DNA of 64,000 nt from an uncultured Nitrospiraceae bacterium (lineage in GTDB: Bacteria > Nitrospirota > Thermodesulfovibrionia > Thermodesulfovibrionales > Thermodesulfovibrionaceae). Below, one piece after another: positions 1 through 64,000 of this stretch (positions within the stretch are counted from its first letter, which is position 1; each line of letters starts with the position of its first letter). The notes beneath the pieces are model-generated. The model saw only the letters and a program-made list of their open reading frames with translations, did no database searches and had not been told where the DNA came from. Location of the stretch: contig CAKZQH010000011.1 in assembly GCA_937139565.1 (NCBI GenBank), forward strand, positions 1 to 64,000, written 5' to 3'. The position numbers and the translations under genes are program-made.

Positions 1-96
1 GAAGGTGTTTTTGAATGTGTAATATCTCTACACCTTTTAGGCATTAAAAATGTCTTGAAAAAAGGGTCGCAGTACAAGTATTTAAAGACGAAATGA
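1..96 (+). CDS. C-terminal fragment of an upstream ORF (truncated by window edge), unknown function
   Basis: Frame 1 is open from base 1: EGVFECVISLHLLGIKNVLKKGSQYKYLKTK, with TGA at 94-96 overlapping the next ATG (ATGA). Confidence 0.45.
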   Translation, partial: EGVFECVISLHLLGIKNVLKKGSQYKYLKTK

Positions 97-563
97 TAGC
101 ATTCAAAGATGAGATGAAAGAGGAGACGAAGAGAAAAAATAGAGAATGGAGTAACCTTGCAAAAAAGATGGGAACCCTTGTTGAAGACCTCATAGCTCCT
201 GCCCTAAGACCAGTCCTCAGGAAATACTTTAACTGCGATGTAGCGATGGAAGGACAGAGGATGTTCAGAAGAAAGGATGGCTCTGACTATGAGGTTGATG
301 CAATAGCAGCATGTGAGGACAAGGTTTTCATGATCGAGGTTCGCTCAACACCGAGGGAGACTGATGTAAGGGAGATAAAGGAGAAGGCAAAGAGGTTCTT
401 TGAATTCTTCCCTGAATTCAATGGTAGAGAATTGATAATCCTCTTTGGGAGCATAACTTTTCCTGAGAATGTGATCAAATATGCGAGCAGTATGGGCGTG
501 TATGTGATGGGATGGAGGGAGTGGGAGTATATGGACATACTGAATTTTGAAGATGTAAGATAA
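93..563 (+). CDS. DUF3782-like / PD-(D/E)XK nuclease-fold protein
   Basis: 156-aa ORF with a charged helical N-terminus and a D-x(n)-E-V-R core (YEVDAIAACEDKVFMIEVRST), typical of archaeal/thermophile DUF3782-type nuclease-fold proteins. Confidence 0.6.
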   Translation: MIAFKDEMKEETKRKNREWSNLAKKMGTLVEDLIAPALRPVLRKYFNCDVAMEGQRMFRRKDGSDYEVDAIAACEDKVFMIEVRSTPRETDVREIKEKAKRFFEFFPEFNGRELIILFGSITFPENVIKYASSMGVYVMGWREWEYMDILNFEDVR

Positions 564-1089
564 ATCGGCACTATCTGCTAAACAATTTGCTTACAAGATA
601 AAAAGATCGATGTGCACGTCATAGGGCTCCAAAGATGTAAGATTCTTCATCTTAAGATTCATCAGAATTGTTAACTCCTAAACTCTAAGCTTTCACCTTG
701 AATATTTGGTATTAGTTCCAGAAGAGATCAAAGATTACTCCCTTCTTCAGATAAAAAGCAAGATTATTGCACGATACATTCGTAGCTTTCTCTATTTGTC
801 TGGAGGCTCAATTGAAGCGGTGAACTTCCTCCTTACCTTTGGTCAAATTACAATGTCCCAGCTCTATCTCTCCTGTGTATTCCAAATTCATCATAAGTAG
901 CTTGAAAACCACTGTAAATCAATGATTTATCATCTACAAATTAGTCTACATGCCCTCTAAGCTATTTTTAAACTAACCGATTTTCCTCTAACTGTCAATA
1001 TTTTCCTCCTCCCTTGTTATCTCATTTGCGAATCTGATAATCTCTCTTCGTTCCTCTCCATTCTTGCAATTAGAACCTCTCTCCCTCTT

Positions 1090-1174
1090 CTGTCATTGCG
1101 AGCTCCCTCTTCTGTCATTGCAAGGCTTCTCTTTTTATGTCATTGCGAGGAGCGCAAGCGACGAAGTAATCTCC
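1090..1174 (+). repeat. Degenerate short repeats containing (T)GTCATTGCRAG
   Basis: CTTCTGTCATTGCGAGCTCC / CTTCTGTCATTGCAAGGCTT / TATGTCATTGCGAGGAGCG. Confidence 0.7.
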
Positions 1175-1192
1175 AAACCGCTTGCCTTACTT

Positions 1193-1328
1193 AGAGACTG
1201 CTTCGCCTCATCGAGCGGCTCGCAGTGACTGACGGGAATTAGAGACTGCCACGTCCACTTCGTGGCCTCGCAGTGACATGTGGGGGGTGTCAGAGACTGC
1301 TTAGCCTCATCGAGAGGCTCACAGTGAC
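1193..1328 (+). repeat. Three 37-bp hairpin-forming direct repeats (REP/STIGC-like)
   Basis: Units at 1193-1229, 1241-1277 and 1292-1328, each AGAGACTGC...CAGTGAC and exactly 37 nt. Spacers of 11 and 14 nt. Internal stems such as CCACG/CGTGG and AGCCTC/GAGGCT. Confidence 0.85.
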
Positions 1329-1873
1329 AAAATTCATACGCTATGTTTTCAGAAATCCCCTTCCTGCCTTTATTCTCTCCCTCATAGCTCTCTCTATCCT
1401 TTACCAATCTCATTAGAACCATGTCTTTTGTTAATCGTGATACCCTCATAGCATAAGGATTATATGTAGAATACAATGGATTAAAACCAGAAATCAACGG
1501 AGATAGTATTCATCTTTTGATTCAAGTTTTACAGGTAAAGATTTTTGATATTAGTAAACAAAGCGAGAGAAAAATTGACTTTGAAAAGTATAAAAGTCAT
1601 TAGACTACATTAGGTGGAAAGGAAAATATAAGTCTCTGAAATATTTAGTTTTTTTAAATAAAATATGCCCAAAATTGATGAAGTTGGGTTAGACTATATT
1701 TTATGATTTCAGAGATTATAAGTTATTAAAATGCTTTGATTTTTTGAAGTTCAGCTGTTATTTTGTGATGAAATCGGGCAGAATTGCATCGCATTTTTCT
1801 CCTGCCTTGGTACAGGTTGAGGATACAACTCTACTCTTGATCCAGAAAAGATGTGATATAATAAATAGAGTCT

Positions 1874-1960
1874 GGAGAGGTGGCCGAGTGGCTTAAGGCG
1901 GCGGTCTTGAAAACCGCTGTAGGGTTACACCTACCGGGGGTTCAAATCCCTCCCTCTCCG
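1874..1960 (+). tRNA. tRNA-Ser (anticodon UGA)
   Basis: 7-bp acceptor GGAGAGG/CCTCTCC with discriminator G. Anticodon stem GCGGT/ACCGC with loop CTTGAAA (anticodon TGA). Long variable arm, T-loop GTTCAAATC. Confidence 0.95.
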
Positions 1961-3318
1961 TTTTCAATATTGTAAGCTTTTATTTTTTCCCATAAAGCTT
2001 TTCTGCTTATACCCAGCTTTTTTGCTGCTTCTGTTTTTTTCCAATCACAGTCCTGAAGCACCTTAAGAATCAAAGTTTTTTCAAAGTTTTCAACACACTC
2101 CTTAAGTCCGAACTTGTTTATAAGGCAGTTTTTTTGAAGCTTTGTAACAGGAGAAAATTCTTCAGGCAGATTTTTTAATTCAATAATACCATCCTTGGAT
2201 AAAAGCACCCCCCTTTCTATTGCATGCTTAAGCTCTCTTATGTTTCCTGGATAGTTATAGGAGAGAAGAGCCTCATAGGCTGAAGGTGAAATTTTTATGT
2301 CTCCTTTGGCATACTTAACTGAGAAAAATTTAACAAAGTGTTCTATTAGAAGAGGGATATCTTCTAATCTCTCTCTCAAAGGAGGTAATTCAATTGGTAC
2401 CACGTTAATTCTATAATATAAATCACTTCTGAATTTCTCCAACCTTACCAATTCTTTCAAATTTTTGCTCGTCGCATAGATAAGTCTTACATTCACTTTT
2501 ATTGGATCCTTTCCGGATAGGCGATATATAATACCATCCTCAATTACTCTTAATAGCTTGGCCTGAAGACTGAGAGGCATATCTCCGATTTCATCAAAAA
2601 ATACGGTGCCTCCATTTGCAAGCTCAAATTTTCCCTTTTTGGTTTCATTTGCTCCTGTAAAGGCTCCCTTTTCATATCCAAAAAGTTCACTTTCAAATAG
2701 GGTTTCAGGAATTGCAGCACAGTTGATTTTTATGTAAACATTATCCTTTCTTAAGCTAAGACGCTGAATGGCATCTGCCACGAGTTCTTTTCCGGTGCCT
2801 GATTCGCCTTGAATAAGCACTGGCACATCTGTTTGGGCAATGGCTTCAATTTTATCAATAATTTCCCGGATTACTGGGGTTCTTCCTATGATTCCCTCAA
2901 ATTCTTCTGATTTTTTGACTATTTCCGATAAATGTTTAACCTCTCTTTCTAAGCTACGAAACTTCAAAAATCTCTCTATGACAATTTGAAGCTCCTCGTG
3001 GGAAAAGGGCTTTGCAATGTAATCAAAGGCACCCTCTTTCATTGCCTGAACTGCTGTTTTAACATCAGCAAAGGCTGTAATGATAATAACGCCTGTTTGC
3101 GCGAGCCTACTTTTTATGTGTTTCAACAATTGAAGGCCATCAATTCCAGGAAGCTTTAAGTCAATTATGGCAATGTCAAAAGATTCAGAATCAATAACAA
3201 ATTTAGCTTCATGCCCATCTTCTATAGCCTTGACTAAATATCCACAGGCAGAAAGAAAATGACTCATTCCGAGTCTCATGGCAGGATCATCTTCTACAAT
3301 AAGTATTTTTTCTTTCAT
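1942..3318 (-). CDS. Sigma-54-dependent response regulator (NtrC/ZraR family: REC-AAA+-Fis HTH)
   Basis: Receiver [12 protein letters not shown]+ GESGTGKE, the sigma-54 interaction motif [13 protein letters not shown], and a C-terminal HTH. Confidence 0.95.
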
Positions 3319-5252
3319 TTTTCTATAGGCAGCTCTACAATAAAGGTCGTACCTTTTGAAGATGTCTCTACAAATATCCTACCATTGTGCTGTTCGATTA
3401 TCGATTTACTTACAGAAAGACCAAGCCCTGTTCCTTGCCCGACAGGTTTTGTAGTAAAAAAGGGATCAAAAATTCTTTTTAATATACTTTCAGGAATACC
3501 AGGCCCTGAATCAGTAAAAGAGATATAGCATTTTGTATCTTTAATATATGTGTCTATTTTGAGGATACCACCCTTTCCATCCATTGCCTGAATGGCATTT
3601 AACACAATATTTAAGAATACTTGTTCTATCTTGTTAGGGTCAACCATAATCCTTGGAAGATTATATGAAAAGTTTTTAACAACTTTTATATCCTTTTTAC
3701 TAATTAGATAATCAGTAAGCTTTAAAACATTTTCTATAAGGGTATTTATATCAACAGGCGATATTACCAGTTCTGTCTGTTTCGAGAAATCAAGAAGTTG
3801 TTTTATTATTTCCTGAATTTTTGTAAGTCCCTGATTTATAACTTCAATATGCATCTTTTTGGTTTCTTCATCCATATTTGTTGACATAAGATTATTAAAA
3901 CAAAGTCTTATTCCTCCCAGGGGATTATTTATTTCATGAGCTAATCCTGCAGAAAGTTGTCCTATTGCTGCTAATTTTTCAGTTATTCTCATCTGTTCTT
4001 CTATTTTTCTTTTTTCTGTAATGTCTTTAACATACTGAACAATTTTTACAACTTCATTTTTTTCATTGAAAACCGGATAGAAGTGAATAAAGTAATGCCT
4101 ATCATCTTCACCTTCCCAGTATTCAGATAGAGGTTTTTTTGTATCTATAACCTTTTTAAGAAAATACAAAGGACAGAATTTGTCTGCATCTAATTTATTA
4201 AGATCGCAAGGCTCGGTAAAAACTGCAGCTCTTCCCTGTGACATCCATTCTCTATAGGCATGATTGGTCATCTCAACAGTGCAATCAGGATTTACCAGAG
4301 CAAGGGGATCGGTAATTCCCTCAAAAATCGTTTGAAGGGTTTCTGCATATTTTTTTGTTGCCTCCTGTGCATCGTATAGATATTTACTCATTTGATTAAA
4401 AGAAAGGATAAGCTCTCCAATTTCATCTCTTGTTTTTATCTCTATTGTTTGATTAAGAGGCTCATGTCCGCTAACTATTCCCCTAAAAAGACTGCTCAGT
4501 CTTTTTAATGGCTTTATTACAAAAGAAAAAAATGCTCCCTGTAAAGTTACAAAAAGGAAAAATAAAGAAACTGCTCCAAATAAGAAGGTGGATATGGCAA
4601 CACCCTTTATTTCTCCAAGCGTAGATGCTATTGGTAAATATACGGTCTCTACTCCTATCACATCACCAACCTTCCAATCAAAATCTTTTGAACGAGGAAA
4701 CATTTCTAACAAAGCTTTAGGTGCATCCTCAATTTTTCCATGGCATATTAGGCAATCCTTTTCAACGATAACAGGCTTTGCCATCATTAGAATTTCATGT
4801 TCACCATTTTTAACTATACCGCTCCATGACTCTAGATTAGGATTTTTTACAAAATAATTAATCATTTTAAGATGTATCTCATCTGCTTTATGTTCGGGGT
4901 TAATAGGATCTGTAGAGACTCTCTTATAGGTATAAATTTCGATTTTATTGTTAAATCTTTTCATAACGCTGAGCCTCACATGGGTGGTGGACATGCCTTC
5001 AACTATAAATTTGTCTTTTTCACCTCTTTCATAAAGGAGTTTAAAAATTGCAGGTCTTAACTCCTCCTTAACATAATTGCCAAGGGCATCAATTTGCGTA
5101 ATTATTATTCTCGTTTTTTCATTTGCATCCTCTATGACCTTTCTCTTTAACTGATAATAAAGAAGAAGCGAGAAGATTATACAGAAGGCAAAAATAATGA
5201 GAATAATTGAAAGGGTAAATTTGGTATTAAGTGAAAGATTTTTAAATTTCAT
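3315..5252 (-). CDS. Sensor histidine kinase with N-terminal Tll0287/DUF3365-like c-heme domain, HAMP, PAS, HisKA and HATPase
   Basis: CLICHGKIEDAP (CxxCH) in the extracytoplasmic domain; GLAHEINNPLGGIR H-box; DSGPGIP, GTGLGLSVS. Overlaps the RR by 4 bp. Confidence 0.92.
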   Translation of the reverse strand: MKFKNLSLNTKFTLSIILIIFAFCIIFSLLLYYQLKRKVIEDANEKTRIIITQIDALGNYVKEELRPAIFKLLYERGEKDKFIVEGMSTTHVRLSVMKRFNNKIEIYTYKRVSTDPINPEHKADEIHLKMINYFVKNPNLESWSGIVKNGEHEILMMAKPVIVEKDCLICHGKIEDAPKALLEMFPRSKDFDWKVGDVIGVETVYLPIASTLGEIKGVAISTFLFGAVSLFFLFVTLQGAFFSFVIKPLKRLSSLFRGIVSGHEPLNQTIEIKTRDEIGELILSFNQMSKYLYDAQEATKKYAETLQTIFEGITDPLALVNPDCTVEMTNHAYREWMSQGRAAVFTEPCDLNKLDADKFCPLYFLKKVIDTKKPLSEYWEGEDDRHYFIHFYPVFNEKNEVVKIVQYVKDITEKRKIEEQMRITEKLAAIGQLSAGLAHEINNPLGGIRLCFNNLMSTNMDEETKKMHIEVINQGLTKIQEIIKQLLDFSKQTELVISPVDINTLIENVLKLTDYLISKKDIKVVKNFSYNLPRIMVDPNKIEQVFLNIVLNAIQAMDGKGGILKIDTYIKDTKCYISFTDSGPGIPESILKRIFDPFFTTKPVGQGTGLGLSVSKSIIEQHNGRIFVETSSKGTTFIVELPIEK

Positions 5253-5435
5253 ATTTCTATTTCAACAACTTTCAGTGATTTTTTTCTACTTCTCTAAAAA
5301 TTTAAAATAAAAATAGTGCTTTTATAAATGTCCTCTTGAATATGGGAGTTTCTCTTTCCAATTTGTCCTATTAAATTACTTAAATAAAGGTTGTAATTGT
5401 AAGTATTGCCTCTATTTTCTAAGGATTTGGAAGGA

Positions 5436-6755
5436 TCAATCAATTCTTAAATCTATCATATGAACTGAACAGGAAATGCAGGGATCATAAGCACGAACAA
5501 GCATTTCTAAGGCAAGGGTTATCTCTTCTTCACTTTTATCCATAATCTTTGGTATCAAATCAACCATATCAAGCTCTATATTATGGGTGTTCTGGTTTGT
5601 AGGGATTACACAGTTTGCACCAGTAATTATTCCTCTTTCATCGCACTCATAATGGTGAATAAGAAGTCCCCTTGGAACTTCAACGGCACCAACGCCCTCG
5701 CCAGCCCTCAAAGGAAAAGCGCCCTTTTGATTTATATCGGGTATAACAATTTCATCATAATTAATTCCTTTTTGCCAAATATTTTCTATTATGCTCTTTG
5801 CATCTTCAATACAGTGAACAGATTCAACTATTTGTGCTACGGTGTTTAAGTAAGGATTTATGCACTTTGGCTTAATATTGAGAGCTGTTGCAGCTTCTTT
5901 TGCCTTTGGGTGTAGTTTTTCATAGTTGAGATTAAATCTTGCTAAAGCTCCTACTGCGTAGGACTCCCTATGCCATTTAGTTCTCTTTGCAGATGCATGG
6001 GGAACAACAAATTCATTTACAACAACTTTATAGTCGTATTTGCTTACTCTATAACCATCGGTGGAACCAATGTCTCCATATAAAAGCGGATACTCTTTTT
6101 CATCGTTTATAAGTCCAACATATTCAGTGTCTCGCTCAAATTCAGGAAAACGAAGACTTGCAAAAAGTTCAACCGTGTCCTCCATATCTTTTTCAAGCTC
6201 CACAAGCTTTCCATGCATTTGTTCAAGGTCTTGAGTAGATGGAAGCTTACTAAATCCTCCTATTACTGCAGAGATAGGATGGACATGTCTTCCTACAAGT
6301 ATGTCACAAAGTTCGTTGCACAATCTTTTCATTTTTAATGCTCTCTTTACGACATTTAGATGGCTTTTTACGAGAGGTACAAAGCTTGGAACACCGAGGA
6401 GATCGGGTGCCACAAGGAGGTAAATATGAAGAATATGGCTGTCTAATTCTTCATAGTGAAGAAGAAGCTTTCGAAGAAGAGTAGTTTGCTCTGTGGGCTT
6501 TATACCAAGAGCATCCTCTGCAGCTTGTATTGATGCAAGAGTATGTCCGCATGAACATATTCCGCATATTCGGCAAGTGATGTGTGGAGCCTCAAAGATT
6601 GATCTACCTCGTAAAAATGCTTCAAAAAATCGAGGTGATTCAACAATCTCTAACTTACACTCATCAAGTTTTCCGTCTTTAATCTTAACAACTATATTTC
6701 CATGTCCTTCAACACGGGTAAGATAATTAACATTTATGTTTACATTCCTGCTCAC
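5436..6755 (-). CDS. hydA: NiFe sulfhydrogenase alpha (large, catalytic) subunit, group 3b type
   Basis: L1 motif RICGICSCGH and L2 motif DPCISCSVH; next to beta/gamma/delta subunits. Confidence 0.93.
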   Translation of the reverse strand: MSRNVNINVNYLTRVEGHGNIVVKIKDGKLDECKLEIVESPRFFEAFLRGRSIFEAPHITCRICGICSCGHTLASIQAAEDALGIKPTEQTTLLRKLLLHYEELDSHILHIYLLVAPDLLGVPSFVPLVKSHLNVVKRALKMKRLCNELCDILVGRHVHPISAVIGGFSKLPSTQDLEQMHGKLVELEKDMEDTVELFASLRFPEFERDTEYVGLINDEKEYPLLYGDIGSTDGYRVSKYDYKVVVNEFVVPHASAKRTKWHRESYAVGALARFNLNYEKLHPKAKEAATALNIKPKCINPYLNTVAQIVESVHCIEDAKSIIENIWQKGINYDEIVIPDINQKGAFPLRAGEGVGAVEVPRGLLIHHYECDERGIITGANCVIPTNQNTHNIELDMVDLIPKIMDKSEEEITLALEMLVRAYDPCISCSVHMIDLRID

Positions 6756-7498
6756 GACTCATCAAGCTCCTTACACTTGTTATACATTTCAATTTTTTTC
6801 ATTAAAAAATCCTCTGGTATGCCAAATTTCTTAAGTACATCCTTAAAACCTTGGCTATTTGGATTTATTGTAAGTCCTCGGCAGCCATAGCATATATTGC
6901 CATTATTAATGCACCAGGAGTTACAACCAGCTTTTGTAACAGGTCCCATACAGGTAAGTCCTCTGTCATACATACACACATTTTCATTTAGCTTACACTC
7001 TACGCACACAGGATATTCAGGAACATAATAGGGAAGCCCCTTGAGAATACATTTCAAGACAGTGAGAAACTCGGGCTGATAAATTGGACAGCCATTTATA
7101 AAATAATCAACCCTAACTACTTGATGCACTGCTTTAGTGTGAATGGTTGGGAAAAATTTATAGGCTTCACCATAAACATATCTTCCTGCTTCTTCAAGGT
7201 TAAAGGAATTTTTCATTCCATTTACTCCACCGATTGTAGCACATGAGCCAAGGGCAACAAGGATTTTACTTTTTTCACGAATCTTTTTCACTCTCTCTAC
7301 AGCATGTTCATCGGTAATGCTACCTTCTATAAAGGAAACATCAAACTCACCATCCCATTTTTCAGACATCACTTCTCTAAACTCAACTATGTCAACAATA
7401 TCAATGAGGTCAAGAACCATCTCTCCAAGATTTGCCACCTGTAATTGGCAACCTTCACAACAGGCAAAATCAAAAAAGGCAACCTTTGGTTTGCTCAT
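6752..7498 (-). CDS. hydD: NiFe sulfhydrogenase delta (small) subunit
   Basis: CCEGCQLQ proximal-cluster motif, GSCATIGG, GCPIYQPE; overlaps hydA by 4 bp. Confidence 0.92.
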   Translation of the reverse strand: MSKPKVAFFDFACCEGCQLQVANLGEMVLDLIDIVDIVEFREVMSEKWDGEFDVSFIEGSITDEHAVERVKKIREKSKILVALGSCATIGGVNGMKNSFNLEEAGRYVYGEAYKFFPTIHTKAVHQVVRVDYFINGCPIYQPEFLTVLKCILKGLPYYVPEYPVCVECKLNENVCMYDRGLTCMGPVTKAGCNSWCINNGNICYGCRGLTINPNSQGFKDVLKKFGIPEDFLMKKIEMYNKCKELDES

Positions 7499-8334
7499 TA
7501 TAATGCCTCTGCCATATCCATTATTTCTTTAAATGTAAAAACAGGACCATCCTTACAGCAGTATAAATTTTGAATCTGACAGCGTCCGCATTTTCCCATT
7601 CCGCATTTCATATGCCTTTCAAAAGAAAGCAGTATTTGATCTACTGGTAAGCCCTTTGTAAGAAGCTCTTTTATCACAAATTTGTACATTACAGGAGGTC
7701 CAACCACAGCCGCATAGGTTCTTATTGGGTCTATATCAACGCCTGGAATAAGGGATGTAATTAATCCAACATTTCCCTTCCAATCGGGGTCTGCTCTGTC
7801 TACTGTGCAAGCAAAATGGATATCAAGTCTCTTGCTCCATTCATCAATTTCGTCGCTAAAGAGCAACTCGCCAGGAGTCTTACAACCAAAAAGAATGTGT
7901 ATTTCACCAAAGTCTCGACGATTATCTATGGCATATAGAATAAGAGAGCGAAGAGGAGCAATGCCTAAGCCACCAGCAATTATTAGTAAATCGTGGCCTT
8001 CTATTAACTTGATTGGAAAGCCATTTCCATAGGGTCCACGAACTCCAATAACATCTCCAGCTTTGAGCTTATGTAATGAATTGGTAACTTTTCCAACAGC
8101 CCTAACACATATCTCAAAATAGTGTCTGTTTAACGGAGAAGAACACACTGAAACAGGTATCTCTCCAATTCCCATTAAAGAAACCATAATGAACTGGCCT
8201 GGCTCAAAATCAAGCCATGTTTTATCCTCAAAAACAAGCTTAAACAGTTTTTCCTTTTCAGTTTGGGTTTTTACTTCAAGAATTCGAGCTCTTTTTAGAT
8301 TATATGGAGAGTCCTTTATAACCACTTTCGCCAT
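7498..8334 (-). CDS. hydG: Sulfhydrogenase gamma subunit (FAD/NAD(P)-binding, 2Fe-2S)
   Basis: Ferredoxin-reductase fold (GVRGPYGNGFP, IAGGLGIAPLRSL) and C-terminal CGMGKCGRCQIQNLYCCKDGP. The internal ATG at 8334 (MAKVVIKDS) is a better start than the ORF-track start at 8421, which overlaps hydB. Confidence 0.9.
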   Translation of the reverse strand: MAKVVIKDSPYNLKRARILEVKTQTEKEKLFKLVFEDKTWLDFEPGQFIMVSLMGIGEIPVSVCSSPLNRHYFEICVRAVGKVTNSLHKLKAGDVIGVRGPYGNGFPIKLIEGHDLLIIAGGLGIAPLRSLILYAIDNRRDFGEIHILFGCKTPGELLFSDEIDEWSKRLDIHFACTVDRADPDWKGNVGLITSLIPGVDIDPIRTYAAVVGPPVMYKFVIKELLTKGLPVDQILLSFERHMKCGMGKCGRCQIQNLYCCKDGPVFTFKEIMDMAEAL

Positions 8335-9383
8335 ATCTTTGCCTCTGATTCTCTTATGAGTGATGTTAGCACTTCCTTTAAGTTTATTCCTGCCATACAG
8401 GTGCGGGAACATCTTCCACAACCTGTGCAGAAAATCATTCCATATCTGTCTATATGATATCTAAATTTTCTATAAAATCTGTGTCTTTGTCTGGCAGAGC
8501 GTTCTCTTCTAAAATCTATGCCACCCGCAACTTTTGCAAACGGATCAAGTTGACAGGAAAACCACACTCTGTATCTTTCTCCTCTTTTTAGAGAAAGTTC
8601 AACATCTTCTTTTATGTCAAAACAGTAGCAGGTAGGACAAACAGCCGTGCAATTGCCGCAACTTAGACATTTACTTTCCAGTTCCTGCCATACGGTTGCA
8701 TTAAAGGAACGGTCAAAAAGATCAGGGATATATCTTCTTTCTGTAGGGATTTCATTGTTAAATACTTTAAGCTTATTATTTCTGAGTATTTTAAGTTCTT
8801 CAATTGTGTTTTGATCTGCTCCTTTAAACATCTCTGTTTTTTCGACTATTTCCATTCCCTTTGAGGAGTGAACATGAACAATAAAATGCTCGCTAAGCTC
8901 GGTAAACATTAAATCATAACCTGTGGTAGGTATGTGAGCTCCTACAAAGGAGCAACTTGCATAATCGTCACAGTAATTATTACACTCGATCCCTATAATA
9001 GTAATGTGCTTTTTTCTTATAAGATAGGCTGTATCCTTGGGCCTGTCAGATAAAACCATATTAAGACATTTTATTCCAGCTATATCACAGGTATGCACAC
9101 CAAAAAGAACAAGATTTTCATACTCTGTAACAGGTTCAACCTTGAGTTCATCTCCTAATTCGAATTCAAGTATGGTTTCTTTTTTAGGAAGAAAGTATTT
9201 CTTTGGTGGAAGTATTGTTGGGATGTAATTTAATCTTACCTCATCAGCGGTTCTTATTTGTTCAAAAGCAAAATTATTAAAACCTTTTTCAACTGGCGCT
9301 ACTACATTGTAAATTGAAATCAACTTGTTAAGAAATTCTTTAATGCGAGATTTTTCAATTAGTCTATATTGTTCAATTTTCAT
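8316..9383 (-). CDS. hydB: Sulfhydrogenase beta subunit (4Fe-4S)
   Basis: CLSCGNCTAVCPTCYC and CTGCGRCSRTCMAGI cluster motifs; first gene of the hydB-G-D-A order. Confidence 0.9.
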   Translation of the reverse strand: MKIEQYRLIEKSRIKEFLNKLISIYNVVAPVEKGFNNFAFEQIRTADEVRLNYIPTILPPKKYFLPKKETILEFELGDELKVEPVTEYENLVLFGVHTCDIAGIKCLNMVLSDRPKDTAYLIRKKHITIIGIECNNYCDDYASCSFVGAHIPTTGYDLMFTELSEHFIVHVHSSKGMEIVEKTEMFKGADQNTIEELKILRNNKLKVFNNEIPTERRYIPDLFDRSFNATVWQELESKCLSCGNCTAVCPTCYCFDIKEDVELSLKRGERYRVWFSCQLDPFAKVAGGIDFRRERSARQRHRFYRKFRYHIDRYGMIFCTGCGRCSRTCMAGINLKEVLTSLIRESEAKIWRKWL

Positions 9384-9394
9384 AGTTGCCCCAA

Positions 9395-9411
9395 AAGCAA
9401 GAATATGCCCA
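9395..9411 (-). promoter_or_regulatory. Candidate sigma-54 -24/-12 element upstream of hydB
   Basis: Minus strand reads TGGGCATATTCTTGCTT: GG and GC with the canonical 12-nt register. Confidence 0.4.
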
Positions 9412-9483
9412 TTATACTTTTTTTAAAAAATATTTGTCAACACACGGCAAAAAATTACCGTATAGGAGAGTCTGATAAAGAAA

Positions 9484-9503
9484 GGAGAGGCATAAGCCTC
9501 TCC
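9484..9503 (-). terminator. Hairpin terminator after the glutamate synthase gene
   Basis: GGAGAGGC-ATAA-GCCTCTCC perfect 8-bp stem, followed on the minus strand by a T-rich tract. Confidence 0.75.
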
Positions 9504-9512
9504 TAAAAGAAA

Positions 9513-11096
9513 TTATCCAAGAAGGATTTTTTGAGCTTCGTCCATATCAGCTTCCATTACATATGGAATGCCTGTCACCTCAGCTGCTTCTTTTGTCAGA
9601 CAGAATATGTCGTTTCTGTCAATGTATTCGATTGAGAACTTTCTTGCTCCTGCCATTAGTTGCTTGAGTCCGAGAATGAGCCTGTCAACAAAGGTGTACA
9701 TGGCAATAGCACCCCAGGGAAGCTTTTTAAATGCTTTTCCGTACTTATTTTTAAGAACTTCAGCGGTAATGAATATTTCTTCAACAGAGTTTCCATATTT
9801 CTGTATATCCGCAGGAAGTTTTCCATCTTCAAACCATTTTTGAATGTTCTTACCAACGAATGCAGGGATCATTAAAGCTCTTCCCATGCAGACAGCCTTG
9901 AAATAGGGAGCTCCTAAAGCAAGTGCTTTAAAGATATGGTCTTCAAGAGAAAATCCTCCTGCAATTGCAAGATCAGGAACATACTTTTTCTTATCTGCCA
10001 GTTGTTTGGCAAATTTGTATGCAATTGCCTGTAGATAAAGGGTAGGAATTCCCCATTCATTCATCATTCTCCATGGGCTCATTCCTGTTCCTCCACCTGC
10101 ACCATCAATTGTAACAAGATCAATTCCTGCATCAGAGGCAAATCTTAAGGCTCTTGCGAGGTCAGTAATTCTGTAAGCACCTGTTTTTAAGGATACAAAC
10201 TTTGCACCAGCTTTTCTGTAATGTTTTACTGATTTTTCAAAACTCTCATAGTCAACCATGCCAAGCCTTGAGTGTCTTTCAAATTCTTTAAAATCTCCGT
10301 TTTTAAATGCCTTCTGAACTACTGGATCTTCAGGATCAGGAAGCACGATATAGCCTCTTCTTTTTAACTCAAGGGCTCTATCCAAACTCTTTAGTTTTAC
10401 CTCTCCTCCGATATCCTTTGCACCCTGTCCCCATTTAAGCTCAATGCAGGTTACGCCTAACTTATCAATAGCGTACTCTGCAGAGGAAAGTCTGGTGTCT
10501 TCCACATTCTGCTGTAGGATTATCTCTCCATAACCATCATACCAGTCTTTGAAGCATCTTACTCTTCTTTCAAGCTCAGGAGACTTGGTCACCTTTCCTT
10601 TTTTATCGAACTCAGCTTTTGGATCCATACCAACAACATTTTCACCAATGACGACCATGATTCCAGAAATAGCTGCACCTATTGCAAGTCCTTCCCAGTT
10701 ATCTTTTGCAATGTCTGTTGATCCGAGAGCACCTGTAAATATGGGAATGCGAAGTTTAATTTTGTAATCCTTACCTATTTCCCTTTCCACATTAACAGCA
10801 GGAAAAGTTGCCTTGTCAGGATCAGGTTCAATACCAACAGCTCCTACACAGGTTCCTTGAATGTTAATGTGAGAGTAGTCAACAGGATACTTCTTTGTTG
10901 CTCCAGCTGTAACCTTTCCAAAAGGTCCGGGATATATTACCTCACGACCTCTAAATGAAGATTTTCCGATTTCACAAAATCCCGGACATCCATCAAGACA
11001 AACTGAGCAGATTCCCGAATATGGTGCAGGATCTGCTACTCTGTTACGAGTTCCTGTTGCTGAACTTGCATTTGGTAAACCTGGAAATACGTTCAT
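9513..11096 (-). CDS. Stand-alone FMN-binding glutamate synthase domain protein (archaeal-type GltB2)
   Basis: GGGTGMSPWRMMNEWGIPT flavin/TIM-barrel core; N-terminal Cys-rich CSVCLDGCPGFCEIG. Confidence 0.9.
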   Translation of the reverse strand: MNVFPGLPNASSATGTRNRVADPAPYSGICSVCLDGCPGFCEIGKSSFRGREVIYPGPFGKVTAGATKKYPVDYSHINIQGTCVGAVGIEPDPDKATFPAVNVEREIGKDYKIKLRIPIFTGALGSTDIAKDNWEGLAIGAAISGIMVVIGENVVGMDPKAEFDKKGKVTKSPELERRVRCFKDWYDGYGEIILQQNVEDTRLSSAEYAIDKLGVTCIELKWGQGAKDIGGEVKLKSLDRALELKRRGYIVLPDPEDPVVQKAFKNGDFKEFERHSRLGMVDYESFEKSVKHYRKAGAKFVSLKTGAYRITDLARALRFASDAGIDLVTIDGAGGGTGMSPWRMMNEWGIPTLYLQAIAYKFAKQLADKKKYVPDLAIAGGFSLEDHIFKALALGAPYFKAVCMGRALMIPAFVGKNIQKWFEDGKLPADIQKYGNSVEEIFITAEVLKNKYGKAFKKLPWGAIAMYTFVDRLILGLKQLMAGARKFSIEYIDRNDIFCLTKEAAEVTGIPYVMEADMDEAQKILLG

Positions 11097-11127
11097 AAGA
11101 CCCCTCCTTAAGTATTTGTAATTTTAG

Positions 11128-11156
11128 ATGAGTTAAATTAAGTATTAATAACTCAT
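11128..11156. promoter_or_regulatory. Inverted repeat, candidate operator upstream of the glutamate synthase gene
   Basis: ATGAGTTA-N13-TAACTCAT, 8-bp perfect arms in the intergenic region. Confidence 0.45.
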
Positions 11157-11158
11157 TT

Positions 11159-11190
11159 GGGCAAAAAAATATCCATGATATTTTTTACCC
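11159..11190. repeat. Near-perfect inverted repeat between regulator gene and glutamate synthase (terminator or operator)
   Basis: GGGCAAAAAAATATC-CAT-GATATTTTTTACCC. Confidence 0.55.
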
Positions 11191-11206
11191 TTTTAATAAA
11201 AAAAGA

Positions 11207-12466
11207 TTACTTGCTAATTAACAAAATTTCTGCTTCATCACCTCCTTTGTTTTCCCACCTTTCAGGTAGGTTTTTTTTCAAATAAAGAAAATCTCCTTCT
11301 TTAAGAAGATAGGAAAAATCATGGGTTTTTACTGTAATAAGGCCTTTAACTAAAAATATGATTTCAGGTTCTTTTTTTGTTAAAAAATGTCCATTTGAAA
11401 CGCAATTAGCTGGTATTTTTAAATAGTAAGCCTTAAAATTATCATCGCTGAAAATTTTATAGATATTAAATTTAGAAAATTTTTGATGTGACCTTGCAGT
11501 TAATTCTTCCTTTTTAATAACCATTTCCTGTTTAAGAGAATTCTCACTTAAAACCTCACCTGGCTTAATACCCAGGGCTTCACATATTTGAACAAAAGAG
11601 GAGATAGAAGGCACTATTTGATTATTTTCCATCTGGGATATAAAACCTGCTGTTAGGTTTACCTTTTCAGCAAGTTCTTTCTGGCTCATGTTTCGGGAAA
11701 TCCTTATTTCCCTGAGTCTGCTTCCAATATCTATTGAATGACTTTGCTCTAATAGGCTAATTTCTATATTTTCATCAGCAGAAATCTCATAAATGTGTGG
11801 CTTAAAGGCATCGCGATTTTTTCTTCTTGCGAGCTTAAGTGCTTTAATAAAAAAGTTCTCCTTTCTGGTGTATAATTCAAAAACCAGCTGTGTTACATGT
11901 CTTATATTCGCCTTAAATTTCTGACTATGGGCATCTCTTTCCAAAATCCAGTATGCTACACTTTCCACATCAAAAAGTCTAGGGCACATATAGGTAAAAA
12001 AGCTGTAGGTTAAATTTTCATCTTTTAAGAGGTCCTGCAGTCCGGTAAGGCTATCAAAAACATATGCCGTTGGCGTTGAAATTTTATTTTCAAGATGAGC
12101 TATAGCACCTGAGAGCTCTTCAAGATTTGACGGATTATTAATTTTCACTATATCGAAATCCTTTCTAAACTCTTCGTAAGCCTTTAAAAAAGTACTGTCG
12201 TTTTTACCCTTTCCTGATGTAAAACAGTCAATAATGTGAAAATTTTCGTTGATATTTCTTTTTAATTCCTTTATAAGGGTAGGTATGGATTTGTTAAAAC
12301 TGACATAAACTACATCTCTTTTTTGTCTCAGGAAAGAATCAATAAATTTTTTAATAAAAATCTCATAGGAAGTTCCTGCATCAACTTCCCATACCACATT
12401 GTCGCCAAGATAGATATAATCAATTAATCTATCAAGGCTTTCTATGCCTGAAGATACCTTTTGCAC
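11207..12466 (-). CDS. KaiC/RecA-like (degenerate P-loop) - XRE HTH - cupin fusion transcriptional regulator
   Basis: N-term GIESLDRLIDYI...VFDSLTGLQDLL (KaiC-like); middle IGSRLREIRISRNMSQKELAEKVNLTAGFISQMENNQIVPS (XRE HTH); C-term cupin. GTG start. Confidence 0.85.
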   Translation of the reverse strand: MQKVSSGIESLDRLIDYIYLGDNVVWEVDAGTSYEIFIKKFIDSFLRQKRDVVYVSFNKSIPTLIKELKRNINENFHIIDCFTSGKGKNDSTFLKAYEEFRKDFDIVKINNPSNLEELSGAIAHLENKISTPTAYVFDSLTGLQDLLKDENLTYSFFTYMCPRLFDVESVAYWILERDAHSQKFKANIRHVTQLVFELYTRKENFFIKALKLARRKNRDAFKPHIYEISADENIEISLLEQSHSIDIGSRLREIRISRNMSQKELAEKVNLTAGFISQMENNQIVPSISSFVQICEALGIKPGEVLSENSLKQEMVIKKEELTARSHQKFSKFNIYKIFSDDNFKAYYLKIPANCVSNGHFLTKKEPEIIFLVKGLITVKTHDFSYLLKEGDFLYLKKNLPERWENKGGDEAEILLISK

Positions 12467-12480
12467 GGTAAACGGTTACC
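12467..12480. promoter_or_regulatory. Palindrome abutting the regulator start codon (candidate auto-operator)
   Basis: GGTAAACGGTTACC; 6 of 7 positions symmetric; adjacent to the GTG start codon at 12466. Confidence 0.45.
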
Positions 12481-12875
12481 TCTTAAAGTTCAATTTTAAG
12501 TGGAGATTTCCTTTTTTGTCAAGTAAATTAATTGTATAAGAAATTCTCACTTAGGGATTTTTAGAAGATGTCAGATTTTTTTGGTGATGCCGAGGGTGTT
12601 GCCGATCGGGGAAGCCTCTGATTTTCCCTAACTTTACACTGCTAAATACTACAAATAAGTCTGTATAGATCTTTTTTATAGGTTTACAATGGCAAATGGA
12701 AAGGTATACCTCTTACTCTCAAGAATTCTACTTGAATTCCGATATGCGTCTATATGATGGATGAGGACGTCTTTCCTCAAAAATAAATCTACCTGAAATA
12801 GTATAGGGTTTACAAATAGAATTTCTTCCTTTTCTATATGAGCTTCTTAAAGAGGAGGGGAGATTCCTCGCTTAC

Positions 12876-12993
12876 GTTCGGAATGACAAAAAAGAAGGCT
12901 CGGAATGACGAAAGAAGGCTTGCAATGACGAAAAAGAAGGCTCGTAATGAAGAAAAAGAAGGCTTGAAATGACGAAAAAAAGTGCGTAATGAC
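12876..12993 (-). repeat. Tandem degenerate 20-23-bp repeat, about 5 copies
   Basis: (AA)GAAGGCTYGNAATGACGAAA repeated; the reverse complement matches the TGTCATTGCRAGGCTTCT units at 1090-1174. Confidence 0.85.
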
Positions 12994-13003
12994 ATGGTTG
13001 GAT

Positions 13004-13040
13004 GGAACTTCGAGACCACGAAGTGCTCGAAGCAGTCTCT
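13004..13040 (-). repeat. Fourth, inverted and degenerate copy of the 37-bp hairpin repeat
   Basis: Reverse complement AGAGACTGCTTCGAGCACTTCGTGGTCTCGAAGTTCC aligns over 37 nt with the unit at 1241-1277. Confidence 0.7.
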
Positions 13041-13520
13041 TCATATAAACTCAAGCTTCAGACATTTGCCTTTCCCTCAGCTATTGTTTGCGATTTACGA
13101 TGAAATATTTTTTTCATGTTGGATATTCTTTTTGGTATTGTGGCAACCATTTCCTTAATTTTCTTTTAGGGGTGTTTAAAATTTAAGCGATTCACCATTT
13201 TGTTAATTGTGAGGAAACAATAAAATTTCATATAGATTATTTTTGAGGAATGTCGTCCGATTGCCTTAATTATTTGGATTTAGTATACTAAGGTAAAAAG
13301 GCAGAAAACATAATTTTATCAAAATTGATATTGATTAAAAACTCAAAGCTATGCATGAGTATACATAGAAAAGGTTTACCTATAAAAATGAAGTTTGATT
13401 TTAATTAATGTTTCGAAAAAAAGGGGGTAGAGGAAGTCCTTTTAGTTACTCCTTTCATCTTTTAGAATCTTCTTTCAGAGTAGGATGAGGTAAGTAGAAA
13501 AAAGTTAAGGAGACATAACC

Positions 13521-16514
13521 GTGAAAAATAATAGCAATAAATCAAAACATAGCGAAATCCTACAGAAACTAAAAGACCACTTGAAAGTCCTTTTCCAGTT
13601 TGATTGTACAGACCTTGATTTTGGCATCTATCGCATAATGAATTACAAGAGAAAGGAGATAGAAAAGTTTATTGAGGAAGACCTCATAGGATTGGTGGAA
13701 AAGGAGTTTGAGAGATATAAGACTCAAAATCAGAAAGAATTATCAGAAAAGATTGAAGAAAAGAGAAAGGAGATACAACGACTTGAAAAAGACCTTGGTG
13801 AGAAGATTCTAAAAAATGGAGAAATTGAGGAAAAATTTAGAGATAGACCTTTTGCTAAAGAGTATCTTGAACTCAAAAGACAGATTGAAGATATAGACAT
13901 CACAGAAAGCATCCAGACACAAGTTTTCAATGACCTTTATAGTTTCTTCTCAAGATACTATGAAGATGGGGACTTTATTTCAAAGAGGAGATATTCCTCT
14001 AAGAACTATAAATATGCAATTCCTTACAATGGGGAAGAAGTAAAACTCTACTGGGCAAACTTTGACCAGTATTACATTAAGACAGGTGAGGTTTTTAAAG
14101 ATTATGAATTCAATCATAAAGGTTGGAGATTTATATTTAGAACTGTCCTTGCAGATGTGCCTGTGGGAAATGTTAAGGGCAGTAGAAGATACTTCTTTCT
14201 CTCACAAGATGAGCCAATTGAGATTTCAAACAACACCTGCCTGATAAAATTTGAATACAGACCATTAACTGATGAAGATTTAAAACAATATCCTGTAAAA
14301 ACCAAAGAAGACAAAGAAAAGACCTCAGGAATAACACAGGATGATTTAAATGCTATTTTGAAGGATAAGATCCTTGAGCAAATAAACACCATTGAACCAA
14401 AAGCCATTTTAAATGAAAAACAGGATGAAAAGACAATCCTTGAAAAACACCTCCATAGATTTACCCGCAAAATTACGAGTGATTTCTTTATCCACAAAGA
14501 TCTTAAAGGATTTCTTGAAAGGGAACTTGATTACTTTATAAAGACAGAGGTTTTAGATATTGAAAGTTTTGATACAGAAAAAGAGAGATATTTTGACCGT
14601 CACCTCACAAGGGCAAAGGTGGTAAAAAGCATTGGAAATAGAACAATTGAATTTTTAGCTCAGATTGAAGATTTTCAGAAAATGCTCTGGGAAAAGAAGA
14701 AGTTTGTGCTTAAGACCGACTATGTTATCACTCTTGACCTCATACCAGAAGAGTTTCATAAAGAGATTTTAAAAAACAAAGAGCAACTAAAAGAATGGGA
14801 GGATTTGGGGTTTGGAGAGATTAAAACAAGGGATAACTTAAACAGCAAAAAGCTGCCTGTAGATACAAAGTATTTTAGTGAAGAATTTAAAGAGAGATTG
14901 CTTGAAAAATTAGGAGAAAAAGGAAACATTGACGATTTGCTTGATGGAGTGCTCGTAAAAAGCGAAAACTGGCAGGCATTGAATTTTCTTCTTGAGAAGT
15001 ATAAAGAAAAGGTGCAGACAATTTACATTGACCCTCCATTTAATCTCGGCACAAATGCAGATTTTCTATACAAGACAGATTATAAAGATTCATCATGGAT
15101 TACTCTTTTAGAAAATAGATTGTCTTTAGCAAAGAAGATACTAAATGAAAAAGGAAGCATCTTTGTAAGGTGTGACTACAATGGGAATATGTTTGTGAGA
15201 TTGTTGATGAATATGATTTTTGGGGAGGAGAATTTTAGGAATGAGATAGGAGTAAGAAGATTTAAGAAAAATGTAATGGAGAAAGAGATAAACAAATTAC
15301 CAGAAGGTGTTGACACCATTTATATTTATTCGTTAACAGACAAATTTAAATACATCTATCCTTTCAAATCAAAAGGAGAAAAAAGAGAAGGATTCTGGCG
15401 ACATATGGGCGACTCAAGTGGTCAAGGATCTTCAAAAGTATTCTTTGGTAAAGAATTAGCCCCACCCAATGGAAAGCATTGGAAGTATTCGCAAGAGAAA
15501 ATTGATCAAATGATTGAAAGCGGGACATTAATACTTGTTTGTAGTAATTGTGATTATAAGCATGATAAAACGCTGGGGAAATGGAGAGGTTGTCCAAAAT
15601 GTGGTGCAGATAACCCAATACCTAAATATTGGGTAAAAGAACAGGAAAAAGAGGTATTAGACTCTAACTGGACTGATTTATATGGATACTCAACAACATG
15701 GAATTTCCAAACCGAAAACTCCGAAATCCTTCTCAAGCGTGTCATAGAATCCACATCTAATGAAGGCGATTTAGTTATGGACTTCTTCCTCGGTTCAGGC
15801 ACAACCACTGCTGTGGCACATAAACTAAAAAGAAAGTGGCTTGGTGTTGAGATGGGGGATCATTTTGAGACAGTAGTTTTGCCGAGAATGAAGAAGGTTC
15901 TCTTTTATGACAAATCTGGTATCTCAAAGGAGGCTGATGTCAAAGAGAAATACAACGAAAAAACCTCAGGTGGTTTCTTCAAATACCACTACCTTGAGCA
16001 ATACGAAGACACTCTTCACAACATAGAATTTCCACAGGAAGAAAAGGCACAGAGAATGCTTGATCTCTTCACAGAAGATGCAAAAACAGAGTATCTTATG
16101 AAATACATGCTTAAGTTTGAGACCGAGGGGAGCCCTTCACTCTTAAATCTTACTGCATTTGAAAATCCCTATGAATATAAACTAAAGATAATCTCATCAG
16201 GCAAAGGAGAGGAGATTGTAAATGTGGATTTAGTGGAGACATTTAACTATCTCATTGGCCTTAAGATAGGTAGATATAAGTTTTTAAAAGAAAACGGTAG
16301 AAAATATACATTTGTATTTGGAGAGAGGAATAGCAGAAAAACTGCGATTGTCTGGCGTCCTATTCAAGGAATAAACATGGAAAAAGATAGAGAGATAATT
16401 GATAGTGAACTTAAAGAGCTTGACCCTGATGAGATCTTCATAAATGGTGATAGCCTTGTTAAGGATTATAAACCAATTGAGAGTGAGTTTAAAACATTAA
16501 TGGAAGGTGTATAA
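13521..16514 (+). CDS. DNA methyltransferase, type III Mod-like (N6-adenine/beta class) with long N-terminal extension
   Basis: Motif IV DPPFNLG upstream of motif I DFFLGSGTT; a zinc-ribbon-like CSNC...CPKC lies between them; paired with a Res-like gene; GTG start. Confidence 0.9.
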   Translation: MKNNSNKSKHSEILQKLKDHLKVLFQFDCTDLDFGIYRIMNYKRKEIEKFIEEDLIGLVEKEFERYKTQNQKELSEKIEEKRKEIQRLEKDLGEKILKNGEIEEKFRDRPFAKEYLELKRQIEDIDITESIQTQVFNDLYSFFSRYYEDGDFISKRRYSSKNYKYAIPYNGEEVKLYWANFDQYYIKTGEVFKDYEFNHKGWRFIFRTVLADVPVGNVKGSRRYFFLSQDEPIEISNNTCLIKFEYRPLTDEDLKQYPVKTKEDKEKTSGITQDDLNAILKDKILEQINTIEPKAILNEKQDEKTILEKHLHRFTRKITSDFFIHKDLKGFLERELDYFIKTEVLDIESFDTEKERYFDRHLTRAKVVKSIGNRTIEFLAQIEDFQKMLWEKKKFVLKTDYVITLDLIPEEFHKEILKNKEQLKEWEDLGFGEIKTRDNLNSKKLPVDTKYFSEEFKERLLEKLGEKGNIDDLLDGVLVKSENWQALNFLLEKYKEKVQTIYIDPPFNLGTNADFLYKTDYKDSSWITLLENRLSLAKKILNEKGSIFVRCDYNGNMFVRLLMNMIFGEENFRNEIGVRRFKKNVMEKEINKLPEGVDTIYIYSLTDKFKYIYPFKSKGEKREGFWRHMGDSSGQGSSKVFFGKELAPPNGKHWKYSQEKIDQMIESGTLILVCSNCDYKHDKTLGKWRGCPKCGADNPIPKYWVKEQEKEVLDSNWTDLYGYSTTWNFQTENSEILLKRVIESTSNEGDLVMDFFLGSGTTTAVAHKLKRKWLGVEMGDHFETVVLPRMKKVLFYDKSGISKEADVKEKYNEKTSGGFFKYHYLEQYEDTLHNIEFPQEEKAQRMLDLFTEDAKTEYLMKYMLKFETEGSPSLLNLTAFENPYEYKLKIISSGKGEEIVNVDLVETFNYLIGLKIGRYKFLKENGRKYTFVFGERNSRKTAIVWRPIQGINMEKDREIIDSELKELDPDEIFINGDSLVKDYKPIESEFKTLMEGV

Positions 16515-16946
16515 AATGTATTATTTTGCCTATGGTTCCAATATGAATCATAAACAGATGAAAAAAAGATATCCAAATAGTAAATTTATAAAAAGAGCGT
16601 TTCTGGAAGGATATGAATTCGTTTATGATGGTTATTCTGCGATTCTTAAAGGTGCGGTAGCAAATATAATTAAATCTCCTTCAGATAAAGTATGGGGTGG
16701 GCTTTTTGAAATAAATGAAGATGATTTAAAAATTTGGACTATTATGAAGGATATCCTATATCTTATAACAGAGAAGAAAAAGAAGTTAAAGATGAAAGCG
16801 GAAATGTTTATAAAGCAATAGCTTGTTTCAGGGAAGGGGAAAAACCTGGTCAACCCAGCAAGGACTATGTCCAGATAATAATTCAGGGTGCGAAAGATTG
16901 CGGGCTTTCAGATGATTATATTAGAAGATTTATTAAGATGGGTTGA
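16507..16946 (+). pseudogene. Gamma-glutamylcyclotransferase/AIG2-like protein interrupted by a -1 frameshift
   Basis: First frame MYYFAYGSNMNHKQM...EINEDDLK; second frame LDYYEGYPISYNREEKEV. Adding one A to the A5 run at 16728-16732 restores ...EDDLKNLDYYEGYP.... Confidence 0.8.
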
Positions 16947-16984
16947 GACAATGAAGAGTAATATATGATTATTTTGAGAAGAGA

Positions 16985-17278
16985 ATGAAAAGCCTAAATG
17001 AAATAATAGAAATTCTTAATAAGCATAAAGAAAATTTGAAAGAAAAATATGGTGTTATTGAGATAGGGATTTTTGGCTCTTATGCGAAAGATGCTCAAAA
17101 AGAGTCAAGCGATGTAGATATCCTTGTAGAATTTGAAGCGCCTGTGAGTCTGTTAAAAATTGTCTCACTTGAAAATTATCTTTCGGACCTCATTGGAATT
17201 AAAGTTGATGTTGTTCCCAAAAAAAATATTAGAGTTGAATTAAAGGATGAGATTCTAAGGGAGGCTATTACAATATGA
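16985..17278 (+). CDS. MntA-like minimal nucleotidyltransferase (antitoxin)
   Basis: GSYAKDAQKESSDVD matches the GSx10DxD motif; followed by hepT with ATGA overlap. Confidence 0.92.
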   Translation: MKSLNEIIEILNKHKENLKEKYGVIEIGIFGSYAKDAQKESSDVDILVEFEAPVSLLKIVSLENYLSDLIGIKVDVVPKKNIRVELKDEILREAITI

Positions 17279-17625
17279 GTAAAAGAGAACCCATATTGTA
17301 CATAAAAGATATCCTTGAGTATATGGAAAGGGCTGAAACACATATTGGCAGCATGAAAAAGGAGGAGTTTCTTCAGGATAGTAAAACCTGTGATGCAGTC
17401 ATAAGGTGTATTGAGGTTATTGGTGAGGCAACTAAGAATGTTCCTGATAACATAAGGAATAAATACCCTTCAATTCCCTGGCGTGATATGGCTGGAATGA
17501 GAGATAAGATTATACATGGTTATTTTGTAGTGGATTTTGAAAGTGTCTGGCTTGTGGTAAAAGAGGAAATACCGAAATTAAAGCCATTGATAAATAAGGT
17601 TTTACAAGATTTAAATGAAACTTGA
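17275..17625 (+). CDS. HepT-like (DUF86, HEPN) toxin
   Basis: RDKIIHGY matches the Rx4HxY HEPN RNase motif; immediately follows the MNT gene. Confidence 0.93.
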   Translation: MSKREPILYIKDILEYMERAETHIGSMKKEEFLQDSKTCDAVIRCIEVIGEATKNVPDNIRNKYPSIPWRDMAGMRDKIIHGYFVVDFESVWLVVKEEIPKLKPLINKVLQDLNET

Positions 17626-20600
17626 GAAATACCTTATCTTAAACAAATACCTCCTCTCCCTTTTTGGCGCAAAAAGCATTTCTGATTTGAGAGAGGAACT
17701 TAAAAACAAAAAAGAAGGTTTTGATAATGATGGGTATAGCTTTTTTGTCGATACTTTAATCGGTCTAAAAAATTTAAAAATAGATTCCGATGACCTCCTA
17801 CAGTATGATTTAGCAATAAACGAATACTCTGAAAGATTATCTAAAAATAGAAGAGAGAACATTGTCTTAAAATACTTCCAATATCTGGCAGTCCTGTTTA
17901 CAGAAATTTATCTTGATAGCTACTTTAACAGAAGGCAGAGTTTATTAGCTGAGCTTAATTCTTTCTTAGAAGGGTATAACCAATCTGAAAGAAAAGAAAT
18001 CTCTAATTTTGAAGATAAAGATTTAAAGAAACTAGCTTACTGGATGGCTACTGGAAGTGGTAAAACCCTTATAATGCACATCAATTACTGGCAATTTTTA
18101 AAGTATAAAACTGAGCCCCTGGACAACATAATTATGATCACTCCTAATGAAGGATTATCAAAACAACATTATAATGAAATGCAAAAAAGTGGCATTCCTT
18201 GCAGATTGTATTCTGAAAACCCTTACAGCCTGACCATCAACAGAAACGAGGTCGTCATAATAGATATTCATAAACTCACAGAGGAGAAAAAAGGAGAAGG
18301 AGTGAGAGTAGAGACAGGTTACTTTGAAGGACGAAATCTTGTATTCATTGACGAAGGACACAAAGGACAGAAAACAGAAGAGCAAAGATGGAAGAGACTG
18401 CGTGAGGATTTAGGGAAAGATGGGTTTATCTTTGAATACAGCGCCACATTTGGGCAGGTAATAGATGAAAAGAACAAAGAACTGCTTGATGAATACTCTA
18501 AGGCAATAATCTTTGATTACTCTTATAAGTATTTTTACGAAGATGGTTATGGCAAGGACTTTTTTGTCTATAATTTACAGAAAGATAGTTTTTCAAAAGG
18601 TTATGAAAATCTCATACTTACAGCAAATCTTTTATCTTTTTATGAGCAGTTGCTTCTTTATGAGAAATATAAGGATGATTTAAGACAATATCTGATTGAA
18701 AAACCTCTATGGGCATTTGTTGGTAGTAAAGTAACAGGTGCAGGTATAAACTCTGATGTTTTGAAAGTGGTCTTATTCTTAAGGAAGGTGATAGAAGATA
18801 AGGAGTATTTAGAAGGAATTATAAATAAAATCCTTAATGGAAGTTTCGGGCTAATTGATCAGGAAGGCAATGATATTTTCAAGGACAGATTTCAGGATAT
18901 AAGAAAAAATGGTTATGAAATAAATGATATTTATCAGAGATTGTTTAATGCAGGAAGTGGAACACTACAACTCTATGAACTTAAATCAGCAGATGGTGAG
19001 ATCGGATTAAAAGTGGGAGATGGAGATTATTTTGGAGTCATAAATATTGGTGATATTTCAAAATTTAAGAAACTCCTTACAGAAAATGGCTTTGAAGTAA
19101 AAACTGATAGTTTTACTACATCCATCTTTGAAAAGATAAATGAAAACAACTCAAACATAAACATCCTCATAGGAGCAAAAAGGTTTATTGAAGGCTGGGA
19201 TTCATGGAGAGTCTGTTCAATGGGGTTAATCAATATGGGTAAGGGCGAAGGACCACAAATCATACAGTTATTCGGAAGAGGTGTGAGGCTTAAAGGAAAA
19301 GGGCTATCTCTTAAAAGAAGCAATGAGAACAAATACCATGTTAAATCACTCGAAACACTCAATATCTTTGGTTTAAACGCGGATTATATAAACTCATTCC
19401 TTGAAGCAATAAGGAAGGAAGAAGTTGAATATGAAGAGTTAAAGCTACCCATAAAGCGGATAGAGGAGACAAAATGGAGGGATTTATATACTCTAAAAAC
19501 CAAAGCAGACTTTGATTTTACTAAACATTTCATTGAAATTGAAGTTGATGAGAATATTGTAAGAACAATTAGAATTGACTTAAGACCTAAAATCAAACTC
19601 GCCATGGGGTTGGAATCTACAAAGGCTGAAGCAAAAGCGGAAGAATTGCACTTAGGAAAATACATCTACCTTCTTGATTGGGATAAAATCTATCTCAAAA
19701 TACTTAGTTATAAGATTAGCAAGGGATTCGCTAATCTCAGGATTTACAAAGATAAATTGTTAGAGATAATAAGAAATCCAAATTATAAAGTTTATGCTTT
19801 ACCTGGACAAGTATGCATAAAAAGATATATTGATTTAAAAAATCTGGAAGAAATAGTTTTGTTGATTTTAAAAAACTATATTGATAAATTCTATATTTAC
19901 AAACTCAGGCAGGCAGAAACCAAACAGATGGTGTTTTCATTTATGGTTAAGGAAGATGATAACCTATCCTATGATACTTATACTCTGAAAATAGAAATTC
20001 CAAAAGATGAAAAGGAAAGAAAAAAGAGAAAAGAGGAAATAGAAAAGATAAAGAGCCTCATAAAAGAGGTGGACAAGTTATATAAAAAAGATACTAACGA
20101 AATTCCAACCCTCAATTTTGATAAACATTTATATACACCTTTGGTGATATATGACAAGAATAGAGAATTCATAAAATCAGAACCAGCAAAACTAAATGAA
20201 GGAGAGACACAATTTGTAAAGGCATTGAGGGAGTATCTAAGAAACCACAAAACAAAGGATATGGATGTATTTCTTTTAAGGAATCTCTCGAGGAGAGGAA
20301 TAAGATTCTTTCAAACATCGGGCTTTTATCCTGATTTCATAATGTGGCTAAGAAAGAATGAAGAGCAGAACATAATTTTTATTGACCCAAAGGGAATACG
20401 AAATCTTGGCAATTTCAACGATGAAAAAATACAACTTCACAAGACTATAAAAGAGATTGAAAGTAAAATTCAATCCGATGGTGTAAAACCTAAACCGAAG
20501 CTTCATTCTTTTATTTTGTCGGTGTCAAGTTATGACGATATAAAAAAGACATTTGGTGAAGGTAATCACTCAAAGGAAGAGTTTGAGGCAAACCATGTTC

Positions 20601-20656
20601 TATTTATCAAAGACAATGATTGGATTGAAAAGTTATTTAAAAAATTACAATCTTAG
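17615..20656 (+). CDS. Type III Res-like DEAD/DEAH translocase-nuclease
   Basis: Walker A ATGSGKT; motif II DEGH; motif VI QLFGRGVR; C-terminal PD-(D/E)XK-like GFYPDFIMWLRKNEEQNIIFIDPKG; overlaps hepT by 11 bp. Confidence 0.9.
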   Translation: MKLEKYLILNKYLLSLFGAKSISDLREELKNKKEGFDNDGYSFFVDTLIGLKNLKIDSDDLLQYDLAINEYSERLSKNRRENIVLKYFQYLAVLFTEIYLDSYFNRRQSLLAELNSFLEGYNQSERKEISNFEDKDLKKLAYWMATGSGKTLIMHINYWQFLKYKTEPLDNIIMITPNEGLSKQHYNEMQKSGIPCRLYSENPYSLTINRNEVVIIDIHKLTEEKKGEGVRVETGYFEGRNLVFIDEGHKGQKTEEQRWKRLREDLGKDGFIFEYSATFGQVIDEKNKELLDEYSKAIIFDYSYKYFYEDGYGKDFFVYNLQKDSFSKGYENLILTANLLSFYEQLLLYEKYKDDLRQYLIEKPLWAFVGSKVTGAGINSDVLKVVLFLRKVIEDKEYLEGIINKILNGSFGLIDQEGNDIFKDRFQDIRKNGYEINDIYQRLFNAGSGTLQLYELKSADGEIGLKVGDGDYFGVINIGDISKFKKLLTENGFEVKTDSFTTSIFEKINENNSNINILIGAKRFIEGWDSWRVCSMGLINMGKGEGPQIIQLFGRGVRLKGKGLSLKRSNENKYHVKSLETLNIFGLNADYINSFLEAIRKEEVEYEELKLPIKRIEETKWRDLYTLKTKADFDFTKHFIEIEVDENIVRTIRIDLRPKIKLAMGLESTKAEAKAEELHLGKYIYLLDWDKIYLKILSYKISKGFANLRIYKDKLLEIIRNPNYKVYALPGQVCIKRYIDLKNLEEIVLLILKNYIDKFYIYKLRQAETKQMVFSFMVKEDDNLSYDTYTLKIEIPKDEKERKKRKEEIEKIKSLIKEVDKLYKKDTNEIPTLNFDKHLYTPLVIYDKNREFIKSEPAKLNEGETQFVKALREYLRNHKTKDMDVFLLRNLSRRGIRFFQTSGFYPDFIMWLRKNEEQNIIFIDPKGIRNLGNFNDEKIQLHKTIKEIESKIQSDGVKPKPKLHSFILSVSSYDDIKKTFGEGNHSKEEFEANHVLFIKDNDWIEKLFKKLQS

Positions 20657-20757
20657 CAATTAAAGCGGATTTATATGATGGTTTTTCGCGAGAAACACTT
20701 TTTGAGAAATTAGATTTGCAATACAAAGAATTACGGGTTTTTAGAGATAAAATGTAG
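20656..20757 (+). pseudogene. Possible remnant C-terminus of a lost gene
   Basis: Open frame AIKADLYDGFSRETLFEKLDLQYKELRVFRDKM* directly after the res stop, no start codon or RBS. Confidence 0.3.
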
Positions 20758-20967
20758 ATATATCAAGCCATTATAATTTTGAGTTGCAAAGTAATCTCCT
20801 GAGCCAGTTGTTGATTAAGAACATAATGTATGGTTCAAATGTCTTCAGGATATGTTATTTGTACCATAAACTTATTTTATTACTATATGTGAAATTTTAA
20901 AATAGTAACAACAAATTTGTTTAAATTTATTTGACTTTAAATAGGTGATGTTGATATACTTTTCTCA

Positions 20968-21029
20968 AGCCACGAAGGCTGAAGTAGCTCAGAAGAGCAA
21001 AGATTAGCTTTCGTGGCTTTTCTTTTTTG
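20968..21029 (+). promoter_or_regulatory. Structured leader/attenuator upstream of the nickel-uptake operon
   Basis: 13-bp stem AGCCACGAAGGCT/AGCTTTCGTGGCT (one G-U) enclosing GCTC-AGAA-GAGC, then TTTTCTTTTTT. Confidence 0.7.
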
Positions 21030-21087
21030 TAAGAAATAAATTAGCCTTACTTGTGAGGCTTTAACTTTTATAAATGGAGGAGAAAGT

Positions 21088-22224
21088 ATGAAGAAGTTGT
21101 TTGTTTTTGTTATTACTCTTCTGTTTCCCTTATCAGCTTATGCAGTTGATCTTAATGATAAGCTCTCTATTTCAGGCACAGCCACCACTGTATATCAGTG
21201 GCTTAAAATGACTCAAGGCTACATGGATGAGGAGAAGACGAAAAAGAGGGAGGACCGGGGTAGTGCAGTGATTGATTTTAATGTATCTTTCAGACCAACT
21301 CAAAATGATGAATTCTTTCTACGAGCAAGCTTTGCAAAAGGAAGTGGTTTTCATGATGAAAGGCACTCAACCTATCCATTTAAGTTAACTCCAAATGCAG
21401 ATGATTTATTTATTGATCTTAAAAACATCAATGGACACTCAAGAGATCATCTTCAGGAGCTATGGTATTCCCATAAGTTTGAAATAGAAAAGGACTCATT
21501 CATTAAGTTTACCGCAGGAATAATTGATGGCACAGGATTTATTGATGACAACAACTTTGCAAATGATGAAATCAGTCAATTTATGAATGAAGCATTAGTT
21601 AACAACCCCCTTGCAAATCTTATAAGTTATGATGCAGGTTTAGCAGGAGAGCTTGAAATCAAGGGATTTCATCTGAGAGTACTTGGTATGAGATCAAAAA
21701 ATGATGAAGGTAGAAACTACAACTGGATAGGTGCACAGATTGGATACAAGCTTGAGACTTCTCTTGGAGAGGGTAACTACAGGCTTTATGCATACACAAC
21801 CAATAAGAGATTTTTGGACTGGGAAGGGGAAAACTACAGAGCTTTAAAAGGATTTGGACTTTCCTTTGATCAGGAGTTAATAAAGGAAACCCTTGGAGCA
21901 TTTTTCCGTGCAGGATGGCAGGATGACAAAGCCGAAGTTGACTATAAAAGCATGTTTTCCCTTGGATTAAACCTTAAAGGAAGTGTATGGGGAAGAAAGG
22001 ATGATGAAGTAGGATTGGGTTATGCGTATTTGAAGTCTCCATCAAAAAATCCTGAGCTAAGCAGAAGCCAGGTTTTTGAGGGATATGTAAAGTTTCAGCT
22101 ACTAAGCTACAAATTTTTAAGCACTGATTTAACATTTGATTATCAGTATGTTAAAGACAGTCTAAGGGAAAATGGCAGTCAGGCAGCTAACATTTACAGT
22201 GTAAGATTTAACATTAACTTTTAA
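21088..22224 (+). CDS. Outer-membrane porin-like beta-barrel protein
   Basis: Signal peptide [19 protein letters not shown]; barrel-like alternation and aromatic C-terminus (YSVRFNINF); heads the Ni-uptake operon. Confidence 0.65.
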
Positions 22225-22235
22225 GGAGGAACAGG

Positions 22236-23003
22236 ATGAAAGTTTTAAAAGCGATAATAAGCATCATTGTGGTTTTATTCTTTGCAAGCTCATCATTTGC
22301 TCACTTTGGAGTAATTCTTCCCTCTGATGACATTGTTGGAGAAAAAGATCCAAAGAGAATTACTCTCAAGGTTTACTTCATGCATCCATTTGAGCAGGAA
22401 TGGTTAGATATGGAAAAGCCAAAGGCTTTTGGAGTTTTAATTGGAGAAGATAAGATTTCAATTCTTGATGCTCTAATTAATAAAAAAGTTAAAGGAAAGA
22501 ATGCTTGGGAAGCTCAGTTTGCTATTAAAAAGCCTGGCGACTATATCTTTTATCTTGAACCCCAGCCTTACTGGGAGCCAGCAGAGGAAAAATTTATTGT
22601 CCATTATCCAAAGGTAGTTGTACAGGCACTTGGAAAAGAGGAAGGGTGGGACAAAGAAGCTGGACTTCCCATTGAGATAGTTCCACTTACTCGGCCATAT
22701 GGGCTTTGGGTTGGAAATGTTTTTCAGGGAGTTGTGAAGGTTAACGGAAAGCCTCTTCCTTTTGCAGATGTTGAGGTTGAGTATTTTAACGAAGGCGGGA
22801 AGGTAAAAGCACCCAAGGAATCATATATTACTCAGGTAATTAAAGCTGATGCAAATGGAGTTTTTACATATGCTATTCCAAAAGCTGGATGGTGGGGATT
22901 TGCGGCATTAACTGAGGCAAAAGATAAAATTAAAAAAGATGGCAAAGAATATTCAGTGGAACTTGGCGGAATTATCTGGGTTAGAGCGAGGGATATTAAA
23001 TAA
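22236..23003 (+). CDS. nikK: NikK-like DUF4198 periplasmic nickel-uptake component
   Basis: Signal peptide; [11 protein letters not shown]...; DUF4198 features; directly upstream of a NikM-type protein. Confidence 0.8.
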
Positions 23004-23614
23004 TGCACATATCAGAAGGCGTTCTTTCAGCACCGACTTTGATTGCCGGTGCTGTTCTCACATTTATTGGAATTGCCATTGGCCTTCGAAATATAGGAAA
23101 TGACCATATTCCAAAGGTAGCAGTTCTTTCTTCAGCTTTTTTTGTAGCCTCTCTAATCCATGTACCAATTGGGCCTTCTTCAGCGCATCTTGTGCTTAAC
23201 GGACTCGTAGGAATGCTTCTTGGTTGGGCAGCCTTTCCCTCTATTTTTATTTCTTTGCTTTTACAGGCAGTTCTTTTTCAATTTGGCGGAATAACAACTT
23301 TAGGAGTTAATACCTTTGCAATGGCAATGCCGGCAGTTATATGCCATTATTTGTTTAGAAAGATGTTCCTTCGTGGGAAAAATCTTGCCTTATTAGGAGG
23401 ATTTTTAGGAGGAAGTCTTTCCCTTATAATAGCAGCCCTTTTTATAGGCATTGCCCTTGTTGAGACAGATAAAAGTCTATTTGCAGTTGCAGGTACTGTT
23501 CTTGCTGTGCACCTGCCAATTGCCCTTGTGGAAGGAGTAATTACAGCATTTGTAGTAGTATATCTTAAAAAGGTCAAACCGGAGGTATTAAATTGGAAAA
23601 AAAATTCAGATTAA
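23003..23614 (+). CDS. nikM: Energy-coupling-factor Ni/Co substrate-binding component (CbiM/NikM)
   Basis: [10 protein letters not shown]-terminus with Met1-His2 metal ligands; multi-TM protein. Confidence 0.9.
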   Translation: MHISEGVLSAPTLIAGAVLTFIGIAIGLRNIGNDHIPKVAVLSSAFFVASLIHVPIGPSSAHLVLNGLVGMLLGWAAFPSIFISLLLQAVLFQFGGITTLGVNTFAMAMPAVICHYLFRKMFLRGKNLALLGGFLGGSLSLIIAALFIGIALVETDKSLFAVAGTVLAVHLPIALVEGVITAFVVVYLKKVKPEVLNWKKNSD

Positions 23615-24177
23615 TAAAAATTATATCCGTTATTTCCATTTTATCGTTCTTTTTTGTACAAAGTGTCCTTGCCCACAAGGTAAGTACCTATGCTTATCGT
23701 GAGGGAGATAAAATCAAGGGAGAATGCTATTTTGTTGATGGCTCTCCCTGCAAGAAAAGTAAGGTGGAGGTCTATAATTCACGGGGTGAAAAGGTAATAG
23801 AAACATACACCGATGATAAGGGTCTTTATCTTTTTGAAACACCTGAAAAGGGAGAACTAAAGATTGTGATAATGGCTGGTGAATCTCATAGGGCTGAATA
23901 TAAAATTTCTGCTCTTAAAGATAGAGAAAAAGATAAAGAAAAAAAGGAGCTATCAAAAAACTCTGAAAATACAAAAGTCACTTTCAATAAAGATGAGCTT
24001 AGACTAATAGTAAGCGAAGCTGTTGAAAAGGAGATGGCAGGGTTAAGAGAGGAAATCTCTCTTTTACATAAGAAGATGGATAAAATCTCACTTAGAGACA
24101 TCATCGGAGGATTAGGATATATAATAGGAGTCTGGGCAATTATAATGCTTATCAAAAAAAGAAAAAATGCATCTTGA
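23593..24177 (+). CDS. nikL: NikL-like protein, carboxypeptidase-regulatory-like fold with C-terminal TM helix
   Basis: VLAHKVSTYAYREGDKIKGECYFVDGSPCKKSKVEVYN; position in nikKMLQO. Confidence 0.75.
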   Translation: MEKKFRLIKIISVISILSFFFVQSVLAHKVSTYAYREGDKIKGECYFVDGSPCKKSKVEVYNSRGEKVIETYTDDKGLYLFETPEKGELKIVIMAGESHRAEYKISALKDREKDKEKKELSKNSENTKVTFNKDELRLIVSEAVEKEMAGLREEISLLHKKMDKISLRDIIGGLGYIIGVWAIIMLIKKRKNAS

Positions 24178-24904
24178 GGTATTCTCTGAAGGATCAAGCC
24201 CTATTCATAGGCTTGATCCACGGGTAAAGATTATTGTTTTTACGATTTTCAGCATACTTTGTGCGACCTCCACAGGATTAAAAACTCCATTTTTATATCT
24301 TTCTTACTCTATATGTCTTATTTTGCTTGCAAGGGTTAAGTTAAGACCCTTTCTTAGCAGACTCTTTCTTGCCAATTTTTTCATACTTTTTATTTGGATT
24401 TTCATTCCTCTCTTTTATTCAGGAAATACTCATTATTCAATTGGACCATTGAAAATTAGTAAGGAAGGAGTTATGTATGCTCTTTCAATTACCCTGAAGT
24501 GTAATGGTATAATCATTGCAACTATTGCCCTACTTTCCACTTCTACGGTATTCTCTCTTGCCCATGCACTTTCACATCTTAAGGTCCCTATAAAACTTAT
24601 TACTATATTCTTCCTTTTTTATCGCTACATAACGGTAATTCATCTTGAATATTTGAAAATAAAAAGAGCTGTATTGACTCGAGGATTTATAGCGAGAACA
24701 AACCTGCATACCTATAGGACTTTCGCATATATTATGGCAGGACTTCTTATTAAAAGTTATGAACGAGCAGAGGAGATTTATAGAGCAATGCTTTGCAGAG
24801 GTTTTAAGGGTTATTTCCCTCTATTTGAACATTTTAAAATAAGAAAAAGTGATATAATATTTTTTATTGTTGCTAACTCTATTTCTATTTACTTCTGGAT
24901 TTAG
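24167..24904 (+). CDS. nikQ: ECF transporter transmembrane T component (CbiQ/NikQ)
   Basis: CbiQ family membrane protein with HRLDPRVK; RGF.AR and RGFKGYFP motifs. Confidence 0.88.
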   Translation: MHLEVFSEGSSPIHRLDPRVKIIVFTIFSILCATSTGLKTPFLYLSYSICLILLARVKLRPFLSRLFLANFFILFIWIFIPLFYSGNTHYSIGPLKISKEGVMYALSITLKCNGIIIATIALLSTSTVFSLAHALSHLKVPIKLITIFFLFYRYITVIHLEYLKIKRAVLTRGFIARTNLHTYRTFAYIMAGLLIKSYERAEEIYRAMLCRGFKGYFPLFEHFKIRKSDIIFFIVANSISIYFWI

Positions 24905-24906
24905 GA

Positions 24907-25560
24907 TTGAAGGACCCAATCATAAAATTAAGAAATATTCACTTTAGTTACGAGGGAAGAAAAATCCTTGAGGATTTAAATCTTGAAATCCGAGAAGGAG
25001 AAAGATTAGGACTTGTAGGGCCTAATGGCTCTGGAAAAACAACTCTCCTTTATATCATTATGGGACTACTTAAACCAGAAAGAGGTTCAGTTGAAATTTT
25101 TGGAAAAATTAGGCAAAAAGAACGGGATTTTTTAGAGGTAAGACAAAAAATAGGGCTTCTTTTTCAGGATTCAGACAGTCAGCTATTCTGTCCAACAGTA
25201 AAAGAGGACATAGCCTTTGGACCTCTTAATTTAGGATTGCCTAAAGGAGAGGTGGAAAAAATGGTAAGAAGAATTCTTAAAATTCTTGGACTTGAAGGTT
25301 TTGAAGATAGAGTAACCTACAAGCTTTCTGGAGGAGAGAAAAAACTGGTCTCTTTAGGTACTGTCCTTGCCATGAATCCTGTATGCTATCTCCTTGACGA
25401 ACCCTCTGCTGGTCTCGATGAAGTTACTGTAGAGAGAGTTTTAAGTTATCTTAAAACCTATGCGAAAACCTATTTAATTGTCTCCCACGATAGAAAATTT
25501 TTAGAGGAGGCAACAGAAAAAATCTATATCCTAAGAAATGGCAAAATTTCAACTCTATAA
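24907..25560 (+). CDS. nikO: ECF transporter ATPase (CbiO/NikO)
   Basis: GPNGSGKTTLL, FQDSDSQLFCPTVKEDIAFGPLN, LSGGEKKLVSLG; TTG start. Confidence 0.92.
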   Translation: MKDPIIKLRNIHFSYEGRKILEDLNLEIREGERLGLVGPNGSGKTTLLYIIMGLLKPERGSVEIFGKIRQKERDFLEVRQKIGLLFQDSDSQLFCPTVKEDIAFGPLNLGLPKGEVEKMVRRILKILGLEGFEDRVTYKLSGGEKKLVSLGTVLAMNPVCYLLDEPSAGLDEVTVERVLSYLKTYAKTYLIVSHDRKFLEEATEKIYILRNGKISTL

Positions 25561-26838
25561 TTTTTTTCTCTTATCCACAATTCGTATTGCTTTACCAGGA
25601 ACTCGCTGAATGGTTCCTTCTGGCACAATCTGAATTTTGCTTCTAAAGCCTAAAAAGTCATAAAGCTCCAAATCAAGCTGTTCAAGCTCCTTCTGAGTAA
25701 GTCCATTTTCAGCCTTTTCAACAAGTATAGTCATATCATCTTTGCCTTTTATGGTCTCAATAACAAGCTGATAATAGGGTGAAAGACCTTTAAACTTAAG
25801 GAGAATCTGCTCAACCTGAGAAGGATAGAAATTTACACCCTTTACTTTCAGCATGTCGTCAGTTCTTCCTCTAATTCTTCCCAATCTCATATGAGTTCTA
25901 CCACAGAGGCATTTCTCGTGAGAGACAATCTTTGATATATCTCTTGTCCGATAACGAATAAGTGGAAGACCCTCTCGAGTAAGGGTGGTTATCACTATTT
26001 CTCCTTCTTTGTCTTCAGAAAGAGGCTCACCTGTCTCAGGATCAATGACCTCAACTATGTAATGATCTTCCCAGACATGTATGCCCTCTTTTGCTTCGCA
26101 GTCAATACCAAGACCCACTCCTCCTGTCTCAGTAAGTCCTATTATATCAAAGGTTTGTATGCCCATCTCCTTTTCAATTCTCTTTCGGTACTCATCTGAC
26201 CATGTTTCAGCTCCAAGCACAGCAACCCTAAGCTTTGTCTCACTAAAATCAAAGCCACTTTCTTTTGCAACCTCAATAAGCCTAGCTGGATAAGAAGCAA
26301 TTGCACCAAAGGCAGTGACTCCTAAGTCTTTAATAAGCTTAAGCTGCATAAGGGATCTTCCAGCACCAGCAGGTACAACAAAACAACCAAGCCGTTCAGC
26401 ACCGTAGTGAAACCCAAATCCGCCGTTAAAAAGCCCAAAGGACGGCATGATCTGAATCCTGTCTTTCTTAGTAAGCCCTGCTGAAGCTAAGCATCTTGCC
26501 ATGATTTCACCCCATTGAACAATGTCTCCAGGAGTCATAGCATTTATAACAGGCACTCCAGTAGTTCCAGAGCTCATATGCATGCGAGCACATTTATCTA
26601 TCTCTACAGCAATATGAGAAAAGGGATAACAATCTCTTAAGTCATCCTTGGTTGTAAAAGGCAGACTTTTCAGGTCATCGAGACTTTTTATATCCTCTGG
26701 CTCTATGTCCTTGAGTTTCTCTTTTAGCTTTGATGGAGAGTTTTTAAGAAAGCGAATGGTCCTTCTAAGTCCCACTAACTGGATTTTTTCAATTTCTTCC
26801 CTTGGTAGAGTTTCCCTTTCAGGATTGAACATACTCAC
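25555..26838 (-). CDS. paaK: Phenylacetate-CoA ligase-like AMP-forming ligase
   Basis: HMSSGTTGVPV, GLTETGGVG, GRTDDMLKVKGVNFYPSQVE. Confidence 0.92.
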   Translation of the reverse strand: MSMFNPERETLPREEIEKIQLVGLRRTIRFLKNSPSKLKEKLKDIEPEDIKSLDDLKSLPFTTKDDLRDCYPFSHIAVEIDKCARMHMSSGTTGVPVINAMTPGDIVQWGEIMARCLASAGLTKKDRIQIMPSFGLFNGGFGFHYGAERLGCFVVPAGAGRSLMQLKLIKDLGVTAFGAIASYPARLIEVAKESGFDFSETKLRVAVLGAETWSDEYRKRIEKEMGIQTFDIIGLTETGGVGLGIDCEAKEGIHVWEDHYIVEVIDPETGEPLSEDKEGEIVITTLTREGLPLIRYRTRDISKIVSHEKCLCGRTHMRLGRIRGRTDDMLKVKGVNFYPSQVEQILLKFKGLSPYYQLVIETIKGKDDMTILVEKAENGLTQKELEQLDLELYDFLGFRSKIQIVPEGTIQRVPGKAIRIVDKRKKL

Positions 26839-27259
26839 ACCCCTTTATAAAAGACTTTTTATTATCCTCATCAAGAAATGAAAAATCCTCACATTTAAAT
26901 AGGCTTGTTTTCTTTACAAAAACTCCAAGTAGAAAAGTATTAACCTGTCTCATTGAAACCGAAGACAAGGCTGCCTTAATATCTTCTTCAGTAAAGGAAA
27001 AAATTCTATCTCCAAAGGTCATTGCATAATCAATCAGATCATTGCTTAAAAGAATAACCATATCAGCATTGCCTCTTTTTACAAGACCACAAAGTCCCTC
27101 TCCGATTTTCATCTGAATCTCGACAGTCCCTCCCTTTTTTGCCATCCCTTTAATTTCTGTTGAACAAACTGAAAGACCTTTTTTAATTGCAGCTTGCGCA
27201 ATCATGCGGGAGAAAAAAATAACACCCTGCCCACCTTTACCAAGCACAACAAGTTTCAT
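26819..27259 (-). CDS. iorB: Indolepyruvate:ferredoxin oxidoreductase beta subunit
   Basis: GKGGQGVIFFSRMIAQAA; overlaps iorA by 4 bp. Confidence 0.9.
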   Translation of the reverse strand: MKLVVLGKGGQGVIFFSRMIAQAAIKKGLSVCSTEIKGMAKKGGTVEIQMKIGEGLCGLVKRGNADMVILLSNDLIDYAMTFGDRIFSFTEEDIKAALSSVSMRQVNTFLLGVFVKKTSLFKCEDFSFLDEDNKKSFIKGCEYVQS

Positions 27260-29067
27260 TCTTTTTTCTCCTCAATTTTGTCCATAGTAAAAGCCTTTGT
27301 AGGACAAACATGAACACAACAACCACAACCAATGCAAAGGGTATAATCTATCTCTACAGAGTTTTCCTTTTCATTAAAATGTATTGCTGGACATTCAAAC
27401 TCTAAGATGCAAAGCTTACATCCCTTACAAAGAGCTTTTTTAAGAAGGACGCTGTATTTAGGATTTGAAGAAATACCCTCCTTGGTGTTTACGCAAAGGT
27501 GCCTGAATATAACTACCGCAGGAAGACTTTTTTCTCTAATAAATGTCCTTGCCTTTTTAAGAACTCTAACTGATTCTGTATAGTCATAGGGATCCAATAC
27601 TTTAAGAAATTCCAATCCCAGACCTTTTATTACAGATTCTATTTCTATTGGAGTTACTGATTCACCAGAGGAACTTACATTATCTGATAATGTTTTTTGA
27701 TTTCCTGTCATAGCAACCGTTTTATTATCAAGAATTACTGTTAAAAAAGGAATCTTATAGTGAACAGCATCTAAAAGAGGTTGTATTCCTGTATGGAAAA
27801 AAGTCGAATCTCCAATAATTGATACTACATCCTGATCCTTACCTGCGAGTTGATAGGCCTTCTTAAATCCGAAACCAAAGGAAATACTTGCTCCCATGCA
27901 TAATATCGTGTCAGTGACTCCAAAATTTAATGCAAGAGTGTAACAGCCTATATCTCCTGCATATATGGCTTTCTTACCAAAAACTTTCTTTACAGCAAAA
28001 AGACCAATTCTATGCCCACAACCAGGACAGAGGGAAGGTCTCTTTAAAGGAGGAACATGAATCGTCTTTTTTGGCTCAATAAGATTTAATTTAACAAAAA
28101 TTTTTTCACAAACATCTGGAGTAAGTTCACCCTCAGATGGAACAATTCCATTTCTTCTACCTTCTGTATTTAATTGAAGCTCTATAACAGGATAGGTTTC
28201 CTCAATTGTAATTACTCTTTTAAACGATGAAACCTCCAAATTTCCAAGGGGATATGGCATGTCTATCTTAGCGAGAGTAACCCTATTCTCAAGTCCATGT
28301 TCTTCAATGAGCTCATATATATAAGAAAAAACTGCTCCGCTTGAGAGAATGAGCATGTCACCGCTAAAGAAAAAACTTGGCCTGTTTGTAAGTCTTATTT
28401 TTTCTATCTTTTCATTTAGTTCCTTGTGAAGAGAAAGCCTTCCCTTAGGCGTAGATGCATATCTAAAAAGTTTTTTATCCCAATCCTTTAAGGTTTTGAA
28501 ATGGGGGTGGAGAGTTTCAATAGAAAATTGTTCATCTATCTCAACATCTGCTCTACCATGAGAAACCCTCGTAGAACTTCTTAGCATTACAGGAATTTTA
28601 TATTCTTGACTTAGGGAAATAGCTTTTCTTGCAAACTCATAGGCTTCTCTAACATTAGATATATCAAATACAGGAATCTTGGCAGCCATTGCAAAAAAGC
28701 GGCTGTCCTGTTCTGTCTGAGAAGAATGCGGACCCGGATCATCTACACTTACGACAACCATGCCTCCTTCTGTGCCAATATAAGCTGAATTCATAAAAGG
28801 ATCCATTGCCACATTAAGACCTACCTGCTTCATTGTAACTGCAGACTTTATTCCGGCAAGACTAACTGAATGGGCAATCTCGTAAGCAACCTTTTCATTT
28901 ATTGCCCAATCAATAAACGACGTAATTTCTCTTTCTTTTACTATCTTTTGAGCTGCAGGAATAATTTCACTTGATGGAGTACCTGGATAGCCGGTTATTA
29001 ATCTTACTCCAGCTTGAATTAAACCATAGGCAATTGCTTCATTACCTGAAAGATACAATCGAGGCAT
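27256..29067 (-). CDS. iorA: Indolepyruvate:ferredoxin oxidoreductase alpha subunit
   Basis: LITGYPGTPSSE, PSLCPGCGHR, ThDP motif GDIGCY...GDSTFFHTG, C-terminal 2x4Fe-4S. Confidence 0.94.
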   Translation of the reverse strand: MPRLYLSGNEAIAYGLIQAGVRLITGYPGTPSSEIIPAAQKIVKEREITSFIDWAINEKVAYEIAHSVSLAGIKSAVTMKQVGLNVAMDPFMNSAYIGTEGGMVVVSVDDPGPHSSQTEQDSRFFAMAAKIPVFDISNVREAYEFARKAISLSQEYKIPVMLRSSTRVSHGRADVEIDEQFSIETLHPHFKTLKDWDKKLFRYASTPKGRLSLHKELNEKIEKIRLTNRPSFFFSGDMLILSSGAVFSYIYELIEEHGLENRVTLAKIDMPYPLGNLEVSSFKRVITIEETYPVIELQLNTEGRRNGIVPSEGELTPDVCEKIFVKLNLIEPKKTIHVPPLKRPSLCPGCGHRIGLFAVKKVFGKKAIYAGDIGCYTLALNFGVTDTILCMGASISFGFGFKKAYQLAGKDQDVVSIIGDSTFFHTGIQPLLDAVHYKIPFLTVILDNKTVAMTGNQKTLSDNVSSSGESVTPIEIESVIKGLGLEFLKVLDPYDYTESVRVLKKARTFIREKSLPAVVIFRHLCVNTKEGISSNPKYSVLLKKALCKGCKLCILEFECPAIHFNEKENSVEIDYTLCIGCGCCVHVCPTKAFTMDKIEEKKE

Positions 29068-29253
29068 CTAAATATGATAAAAAAAAAGCCTTTTATGTTT
29101 CAATGAGAGTAAAACCCTTAACCTCTTTGATATTAATGGACTTTTTATGGCATTCCTCCTTGAGGAATAGGCCAAATTTTGAAAATTAGAGAAATTAATT
29201 TTAAAATACTTAAATCTAATAGTGTAAATATCCTGAAAATAAAGGGAGGATGA

Positions 29254-30720
29254 ATGAAGGTTTTTAATACTCTTACTGGTAAATTGGAGCTTTTTGAACC
29301 CATTGAGGATAAAAAAGTGGGGATTTATGCCTGTGGCGTTACTGTTTATGATCTCTGCCACATTGGTCATGCAAGAAGTGCGGTAGTTTTTGATGTAATA
29401 GTTAGGTATTTAAGATATAAGGGCTATGATGTAAAATTTGTCAGAAATTTCACTGATATTGACGACAAAATTATAAAAAAAGCTAATGAAGAAGGAATTT
29501 CCTGGAGCGAGGTTGCTGAGAAATATACACGGGAATATTATATAGACATGGATAAACTCGGTATTATGCGAGCTAATATAGAACCGAAAGCAACCGAGCA
29601 CATAGGTGAAATGATAGAAATCATTAAGGGGCTAATTGAGAAAGGACATGCCTATGTTGTAGAAGAGGACGATGGTAAAAGTGTTTATTTTTCAGTTGAG
29701 AGTTTTCCGCAATACGGAAAACTTTCCCATAGAAAGATAGAGGATCTTTTACATGGAGCAAGAGTTGAGGTAAATGAGAGAAAAAGAAATCCCCTTGATT
29801 TTGCTCTGTGGAAAGCATCTAAAAAGGGAGAGCCATGGTGGGATTCTCCTTGGGGAAAGGGAAGACCAGGTTGGCATATCGAGTGTAGTGCCATGGTGTT
29901 TAAGCATCTTGGTCAGACCATAGATATTCACGGTGGAGGTGCGGATTTAATATTCCCACATCATGAAAATGAAATTGCGCAGTCAGAGGCATATACAGGA
30001 AAACCCTTTGCAAAATACTGGATTCATAATGGTTTTGTTACCATAAATAAGGAAAAAATGTCCAAATCCTTGGGCAATGTACTAAATATAAGAGATCTTC
30101 TCCATATTTACGATGCAGAAGCTTTAAGAGTTTTTTTACTTTCCAGTCACTATAGAAGCCCAATAGAATTTGATCACGAGTACATAAAAGAATCTGAAGC
30201 AACACTTGATAGGTTTTATAGCACCCTTATGCGAATCGATGAATTCGAAAGAGGGATAGTCTCTGGTAGAAAAAAGGGTACTAATTCATCTGCTCTTGAA
30301 AGTTTGCTTGAAAAACTTCCTCAGGAGTTTGTCTCTTCTATGGATGATGACTTTAACACTGCACGGGCCCTTGGAGGGATTTTTGAACTTATTAAAGAGG
30401 TAAATAGATTTATGGATCAAAATCCACAGGAAGAACAACATATTCAATTATTAACAAGGGCAAAGATTTTATTAAAAGAACTAGGTAGTGTTCTTAACCT
30501 TTTTCAAAGGGAGCCTATTGATTGGTACAGAGACTTGCTTAAAATAAAAAAGATTGAACTTTCTGAGGAGGATATAAATAATTATATCAAAGAAAGAGCA
30601 GAGGCTAGAAGTAATAAGGAGTGGCAGAGAGCAGATAAAATTAGAAATGATCTTTTTGCAAAAGGAATCCTTTTAGAGGACAGGCCAGACAGGACCATAT
30701 GGAAAGTAAAGATAACCTAA
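29254..30720 (+). CDS. cysS: Cysteinyl-tRNA synthetase
   Basis: YACGVTVYDLCHIGHARS, GRPGWHIECSAM, KMSKSLGN. Confidence 0.97.
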   Translation: MKVFNTLTGKLELFEPIEDKKVGIYACGVTVYDLCHIGHARSAVVFDVIVRYLRYKGYDVKFVRNFTDIDDKIIKKANEEGISWSEVAEKYTREYYIDMDKLGIMRANIEPKATEHIGEMIEIIKGLIEKGHAYVVEEDDGKSVYFSVESFPQYGKLSHRKIEDLLHGARVEVNERKRNPLDFALWKASKKGEPWWDSPWGKGRPGWHIECSAMVFKHLGQTIDIHGGGADLIFPHHENEIAQSEAYTGKPFAKYWIHNGFVTINKEKMSKSLGNVLNIRDLLHIYDAEALRVFLLSSHYRSPIEFDHEYIKESEATLDRFYSTLMRIDEFERGIVSGRKKGTNSSALESLLEKLPQEFVSSMDDDFNTARALGGIFELIKEVNRFMDQNPQEEQHIQLLTRAKILLKELGSVLNLFQREPIDWYRDLLKIKKIELSEEDINNYIKERAEARSNKEWQRADKIRNDLFAKGILLEDRPDRTIWKVKIT

Positions 30721-31448
30721 TAATATACGGAATTAATCCAATTATTGAAGCCTTTAAGGTTAAAGGAGCTCTAAAGGAAATATACATTGCCAAAAATAGA
30801 CTGCCCAAGCTTACACATATTGTAACCCTTGCAGAGGTAAATGGTATTCCAGTTAACATCGTTGATGAAGTATTTATAAATCAAAAAGTTAGAGGAGTTC
30901 ATCAAGGTGTAATTGCAAGGATTAAACCTCCTAAACGTATTTTCTTAGAGAAAGCTTTAGAAAAAGCCTTAGAGAAAAAAGAAATACCTCTTTTTTTTAT
31001 TCTTGATTTAATCGAAGATCCTCAGAATTTTGGTTCTATTCTAAGAGTGGCTGAAGCAGCAGGTGTTCATGGAGTAATTTATCAGAAAAAAAGAGCAGTA
31101 GGGCAGGTATCATCTGTGTGGAAAGCTTCAGCAGGCGCTATTTGGCATGTTAATCTTATTGAGATAAATAACATAAAGTATGCCATTAATTTTCTAAAAG
31201 ATGAAGGATTAAAAGTTGTTGGAGCCGAGGCAGACGGAAAACTTTCTCTTTGGGAGGCTGATTTTTCTGGTCCTTTAGCAATTGTTTTGGGTTCTGAAGG
31301 CAAAGGAATCAGGCAAACAGTAAAAAAACTTTGCGATGAAATAGTCTATATTCCAATGAAAGGACAGATAAATTCTTTAAATGTAGCTACTGCCACAGGA
31401 ATTTTAGTATTTGAAGTTTTAAGGCAAAGAAGGAAAAGATTACTTTAG
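30699..31448 (+). CDS. rlmB: 23S rRNA (guanosine-2'-O)-methyltransferase RlmB/SpoU family
   Basis: LIEDPQNFGSILRVAEAAG, LGSEGKGIR, IPMKGQINSLNVATA. Confidence 0.94.
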   Translation: MESKDNLIIYGINPIIEAFKVKGALKEIYIAKNRLPKLTHIVTLAEVNGIPVNIVDEVFINQKVRGVHQGVIARIKPPKRIFLEKALEKALEKKEIPLFFILDLIEDPQNFGSILRVAEAAGVHGVIYQKKRAVGQVSSVWKASAGAIWHVNLIEINNIKYAINFLKDEGLKVVGAEADGKLSLWEADFSGPLAIVLGSEGKGIRQTVKKLCDEIVYIPMKGQINSLNVATATGILVFEVLRQRRKRLL

Positions 31449-31856
31449 GAGAAATTCTTTAAAGATTCGATAAATTCTTTGATACTCCGCATAGGCTACT
31501 TTTAATGCAATACCAAATTTTTCCATATCAGCGGAATTAATTACCATATTTGCCCCTAACGAAAAGGCCTGAATTCGGTCTAAGGTTTTAAAATTTTTAC
31601 CTGTAAGCACTAAAAAAACATTTCTTCTTAAATACATGGGCAAAGAGTTTACGTGTGTGATTACACGATTATTCGGATAGGGCTCATCGCCGAAATTTTC
31701 GTAAACAGAAATTAAAGATATATCGTCAGAGTTTAATAAGAAAAGAGCTTCTTCTATGCTAAGTGGAGTAATACAATCAAATCCTGCTGTTTTTAAATTT
31801 AAAGATACAATTTTTGCCAAATCAGGATCATTTTCACATATTATAGCCTTAGGCAT
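31440..31856 (-). CDS. Atypical receiver-domain protein
   Basis: CheY-like MPKAIICENDPDLAKIV and LVLTGKN..., but no clear phosphoacceptor Asp (ISLISVYENFGD). Confidence 0.65.
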   Translation of the reverse strand: MPKAIICENDPDLAKIVSLNLKTAGFDCITPLSIEEALFLLNSDDISLISVYENFGDEPYPNNRVITHVNSLPMYLRRNVFLVLTGKNFKTLDRIQAFSLGANMVINSADMEKFGIALKVAYAEYQRIYRIFKEFLLK

Positions 31857-33033
31857 TTTGCCCTCTTTTAAGCTTTCTTTCGTAATCTAGATCAAGCTTT
31901 AAACCTTCTATGTCAGTGGTTTTTTCGCCTCTTAGTGCTTTAATGTTATCAATCTCTTTTATAACCAGAGCTCTCTGAGATGCATAGGCTATGGCAGTTT
32001 GTTCGGTGATGAGGCCCTCTTTGTATAACTCCAGAATTGACTGATCAAACGTATGCATTCCCACAGAACCTGATGTTGCTATTACGTGGTAGAAAGTTTT
32101 ATCAACAGTTTCTCCATTTATTATTAAATCTCTTATCCTTAAATTTTTCCTCATAACTTCTGTAGCAACCACTCTGCCACCGCCTATTTTAGGTAAAAGC
32201 CTTTGGCTTACAACCCATTTAAGGGTATCAGCTACTCTCAGTCGAATATAATTTTCATCTTCTGGTGGAAACATGCCTATCATTCTTCCAATTGTTTGTC
32301 CCGCATCGGTTGTATGCATAGTACTAAGCACAAGATGACCTGTTTCTGCTGCCATCATAGCAATCTCAAGGGTCTCTCTATCTCTTATCTCTCCAACGAG
32401 TATCACATGAGGAGCCTGCCTTAGAGAAGCTCTCAAGGCATCGGCAAAGTTATTAAAATCTACTCCTAATTCTCTTTGATTAAAGGTTGATTTTTTAGGA
32501 GAATGGATAAACTCAACAGGATCTTCAAGAGTAATTATATGGCAAGCTCTGTTTTCGTTTATTATGTTTAGGATTGCTGCTAGTGTGGATGATTTACCTG
32601 ATCCTGTAGCACCTGTTATCAAAACAAGTCCCATTCTTTCCTTAGCAATTTCATTAACAACAGGAGGAAGTCTTAATTCTTCAACAGAAGGAATTTTTAG
32701 AGGTAATTTTCTCATTACAATAGAGTAGTATCCTCTTTGAGAGAATATGTTTACTCTGAAACGGGCACTTGGAATTGAATAACTTAGGTCACAGTAACCG
32801 TTAATTATAAGATTTTCAATCAATCTTCTTTGTGAATTAATCATTCCAAGGGCTAAAATTTCTGTATGATAGGCTGTAAGCTTGTCAATAGGAAATTCAT
32901 CAATATATACAGGTCTTACTTCCCCCCATAGGGTTACCTGAAAAGGCCGACCAACAGTGAAGATAATATCTGAAATTTCCTCATGGAAAGCACAAATTTT
33001 TTCTAAAAGAAAATCTATTTCCTGTTTTCTCAT
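31849..33033 (-). CDS. PilT/PilU-like twitching motility ATPase
   Basis: GATGSGKSSTLAAI, GEIRDRETLEIAMMAAETGHLVLSTMHT. Confidence 0.93.
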   Translation of the reverse strand: MRKQEIDFLLEKICAFHEEISDIIFTVGRPFQVTLWGEVRPVYIDEFPIDKLTAYHTEILALGMINSQRRLIENLIINGYCDLSYSIPSARFRVNIFSQRGYYSIVMRKLPLKIPSVEELRLPPVVNEIAKERMGLVLITGATGSGKSSTLAAILNIINENRACHIITLEDPVEFIHSPKKSTFNQRELGVDFNNFADALRASLRQAPHVILVGEIRDRETLEIAMMAAETGHLVLSTMHTTDAGQTIGRMIGMFPPEDENYIRLRVADTLKWVVSQRLLPKIGGGRVVATEVMRKNLRIRDLIINGETVDKTFYHVIATSGSVGMHTFDQSILELYKEGLITEQTAIAYASQRALVIKEIDNIKALRGEKTTDIEGLKLDLDYERKLKRGQNA

Positions 33034-34109
33034 CTAAATGCTTCCTCTGGCAGTTCTTTTAGATATTTACTAAGTTTTTGTTTATCTACAGCTCTATTAT
33101 AGGCATCTTCAGGTGTAATTTTCCCTTCTTCAAGTAAAGAAATTAGGGCATCGTCCATTGTTTGCATTCCTATCTTTTTACTCGTCTGCATTGCTGAAAG
33201 TATTTGATGGGTTTTACCTTCTCTTATTAAATTTGCTACTGCGTAGGTATTAATTAAAACTTCACAAGCTGCTACTCGTCCTTTGCCATCAGCTCTTCTT
33301 AGGAGTGTTTGTGCAATAACTGCTTGCAGTGATTCGCTAAGGGATGTTCTAACCTGAGCCTGTTGTTCAGGTGGAAAAACATCTATAATACGGTCAATTG
33401 TTTTAATTGCCGATGAAGTATGAAGGGTACTAAATACAAGATGTCCTGTTGCTGCTGCCTCAAGGGCAAGTTGGATTGTCTCTATATCTCGCATTTCTCC
33501 AACAAGTATAATGTCTGGATCCTCTCTCAAAGCTGCTCTTAATGCCTTTGCAAAACTCTCTGTATGCGTACCCACTTCTCTATAGGATATAACGCATCCT
33601 TTATTTGGATGAACAAACTCAATTGGATCTTCAATTGTAATAATTCTCTCTTTTCTGTTTGAATTTGCATAGTCAATAATTGCAGCCAAGGTGGTTGATT
33701 TACCTGAACCTGTTGGACCTGTTACAAGAACAATACCCTTTTTTAACATGGCAAATTTTTTAAGAACCGATGGTAGTCCAAGCTGATCAATGGTTTTAAT
33801 CTCATTCGGAATATGCCTAAAGGCAGCACCTATTCCTTCTTTATGCATAAAATAATTAACACGAAATCTTGCAACTCCTGGAATTTCATGAGCAAAATCT
33901 AAATCTCCTGTTTCTTCGAATATTTTAATTTTTTCCTCTGGAGTTATCTCATAAAGTAAGGCTCTTAGTTCCTGATTATCTAATACTTTATATTGAACTC
34001 TTACAAGTTCTCCGTGAATTCTCAATACTGGCTGGCTTCCTGAAACAAGATGAAGGTCACTTGCTTTGTTTTCAAGCATTAATTTAAAAAAGGCATCTAT
34101 TTTTGCCAT
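33030..34109 (-). CDS. pilT: Type IV pilus retraction ATPase PilT
   Basis: GPTGSGKSTTLAAI, GEMRDIETIQLALEAAATGHLVFSTLHT. Confidence 0.95.
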   Translation of the reverse strand: MAKIDAFFKLMLENKASDLHLVSGSQPVLRIHGELVRVQYKVLDNQELRALLYEITPEEKIKIFEETGDLDFAHEIPGVARFRVNYFMHKEGIGAAFRHIPNEIKTIDQLGLPSVLKKFAMLKKGIVLVTGPTGSGKSTTLAAIIDYANSNRKERIITIEDPIEFVHPNKGCVISYREVGTHTESFAKALRAALREDPDIILVGEMRDIETIQLALEAAATGHLVFSTLHTSSAIKTIDRIIDVFPPEQQAQVRTSLSESLQAVIAQTLLRRADGKGRVAACEVLINTYAVANLIREGKTHQILSAMQTSKKIGMQTMDDALISLLEEGKITPEDAYNRAVDKQKLSKYLKELPEEAFR

Positions 34110-34169
34110 GAATGATTATACCATTATTTGATGGATAATGGAAGTAATGTTATACTAAAAAATTAAAAA

Positions 34170-34811
34170 ATGTTAACAGAGCTTATAATTTTTGATTTGG
34201 ATGGCACATTAATAGATTCCTGTGAGGACATAAAAGAGGCACTTAACTATTGCCTCGAAAAAAGAGGTATTTTGGGTTTTACTTATGAAGAGGTAAAAAA
34301 AATGGTAGGAGAGGGGGTTAATACACTAATACAGAAAGCTCTCTTAAACAGATCTGCTCCTATACCGCTTGAGGAAGTAAGAGACTGTTTTTTGGATTAT
34401 TATAGAAAGCACATAACTGACCATTCCTGTTTGTATCCTGAGGTTCGTGAAACCTTAGAGGGTCTTAAAAATATAAAGAAAGCTGTAGTTTCAAATAAAT
34501 TAACAGACTTAAGTATAAAGGCAATGGAGAATTTAGATATACTCAAATACTTTGATTTTGTTGCAGGCGGAGAGTTTTTCCCCGAAAAAAAACCCTCTGC
34601 GCTTCCTATTTTAGAGACCATAAAACTTTTCAAAACTGTTCCAGAAAAAACCATTGTTGTGGGAGATAGTGATATTGATATTAAAGCAGGTAAGGCAGCT
34701 AATGTAAAAACTGTGGCTGTTACTTATGGTTATAGAGATAGAGAGCTTCTTCTATCTGCAGATTTTTTAATTGATAAACTTAGTGAACTTTTGAACATTT
34801 TGAGGAATTAG
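34170..34811 (+). CDS. gph: HAD-family phosphatase, phosphoglycolate phosphatase-like
   Basis: FDLDGTLIDS, KKPSALPIL, VGDSDIDIKAGKAA. Confidence 0.88.
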   Translation: MLTELIIFDLDGTLIDSCEDIKEALNYCLEKRGILGFTYEEVKKMVGEGVNTLIQKALLNRSAPIPLEEVRDCFLDYYRKHITDHSCLYPEVRETLEGLKNIKKAVVSNKLTDLSIKAMENLDILKYFDFVAGGEFFPEKKPSALPILETIKLFKTVPEKTIVVGDSDIDIKAGKAANVKTVAVTYGYRDRELLLSADFLIDKLSELLNILRN

Positions 34812-34815
34812 GAAA

Positions 34816-35574
34816 TTGAGTTATTTTATAGTTTTCGCAGGAAAAGGAGGAACTGGAAAAAGCACTCTTGCAGCTTTAACGGTTAGATATCTAAAAGAAA
34901 AAGGTCTTTCTCCTATCCTTGCAGTTGATGCAGATCCTAATTTTTGCCTGCCTGAACTTTTAAAAATTCCCTCCTTTGAAACTTTAGCTGAAGTGAGAGA
35001 AAAGGCGCTTCAAGACAAGAGAGAAGGTATATCCCTTGATGATTGGCTTGAGCTTGAGATAAACAGGATAATTGAAGAATCCGAAGGCTTTGATCTTCTT
35101 GTAATGGGAAGACCGGAAGGAAGTGGTTGTTATTGTGCTATAAATAATATTTTGAAGAGAATTTTGCAGGATCTATCAAAAAATTACAGATACATAGTTG
35201 TTGACAATGAGGCTGGAATGGAGCACATAAGCAGAGGAATTGTAAATAAAATAGATCTACTCTTTGTTGTGGGAACCCAAGCTAAGAGTAGCATAGAAGC
35301 AGCATTGAGAATTAATGAGCTTATAAAACAATTAGATATAAACGGAAAGAAAGGAAAATTTAGTGAAGGGAAAAAAATTCTTCTAATTAATCAAGCTACA
35401 GATTTAATTGAAAAACCTGAAAAATTAAATATAGAGTTTGAGAAGGTCCTGTATGTAAATTTTGATGAAAATGTGAGGAAGATGAGTGAGAAAGGTGAAA
35501 GCATTTTTTCTTTACCTTCTGACTCGCCTGTAATAGAGAGATTTTTTAAATTATTGGAGGAAGAGATTGGGTGA
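34816..35574 (+). CDS. cooC: CooC-like CO dehydrogenase nickel-insertion ATPase
   Basis: FAGKGGTGKSTLAAL; MGRPEGSGCYCAINN (CxC); VVDNEAGMEHISRG; TTG start. Confidence 0.88.
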   Translation: MSYFIVFAGKGGTGKSTLAALTVRYLKEKGLSPILAVDADPNFCLPELLKIPSFETLAEVREKALQDKREGISLDDWLELEINRIIEESEGFDLLVMGRPEGSGCYCAINNILKRILQDLSKNYRYIVVDNEAGMEHISRGIVNKIDLLFVVGTQAKSSIEAALRINELIKQLDINGKKGKFSEGKKILLINQATDLIEKPEKLNIEFEKVLYVNFDENVRKMSEKGESIFSLPSDSPVIERFFKLLEEEIG

Positions 35575-36343
35575 AAAATTTAAAAGACTTGTTGAAATAA
35601 TGGAAAAACTTCGCTCTGAGAATGGTTGCCCATGGGATAGGGTTCAGACCCATGATAGTCTAAAAAGATATTTACTTGAGGAAACCTATGAATTGATCGA
35701 AGCTATTGAAAAAAGAGATTACAAAGGTATGAAAGAAGAGCTAGGAGATTTGCTTCTTCAGATAGTCTTCCACAGCGAAATTGCTAAGGGTGAAGGAAAA
35801 TTTAATATTGACGATGTAGTTGAGACAATTTCAACAAAAATGATTAATCGTCATCCCCATGTATTTGGTGATGCTAATTTTAATACTCCTGAAGAAGTAT
35901 TAAGTCAATGGGATGATAGAAAAAAGGAGGAAGGCAAGCTGAAAGAATCGCTATTAGAGGGCATACCATTAGCCCTTCCAGCTTTACTTCGAGCTTATAA
36001 AATTCAATCAAGAGTAGCAAAGGTTGGTTTTGACTGGGAGAATTTAGATGGCGTAATCGATAAAATAGATGAAGAAATGGCTGAACTAAAAGAGGCTGTA
36101 AATTTAAAGGATAAGGATAAAATTGAGGAGGAAGTAGGAGATCTTTTATTTAGTATTGTAAATTTATGTAGATTTCTAAAAGTGGATCCTGAAACTGCTC
36201 TTAGAAAGACAAATAGAAAATTTGAAGAAAGATTTAAAAAACTTGAAATGATTGCTGAGGGAAAAAATAAATCCCTCAAAGAAATGACCCTTTCTGAGAT
36301 GGATTTGCTTTGGGATCAGATAAAAAAGGAAAAAAATATATAG
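35567..36343 (+). CDS. mazG: Nucleoside triphosphate pyrophosphohydrolase MazG
   Basis: LRSENGCPWDRVQTHDSLKRYLLEETYELIEAI; EELGDLLLQIVFH. Confidence 0.95.
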   Translation: MGEKFKRLVEIMEKLRSENGCPWDRVQTHDSLKRYLLEETYELIEAIEKRDYKGMKEELGDLLLQIVFHSEIAKGEGKFNIDDVVETISTKMINRHPHVFGDANFNTPEEVLSQWDDRKKEEGKLKESLLEGIPLALPALLRAYKIQSRVAKVGFDWENLDGVIDKIDEEMAELKEAVNLKDKDKIEEEVGDLLFSIVNLCRFLKVDPETALRKTNRKFEERFKKLEMIAEGKNKSLKEMTLSEMDLLWDQIKKEKNI

Positions 36344-36514
36344 TTTTTGTAATTTTTTGGGAACCCAAACTTTTCGCTAATTTATGAAATATAAAGATTA
36401 AGAAATTTTCCTTTACTTTTTAAACATGGCCATGTTATAAAAGAGAAGCTTAGCATTTTGCAAGCATTTAGTACCTGCCGTTGGTGGGGAGATTAAAAGG
36501 AGGTTTTAAGAAGT

Positions 36515-36718
36515 ATGGCTTTTGAAGGACGTGTTAAGTGGTTTAATGAGTCGAAGGGATTTGGATTTATTCAGCAGGATGGCGGACAGGATGTGTTTGT
36601 CCATTACACCTCGATTAAAGGTGATGGATTCAAAACCCTCAAACAGGGTGACAGAGTAAAGTTTGAAGTTGTTGAAGGAGATCGCGGACCTAAAGCAGTT
36701 AATGTAGAAAAAGTCTGA
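36515..36718 (+). CDS. Cold-shock protein
   Basis: [30 protein letters not shown]. Confidence 0.98.
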
Positions 36719-36726
36719 AAATCATG

Positions 36727-36752
36727 AAGAGGAGCCTGCGGGCTCCTCTTTT
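36727..36752 (+). terminator. Rho-independent terminator after the cold-shock gene
   Basis: AAGAGGAGCC-TGCG-GGCTCCTCTT + TT. Confidence 0.92.
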
Positions 36753-36766
36753 ATACACCTTTCTCC

Positions 36767-37612
36767 ATGCCTCTTCCAAATTGGGTTAAATCTCATCTAA
36801 AAGATATCAAAAAAACTCAAAATTATTTAAAAGCCCGCAAGCTAAATACGGTTTGTGAAACCCTCAGGTGTCCAAATAGAACTCTTTGCTACAGTAAACC
36901 AACAGCAACCTTTATGATCTTAGGAAATATATGCACCAGAGGCTGTAAATTCTGTAATGCTGAGTTTTCAATTCCCGAGCCTGTTGATTTGGAAGAGCCA
37001 AAAAGAATTGCTGAGGCTGTAAGAGAGTTATCGTTGAGATATGTTGTGATAACTTCTCCAACTAGGGATGATTTACCAGATGGAGGAGCACAGCATTTTG
37101 TAAACACGGTTTTTAAGATAAAGAGAGAAAATCCTCGAACCTTAATAGAAGTTCTTGTTCCTGATTTTAGCGGTAATAGAGATTCTGTGGAAGCTGTTGT
37201 AAATTCGGAAATTGCTGTATTTGCTCACAATATTGAAACAGTAAAAAGATTTTACAATACCGTAAGAAAAGGTGACTATGAACGTTCTTTAAGTTTAATT
37301 AAATGGGCAAAACAAATAAGAAAGGATATTTTTATCAAGTCAGGATTTATGGTTGGTCTTGGAGAGACCTATGAAGAAATTTTAGAAACTCTAAGGGATT
37401 TGAGGGATGCAAGTTGTGATATAGTTACCATAGGTCAGTATCTTCAACCTTCAAAAAAAGCTTTGCCTGTTGTAGAATATATAAAGCCAGAAGTTTTTAA
37501 TGAGATTGCCCTTTTGGCTAAAGAGATAGGTTTCAAGGCTGTACTGAGTGGGCCGCTTATAAGAAGTTCCACTCAGGCATATGAAATATATATAAGTTTA
37601 AAGGGAGGTTAG
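36767..37612 (+). CDS. lipA: Lipoyl synthase
   Basis: CETLRCPNRTLCY; CTRGCKFC radical SAM motif. Confidence 0.95.
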   Translation: MPLPNWVKSHLKDIKKTQNYLKARKLNTVCETLRCPNRTLCYSKPTATFMILGNICTRGCKFCNAEFSIPEPVDLEEPKRIAEAVRELSLRYVVITSPTRDDLPDGGAQHFVNTVFKIKRENPRTLIEVLVPDFSGNRDSVEAVVNSEIAVFAHNIETVKRFYNTVRKGDYERSLSLIKWAKQIRKDIFIKSGFMVGLGETYEEILETLRDLRDASCDIVTIGQYLQPSKKALPVVEYIKPEVFNEIALLAKEIGFKAVLSGPLIRSSTQAYEIYISLKGG

Positions 37613-37617
37613 AAAAA

Positions 37618-38769
37618 ATGGAAAATTTTGAGTTTTATAATCCTACAAAAATCCTTTTTGGAAAGGATACAGAAAAGAAGATTGGAAAGATTTTAGCTAA
37701 AGATGACATAGAGAGAGTTCTCTTTTTATATGGTAAATCCTCAATAAAAGAAACAGGGCTTTATGATAAGGTTGTTAGAGCACTTAAGGAAGAAGACATT
37801 GAATATATAGAACACAGGGGAGTAAAACCAAATCCTGTGCTTTCACACACAAGGGAAGGAATTGAAAAAGCAAAGCGTTATAATGTGGATGCCATATTAG
37901 CGGTTGGTGGTGGTTCAGTAATAGATGAAGGAAAAACAATTGCAGTTGGTGCTAAGACTGATAAAGATATTTGGGATTTTTTTAGGAGAGAAAAGGAGAT
38001 AAAAAAGGCTCTTCCCATTTATGTCATTCTCACCGTAGCTGCCACAGGAAGTGAGATGAATGGCTATGCAGTAATAACAAATGAAGATACTAATGAGAAA
38101 CTTTCAATTAGCTCTCCCCATATATATCCGCGAGTTTCCATTCTCAATCCTGAGCTAACATTTACAGTTCCTCCACGGTATCAGGCCTATGCTGCGGTTG
38201 ATGTAATAGCCCATGTAATTGAATATTATTTTACAGGTCAACACTGCCCAAATTTACAAAATCGCTTCATAGAGGGAATAATAAAAACAGTTATGGATAC
38301 AACTAACTCAATACTGAGGGATCAAAGGGATTATAACGCAAGAGCAGAATTCATGTGGACAGCTACTCTTGCCCTAAATGGTTTATCTCAGGTTGGTATA
38401 AAGGGAGGAGAGTTTCCTAATCATATGATTGCTCACGCACTTGGGGCTTTATATGATATTCCCCATGGTGCCTGTTTAAGCATTGTTATACCAGCTTGGA
38501 TGAAGTGGTATAAAGATAAAAATTCTCATCAGTTTAGGAGATTTGCTGAGAAAATCTTTAATCTTTCCGATGAAGAAGGAGGTATTAAGGCTATAAAGGC
38601 TTGGTTTAGTGAAATTGGTGCGCCTGTTAATCTTAAAGAAGTGGGAATTGAAGAAGGCGAAATTGAAAAAATTGCTACCAATGCTCATAACATTGCCACT
38701 GTGTGGAAGATGGATAAAACTTATACAAAGGAAGTATTGACAGAAATACTGAAAAATGCAAAAGATTAA
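37618..38769 (+). CDS. Iron-containing alcohol dehydrogenase
   Basis: AVGGGSVIDEGKTIA; HALGALYDIPHGACLS. Confidence 0.93.
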   Translation: MENFEFYNPTKILFGKDTEKKIGKILAKDDIERVLFLYGKSSIKETGLYDKVVRALKEEDIEYIEHRGVKPNPVLSHTREGIEKAKRYNVDAILAVGGGSVIDEGKTIAVGAKTDKDIWDFFRREKEIKKALPIYVILTVAATGSEMNGYAVITNEDTNEKLSISSPHIYPRVSILNPELTFTVPPRYQAYAAVDVIAHVIEYYFTGQHCPNLQNRFIEGIIKTVMDTTNSILRDQRDYNARAEFMWTATLALNGLSQVGIKGGEFPNHMIAHALGALYDIPHGACLSIVIPAWMKWYKDKNSHQFRRFAEKIFNLSDEEGGIKAIKAWFSEIGAPVNLKEVGIEEGEIEKIATNAHNIATVWKMDKTYTKEVLTEILKNAKD

Positions 38770-38776
38770 ATAAAAA

Positions 38777-39997
38777 ATGGAGGGTAAAATGTTTGATTTT
38801 CCAAGAATTAAAAGGCTGCCCCCTTATGTTTTTGCAGTTGTTAATCAGCTAAAAACAGAACTAAGAAGAAAAGGAGAGGATGTTATAGACCTTGGCATGG
38901 GAAATCCTGATTTGCCTACACCTAAGCATATTGTTGAAAAATTATGTGAAGCTGCAAAGCTTGCAAAAAATCACAGATATTCAGCTTCGAGGGGAATAAC
39001 CCAATTAAGGTGCGCAATCTCTGAGTGGTATAAGAGAAGATTTGATGTAGATATTGATCCAGAAACAGAGGCAGTGGTTACAATTGGTTCTAAGGAAGGA
39101 TTAAGTCATCTATTACTTGCTTCTGTTCAGCCAGGCGATGTAGTGCTCACACCCTCACCAGCTTATCCAATCCATCCGTATGGTGCAATTATTGCAGGTG
39201 GAGATGTGAGAACCTTTGATATATGCCCTTGTATGGATTTTTTTGAAGAGCTTGAGAGAGCCTACAAAAATTCATGGCCAAGACCAAAGATTCTTATTAT
39301 TAATTTTCCTCATAATCCAACCACTGCAGTGGTAGAGAATTTAGATTTTTTTAGAAAAGTGGTTGATTTTGCCAAAGAAAACAACATTATGGTAATTCAC
39401 GATTTTGCTTATGCTGATCTTGTATTTGATAATTATGTAGCTCCAAGCTTCTTACAGGTTCCAGGAGCAAAGGATGTGGGTGTAGAGTTTTTCTCAATGA
39501 CAAAAAGCTACTCTATGGCAGGCTGGAGAGTAGGCTTTTGCGTTGGTAACAAAGAAATTGTAGGAGCTCTTACTAAGATAAAGAGTTATCTTGATTACGG
39601 AATGTTTCAGCCTATCCAGATTGCATCAATAGTTGCATTAAGGGGTCCGCAGGATTGTGTTGAGGAAATCAGAAAGACCTATGAGCGCAGAAGGGATGTT
39701 CTCATAAAAGGTCTAAACAGCTCAGGATGGAAGGTGGATCCTCCAAAAGCCACAATGTTCGTATGGGCAGAGATTCCAGAACCTTTTAAAAAGATGGGTT
39801 CCCTTGAGTTTGCAAAGTTCCTAATAAACGAGGCAAAGGTAGCTGTTTCTCCTGGTATAGGATTTGGAGAAGGAGGCGAAGGATTTGTAAGATTTGCCCT
39901 TGTTGAGAACGAACATAGAATTAGACAGGCAGTAAAAGGAATAAGAAAGGCGTTAAATCTTGTGCCTTCAGTTAAGAAAATCAAAAAAGCTATTTAG
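38777..39997 (+). CDS. PLP-dependent aminotransferase class I/II (AlaC-like)
   Basis: [27 protein letters not shown]. Confidence 0.92.
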
Positions 39998-40005
39998 GAG
40001 GAAGG

Positions 40006-41286
40006 ATGAAAGAGGTCAGGGTTGGAATTATTGGTTTTGGAACTGTTGGTACTGGTACAGCAAAAATTCTCCTTTCTCAAAGAGATAATATAAAAAATAG
40101 AACAGGCATAGATGTTGTATTAAAAAAAGTAGCTGATAAGGACATACAAAGAAAAAGAGATGTAGAGCTTCCTGAAGGAGTGCTTACAGCAGATGCTTGG
40201 GAAGTTATTAATGATCCTGAAATTGATATTATCGTAGAACTTGTTGGAGGAATTACCGTTGCAAAGGAATTTATCACCGAAGCTCTTAAGAGAGGAAAGC
40301 ATGTTGTTACAGCAAATAAAGCATTACTTGCCGAAGAGGGAAATGAGATATTTGTCCTTGCAAGACAGAAGGGTTTGCAATTAGGTTTTGAGGCAAGTGT
40401 AGGAGGAGGAATTCCTATTATTAAGGTAATGAGGGAAGGACTTGTGGCAAACAAAATGTTAGCTATCTATGGCATTATAAATGGAACTACAAACTATATT
40501 CTTACTAAAATGACCTACGAGGGGATAGATTTTCAGGATGCCCTTAGAGAAGCTCAGCAACTTGGTTATGCTGAGGCAGATCCAACCCTTGACATTGAAG
40601 GAATAGATTCTGCCCATAAAATTACCATTCTCGCCTCTCTTGCCTATGGAATCCCCCTTAGCTTTAACAGGGTTTATTGTGAGGGAATTACAAAAATTAC
40701 TGCTCAAGATATAGCTTTTGCTAAGGAATTTGGATATAAAATCAAACTTCTGGCGATAACAAAAATTTTAGATGGCGAGATTGAAATTAGAGTCCATCCT
40801 ACAATGATTCCAGAGGATTATCTTATCGCTAAGGTTGACGGAGTTTTTAATGCCATATATATAGATGGTGACAGTGTGGGTGCAACTCTTTATTATGGAA
40901 GAGGCGCAGGAAGTCTTCCAACCGGAAGTGCTGTAGTAGCCGATATTGTAGATATCGCAAAGGGAGCAAATCAGATGCCTCTTGATTTTTCCTCTCCCTT
41001 TAAAATTAAGCCAATAGAAGAAATAGAGAGCATGTATTATTTTCGCTTTACAGCCCTTGATCGACCAGGAGTTTTATCTAAAATTTCAGGAGTTTTTGGT
41101 GAACACAATATCAGCATTGCTTCTGTAATTCAAAAGGGTCGTTCTAAAGCAGGTGCTGTTCCTCTTGTAATCCTGACTCATAAAGCTCGGGAAAAAGATG
41201 TGCTTCAGGCAGTGGAAAAAATTGACCAGTTACCAGTTGTGGCTGCAAAGAGTGTATTTATAAGAGTTGAAGGACAGGAAACCTAA
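40006..41286 (+). CDS. hom: Homoserine dehydrogenase with ACT domain
   Basis: GFGTVGTGTAKIL; NGTTNYILTKM; C-terminal ACT domain RPGVLSKISGVFGEHNIS. Confidence 0.96.
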   Translation: MKEVRVGIIGFGTVGTGTAKILLSQRDNIKNRTGIDVVLKKVADKDIQRKRDVELPEGVLTADAWEVINDPEIDIIVELVGGITVAKEFITEALKRGKHVVTANKALLAEEGNEIFVLARQKGLQLGFEASVGGGIPIIKVMREGLVANKMLAIYGIINGTTNYILTKMTYEGIDFQDALREAQQLGYAEADPTLDIEGIDSAHKITILASLAYGIPLSFNRVYCEGITKITAQDIAFAKEFGYKIKLLAITKILDGEIEIRVHPTMIPEDYLIAKVDGVFNAIYIDGDSVGATLYYGRGAGSLPTGSAVVADIVDIAKGANQMPLDFSSPFKIKPIEEIESMYYFRFTALDRPGVLSKISGVFGEHNISIASVIQKGRSKAGAVPLVILTHKAREKDVLQAVEKIDQLPVVAAKSVFIRVEGQET

Positions 41287-41998
41287 TTTTTTGAGATATC
41301 AAAGACAGATAATAATACCTCAAATTGGCGAAAAAGGTCAGGAAAAACTTAAAAAATCTAAGGTTTTGATTGTTGGGGCAGGAGGACTGGGTAGTGCTGC
41401 AGCCTTTTATCTTGCGAGTTCTGGCATAGGATACATTGGAATTGTAGATCCAGACATTGTAGAGTTAAGCAACCTTCAAAGGCAGATTCTTCATAACGAG
41501 GACCATTTAGGTATGCCCAAACCTATTTCAGCTATGATAACATTAAAAAAATTAAACAAACAAGTTAACATTCTTCCCTATCTGGAGGAGATTAATACTC
41601 GCAATGCTGAAAAGCTAATCCATTCTTATGATGTGGTAGTTGCCTGTCCAGATAATTTTAAAACCCGTTTTATTTTAAACGAAGTATGTTTTAAGAAGAA
41701 TAAGCCCCTTATTATAGGTGCTGCTTCTAACTTTGAAGGTCATGTTTTTGATATTATTCCTCCTAAGGGTCCCTGTTACAGTTGCCTTTTTGAGAATGCC
41801 CAAGATGATAAAGAACAAGTTGGCATTTTAGCACCTGTAGCTGGAGTAATAGGTACCCTTCAAGCAGTTGAGACAATTAAGCTTCTTCTTCAAATTGGAG
41901 AACCTTTACATGGGAAAATGACCATTTATGATGGAATAAAAGGAACTTTTAGAGAGGTAAGGTTCCTCAGAGATTCTTCGTGTAAGATTTGTGAATGA
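41267..41998 (+). CDS. ThiF/MoeB/HcyF-like E1 adenylyltransferase
   Basis: RYQRQIIIPQIGEKGQEKLKKSKVLIVGAGGLGS; zinc CxxC pairs PCYSC and CKIC; overlaps hom by 20 bp. Confidence 0.92.
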   Translation: MKDRKPNFLRYQRQIIIPQIGEKGQEKLKKSKVLIVGAGGLGSAAAFYLASSGIGYIGIVDPDIVELSNLQRQILHNEDHLGMPKPISAMITLKKLNKQVNILPYLEEINTRNAEKLIHSYDVVVACPDNFKTRFILNEVCFKKNKPLIIGAASNFEGHVFDIIPPKGPCYSCLFENAQDDKEQVGILAPVAGVIGTLQAVETIKLLLQIGEPLHGKMTIYDGIKGTFREVRFLRDSSCKICE

Positions 41999-42384
41999 TG
42001 TTAAAGATTAAAAGGGAAATATATGACGAGATGATAAAATACTGTTTTCAGTGCATACCCAATGAAGCCTGCGGTATTCTGGCGGGTGATGATTGGGTTA
42101 CAGAGATTTATAAAATCAAAAATATAGAAAGCTCTCCTGTTAGTTATTTTATGGACCCTGTTGAACAGCTCAAAGCAATGAAAGATATAAGAAAAAAAAA
42201 GATTGAAATGGTAGCCATATTTCACAGTCATCCTCTTGGAGGCTTTTATCCCTCTCAAAAAGATATAGAACTCTCTTTTTATGATGTTTATAATGTAATT
42301 GTATGTTTAGAGCCAGAATTGGTAGTTAAGTGTTTTTATATAATGGATGAAAAGATAAAAGAGGTTGATATTATCACTGATTAA
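41995..42384 (+). CDS. JAMM/MPN+ (Mov34/M67) metallopeptidase
   Basis: NEACGILAG and HSHPLGGFYPSQKDIE (JAMM signature); ATGA overlap with the ThiF-like gene. Confidence 0.92.
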   Translation: MMLKIKREIYDEMIKYCFQCIPNEACGILAGDDWVTEIYKIKNIESSPVSYFMDPVEQLKAMKDIRKKKIEMVAIFHSHPLGGFYPSQKDIELSFYDVYNVIVCLEPELVVKCFYIMDEKIKEVDIITD

Positions 42385-42386
42385 AA

Positions 42387-44162
42387 ATGATAAGGAAGAT
42401 AAAATATTTTATCCTTTTTATTTTTCTCTTTATTTTGGGCTGCTTTGCAGGCTATCTTTACTGGCTTTTTTCAGATTTGCCAGATGTAAAGACTCTCGAA
42501 GGTTACAGGCCTCTTGAGGCATCAATTGTTTATTCTGCAGACGGAAAGGTGCTAACCGAGTTTTTCTATGAGAGAAGAAAATTTGTGCCCCACTATGAGA
42601 TTCCAGACCGGATTAAAAAAGCCTTTGTTGCAGCAGAGGATGTAAGATTTTATAAGCATCCTGGAGTTGATATAGTGGGTATTTTAAGGGCTTTATACAG
42701 AGATATTAGGGCTGGTGGGATAGTTGAAGGCGGTAGTACCATCACTCAGCAACTTGCAAAGATGCTTTTTTTAAAACCAGAAAAAAGCTTAGAAAGAAAA
42801 ATCAAGGAGGCAATACTGTCTATTCAGATTGAGAAAAAATATACAAAAGATGAGATTTTAGGACTTTATCTAAATCAGGCCTATTTTGGTAACAGAGCCT
42901 ATGGTATTGCTGCTGCTTCAGAGGCCTATTTCGGTAAATCCTTTAAGGATATTAATATAGCTGAGATAGCTCTTTTAGCTGCTTTACCCAAAGCACCATC
43001 AGCTTACAACCCTTTTAAAAGACCAAATATAGCCTTAAAAAGAAGAAACATAGTTTTACAGAAAATGCTTGAAGAGGGCTTTATAACGAAGGAGCAATAT
43101 GATGAAGGGATAAAATATCCACTACCTGAGCATCCTCATTGGAGAAAATTTGAGGCTCCCTATTTTGTTGAAACTCTAAGGCAGGAACTTGAGGCAAAAT
43201 ATGGAGAAAGGCTTTATAAGGATGGTCTCAGAATTTACTCAACCATTGATTATAATCTTCAAAAAATAGCAGAGAGGGCTGTAGTAAAGGGACTTGAAGA
43301 GATTCATAAAAGAGTAAAGCCTCAGGTTCAGGCTTCATTAATTGCAATAGATATTAAAACAGGACATGTGAAAGCTCTTGTAGGTGGAAATGATTTCTGG
43401 GAAACCCAATACAATAGAGCTTTTGCTCTTCGTCAGCCAGGCAGTGCTTTTAAACCATTTGTTTATGCTGTTGCTTTGATGGATGGATTCACTCCTGATG
43501 ATACACTCTTAGATGCTCCTGTAAGCTTTCCCGGAGCAACTCAGGGAAAGCTTTGGACTCCTAAAAACTATAACAACGAGTATCACGGAGAAGTTTCGCT
43601 AAGAAAGGCAATAGCACTTTCCTTGAATGCAGCTACAGTTAGGCTTGCTGCGCAGGTTGGAATAAAAAATGTGGTTGCTTTCGCACAGCAATGTGGTTTA
43701 ACCACAAAAATTCATCCATATCTCTCCACTGCATTAGGAGCTGCTGAAGTAAAACCCATAGAGCTTACAGCTGCTTATTCAGTTTTTGCCACAGGGAAAA
43801 AAATCACTCCTATTTTTTATGAAAAAATCACTGACCATAATGGATTAGTTCTTGAAGAAAATAAGATAACAGTAGAGACTGTCCTGCCAGAAGAGATTGT
43901 TGAGCCTATGAGAGAGCTTTTAAGAGAGGTTGTTTTGTCAGGGACTGCACAAAGGGCAAAGGAAATAAAGAGGGAGATTTATGGAAAAACAGGAACCACC
44001 AATGATTTTTCCGATGCCTGGTTTATAGGCTTTGATGACGCTCTTCTTGTTGGGGTGTGGGTTGGAAGAGATAATAACAAACCCATAGGACCAAAAGAAG
44101 CAGGAGCAAGAGCAGCGCTTCCTATATGGATTGAATTTATGAAAGAAGCAAATCTTTTCTAA
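42387..44162 (+). CDS. Penicillin-binding protein 1A family (transglycosylase/transpeptidase)
   Basis: AAEDVRFYKHPGVD, EGGSTITQQLAKML, RQPGSAFKPFVY, KTGTTNDFSDAWF. Confidence 0.96.
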   Translation: MIRKIKYFILFIFLFILGCFAGYLYWLFSDLPDVKTLEGYRPLEASIVYSADGKVLTEFFYERRKFVPHYEIPDRIKKAFVAAEDVRFYKHPGVDIVGILRALYRDIRAGGIVEGGSTITQQLAKMLFLKPEKSLERKIKEAILSIQIEKKYTKDEILGLYLNQAYFGNRAYGIAAASEAYFGKSFKDINIAEIALLAALPKAPSAYNPFKRPNIALKRRNIVLQKMLEEGFITKEQYDEGIKYPLPEHPHWRKFEAPYFVETLRQELEAKYGERLYKDGLRIYSTIDYNLQKIAERAVVKGLEEIHKRVKPQVQASLIAIDIKTGHVKALVGGNDFWETQYNRAFALRQPGSAFKPFVYAVALMDGFTPDDTLLDAPVSFPGATQGKLWTPKNYNNEYHGEVSLRKAIALSLNAATVRLAAQVGIKNVVAFAQQCGLTTKIHPYLSTALGAAEVKPIELTAAYSVFATGKKITPIFYEKITDHNGLVLEENKITVETVLPEEIVEPMRELLREVVLSGTAQRAKEIKREIYGKTGTTNDFSDAWFIGFDDALLVGVWVGRDNNKPIGPKEAGARAALPIWIEFMKEANLF

Positions 44163-44177
44163 ATGTTAAAATAAACT

Positions 44178-44948
44178 GTGGGTAAAATTATAACTATTGT
44201 AAATCAAAAGGGCGGGGTTGGAAAAACAACGACAGCACTAAATTTGGGTGCTTCATTAACCATTGAGAAGAAAAAAATACTCCTTGTAGATTCAGATCCT
44301 CAAGGAAATTTAACAACAGGATTGGGAATAAAAAGGGAAAATTTAAAAAGAAGTCTTTATGATCTCTATATAAACTCCATATCTGCAGATTCTGTCTTGA
44401 TTAAAACTCAAATAGATAATCTCTGGCTAATTCCTTCAACAATAGATCTAGTAGGAGTTGAGGTTGAGCTTATTCAGAAGCAAAATAGAGAATATCTTCT
44501 TAAAGGGATAATTTTACCTTTGGCAAAAAATTTTGATTATGTAATTATTGATGCTCCACCTTCCTTAGGACTATTAACATTAAACTGTCTTGTAGCTGCT
44601 GATTCTATAATAATTCCAGTTCAGTGCGAATACTATGCCTTAGAAGGTCTTGGACTTCTTATGAAAACTGTTGAGCTTGTGAGAAATCTTAATCCTAATT
44701 TTCAGATTGAAGGAATTCTTCTTACTATGTTCGATGGGAGAAACATACTTTCAAAACAGGTAGCAGAAGAGGTGAAGAGATTTTTCGGCAAAAAGGTTTA
44801 TAATACCATAATACCCAGAAATGTTACCCTTGCTGAGGCACCAAGTCATGGTAAACCAGCAGTTTTTTATGATATGCGTTCAAAGGGTTCACAAAGTTAT
44901 ATGAGTTTTGCTATGGAGTTTTTATTAAATGAAGAAAGCACTCGGTAA
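44178..44948 (+). CDS. parA: Chromosome partitioning ATPase ParA/Soj
   Basis: NQKGGVGKTTTALNLG; DSDPQGNLTTGLG; followed by parB. GTG start. Confidence 0.95.
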   Translation: MGKIITIVNQKGGVGKTTTALNLGASLTIEKKKILLVDSDPQGNLTTGLGIKRENLKRSLYDLYINSISADSVLIKTQIDNLWLIPSTIDLVGVEVELIQKQNREYLLKGIILPLAKNFDYVIIDAPPSLGLLTLNCLVAADSIIIPVQCEYYALEGLGLLMKTVELVRNLNPNFQIEGILLTMFDGRNILSKQVAEEVKRFFGKKVYNTIIPRNVTLAEAPSHGKPAVFYDMRSKGSQSYMSFAMEFLLNEESTR

Positions 44949-45753
44949 AGGATTAGATGCTCTAATCCCTAAAAAAGAAGACTCTCTTATTGAGGTTGAG
45001 CTTGAAAGAATACTTCCGGGAGATGTTCAACCAAGAACAGGTTTTGACGAAAATTCTCTAAAAGAGCTTGCTCAATCAATAAAGGAAAAGGGAATAATCC
45101 AGCCTATTGTTCTTTCAAGGGTTGGTGATGGAACTTTTAGAATTATTGCAGGAGAAAGAAGGTGGAGGGCTGCTAAACTTGCAGGACTTGAAAGGATTCC
45201 TGCAATTGTCAAAGATGTTTCACCTGCTGAAGCAGTAGAGATAGCACTCATTGAAAACATTCAAAGAGAAGATCTCGATCCTGTAGAAACAGCTATGGCT
45301 TTTGAGAGGCTTCTCAAAGAATTTAAACTTACTCAGGAAGACTTATCCCAAAGAGTAGGAAAGGATAGAGCAACAATTGCTAACTATTTAAGAGTTCTCA
45401 GGCTTCCAGAGGAAATTAAGAGTCTCCTCAAAAACGGTTCAATAACTATGGGTCATGCAAAGGCAATTCTTTCAATTGAGGACATTGAAAAACAAAAGGA
45501 AGTATCGGAGCTTGTCATAAAAAAAGCTCTCTCTGTGCGACAAACAGAAGAATTGGTTAAGAGGATTGAAAAGAGAGTTATGCCTAAGAACAAAGAGAAG
45601 GCACCAGAGATAACAGAACTTGAGAGCAGACTTACCAGTGTTCTTGGAACAAAGGTTCGAATTCATCATAAAGGAAAAAAAGGAAGGCTTGAGATTTCAT
45701 ATAATTCGCTTGATGAACTAGATGGGATACTGCACAGGATACTAAAAGATTGA
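44929..45753 (+). CDS. parB: Chromosome partitioning protein ParB
   Basis: LGKGLDALIP; GERRWRAAKLAG; ENIQREDLDP. Confidence 0.96.
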   Translation: MKKALGKGLDALIPKKEDSLIEVELERILPGDVQPRTGFDENSLKELAQSIKEKGIIQPIVLSRVGDGTFRIIAGERRWRAAKLAGLERIPAIVKDVSPAEAVEIALIENIQREDLDPVETAMAFERLLKEFKLTQEDLSQRVGKDRATIANYLRVLRLPEEIKSLLKNGSITMGHAKAILSIEDIEKQKEVSELVIKKALSVRQTEELVKRIEKRVMPKNKEKAPEITELESRLTSVLGTKVRIHHKGKKGRLEISYNSLDELDGILHRILKD

Positions 45754-45880
45754 TCAATAGTAGTTGCACTTAATCACTGAAAAAACTTTGAAAATAAATA
45801 ATAATAAACTAAAAAGATTTGACAGAATAAGGAAAATCTTATTAATATTAAAAGTATTCCTTCCCAAAGGAGGTTTGTAG

Positions 45881-46636
45881 GTGGCAGGTCATTCCAAATG
45901 GGCTCAAATCAAGCATAAAAAAGCTCAAGTTGACGCAAAAAGGGGGAAAATTTTTACAAAGCTTGTTAAAGAGATATCGGTAGCTGCTCGGCTTGGTGGA
46001 GGTGACCCAGAAAAAAATCCGCGCCTCAGAGTTGCAATTGAAAAGGCAAGAGAAGTTAACATGCCTATGGATAATATTAAACGAGCAATAATGAAAGGAA
46101 CAGGAGAGCTTACGGGAACTTCCTATGAAGAGATAACTTACGAAGGATATGGGCCTGGAGGAGTGGCGCTTTTAATTGAAGTCTTAACCGATAACAAAAA
46201 TAGAACTGTTTCTGAAATAAGACATATCCTTTCAAAGCATGGTGGGAGCTTGGGAGAGTCAGGATGTGTATCCTGGATTTTTGAAAAAAAAGGCTATGTC
46301 CTTGTAGATAAAAAAACTATTGATGAAGACACACTCATATCTGTTGCTCTCGAAGCTGGAGTTGATGATGTAAAAAATGATCCTAAGGAAGAAAACTATG
46401 AGCTTATATGTTTTCCTGAAAAGCTAAAAGAGGTAAAAGAAGCCTTGGAAAAAGCTGGTATAAATGTCGCTCTTGCAGAAGTTACAATGCTCCCTAAAAA
46501 TTATGTGTCCTTAGAAGGTGATGATGCAGAAAAAATGTTAAAAATTATGGATGTATTAGAAGACCATGATGATGTGCAGAATGTATATGCAAATTTTGAT
46601 GTTTCTGATGAGGCAATGAATAGGGTAGCAGTTTAG
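45881..46636 (+). CDS. YebC/PmpR-family protein
   Basis: [31 protein letters not shown] start with AAAGGAGG SD. Confidence 0.97.
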
Positions 46637-46637
46637 A

Positions 46638-47249
46638 ATGGAACTGTCTATTAGACTTACATTTAAGAGAAAATTTATTGCCGGTCTAATAGTAACAATC
46701 CCTGTAGCAATTAGTATTTTCATACTCATTCAACTCTTTAAAATAGTAGATGGTTTCCTTGGACCAATTTATGATTATATTTTTGGAAGACATGTTGCAG
46801 GTCTTGGGTTTTTAACTGCTTTGATTCTTGTATTTATTGTAGGAGTTATATCTACGAATGTATTTGGGAAAAAATTGATTGACCAAGTAGAAAAAATACT
46901 TTTTCTGAAAATTCCTATTTTTAAAAGTCTTTATTCGTCTCTCAAGCAGTTAATTGATGCCTTTTCTCCTGATAATAAAGCGGCATTTCAAAAGTTTGTT
47001 ATTGTTGAGTACCCTAGAAAGGGAAGTTTTGTTTTTGGCTTTCAGACAAAGGTTTGTTGTTTAAAAGAAGGGGAACAGGAAAAAAAGCTTGTGGCTGTGT
47101 ATATTCCTACAAATAACCTATATCTTGGAGAAGTGGTTCTTTTTGAGCCAGAGAGTGTTATTCATACAAATATTCCAGTACAGGAGGGAATAAAAATAAT
47201 TCTTTCAGGTGGCATAGCAGCCCCAGAAATTATAAGAGGTGATAATTAG
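46638..47249 (+). CDS. DUF502 family membrane protein
   Basis: LTFKRKFIAGLIVTIPVAISIFIL... and C-terminal IPTTN-like PTNNLYLGEVVL. Confidence 0.85.
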   Translation: MELSIRLTFKRKFIAGLIVTIPVAISIFILIQLFKIVDGFLGPIYDYIFGRHVAGLGFLTALILVFIVGVISTNVFGKKLIDQVEKILFLKIPIFKSLYSSLKQLIDAFSPDNKAAFQKFVIVEYPRKGSFVFGFQTKVCCLKEGEQEKKLVAVYIPTNNLYLGEVVLFEPESVIHTNIPVQEGIKIILSGGIAAPEIIRGDN

Positions 47250-48610
47250 TGGATGTAGTAATTTTGGCAGCAGGATTAGGTACTCGAATGAAGTCATCGC
47301 TGCCAAAGATTCTTCACAAAATCTTCGATAAACCGATTATAGAATATGTTATTGAATTAGCTAAGAGTATAAATCCTAAAAATGTTATTGTAGTTATTAA
47401 TCCAAATCTTAAAGAAGTTGAAGATTATTTATCTAAATATGATGTAAAGGTAGTATTTCAAAGTGAGCCAAAAGGAACAGCTCATGCTCTTTTGAGCGCT
47501 CTTCCAGAGCTTATTAGCTCAAAAGTTCTTATATTAAACGGAGATACACCCTTGATAAGAAAAGAAACTCTTCTAAGATTTTGTGAGATTTTTGATAAAA
47601 ACAATCATGACCTATCAATACTTTCCTTTTATCCAAAAAGAGAACATTCCTATGGTCGGATATTAAGAGACGAAAAAGGGAAAGTTAAAAAGATTGTTGA
47701 AATTACCGATCTTATGGAAGAAGACAAGAAAGGAGAAGAGGCAAATAGTGGAGTTTATCTTTTAAAAAGAGAACTCTGTGAATTGGTAAGAGATATAAAG
47801 GAAAACCCTCGAAAGGGAGAGTTTTATTTAACTGATATTGTGGAGATTTCTGTAGGAAGACATTATCAAATAGAAGCCTATCCTTTGGCTGAGGAAGATG
47901 AATTAATTGGAATAAACACAAGAGCTGAATTATCTTTGGCAACTAAATATTTAAGAGATAGAATTGTCAATGAGTGGATGATAAAGGGTGTAACTTTTTA
48001 TGATCCTTCATCAGTTTGGATATCTCCGTCTGTCACAATTGGTGAGGATACAATCATTTATCCTCAGGTTTATCTTGAGGGAGAGACATCAATTGGCAAA
48101 AACTGTAAACTTTATCCTTCAGTTAGGCTTAAAAACTGCATTATTGAAGACAATGTAGAGATAAAGGACTGTACAGTTATTGAGAATTCTCAAGTTAATA
48201 AGGGAGCAAAGGTTGGTCCTTTTGCTCATATTAGACCAGAAACAACGATAGGAAGAGATTGTCGAATCGGTAATTTTGTTGAAGTAAAAAAATCAGTAAT
48301 TGGTGACGGTTCTAAAGCTGCTCATCTTGCCTATTTAGGTGATGCCATAGTAGGTAAAAATGTGAATATAGGTGCTGGTACCATTACATGCAACTATGAT
48401 GGAAAGAAAAAACACCAAACAGTCATAGAGGATAATGTATTCATTGGAAGTGATACTCAGTTAGTAGCGCCTGTCATAATTCATAAAGGAGCATATGTGG
48501 GAGCAGGCTCTACAATTACAAAGGAAGTACCCGAAGATGCTTTGGCAATTAGTAGAACACCCCAGAAAAACATTGAAGGCTGGGCAAAGAGAAAAAGGGA
48601 AAAGAAATAA
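47249..48610 (+). CDS. glmU: Bifunctional UDP-GlcNAc pyrophosphorylase / GlcN-1-P acetyltransferase
   Basis: LAAGLGTRMKSSLPKILH; left-handed beta-helix repeats; GAGTITCNYDGKKKHQT. Confidence 0.96.
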   Translation: MDVVILAAGLGTRMKSSLPKILHKIFDKPIIEYVIELAKSINPKNVIVVINPNLKEVEDYLSKYDVKVVFQSEPKGTAHALLSALPELISSKVLILNGDTPLIRKETLLRFCEIFDKNNHDLSILSFYPKREHSYGRILRDEKGKVKKIVEITDLMEEDKKGEEANSGVYLLKRELCELVRDIKENPRKGEFYLTDIVEISVGRHYQIEAYPLAEEDELIGINTRAELSLATKYLRDRIVNEWMIKGVTFYDPSSVWISPSVTIGEDTIIYPQVYLEGETSIGKNCKLYPSVRLKNCIIEDNVEIKDCTVIENSQVNKGAKVGPFAHIRPETTIGRDCRIGNFVEVKKSVIGDGSKAAHLAYLGDAIVGKNVNIGAGTITCNYDGKKKHQTVIEDNVFIGSDTQLVAPVIIHKGAYVGAGSTITKEVPEDALAISRTPQKNIEGWAKRKREKK

Positions 48611-50433
48611 TGTGCGGAATAATAGGATATATCGGCAGTAAAAGCGCCTTAGAGATTGTCCTGGATGGACTAAAAAGGCTCGAGTATCGAGGATATGACT
48701 CGGCTGGAATAGCCTTTCTCGATAATGGTCGTATAAAGACTGTAAAATGCAAGGGAAAAATTAAAGACCTTGAAGCACTTGTTGATAAAAATGTGATTTC
48801 TTCAATTGCTATTGGTCATACTCGATGGGCAACTCATGGAAGACCCTCCTATGAAAACGCCCATCCCCATTGCTCAGGAACAATTGCCCTTGTTCATAAT
48901 GGAATCATAGAAAACTATGCAGAGTTAAAGGAAGAACTAAAGAAAGAAGGATATATTTTTAACTCTGAAACTGATACTGAGGTAATTGCTCATCTGATAA
49001 ATAAATACAAAAAGGAACTTTCCTTTGAGGAGGCTACTCGAAAGGCAGTGTCTCACTTAAAAGGCTCCTATGCTATTGTTGTGATGGATGAAAGTGAGTC
49101 AAACAAGCTAATAGGCGTTAGAATGGAAAGTCCTTTAGTTGTAGGAGTTACAGAGACTGAGAAATTTATAGCATCTGATGTTCCTGCTTTTCTCTCTCAT
49201 TGTAATGAGACTATTTTTCTTGAAGATGGTGAGATGATTGTACTTACTCCAGAAAGTTTTAAATTATATACTATTGATGGCAAAGAAAAAAATAAAAAAC
49301 CAGTTAAAATCACTTGGACAGCATCCATGGCTGAAAAGGGTGGATTTAAGCACTTTATGCTTAAAGAGATATACGAACAACCCCGAGCATTAGCAGATAC
49401 CATAAGAGGAAGGGTTTTACCTGATGCTTCTTCAGTTGTATTATCAGAATTTCATTTAAATGCAGAGGAAATTTCACAATTTAAAAAACTTTATCTTATT
49501 GCTTGCGGAACATCATTTCACGCTTGCATTATTGGAAAATATATGATTGAAAAGATAGCCAGAATACCAGTAGAAGTTGACATTGCCTCAGAATTTAGAT
49601 ACAGAGAGGTTCTCTTTGAGAAAGATTCGCTTCTTGTAATTATAACTCAGTCAGGAGAAACTGCAGATACTCTTGCAGCTCTTCGGTATGCAAAAAAGTC
49701 TGGAATAAAAACCATGAGCATATGTAATGTGGTTGGAAGCACTGCATCGAGAGAAGCTGATGCAGTTTTTTATACCCATTCGGGGCCAGAGATAGGAGTC
49801 GCATCTACCAAAGCATTTACCTCTCAGATAGTTGGACTTTATCTATTTGCAATAGCACTTGCATCTTCAAGAGGGATGATAACAAAGGAAACTGAGGAAA
49901 AATTTTTAAAAGACCTTTTACTTCTACCAAGAATGGCTGAAGAAGCTTTAAAATTAGACAATAAAATTCAACAACTTGCAAAGGAAGTTTACAGAAAGCC
50001 TAACTTTTTATATCTTGGTAGAGGATTAAATTATCCTGTTGCTCTGGAGGGAGCCCTTAAATTAAAAGAGATATCCTATATACATGCTGAGGGATATGCG
50101 GCAGGAGAGATGAAGCATGGTCCTATCGCACTCATTGAAGAGGGTTTCCCAGTAGTTTTTATTGTTTCTAATGATATTTATCTTGATAAAACAGTATCCA
50201 ATGTACAGGAAATAAAAGCAAGGGATGGTTTCATTATTACCTTTTCAGATACTTTAACAGACAAAATCATGGAATTATCGGATAGATTTATTCATGTGGA
50301 GGGGATTAATAGCTACTTAAATACAGTACTTTTTAGCATTCCTCTTCAGCTTTTTGCTTATCATGTGGCTCTTTTAAGGGGATGTGATGTTGATCAGCCG
50401 AGAAATCTTGCAAAGAGCGTTACAGTGGAGTAA
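48610..50433 (+). CDS. glmS: Glutamine-fructose-6-phosphate aminotransferase
   Basis: MCGIIGYIGSKSALEIVLDGLKRLEYRGYDSAG; C-terminal NLAKSVTVE; TAATG overlap with glmU. Confidence 0.98.
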   Translation: MCGIIGYIGSKSALEIVLDGLKRLEYRGYDSAGIAFLDNGRIKTVKCKGKIKDLEALVDKNVISSIAIGHTRWATHGRPSYENAHPHCSGTIALVHNGIIENYAELKEELKKEGYIFNSETDTEVIAHLINKYKKELSFEEATRKAVSHLKGSYAIVVMDESESNKLIGVRMESPLVVGVTETEKFIASDVPAFLSHCNETIFLEDGEMIVLTPESFKLYTIDGKEKNKKPVKITWTASMAEKGGFKHFMLKEIYEQPRALADTIRGRVLPDASSVVLSEFHLNAEEISQFKKLYLIACGTSFHACIIGKYMIEKIARIPVEVDIASEFRYREVLFEKDSLLVIITQSGETADTLAALRYAKKSGIKTMSICNVVGSTASREADAVFYTHSGPEIGVASTKAFTSQIVGLYLFAIALASSRGMITKETEEKFLKDLLLLPRMAEEALKLDNKIQQLAKEVYRKPNFLYLGRGLNYPVALEGALKLKEISYIHAEGYAAGEMKHGPIALIEEGFPVVFIVSNDIYLDKTVSNVQEIKARDGFIITFSDTLTDKIMELSDRFIHVEGINSYLNTVLFSIPLQLFAYHVALLRGCDVDQPRNLAKSVTVE

Positions 50434-50462
50434 TTTTTTCAAAAATAAATTTTTAGAGGGGT

Positions 50463-52568
50463 ATGGACATGAAAGATTTCCCCTTAGGGGAGTTAAATCC
50501 CGCTCAACAGGAAGCAGTACTTTATTGTGAAGGACCACTTCTTGTGCTTGCAGGCGCTGGAAGTGGGAAAACAAGAGTTATTACTTATAAGTATGGTTAT
50601 CTTACCCGTTGTTTAGGGTATCATCCGTCTTCAATTTTTACTGTAACTTTTACAAACAAAGCAGCTGATGAAATGAAAGAGCGAATCTCTCGAATGTGTA
50701 ATGGAAACTGTAAGAATAGCTGGATAGGGACTTTTCATTCTCTTTGTGTAAGAATTTTAAGAGCTCATATTGATCAAATTGGATATCGAAGGGATTTCAT
50801 AATTTACGACGAGGATGACCAGGCTACTTTAATAAAGAGAATCTTGAAAGAATTTAATATCCACGAGGTGCTCTGTAAGTGCGTAGTGTCAAGAATAAGT
50901 AATCTTAAGTCAAATTTTATTACCGCCGATGATTATGCAGGAAAAGTGGAAGGCTATGAATTTGAAGAGAGATTGGGCAGAATATATGCAAAATATCAGA
51001 ATGAACTTAAGAAATATAATGCTCTTGACTTCGATGATCTCATACTTAAGGTCATCACTCTTTTTACAGAGAGAGAAGATTTACTACAAAAATACGCTGA
51101 ACAATTTAGATATATACTTGTGGATGAGTTTCAGGATACTAACAAATCCCAGTATTTGCTCCTTCAAATGCTTTCTAAATATCACAAAAAAATATGCGCT
51201 GTTGGAGATGATGACCAAAGTATTTACCGATTCAGAGGAGCGAATATTCACAACATTCTAAACTTTGAGAGTGATTTTCCAGAGGCTAAGGTTGTCAGAT
51301 TAGAGCAGAATTATCGTTCTACCAAACACATAATTCTTGCATCCACGGCAATGATTTCTAAAAATTCTTTAAGAAAATCGAAGAATCTGTGGACAGAAAG
51401 AGAGTGGGGAGAGAAGCTATTTTACTGTCAGCTTGGAAACGAAGAAGAAGAGGCAAAGTATATAGCAAAAAATATAAAAGATTTATATCTTAAGGGCGAT
51501 TATGAATACAGAGATTTTGCTATTTTATATAGACTGACCTTGCAGGCAAGAGCCTTAGAAGAGGCTCTTCGCATTGAAGGAATTCCCTATCAGGTCGTAA
51601 GTGGAGTTAGCTTCTATCATAGAAAAGAGATAAAAGATGTAATTGCATACATGAGATTTCTTTTAAATAAAGAGGATAATGTGAGTCTTTTAAGAATAAT
51701 AAACACGCCTCCAAGAGGAATAGGCGCCTCAGCAATTGCAAAAATTGAACAGGAAGCAAAAAAAAGCGGATGTTCCTATTACGAAGCTATCAAATTAATC
51801 ATAAACGATGAAACAGCTCCTGAGTCCTTAAGGCAGAAACTTTTATCTTTTCTATCCCTTATTGAAGATTTATCAACAAGAGAATATAAAAGCGCTGCAA
51901 AAATGATTAAAGATATTTTGAATACTACAGCCTATCTCGAAGAAATAGAAGAAGACAGAATTCAGAATGTCCTGGAACTCTTGTCTTCTGCTGAAAATCT
52001 GCCAATTAGAGATTTTCTCGACAAGGTCTCCCTTATTTCTAATGTAGATTCTTGGGAAAGCAAGAAAAACTATGTCTCTCTTTTGACTCTTCATGCTGCT
52101 AAAGGCCTTGAGTTCCCAGTGGTATTTATTGCAGGCTGTGAAGAGGGAATTTTACCGTACTTTAAAGCTCAGGACGATCCCGCAGAGTTACAGGAAGAAA
52201 GAAGGTTATTCTATGTGGGAATGACAAGGGCTAAAAATCTTTTATTCATTACCACGGTTAGACAGCGTAAGCTGTATTCAAAAGTGCAGAATCAAGAACC
52301 TTCCAGTTTTATTAAAGATATACCTCCAGAGTATTGCTGTTGTGTAAGAAAGGATTATTCAACTTTTAATGTAGATAAAAAGGATGTGGAAGTTCGCAAG
52401 ACAAAAGCACCTTTTGTCATTGGATCTAAGGTAAAGCATCCTACATGGGGAATAGGAGTTGTTAGAGATTGTTATGGTGAAGGAGATGATTTAAAGGTAG
52501 TTGTTAATTTTCCTGGCATAGGGGTTAAAAAATTAGCCCCCAAAATTGTAAATTTAGAGAGGGTATAG
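50463..52568 (+). CDS. UvrD/PcrA family superfamily-1 helicase
   Basis: LNPAQQEAVLYCEGPLLVLAGAGSGKT; VDEFQDTNKSQY; QNYRST; TLHAAKGLEFPVVF. Confidence 0.96.
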   Translation: MDMKDFPLGELNPAQQEAVLYCEGPLLVLAGAGSGKTRVITYKYGYLTRCLGYHPSSIFTVTFTNKAADEMKERISRMCNGNCKNSWIGTFHSLCVRILRAHIDQIGYRRDFIIYDEDDQATLIKRILKEFNIHEVLCKCVVSRISNLKSNFITADDYAGKVEGYEFEERLGRIYAKYQNELKKYNALDFDDLILKVITLFTEREDLLQKYAEQFRYILVDEFQDTNKSQYLLLQMLSKYHKKICAVGDDDQSIYRFRGANIHNILNFESDFPEAKVVRLEQNYRSTKHIILASTAMISKNSLRKSKNLWTEREWGEKLFYCQLGNEEEEAKYIAKNIKDLYLKGDYEYRDFAILYRLTLQARALEEALRIEGIPYQVVSGVSFYHRKEIKDVIAYMRFLLNKEDNVSLLRIINTPPRGIGASAIAKIEQEAKKSGCSYYEAIKLIINDETAPESLRQKLLSFLSLIEDLSTREYKSAAKMIKDILNTTAYLEEIEEDRIQNVLELLSSAENLPIRDFLDKVSLISNVDSWESKKNYVSLLTLHAAKGLEFPVVFIAGCEEGILPYFKAQDDPAELQEERRLFYVGMTRAKNLLFITTVRQRKLYSKVQNQEPSSFIKDIPPEYCCCVRKDYSTFNVDKKDVEVRKTKAPFVIGSKVKHPTWGIGVVRDCYGEGDDLKVVVNFPGIGVKKLAPKIVNLERV

Positions 52569-52570
52569 AG

Positions 52571-52858
52571 ATGAAAATAACAAAGGAAATGGTAAAACAT
52601 ATTTCACTTTTAAGCAGGCTTGAATTAGATGAAGGAGAGATAGAGGTCTATCAGGAGCAATTAAGTAGAATCATTGATTATGTTGAAAAGCTTAATGAAG
52701 TTGACACTCAAGAAGTGGAGCCAACCTCTCATGTTCTTACGCTAAATAATGTATTTAGAGAGGATGTAGTTAAGGGGTCACTTTCTAGGGAAGAAGCTCT
52801 GAGAAATTCACCTGACTGCACGGAGAAATTTTTCAGAGTGCCAAAGATAATTGAATAA
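52571..52858 (+). CDS. gatC: Asp-tRNA(Asn)/Glu-tRNA(Gln) amidotransferase subunit C
   Basis: HISLLSRLELDEGEIEVYQEQLSRIIDYVEKLNEVDT. Confidence 0.94.
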   Translation: MKITKEMVKHISLLSRLELDEGEIEVYQEQLSRIIDYVEKLNEVDTQEVEPTSHVLTLNNVFREDVVKGSLSREEALRNSPDCTEKFFRVPKIIE

Positions 52859-52875
52859 AACCACTAAGGATTTAC

Positions 52876-53253
52876 ATGTTAAGAAGCTTTCTTAGAGCAA
52901 AAATTCATTTAGCAAAAGTTACAGAAGCTAACCTTTTTTATGAAGGTTCAATTAGCATTGATATTGAGCTACTTGAGCTTGCTCAAATCTTACCCTATGA
53001 GCGAGTGTGGATTAGTAATATGAATAATGGAGAAAGATTTGACACCTATGTAATTCCAGCTCCAAGAGGCTCAAAGACCATCGGACTAAATGGTCCTGCA
53101 GCAAAAAAAGCCTCTGTGGGAGATAGAATTGTTATCTTCTCCTACGGTTATTTAAAGGAAGAAGAAATCCCTATTCATCATCCAAAAATTGTTATACTCG
53201 ATGAAAATAACGATATAGTTAAAAGCTATTCTGCTTCCTGTTCTTTTGAATAG
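52876..53253 (+). CDS. panD: Aspartate 1-decarboxylase
   Basis: AKIHLAKVTEANLFYEGSISID (GS self-cleavage site); NGPAAKKASVGDRIVI. Confidence 0.96.
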   Translation: MLRSFLRAKIHLAKVTEANLFYEGSISIDIELLELAQILPYERVWISNMNNGERFDTYVIPAPRGSKTIGLNGPAAKKASVGDRIVIFSYGYLKEEEIPIHHPKIVILDENNDIVKSYSASCSFE

Positions 53254-53259
53254 AGATAA

Positions 53260-53982
53260 TCAACTAGAAATTAATGGTTCCAGGTTTAGAGTTTTTAGAG
53301 CTGTCTCACCAATAGTGTCTTTATTTAGATCATTTATGTAGGGCATGATTCCCAAGCAAGGGATATCAAGGAGCTCCTTTAGCACATCAGGATTAGTTTT
53401 TTCCGCAATATCATTTTTTGGTGGTTCATTAAAGTTTATAATAAATCCTTTTATTGGAATTTTTTTATTTTTTAATGCCTCCACTGTAAGAAGAGTGTGA
53501 TTTATAGTGCCAAGTATGGGTTTTGTAACCAGGATTACAGAAAGTTCCATATCTTTTATTAAGTCTCTTACAAAATAATAATTAGATTTTTTCTTTTTTT
53601 CCTTTGCAAGAGGCACCATCAATCCACCAACCCCTTCAACTAAGAGATAGTCATATTTTTTTTGCAAGATCTCAAAGGCTTTAAAAATTTTTTCTATTTC
53701 AACTTCTTTATTCTCAATTCTTGCTGCTACCAATGGACTAAGGGGTGTTTCGAATTTAAGTGGGGTAATTAAATCTACAGAATCATTCATTTCAGCCATA
53801 TCCCTCAAAAACATTCCATCGCTTGGAAGAAGGATACCATCCTTGTTAAGGCATCCCGTCTCAATTACTTTCATTGCGCCAATCTTTAATCCTTTTTTAA
53901 TAAAACTTCTTAATAGTGCAGCGGTGACTAATGTTTTTCCTGCTCCTGTATCTGTTCCTGTAATAAAATATGCAGCTTTCAT
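53260..53982 (-). CDS. bioD: Dethiobiotin synthetase
   Basis: FITGTDTGAGKTLVTAALLRS; VEGVGGLMVPL. Confidence 0.95.
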   Translation of the reverse strand: MKAAYFITGTDTGAGKTLVTAALLRSFIKKGLKIGAMKVIETGCLNKDGILLPSDGMFLRDMAEMNDSVDLITPLKFETPLSPLVAARIENKEVEIEKIFKAFEILQKKYDYLLVEGVGGLMVPLAKEKKKKSNYYFVRDLIKDMELSVILVTKPILGTINHTLLTVEALKNKKIPIKGFIINFNEPPKNDIAEKTNPDVLKELLDIPCLGIMPYINDLNKDTIGETALKTLNLEPLISS

Positions 53983-54182
53983 CTAAATACCTCCTTATTG
54001 ATTATCTCCTAAAGTTCCCTTATTTTTAATTAAACTCTCAAGTGATTTAAATGAAGCATTTTATTGCTTTTTGTTCCTTTAGCTTTTATCAAATCCTCCT
54101 TCTCATTCTGGGCCTAAAGCAAATATATCGTTATATGGTATAATGTTGTAGGAACTAAAGGCAAGCTTAAGAGGAGGAATTT

Positions 54183-54749
54183 GTGATAAGATTTGAAGAA
54201 TTGCAAATGAGAATTATGGATGCAGCGAAGAATTATCTTGAAGTTTTTGATATGGCAACTCTTGTAGAGCAGTATTCTTTGAATAAAGAAAGTAAGCTTT
54301 CTATGACTTTATCAGAAATAAAACCGCCATATCCTATCAGTGCAACAGTCTCTTTTTCTTATGATGTTCATCAGACAAGTTCTTCTGTTTTCTTAGATGA
54401 AGAATTGGAAGATGAATTTGATAATGCAGTGGAAATCGATGTGATTATTAATATTCCCCATATTGATGGTTATAATGACATAGCTGAGCTTTTTGAAGAA
54501 ATTAATGCAGAGTATGGTGACTTGGAGCCTGTTTTGGTGAAAAAAGAGTTTTATCGTAAGGATTTAATTGAAGCGGAGGAATATGAGATTTCTTATTCCT
54601 ACATAATTGGTGGAGAGGAGCTAAGGGATTTACAGTTTTTCGAGGAAATGTTTTTTGAATTGAGCAATATTTTAAGATTAATCTATGAAAAAATGAAATT
54701 TTTTTTAGATATGACCTGGTATAGGGAGAGAGAGGATGATATTTTTTAA
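54183..54749 (+). CDS. Hypothetical protein
   Basis: 188-aa ORF with GTG start after AGGAGG; overlaps the downstream HAD gene by 14 bp. Confidence 0.75.
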   Translation: MIRFEELQMRIMDAAKNYLEVFDMATLVEQYSLNKESKLSMTLSEIKPPYPISATVSFSYDVHQTSSSVFLDEELEDEFDNAVEIDVIINIPHIDGYNDIAELFEEINAEYGDLEPVLVKKEFYRKDLIEAEEYEISYSYIIGGEELRDLQFFEEMFFELSNILRLIYEKMKFFLDMTWYREREDDIF

Positions 54750-55389
54750 TGAGATTAAGACTGTTCTTTTAGATATGGATGGGACAATTCTTGATAAATA
54801 TTATGACGACTATTTTTGGGAAGTTTATGTTCCAACCCGTTATGCTGAAAGACAGGGAATAACATTTGAAGAGGCTCAAAGAATTCTTTTTTCAATGTAT
54901 AAGGCAGAAGAGGGCACTCTAAATTGGACTGATATTGATTTTTGGAGTAGAAAGACAGGCCTTGATATTTATAAATTAAAAAAAGAAGTGGCTAATCTCA
55001 TAAATCCCCATCCAGACGCAGAGGAGTTTTTGAATTTTTTAAATGAAAATGGGAAAAGTATATATCTCGTAACTAATGCTCACAATAAAGTTATGGAACT
55101 TAAACTCGAAAAAACAGGTTTTCACAAATACTTTGTGAAAACCTTTACATCTTTTGACATTGGTTATCCAAAGGAGAGACCTGAGTTTTGGGAAAGGCTT
55201 AGGAAAATCATAAATTTTGAGCCGGAAAGCACCATTTTCGTTGATGATACAGAGGAAATTCTTCACAGAGCCAAACAATCGGGAATTAAACTTTCTATTT
55301 TAAGAGGTGTTTCCAGCTCAAAAGCAACACCTAAAAAATCCGATTACTTTCTTACAATCAATAGTTTTAGAGAAATTATAAGAATCTGA
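54736..55389 (+). CDS. HAD-family hydrolase
   Basis: LLDMDGTILDKYYDD; VTNAHNKVM; FVDDTEEIL. Confidence 0.88.
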   Translation: MIFFNEIKTVLLDMDGTILDKYYDDYFWEVYVPTRYAERQGITFEEAQRILFSMYKAEEGTLNWTDIDFWSRKTGLDIYKLKKEVANLINPHPDAEEFLNFLNENGKSIYLVTNAHNKVMELKLEKTGFHKYFVKTFTSFDIGYPKERPEFWERLRKIINFEPESTIFVDDTEEILHRAKQSGIKLSILRGVSSSKATPKKSDYFLTINSFREIIRI

Positions 55390-55393
55390 GAAT

Positions 55394-55774
55394 TTATAAA
55401 AGACCTAACTCTTTTTTAAGCCACATTTTTATTTTTTCATTAATGGGACAAATTCCGTATTTTATGAGCTTTCTATTTTCTTCTACGGCTTCGTTGAGCA
55501 TTTCCTGAGGAATATTGTCTATCTTGGCAATTGTTTCGCTGAAGGCATTGCCTTTATGCATCATAAGAAAAAGCTCTGGTTTTTTGCCTGAGGTTTCGAT
55601 GTAGAAAACATATCCCTTTACTGGTTTCTTACAAACAATTGTTGAGCCTTCTTTTACTACTAAGGGTTCCATTACTTTTGTAGGATCATGATCCCAAAGA
55701 ATATGTTCAATATAGTAAGGTTCCTTTTTTATGTCCTCAAAGGTTAACAGTTCTTCCCAAATCATATTATTCAC
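55394..55774 (-). CDS. Hypothetical protein
   Basis: 126-aa ORF; 4-bp overlap with the FTR-like gene. Confidence 0.75.
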   Translation of the reverse strand: MNNMIWEELLTFEDIKKEPYYIEHILWDHDPTKVMEPLVVKEGSTIVCKKPVKGYVFYIETSGKKPELFLMMHKGNAFSETIAKIDNIPQEMLNEAVEENRKLIKYGICPINEKIKMWLKKELGLL

Positions 55775-56097
55775 CTCCCTTTTTTTCTTCTTTCTGGTAC
55801 TATTTTATAAGGAATTTTTCCCTCGTTGAAATCCTGAGAAACATAAAGGCCACAATAACATCTACCGTATTCTTTAATATCCTCTAAACTATAAACACAA
55901 GGGCATATTATATCTTTATCTTTTTCTTTATCTCCAGATGCGAGTCTGCATGGACAACAGCGATATCCATAACGCTCCTCATTTTTTAGAAGTCCATCAA
56001 TTATCTGCATTACAAACTCTTTATCTTTGTTTAAGAAAATACCCTTTAAGCTTGCATATTTTGCTAAGTTTTCGTAAATTTTTTCTCTATCCATCAA
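55771..56097 (-). CDS. Ferredoxin-thioredoxin reductase catalytic-chain-like protein
   Basis: CPCR...CPC...RCYCGLYV spacing characteristic of the FTR beta chain. Confidence 0.87.
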   Translation of the reverse strand: MMDREKIYENLAKYASLKGIFLNKDKEFVMQIIDGLLKNEERYGYRCCPCRLASGDKEKDKDIICPCVYSLEDIKEYGRCYCGLYVSQDFNEGKIPYKIVPERRKKGR

Positions 56098-56342
56098 ATT
56101 TCTAAAAGCTTTTTTAATTTTTCCTCGTCAAAACCAATTAATGATTTTTCTACTACAATAGTAGGAAATGTCTGGTCTGGGTTCACTTTTTTCAACTCCT
56201 TAAGAACCACCCACTGTTCACCACTATCAAGGGTATCAACTTCTATATTTTCGTATTCAACTTTATGATTATTAAGAAATTCCTTTGTTTTCTTGCATGC
56301 TGGGCATGTACTCAATGAGTATAGTTTAATTTTTCTATGCAT
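56094..56342 (-). CDS. Glutaredoxin-family protein
   Basis: LYSLSTCPACKKTKEFLNNHKVEYENIEVD. Confidence 0.9.
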   Translation of the reverse strand: MHRKIKLYSLSTCPACKKTKEFLNNHKVEYENIEVDTLDSGEQWVVLKELKKVNPDQTFPTIVVEKSLIGFDEEKLKKLLEI

Positions 56343-56685
56343 TTCCTGTCCTTTTATTTTTGTTAAAAGTGTTATTCAGGGTTAACTCAATATCTTCGAG
56401 CATTTCAAAATTGGCAGTTCTAACTCGCTCCAATGGAAGCCCAAGCATTTTAGCTAACTCTTCAAAAGGTATTTTTGATACATAACAAAGCTCAGCAATT
56501 AATATTTTTAAAGCATCATCTTCAATAAGAGCTTTCAAATTATCGTCAGCTAATTCTACTCTATCAATAGCATCCTGAAAGGTCATTCCATTTTTGATAT
56601 TTGTTAATATTTCTTGCATTGCCTTTTCATATATTTTGCTTTCATCTTCAGAATATTCTCTGTAAATAAAATCAAATTCCTTCAT
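56335..56685 (-). CDS. Hypothetical helical protein
   Basis: 116-aa ORF, 8-bp overlap with the glutaredoxin gene. Confidence 0.7.
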   Translation of the reverse strand: MKEFDFIYREYSEDESKIYEKAMQEILTNIKNGMTFQDAIDRVELADDNLKALIEDDALKILIAELCYVSKIPFEELAKMLGLPLERVRTANFEMLEDIELTLNNTFNKNKRTGNA

Positions 56686-56695
56686 TTTAGCTCCT

Positions 56696-57136
56696 TTATT
56701 TCGTATTATTGATATAGATTAAATATTTTGTCATTAGATTATGCATCATCCCTTTAATTTCATCATTCTTTACACCTTTTAAAATATCGTTAATCCAATC
56801 TTTTTGTTCATCAGAAATTTTTTTTGTCTCCCTCTTCGTCATTTTCGAAAATTCTTTTCGAAAAACACGGCCAAATTTAAAATTAACATCCCTAATGCCA
56901 TAGGGACTTAACTTTTTTAAGAATTCCTCCTTAAGCATGATCAGTTCGTTTAACCAGGCACTGGAATTTACTGACACTAATAGAATATTTTCTTTAATAT
57001 CCTTTGGGTATGTGTGCTTTCTAATCGGATCTTCAAAAATTTTTGCCCAATTTTCCTGTAAAAGTTTTAACTTTACAGCGACCTCAACGCCAAGATTATT
57101 AAACAAAGAAGGCAATATGATGCCTAACTTTTGCAT
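56696..57136 (-). CDS. DUF721 / DciA-like protein
   Basis: NWAKIFEDPIRKHTYPKDIKENILLVSVNSSAWLNELIMLKEEFLKKLSPYG is characteristic of DUF721. Confidence 0.75.
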   Translation of the reverse strand: MQKLGIILPSLFNNLGVEVAVKLKLLQENWAKIFEDPIRKHTYPKDIKENILLVSVNSSAWLNELIMLKEEFLKKLSPYGIRDVNFKFGRVFRKEFSKMTKRETKKISDEQKDWINDILKGVKNDEIKGMMHNLMTKYLIYINNTK

Positions 57137-57142
57137 AGGATT

Positions 57143-57346
57143 CTATACAGCCTTTTGAACAAGACCCGAGCGAAGACATCTGGTGCAAACATGAACTCTC
57201 TTTGGGCCAGATTCAGTAATTATCTTCATTCTTTGAAGATTTGGCAAAAAATATCTCTTAGTTTTGTTGTTAGCGTGACTTACATTATTACCCAAGGTCT
57301 TTTTCTTTCCACAAACGAAACAGCTTGCCATTGTCTCCTCCTTCAA
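57143..57346 (-). CDS. rpmB: 50S ribosomal protein L28
   Basis: [34 protein letters not shown]. Confidence 0.96.
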
Positions 57347-57414
57347 TTTGCATATACTTATTTATTTATGATAACATTTTATTGATCTGCAGACAAGGGA
57401 GGTCGGACTGTTCT

Positions 57415-59718
57415 ATGTCAGATAAATCTGTTAGAAGTATAGAATTAGCAAAAGAACTTGGTGTCAAACCCTTAGAAATTGTCAAATTTATTGAAAACTT
57501 ACGAAATGTTCAATTTAAAAAAGGCACCACCAATATTAAAGTCGAATTTGAAGAAATTGACAAAATCAAGGAACATTTTAAAACAGAAAGAGAGGAAAAA
57601 AAAGAAATCCTGAAGGATGAAATAAAAAATAAAGTAGAAGTTGAAAAGATAGAAGAAAAGGAAACAGAGAGAGAAATAAAAGAAGAACCATTACAGACAA
57701 AAGAAATTGAAAAAAAGCCGCCTCTGCCTTCGAAAGTAATCGAAGAGGAAATAAAGGATGAGGACGAACTTTCTCTGCCTGGTAGATTCAGAAGAGAAAT
57801 TTCTTTTGAAAAAATTGAAAAAATAAAGCCTAAACCTGTTTCGTCAAAATTACCTCCTAAAAAGATAGAGCCCAAAAAGTGGCTTGATATAAAAGAGCAA
57901 AAAAAAGCAAAGGATAAAATAAAAAAAGAAGAACCAAATGTTCAACCAACAACTGCTCCAAGAAAAAAATCTATTAAGCTAGAAGAAGGAACAACTGTAA
58001 AGGAATTTGCAGAGTTAATAGGGCAGAAAGTTCCGGATGTAATAAAGAAGTTTATGGAACTCGGCTATATGCCTACAATTAACCAGCCTGTTGACTTAGA
58101 TGCTGCTCAACTTGTCGCTGAATCTTTTGGAATAAAAATAGAGCTTTCTCAGAGTGAAGAAATAGATGTAATTGAGGAAATAGAGGATGCTCCGGAGAAT
58201 CTAAAGCCAAGGCCACCCATTGTGACAGTGATGGGACATGTTGATCACGGTAAAACCTCTTTACTTGATGCAATAAGAAAAACAAAAGTAACTGAACAGG
58301 AAGCAGGAGGAATTACTCAACATATAGGTGCTTACAAGGTAACTCTTCAGGGTAAGGATATTACCTTTCTTGATACACCTGGTCATGAAGCATTTACTGC
58401 TTTGAGAGCAAGAGGAGCAAAGGTAACTGACATAGTTGTTCTCGTTGTAGCTGCCGATGACGGTGTAATGCCTCAGACAATTGAAGCGATTAATCATGCA
58501 AAAGCAGCAGAGGTGCCGATTGTTGTTGCTGTTAACAAGATAGATAAACCTGAAGCAAATCCTCAGCGAGTAAGAACCCAGCTGAGCGAGTATGGCGTAA
58601 TTCCAGAGGAATGGGGTGGGCAAAACATATTTGTTGACATATCGGCAAAAAAAAGACTTGGAATAGAAAATCTACTTGAGATGATCCTTTTGCAGGCAGA
58701 AATAATGGAACTTAAAGCAAATCCAAATAAGCTTGCCAGAGGAACAATCATAGAGTCAAGGCTTGATAAAGGCCGTGGACCTGTGGCTACAGTTATAGTT
58801 CAGAATGGCACATTAAAAGTTGGTGATGCTTTTGTGGCAGGAACAGCCTATGGCAAAGTAAGGGCAATTCTTGATGACACAGGAAAAAGAATAAACGAGG
58901 CACCTCCTTCAACACCTGTGGAGGTTGTTGGATTTGAGGAAGTGCCTCAGGCTGGAGATTTTTTTACCGTTGTAGAAGATGAGAAATTAGCAAGGCAAAT
59001 AGCAAATTTGAGAGCTCAAAAGAAAAGACTTGCTGAAATGCAAAGAACTCAAAAAATCACACTTCAGGACCTTTACGATAAGATTAAAGAAGGAGAAGTT
59101 AAAGAACTCAACTTAATAATAAAGGGAGATGTGCAGGGTTCAGTTGAGGCTTTAAAGAAAGCTGTTGAAGACATTATTCATCCTGAAGTAAAGGTGAAGG
59201 TTATTCATACTGCGGTTGGTGGTATTACTGAAAGTGACGTTAACCTGGCAGCTACTGCAAATGCAATTATAATAGGCTTTAATGTTAGACCTGAGATAAA
59301 GGCTCATGAATTAGCAGAACAACTAGGAGTCGACATAAAGCTTTACAGCATCATTTACGAAGTCATAGAAGATGTAAAGAAAGCACTTACAGGAATGTTA
59401 CAACCAGAAATAAAAGAAAAGGTTCTTGGTAGAGCCGAAGTCAGAGCAGTATTTAAAATCTCAAAAATTGGTACTGTGGCTGGTTGTTATGTTTTAAGCG
59501 GTACCATATCAAGAGCAAGTGATGGGATAAGAGTTATTAGAGACAACATTGTTGTTTATGAAGGCAAAATAAGCTCTCTTAAAAGATTTAAGGAAGATGT
59601 TAGAGAAGTTCAGGCAGGTTATGAATGTGGCATTATGATTGAGAATTTTAACGATTTGAAAGAGGGTGATGTTTTAGAAAATTATATCCTTGAAAAGATA
59701 GCTGCAAAGGGTTTATAA
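57415..59718 (+). CDS. infB: Translation initiation factor IF-2
   Basis: [37 protein letters not shown]. Start chosen at ATG 57415 ([16 protein letters not shown]). Confidence 0.97.
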
Positions 59719-60075
59719 ATGCATCCCTATAAAAGGTCAAAAAGATTAGGTGTTCTTCTTAGAGAAGAAGTTGCTGATATTATCCTTCACAAAATAAAAG
59801 ATCCAAGACTTGGTTTTATAACTGTTACTGATGTAGAGCTTTCTGATGATCTTAGAAATGCCAAGGTTTTTGTTTCAGTTCTCAAGGCAGAAGACAGAGC
59901 AGAGACTCTTCAGATTTTAAACGATGCTAAAGGTTTTGTGAGGGGAGAAATTGCGAAAAGGCTTAGAATAAAAATAATTCCTACCTTTGAATTTGTTTTT
60001 GACGAGTCAATAGAGAGAGGATTCAGGATTGACGAACTATTAAAAGAGATAAAAAAGACTTCGGAGGAGGTTTGA
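59719..60075 (+). CDS. rbfA: Ribosome-binding factor A
   Basis: KRLGVLLREEVADIILHKIKDPRLGFITVTDVELSDDLRNAKVFVSVL. Confidence 0.95.
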   Translation: MHPYKRSKRLGVLLREEVADIILHKIKDPRLGFITVTDVELSDDLRNAKVFVSVLKAEDRAETLQILNDAKGFVRGEIAKRLRIKIIPTFEFVFDESIERGFRIDELLKEIKKTSEEV

Positions 60076-61052
60076 GACCGCCTGAGAATATATTGGAAGT
60101 TTTAAAGAATGAAGATTCATTTCTTATCCTTACCCATTCCACTCCAGATGGAGATGCCCTTGGGTCGTCACTTGCTTTAAAGTTTTTATTAAGAGAACTT
60201 GCTAAAAAGGCAGAGATATTTACCGAACAGCCCATACCTTCACAATATAAATTTCTTCCTGAAATCGAAAAGATTAAAAACATTCGGGAACTACCATTAG
60301 AAGCATTTAAAGTATTAATTCTCGTTGATTGTAATAATCCATCAAGAGTGGATAATGATAAAAAACTTGTTGAAAAAATTGAAAGATTTTCAGGAATAAA
60401 AGTTATCATTGACCATCACATAGAAGACAAAAGAGGAGATTTCAATGCCATAAAATGGATTGAGCCTGAGGAGGCAGCAACAGGAATAATGATTTATAAA
60501 ATTATTAAAGCTTTTGGAATTAATTTAGATTATGCCATGGCAACAGCTCTTTATACAGCTATAATCATCGATACAGGCAATTTTCAATTTGATAATACAT
60601 CAGAACATGTTTTAACAATAGCAGCAGAACTTGTAAGAGCTGGAGCAAAACCCTCCTATATCTATGAACAGAGTTTTGAATCTTGGAGTCTTAACAGGTT
60701 TAATCTTTTTGTTAATATGTTAACCAATGTTGAAATAACACCACCTCTTGCAGTGGGATATTTAAGAAAAGATGATTTCGAGAAAACAGGCACCGAAGAA
60801 TCGGATACAGAGCGGTTTGTAGAATTTTTAAGAACCATAAAGGATGTAACCATTGCAGCTCTTTTTAGAGAAATAGAGGAAAATTTTTTTAAGGTGAGCC
60901 TTCGTTCTAAAGGAAGCTTAGATGTCAATCCAATAGCCAGAGCTTTTGGAGGTGGTGGCCATAAAAATGCTTCTGGATATAGAATCAGATCATCTTTCGA
61001 AGAGGCTAAAAATAAACTTATTGAAGTACTAAAGTCGAATCAAATGCTATGA
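60072..61052 (+). CDS. DHH/DHHA1 family phosphoesterase (NrnA-like bifunctional oligoribonuclease/PAP phosphatase)
   Basis: THSTPDGDALGSSLAL; DHHIEDKRG; GGGGHKNASGYRI. Confidence 0.92.
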   Translation: MRPPENILEVLKNEDSFLILTHSTPDGDALGSSLALKFLLRELAKKAEIFTEQPIPSQYKFLPEIEKIKNIRELPLEAFKVLILVDCNNPSRVDNDKKLVEKIERFSGIKVIIDHHIEDKRGDFNAIKWIEPEEAATGIMIYKIIKAFGINLDYAMATALYTAIIIDTGNFQFDNTSEHVLTIAAELVRAGAKPSYIYEQSFESWSLNRFNLFVNMLTNVEITPPLAVGYLRKDDFEKTGTEESDTERFVEFLRTIKDVTIAALFREIEENFFKVSLRSKGSLDVNPIARAFGGGGHKNASGYRIRSSFEEAKNKLIEVLKSNQML

Positions 61053-61065
61053 TAGGTATCTAAAA

Positions 61066-61866
61066 ATGGGAAAAGTCATAGCAATAGCCAGTCAAAAAGG
61101 CGGAGTTGGTAAGACCACGACAGCTATAAATTTATCTGCCTGTCTTTCAGTTAAAGGCAAAAAGGTTTTAGTGATCGATTCAGATCCTCAGGGGAGTCTT
61201 TCTTTTGGGCTTGGTATAAGGAGAAACGGAGAAAAAATAAAGGGATTATACGAGTTTTATACAAACAGAGCAAGCTTTGAAGAAGTTGTTATTGAATGTA
61301 TTGACAACCTTTTTGTTATTCCTACAAGAATAGACCTTTTTATGGCTGAGCTTGAGATATTTGAAACAAATGAAAGGGAAAAGAAACTTAGACTGCTTCT
61401 TGAAAAATACAAAGACGATTTTGATTATATTTTTATTGACTGTCCTCCTTCCTTTTCATTTCTTACCCTTTGTGCTCTTGTAGCATCTGACTCTGTAATC
61501 ATACCTGTTCAGTGCGAACAATTTGCCCTTGAAGCTCTAAGAATATTTATCAAGCTACTTTGGCGAATTAAAGGTAATTTTAATGAATTCCTTGAGCTTG
61601 AAGGAATCCTTCTTACCATGTTCAGCAAGCATCTTATTATGAGTAGGACTATAGCTGAGGATATACGAAGAGTTTTTCGCTCTAAAACCTTTGAAAGTGT
61701 TATTCCCAGAAATGTGGCTCTTGCAGAAAGCTCAATAAATGGAATTCCAGCAATTTTTTATGCTCCAGAGGCAGCTGGTTCAATTGCTTATAAAGAGCTT
61801 GCAGAGGAATTTCTCACTAAGAACTCTTTAGTTCCTGAAGAACTCTCTCAGCAAGCTTCAAAGTAA
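61066..61866 (+). CDS. ParA/Soj-family ATPase (second copy, no adjacent parB)
   Basis: SQKGGVGKTTTAINLSACL; DSDPQGSLSFGLG; IPRNVALAESSINGIPA. Confidence 0.92.
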   Translation: MGKVIAIASQKGGVGKTTTAINLSACLSVKGKKVLVIDSDPQGSLSFGLGIRRNGEKIKGLYEFYTNRASFEEVVIECIDNLFVIPTRIDLFMAELEIFETNEREKKLRLLLEKYKDDFDYIFIDCPPSFSFLTLCALVASDSVIIPVQCEQFALEALRIFIKLLWRIKGNFNEFLELEGILLTMFSKHLIMSRTIAEDIRRVFRSKTFESVIPRNVALAESSINGIPAIFYAPEAAGSIAYKELAEEFLTKNSLVPEELSQQASK

Positions 61867-63640
61867 ATCCGGGAAGAGAAGCTATTTTTTCAACTTGAGC
61901 GTTTTTTATATTTTCAATACTTCCAAAATACCTAAGAAGAGTAAGTCTTCTTTTTCTTCCAATACCTGGAATTTTTTCAAGTAAAGATTCAAAGGAAGCC
62001 TTCTTCCTAAGTTTTTTATGGAAAGATATGGCAAATCTATGGGCTTCGTTTCTAATTTTTTTGAGTAAAAGACTTGAAGGTCTTTTATCTTCAAGGGATA
62101 TTTCCTTTCCATCGGAAAAAATTAGTCTATCTGGGTCTTTAGCAATAGCAAAAACATTCAATTTTTCGCCGAGGTCTTTAATAACTTTTATTGAGGCATT
62201 TAAATGCCCCTTTCCGCCATCAATAAGAATTATATCGGGTTTCGGAACACCTTCTTCTGTATCAAATTTCATCGTCACTCTTAATACAGCCTCTTTCATC
62301 GCTCTGTAATCATCTATTCCTTGGATTTCTTTGATTTTTAAATGTCTGTAAAATTCTTTGATAAATACTCCATTTTCCCAATATACGAAACTTCCAACAG
62401 AATGAGAGCCAAATAGCGTTGAAATGTCAAAAGCTCCAATTCTTTGTGGAGTTTGACAAATCAAAAGCCTATCTTTTAGTTCTTCCAATAAATTATCAAT
62501 CTCGTCAGTCTTTGTTTTAAGATAAATCTTTGCGTTTGTATAAGCCATATCCATAAGATTTTGTTCTTCTTCTGTTTGCGGAGTAGTTATTTGCACATAA
62601 TCTTTTCTATTAGTCTTCAACCATTCAGAGATATTTTCCAAGTCTTCTGGAAGAGCAGGTACAAGAACCCTTTCGGGAGGTAAAAGTGTATCCCTTGAGT
62701 ATAGGGCTTCAATAACATAGTGAATTAGCGTTTCTTCAGAATCATAGATAACATTTTTTATCAAGTAGTTTTTTGAGCCTATGAGCAATCCATTTCTAAC
62801 AAAGAGCACATTTATCGATATCTTTCCGTGCTTTTCATAAATTCCAATTATATCCATATCATTAAGATTAGTAGAAACCACTCTTTGTTCAGAGAAGATC
62901 CTTTCAATTTTTTTAATCTGATCTCTTACTACTGCTGCTTCTTCAAACTTTAATTGGTCGCTTAATTTTTTCATTTTTTCATAGAGGGTGCCTATTAACT
63001 GGGAACTTTTTCCTTTAAGAAAAAGAACAACCTCTTCAACTCCCTTCATGTATTCATCTCTTTCAATTAACCCTGCACAAGGAGCAGGACATCTTTTCAT
63101 CTGATATTGAACGCAAGGTCTCATTTTTTTGTTAAGATTATATTTACAAGTTCTCACAGGAAAATTTTTTCTAATAAAGGATAGAGCCTCCCACATTGAT
63201 TGGGCAGGAACATAGGGACCAAAATAAAGGTTTCCATCTTTCTTAAGTCTTCGGACTACCTCAACCTTTGGCCACTGTTCTGTGATTGTCACTCGGAGAT
63301 AGGGATAATTTTTATCATCCCTAAGTATGACATTATAAGGAGGCTTATACTGCTTAATTAGATTTGCCTCAAGCACAAGGGCTTCATATTCACTGGAGGT
63401 GACAATATATGAAAAATCCTCTATCTCAAAGAGCATCTTTGTTTTTCTTGGGTCTCCCTCCAGTTTCTGTGTGTAACTTCTGAGCCTGTTTCGAAGATTT
63501 TTTGCTTTACCTACATATAGAACCTTTCCTTTTTTATCTCTGAAAAGATATACGCCTGGTAATTGAGGAATGCCCGTAAGCTCAGAAAAAAGCTTTCTTT
63601 TATCAGTGTGTTTTCGAGTATTTTTTCCATCTTTAATCAT
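61817..63640 (-). CDS. uvrC: UvrABC system protein C
   Basis: LPGVYLFRDKKGKVLYVGKAKNLRNRLRSY; FDISTLFGSHSVGSFVYWENG; C-terminal HhH. Confidence 0.97.
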   Translation of the reverse strand: MIKDGKNTRKHTDKRKLFSELTGIPQLPGVYLFRDKKGKVLYVGKAKNLRNRLRSYTQKLEGDPRKTKMLFEIEDFSYIVTSSEYEALVLEANLIKQYKPPYNVILRDDKNYPYLRVTITEQWPKVEVVRRLKKDGNLYFGPYVPAQSMWEALSFIRKNFPVRTCKYNLNKKMRPCVQYQMKRCPAPCAGLIERDEYMKGVEEVVLFLKGKSSQLIGTLYEKMKKLSDQLKFEEAAVVRDQIKKIERIFSEQRVVSTNLNDMDIIGIYEKHGKISINVLFVRNGLLIGSKNYLIKNVIYDSEETLIHYVIEALYSRDTLLPPERVLVPALPEDLENISEWLKTNRKDYVQITTPQTEEEQNLMDMAYTNAKIYLKTKTDEIDNLLEELKDRLLICQTPQRIGAFDISTLFGSHSVGSFVYWENGVFIKEFYRHLKIKEIQGIDDYRAMKEAVLRVTMKFDTEEGVPKPDIILIDGGKGHLNASIKVIKDLGEKLNVFAIAKDPDRLIFSDGKEISLEDKRPSSLLLKKIRNEAHRFAISFHKKLRKKASFESLLEKIPGIGRKRRLTLLRYFGSIENIKNAQVEKIASLPGFTLKLAERVLQELKSS

Positions 63641-63867
63641 CTTTAGAGATTTTAAAATCTTATACCTTCTTATGTCTATAAAGGAAAAATCATAACATTA
63701 TTAAAATGAAAGATTTTTAGTTTTTCAGCTGCATAATGCCTTTTAAATAAATCCAAATTAATACAAAATTGTTTTATTTTTCAAAAATGAAATATCAATT
63801 CTACAAAAATGTAGCTAAATTGTGGATCTGATTTTAAAAAAGTATTTAAAATCAAAGCCTTACATTC

Positions 63868-64000
<133 letters not shown>

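Follow-up and report, generated by a model that had tools for sequence, protein, structure and literature searches.

Genes at the locus

The window, a stretch of 64,000 nucleotides from an uncultured Nitrospiraceae bacterium, contains on its minus strand a gene at positions 11207 to 12466, which starts with GTG and codes for a protein of 419 amino acids. The initial annotation of this open reading frame had proposed a KaiC-like domain fused in front of an XRE helix-turn-helix (HTH) and a terminal cupin, and the segments GIESLDRLI, VVYVSFNKS and AYVFDSLTGL, on which the KaiC-like framing was based, were all recovered in the translation. The architecture was confirmed. Residues 1-240 (11747 to 12466, minus strand) were assigned to a pseudo-KaiC domain with a predicted RecA fold by a KaiC profile, PF06745, Foldseek and conservation, residues 246-305 (11552 to 11731, minus strand) form the XRE HTH, and residues from about 330 to 419 (11210 to 11479, minus strand) a degenerate cupin, which is the least conserved part of the family. 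The HTH is as clear as had been claimed, with a Pfam match of residues 251-304 to HTH_3 at an E-value of 1.1e-13. The terminal cupin held as a fold: the C-terminal part was modelled at a pLDDT of 75-92 and matches TM1459-type cupins and 1y9q, an HTH_3 regulator, with many cupins among the fold matches of the model. As a family member it fell short, however, since Cupin_2 over residues 363-417 reached 24.9 bits, just below the Pfam cut-off of 27.2. For the C-terminal half, PuuR was the top-scoring NCBIfam model, and no match to NRD (PF01995) was found in the regulator with Pfam, NrpR being a distinct gene.

Regulators of the XRE-cupin type are common and sense through the cupin (PMC10965056). 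Like the PuuR, PsdR and DbuR type factors, the protein described here carries an XRE HTH followed by a cupin, and it would share with them a local repressor logic and a palindromic operator of 14-15 bp at its own or neighbouring promoters, here in the form of predicted sites. While the typical factor consists of two domains in about 180-200 amino acids with the HTH at the N-terminus, the HTH of the present protein begins at residue 246 of 419, behind the 240-residue pseudo-KaiC domain. Its cupin is weakly conserved and lacks conserved metal ligands, and its predicted targets belong to nitrogen biosynthesis, not to amine or peptide catabolism. Judged from sequence, the regulator is thus a variant of the XRE-cupin regulators with an added pseudo-KaiC domain and, by motif tests, no KaiC ATPase.

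A relative of the regulator was identified in 45 of 296 Nitrospirota genomes, spanning several families and classes, so that the fusion noticed in one genome is no one-off. Since the same architecture recurs in these genomes and GK[ST] is missing from the P-loop region of every family member, the fusion is not a product of chance. The sole test beyond the Nitrospirota, an insensitive contig scan with a single sequence, gave six loci, in Nitrospirota MAGs and one bacterium. Searches of plasmid, phage and IMG/VR collections with the N-terminal domain returned no relatives, and a mobile or phage family was rejected for these collections.

The partner gene c0 and the nitrogen neighbourhood

Downstream of the regulator on the same strand lies a gene designated c0 (9513 to 11096, minus strand), encoding a stand-alone FMN glutamate-synthase domain protein (PF01645) with an N-terminal CxxCxxxCxxxC motif; no NCBIfam model covers c0. 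The initial annotation had suggested a link to glutamate synthase from this adjacency alone. The link is now supported beyond the single genome by the shared palindrome described below and by a near-obligate co-occurrence, with c0 present in 44 of the 45 regulator genomes compared to 6 of the 251 genomes without a regulator (Fisher 1e-44). In 42 of 43 distinct regulator loci, c0 directly follows the regulator on its strand (40 loci from gene calls, with L046 and L059 added by sequence or search). The exception is G217, which contains the regulator without c0. Among the six genomes with c0 and no regulator, c0 lies at the end of a contig in G067 and has a gap of N upstream in G203, and decayed regulator remnants are present beside it in G083 and G186. 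The G083 remnant (L108) has lost residues 28-298, with promoter and operator intact, and the one in G186 (L110) is a cupin fragment with a stop; these are two separate decays of the regulator, and c0 was retained in both. Many genomes contain two c0 paralogs, often in tandem or split by NrpR, which are about 57-65% and 75-92% identical to c0 of the window (L053, L061, L062, L067, L063, L068, L073, L074).

The other neighbours of the regulator are also nitrogen genes, namely a divergent gltB1-B2-B3 cluster for glutamate synthase, NrpR, PII and glnA, and in some genomes a divergent nifH. On this gene-context evidence, the regulator gene is tied to nitrogen assimilation. NrpR (PF01995) is the nitrogen repressor of methanogens. 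Here, its gene often lies just downstream of the regulator (27 loci); both would act on nitrogen assimilation, but their domains are unrelated and the two coexist in most of these genomes. A role as a mainly nif-specific regulator was rejected, because the association with nifH is weak (22 of 45 regulator genomes compared to 60 of 251 others). In the window, nifH begins at the right edge, at 63919-64000 (G000:C11:63919-64737).

The candidate operator and its predicted targets

A candidate operator, GGTAACCGTTTACC (12467 to 12480, minus strand), abuts the start codon of the regulator and is located 13-26 bp downstream of the -10 box TAAAAT (12493 to 12498, minus strand) of a promoter with the -35 box TTGACA (12517 to 12522, minus strand). 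It is a 14-bp palindrome of the form GGYAA-N4-TTRCC, which, scored with at most 1 mismatch of 10, is present in the 70 bp upstream of the gene at 38 of 43 regulator loci, compared to 0.5% of shuffles; five of the 43 regulators have no recognisable palindrome. In most loci the site abuts the start codon, and in one family variants such as GGCAATGCTTTGCC keep the half-sites unchanged and differ in the centre. The perfect palindrome occurs once in the 2-Mb genome of the window, at the regulator promoter. For PsdR, an XRE-cupin repressor, dimers were described on the palindrome TTAAG-N5-CTTAA, with neighbouring genes being repressed (PMC10965056). A site that lies behind the -10 box and ahead of the start codon is indicative of repression, here also of autorepression, as in repressors of the PsdR type.

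One other good promoter match is present in the genome of the window, GGTAACCATTTGCC, located 15 bp before gltB1 and again behind a TTGACA promoter. This places gltB, which had been named as a possible target, among the targets predicted by sequence, and with a single further promoter site the regulon in this genome would be small. Relatives have further intergenic sites away from the locus, located before gltB1, a second c0, glnA, nrpR, a nifA-like regulator and the sulfhydrogenase beta gene; palindrome matches in coding sequences were set aside as chance. The genus of the window has, after c0, a set of sulfhydrogenase/NAD(P)-hydrogenase-like genes (beta, gamma, delta, alpha; 5436 to 9383, minus strand), and in G140 (L144) the homologue of the beta subunit (ShyB) has a palindrome of its own. 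These genes possibly belong to the same regulon, in which case a supply of reductant driven by H2 may be co-regulated with glutamate synthesis.

As a count of loose palindromes across the phylum was noisy, due to GGCAA-type variants in Nitrospira-type genomes without the regulator, the comparison was made at gltB1. There, 23 of 27 regulator genomes have an upstream site, compared to 9 of 28 genomes without a detectable regulator (Fisher 1e-4). Among these nine are G244, G272, G209 and G052, the last belonging to the genus of the window and consisting of one contig. The sequence link of palindrome and regulator at gltB1 is therefore strong, though not exclusive, and another protein may bind the palindrome. 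It is conceivable that the palindrome belongs altogether to a different, unlinked factor for glutamate synthesis, with the regulator being a member of the regulon that acts at other sites. The sites that persist in genomes without a detectable regulator would be accounted for in this way. However, site presence tracks the regulator, and a site directly at the start codon of the regulator itself, as seen in most loci, is typical of autorepression. In addition, NrpR, the obvious candidate, was ruled out as the sole binder, since G272 and G217 have gltB1 sites but no NrpR, while G186 has NrpR and no site before gltB1. A separate binder is thus considered unlikely.

The pseudo-KaiC domain

The RecA-type fold that had been proposed for the N-terminal domain is supported by several comparisons. 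A profile of 16 family members matches KaiC, SSO2452 and PH0284 in the PDB with E-values down to 5e-6, and 11 of the 16 N-terminal domains reach the Pfam family KaiC (PF06745), with a best E-value of 2.5e-11, while the window protein by itself misses it. The structure prediction agreed in part: Foldseek ranked SSO2452, PH0284 and KaiC at the top, so RecA/KaiC-type folds came first, but the AlphaFold run on 7 sequences gave a pLDDT of only 61 for the whole protein and 57 for the N-terminal domain. The assignment of residues 1-240 to a KaiC/RAD55-type RecA fold therefore leans mainly on the profiles, together with the better-predicted central part. With KaiC/RAD55 proteins (PF06745; SSO2452, PH0284) the domain shares the fold, the GI..LD start, the strand order and the Walker B aspartate, and it differs from them by the absence of Walker A and of the catalytic glutamates and by the fusion to a DNA-binding domain.

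In the profile alignment, KaiC GTSGTGKT is aligned with EVDAGTSYE (residues 27-35; 12362 to 12388, minus strand), the P-loop lysine being replaced by Tyr34 and the threonine by Glu35. This loss of Walker A, noted at first for the window protein, was found to be general among 43 distinct relatives with an intact N-terminus, on which all motif counts are based: none contains GxxxxGK[ST], and position 34 is Y, P, H, F, E or S and never K in all 43. The catalytic EE of KaiC (FEES) is replaced by FN[KR]S, with N58 in 43 of 43 and K/R59 in 40 of 43, while the Walker B aspartate D138 is kept in all. The other invariants comprise G85-K86-G87, D90, FDS-x-TG-x-Q, C161-P, H180-S and H190-x-TQ, and the new invariant residues come after the core strands 1-4 in the low-confidence model.

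The N-terminal domain has a mean identity of 61% with 50 of 240 columns invariant, compared to 62% and 8 of 60 for the HTH and 32% and 3 of 114 for linker and cupin. A domain so conserved must be a working one, though not as a classical ATPase, and by its sequence it is a maintained pseudo-ATPase domain. Its conservation, far above that of the cupin, marks out the pseudo-KaiC domain, rather than the cupin, as the likely reader of a signal or a partner.

What the domain would read can be seen in different ways. It could be a docking scaffold for the c0 flavoprotein, or for PII, and couple the state of the enzyme to DNA binding, as the near-obligate pairing and adjacency with c0 might suggest. 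For the Elp4-6 subunits of Elongator, it was shown that RecA-fold proteins can make a hexameric ring within a larger assembly (PMC11050213). Weak matches to PAXNEB/Elp4 were identified in 13 of 16 family members; Elp4-6 belongs, however, to a eukaryotic tRNA-modification complex, and the likeness consists in the RecA fold, the sequence match being weak. The invariant residues follow strands that in P-loop NTPases form the ligand face, and no evident conserved outer surface is seen in the low-confidence model. In addition, G217 keeps the regulator without c0, so that we regard a scaffold as rather doubtful. An energy sensor, with ATP or another nucleotide still being bound although the P-loop lysine is missing, would fit the invariant Asp138, and the invariant glycine/lysine motif GKGKND could stand in for the P-loop contacts, but since none of the 43 relatives has retained the P-loop lysine or either of the two catalytic glutamates, such a sensor appears improbable. 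That the domain is a vestigial fusion to an ordinary regulator sensing through its cupin, as XRE-cupin regulators commonly do, is very hard to reconcile with an N-terminal domain far more conserved than a cupin in which the usual metal ligands are not conserved across the family.

A proposed mechanism

On balance, we infer that the regulator is probably an autorepressor of ammonium and glutamate assimilation, in which a signal or a partner is read by the pseudo-KaiC domain. Either as a dimer or within a larger ring, the XRE domain would bind GGYAA-N4-TTRCC at a position shortly after the -10 box, both at its own promoter and at gltB1 of the operon for the archaeal-type glutamate synthase; in relatives, a few other nitrogen genes would be bound likewise. 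The binding would block transcription. The KaiC/RAD55-type domain, with P-loop lysine and catalytic glutamates gone, would not hydrolyse ATP, but behind its core strands a remodelled pocket would have been kept with strong conservation. There, the domain might read a metabolite of nitrogen status, with 2-oxoglutarate, glutamate or glutamine as a natural guess, or else a nucleotide that it binds and does not hydrolyse, and set DNA binding accordingly, possibly in the form of a KaiC-like ring. The cupin, with its weak conservation, would serve as an accessory or oligomerisation domain. A wider proposal is more tentative, namely that a new class of transcription factors exists in which a dead KaiC ring senses the nitrogen status and drives XRE control of the archaeal-type glutamate synthase phylum-wide; this is possible rather than probable.

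The component domains are already known, and for their fusion, together with the regulon and the operator, no description was found in Pfam, NCBIfam or the literature searched. Likewise, the literature searched holds no description of the control of glutamate synthesis in Nitrospirota, a phylum which includes sulfate reducers, magnetotactic and hot-spring lineages. Since a regulator, an operator of defined sequence and a few target genes can now be named as candidates, the circuit is directly testable. A RecA/KaiC fold that has stayed under strong selection after the loss of its catalytic residues, joined to a DNA-binding domain, also bears on how motor-like folds turn into sensors or scaffolds.

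Additional features of the locus

Between the regulator and c0, a conserved leader (11128 to 11190, minus strand) consists of a hairpin at 11159-11190, formed by GGGTAAAAAATATC and GATATTTTTTTGCCC, and a second inverted repeat at 11128-11156 which contains AATACTTAA. In most loci (L041-L078), an A/T-rich hairpin or terminator ending in ATTTTTTTTGCC is followed by AATACTTAA, and a second copy of the latter lies ahead of the Shine-Dalgarno sequence. In some clades the first copy is located in the loop of a hairpin, the stem of which varies in sequence between clades. A search of six sources with Rfam identified no known RNA except one tRNA.

Upstream of the regulator, a type III-like DNA methyltransferase (13521-16514) and near it an MNT/HEPN nucleotidyltransferase-like pair of small genes (16985-17625) were recognised by eye. 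In the gltB1 leaders of L048, L057 and L145, a terminator-like hairpin of the form GCGTC..GACGC-TTTTTT is present between operator and start codon, which suggests an additional attenuation of gltB1 in these loci.
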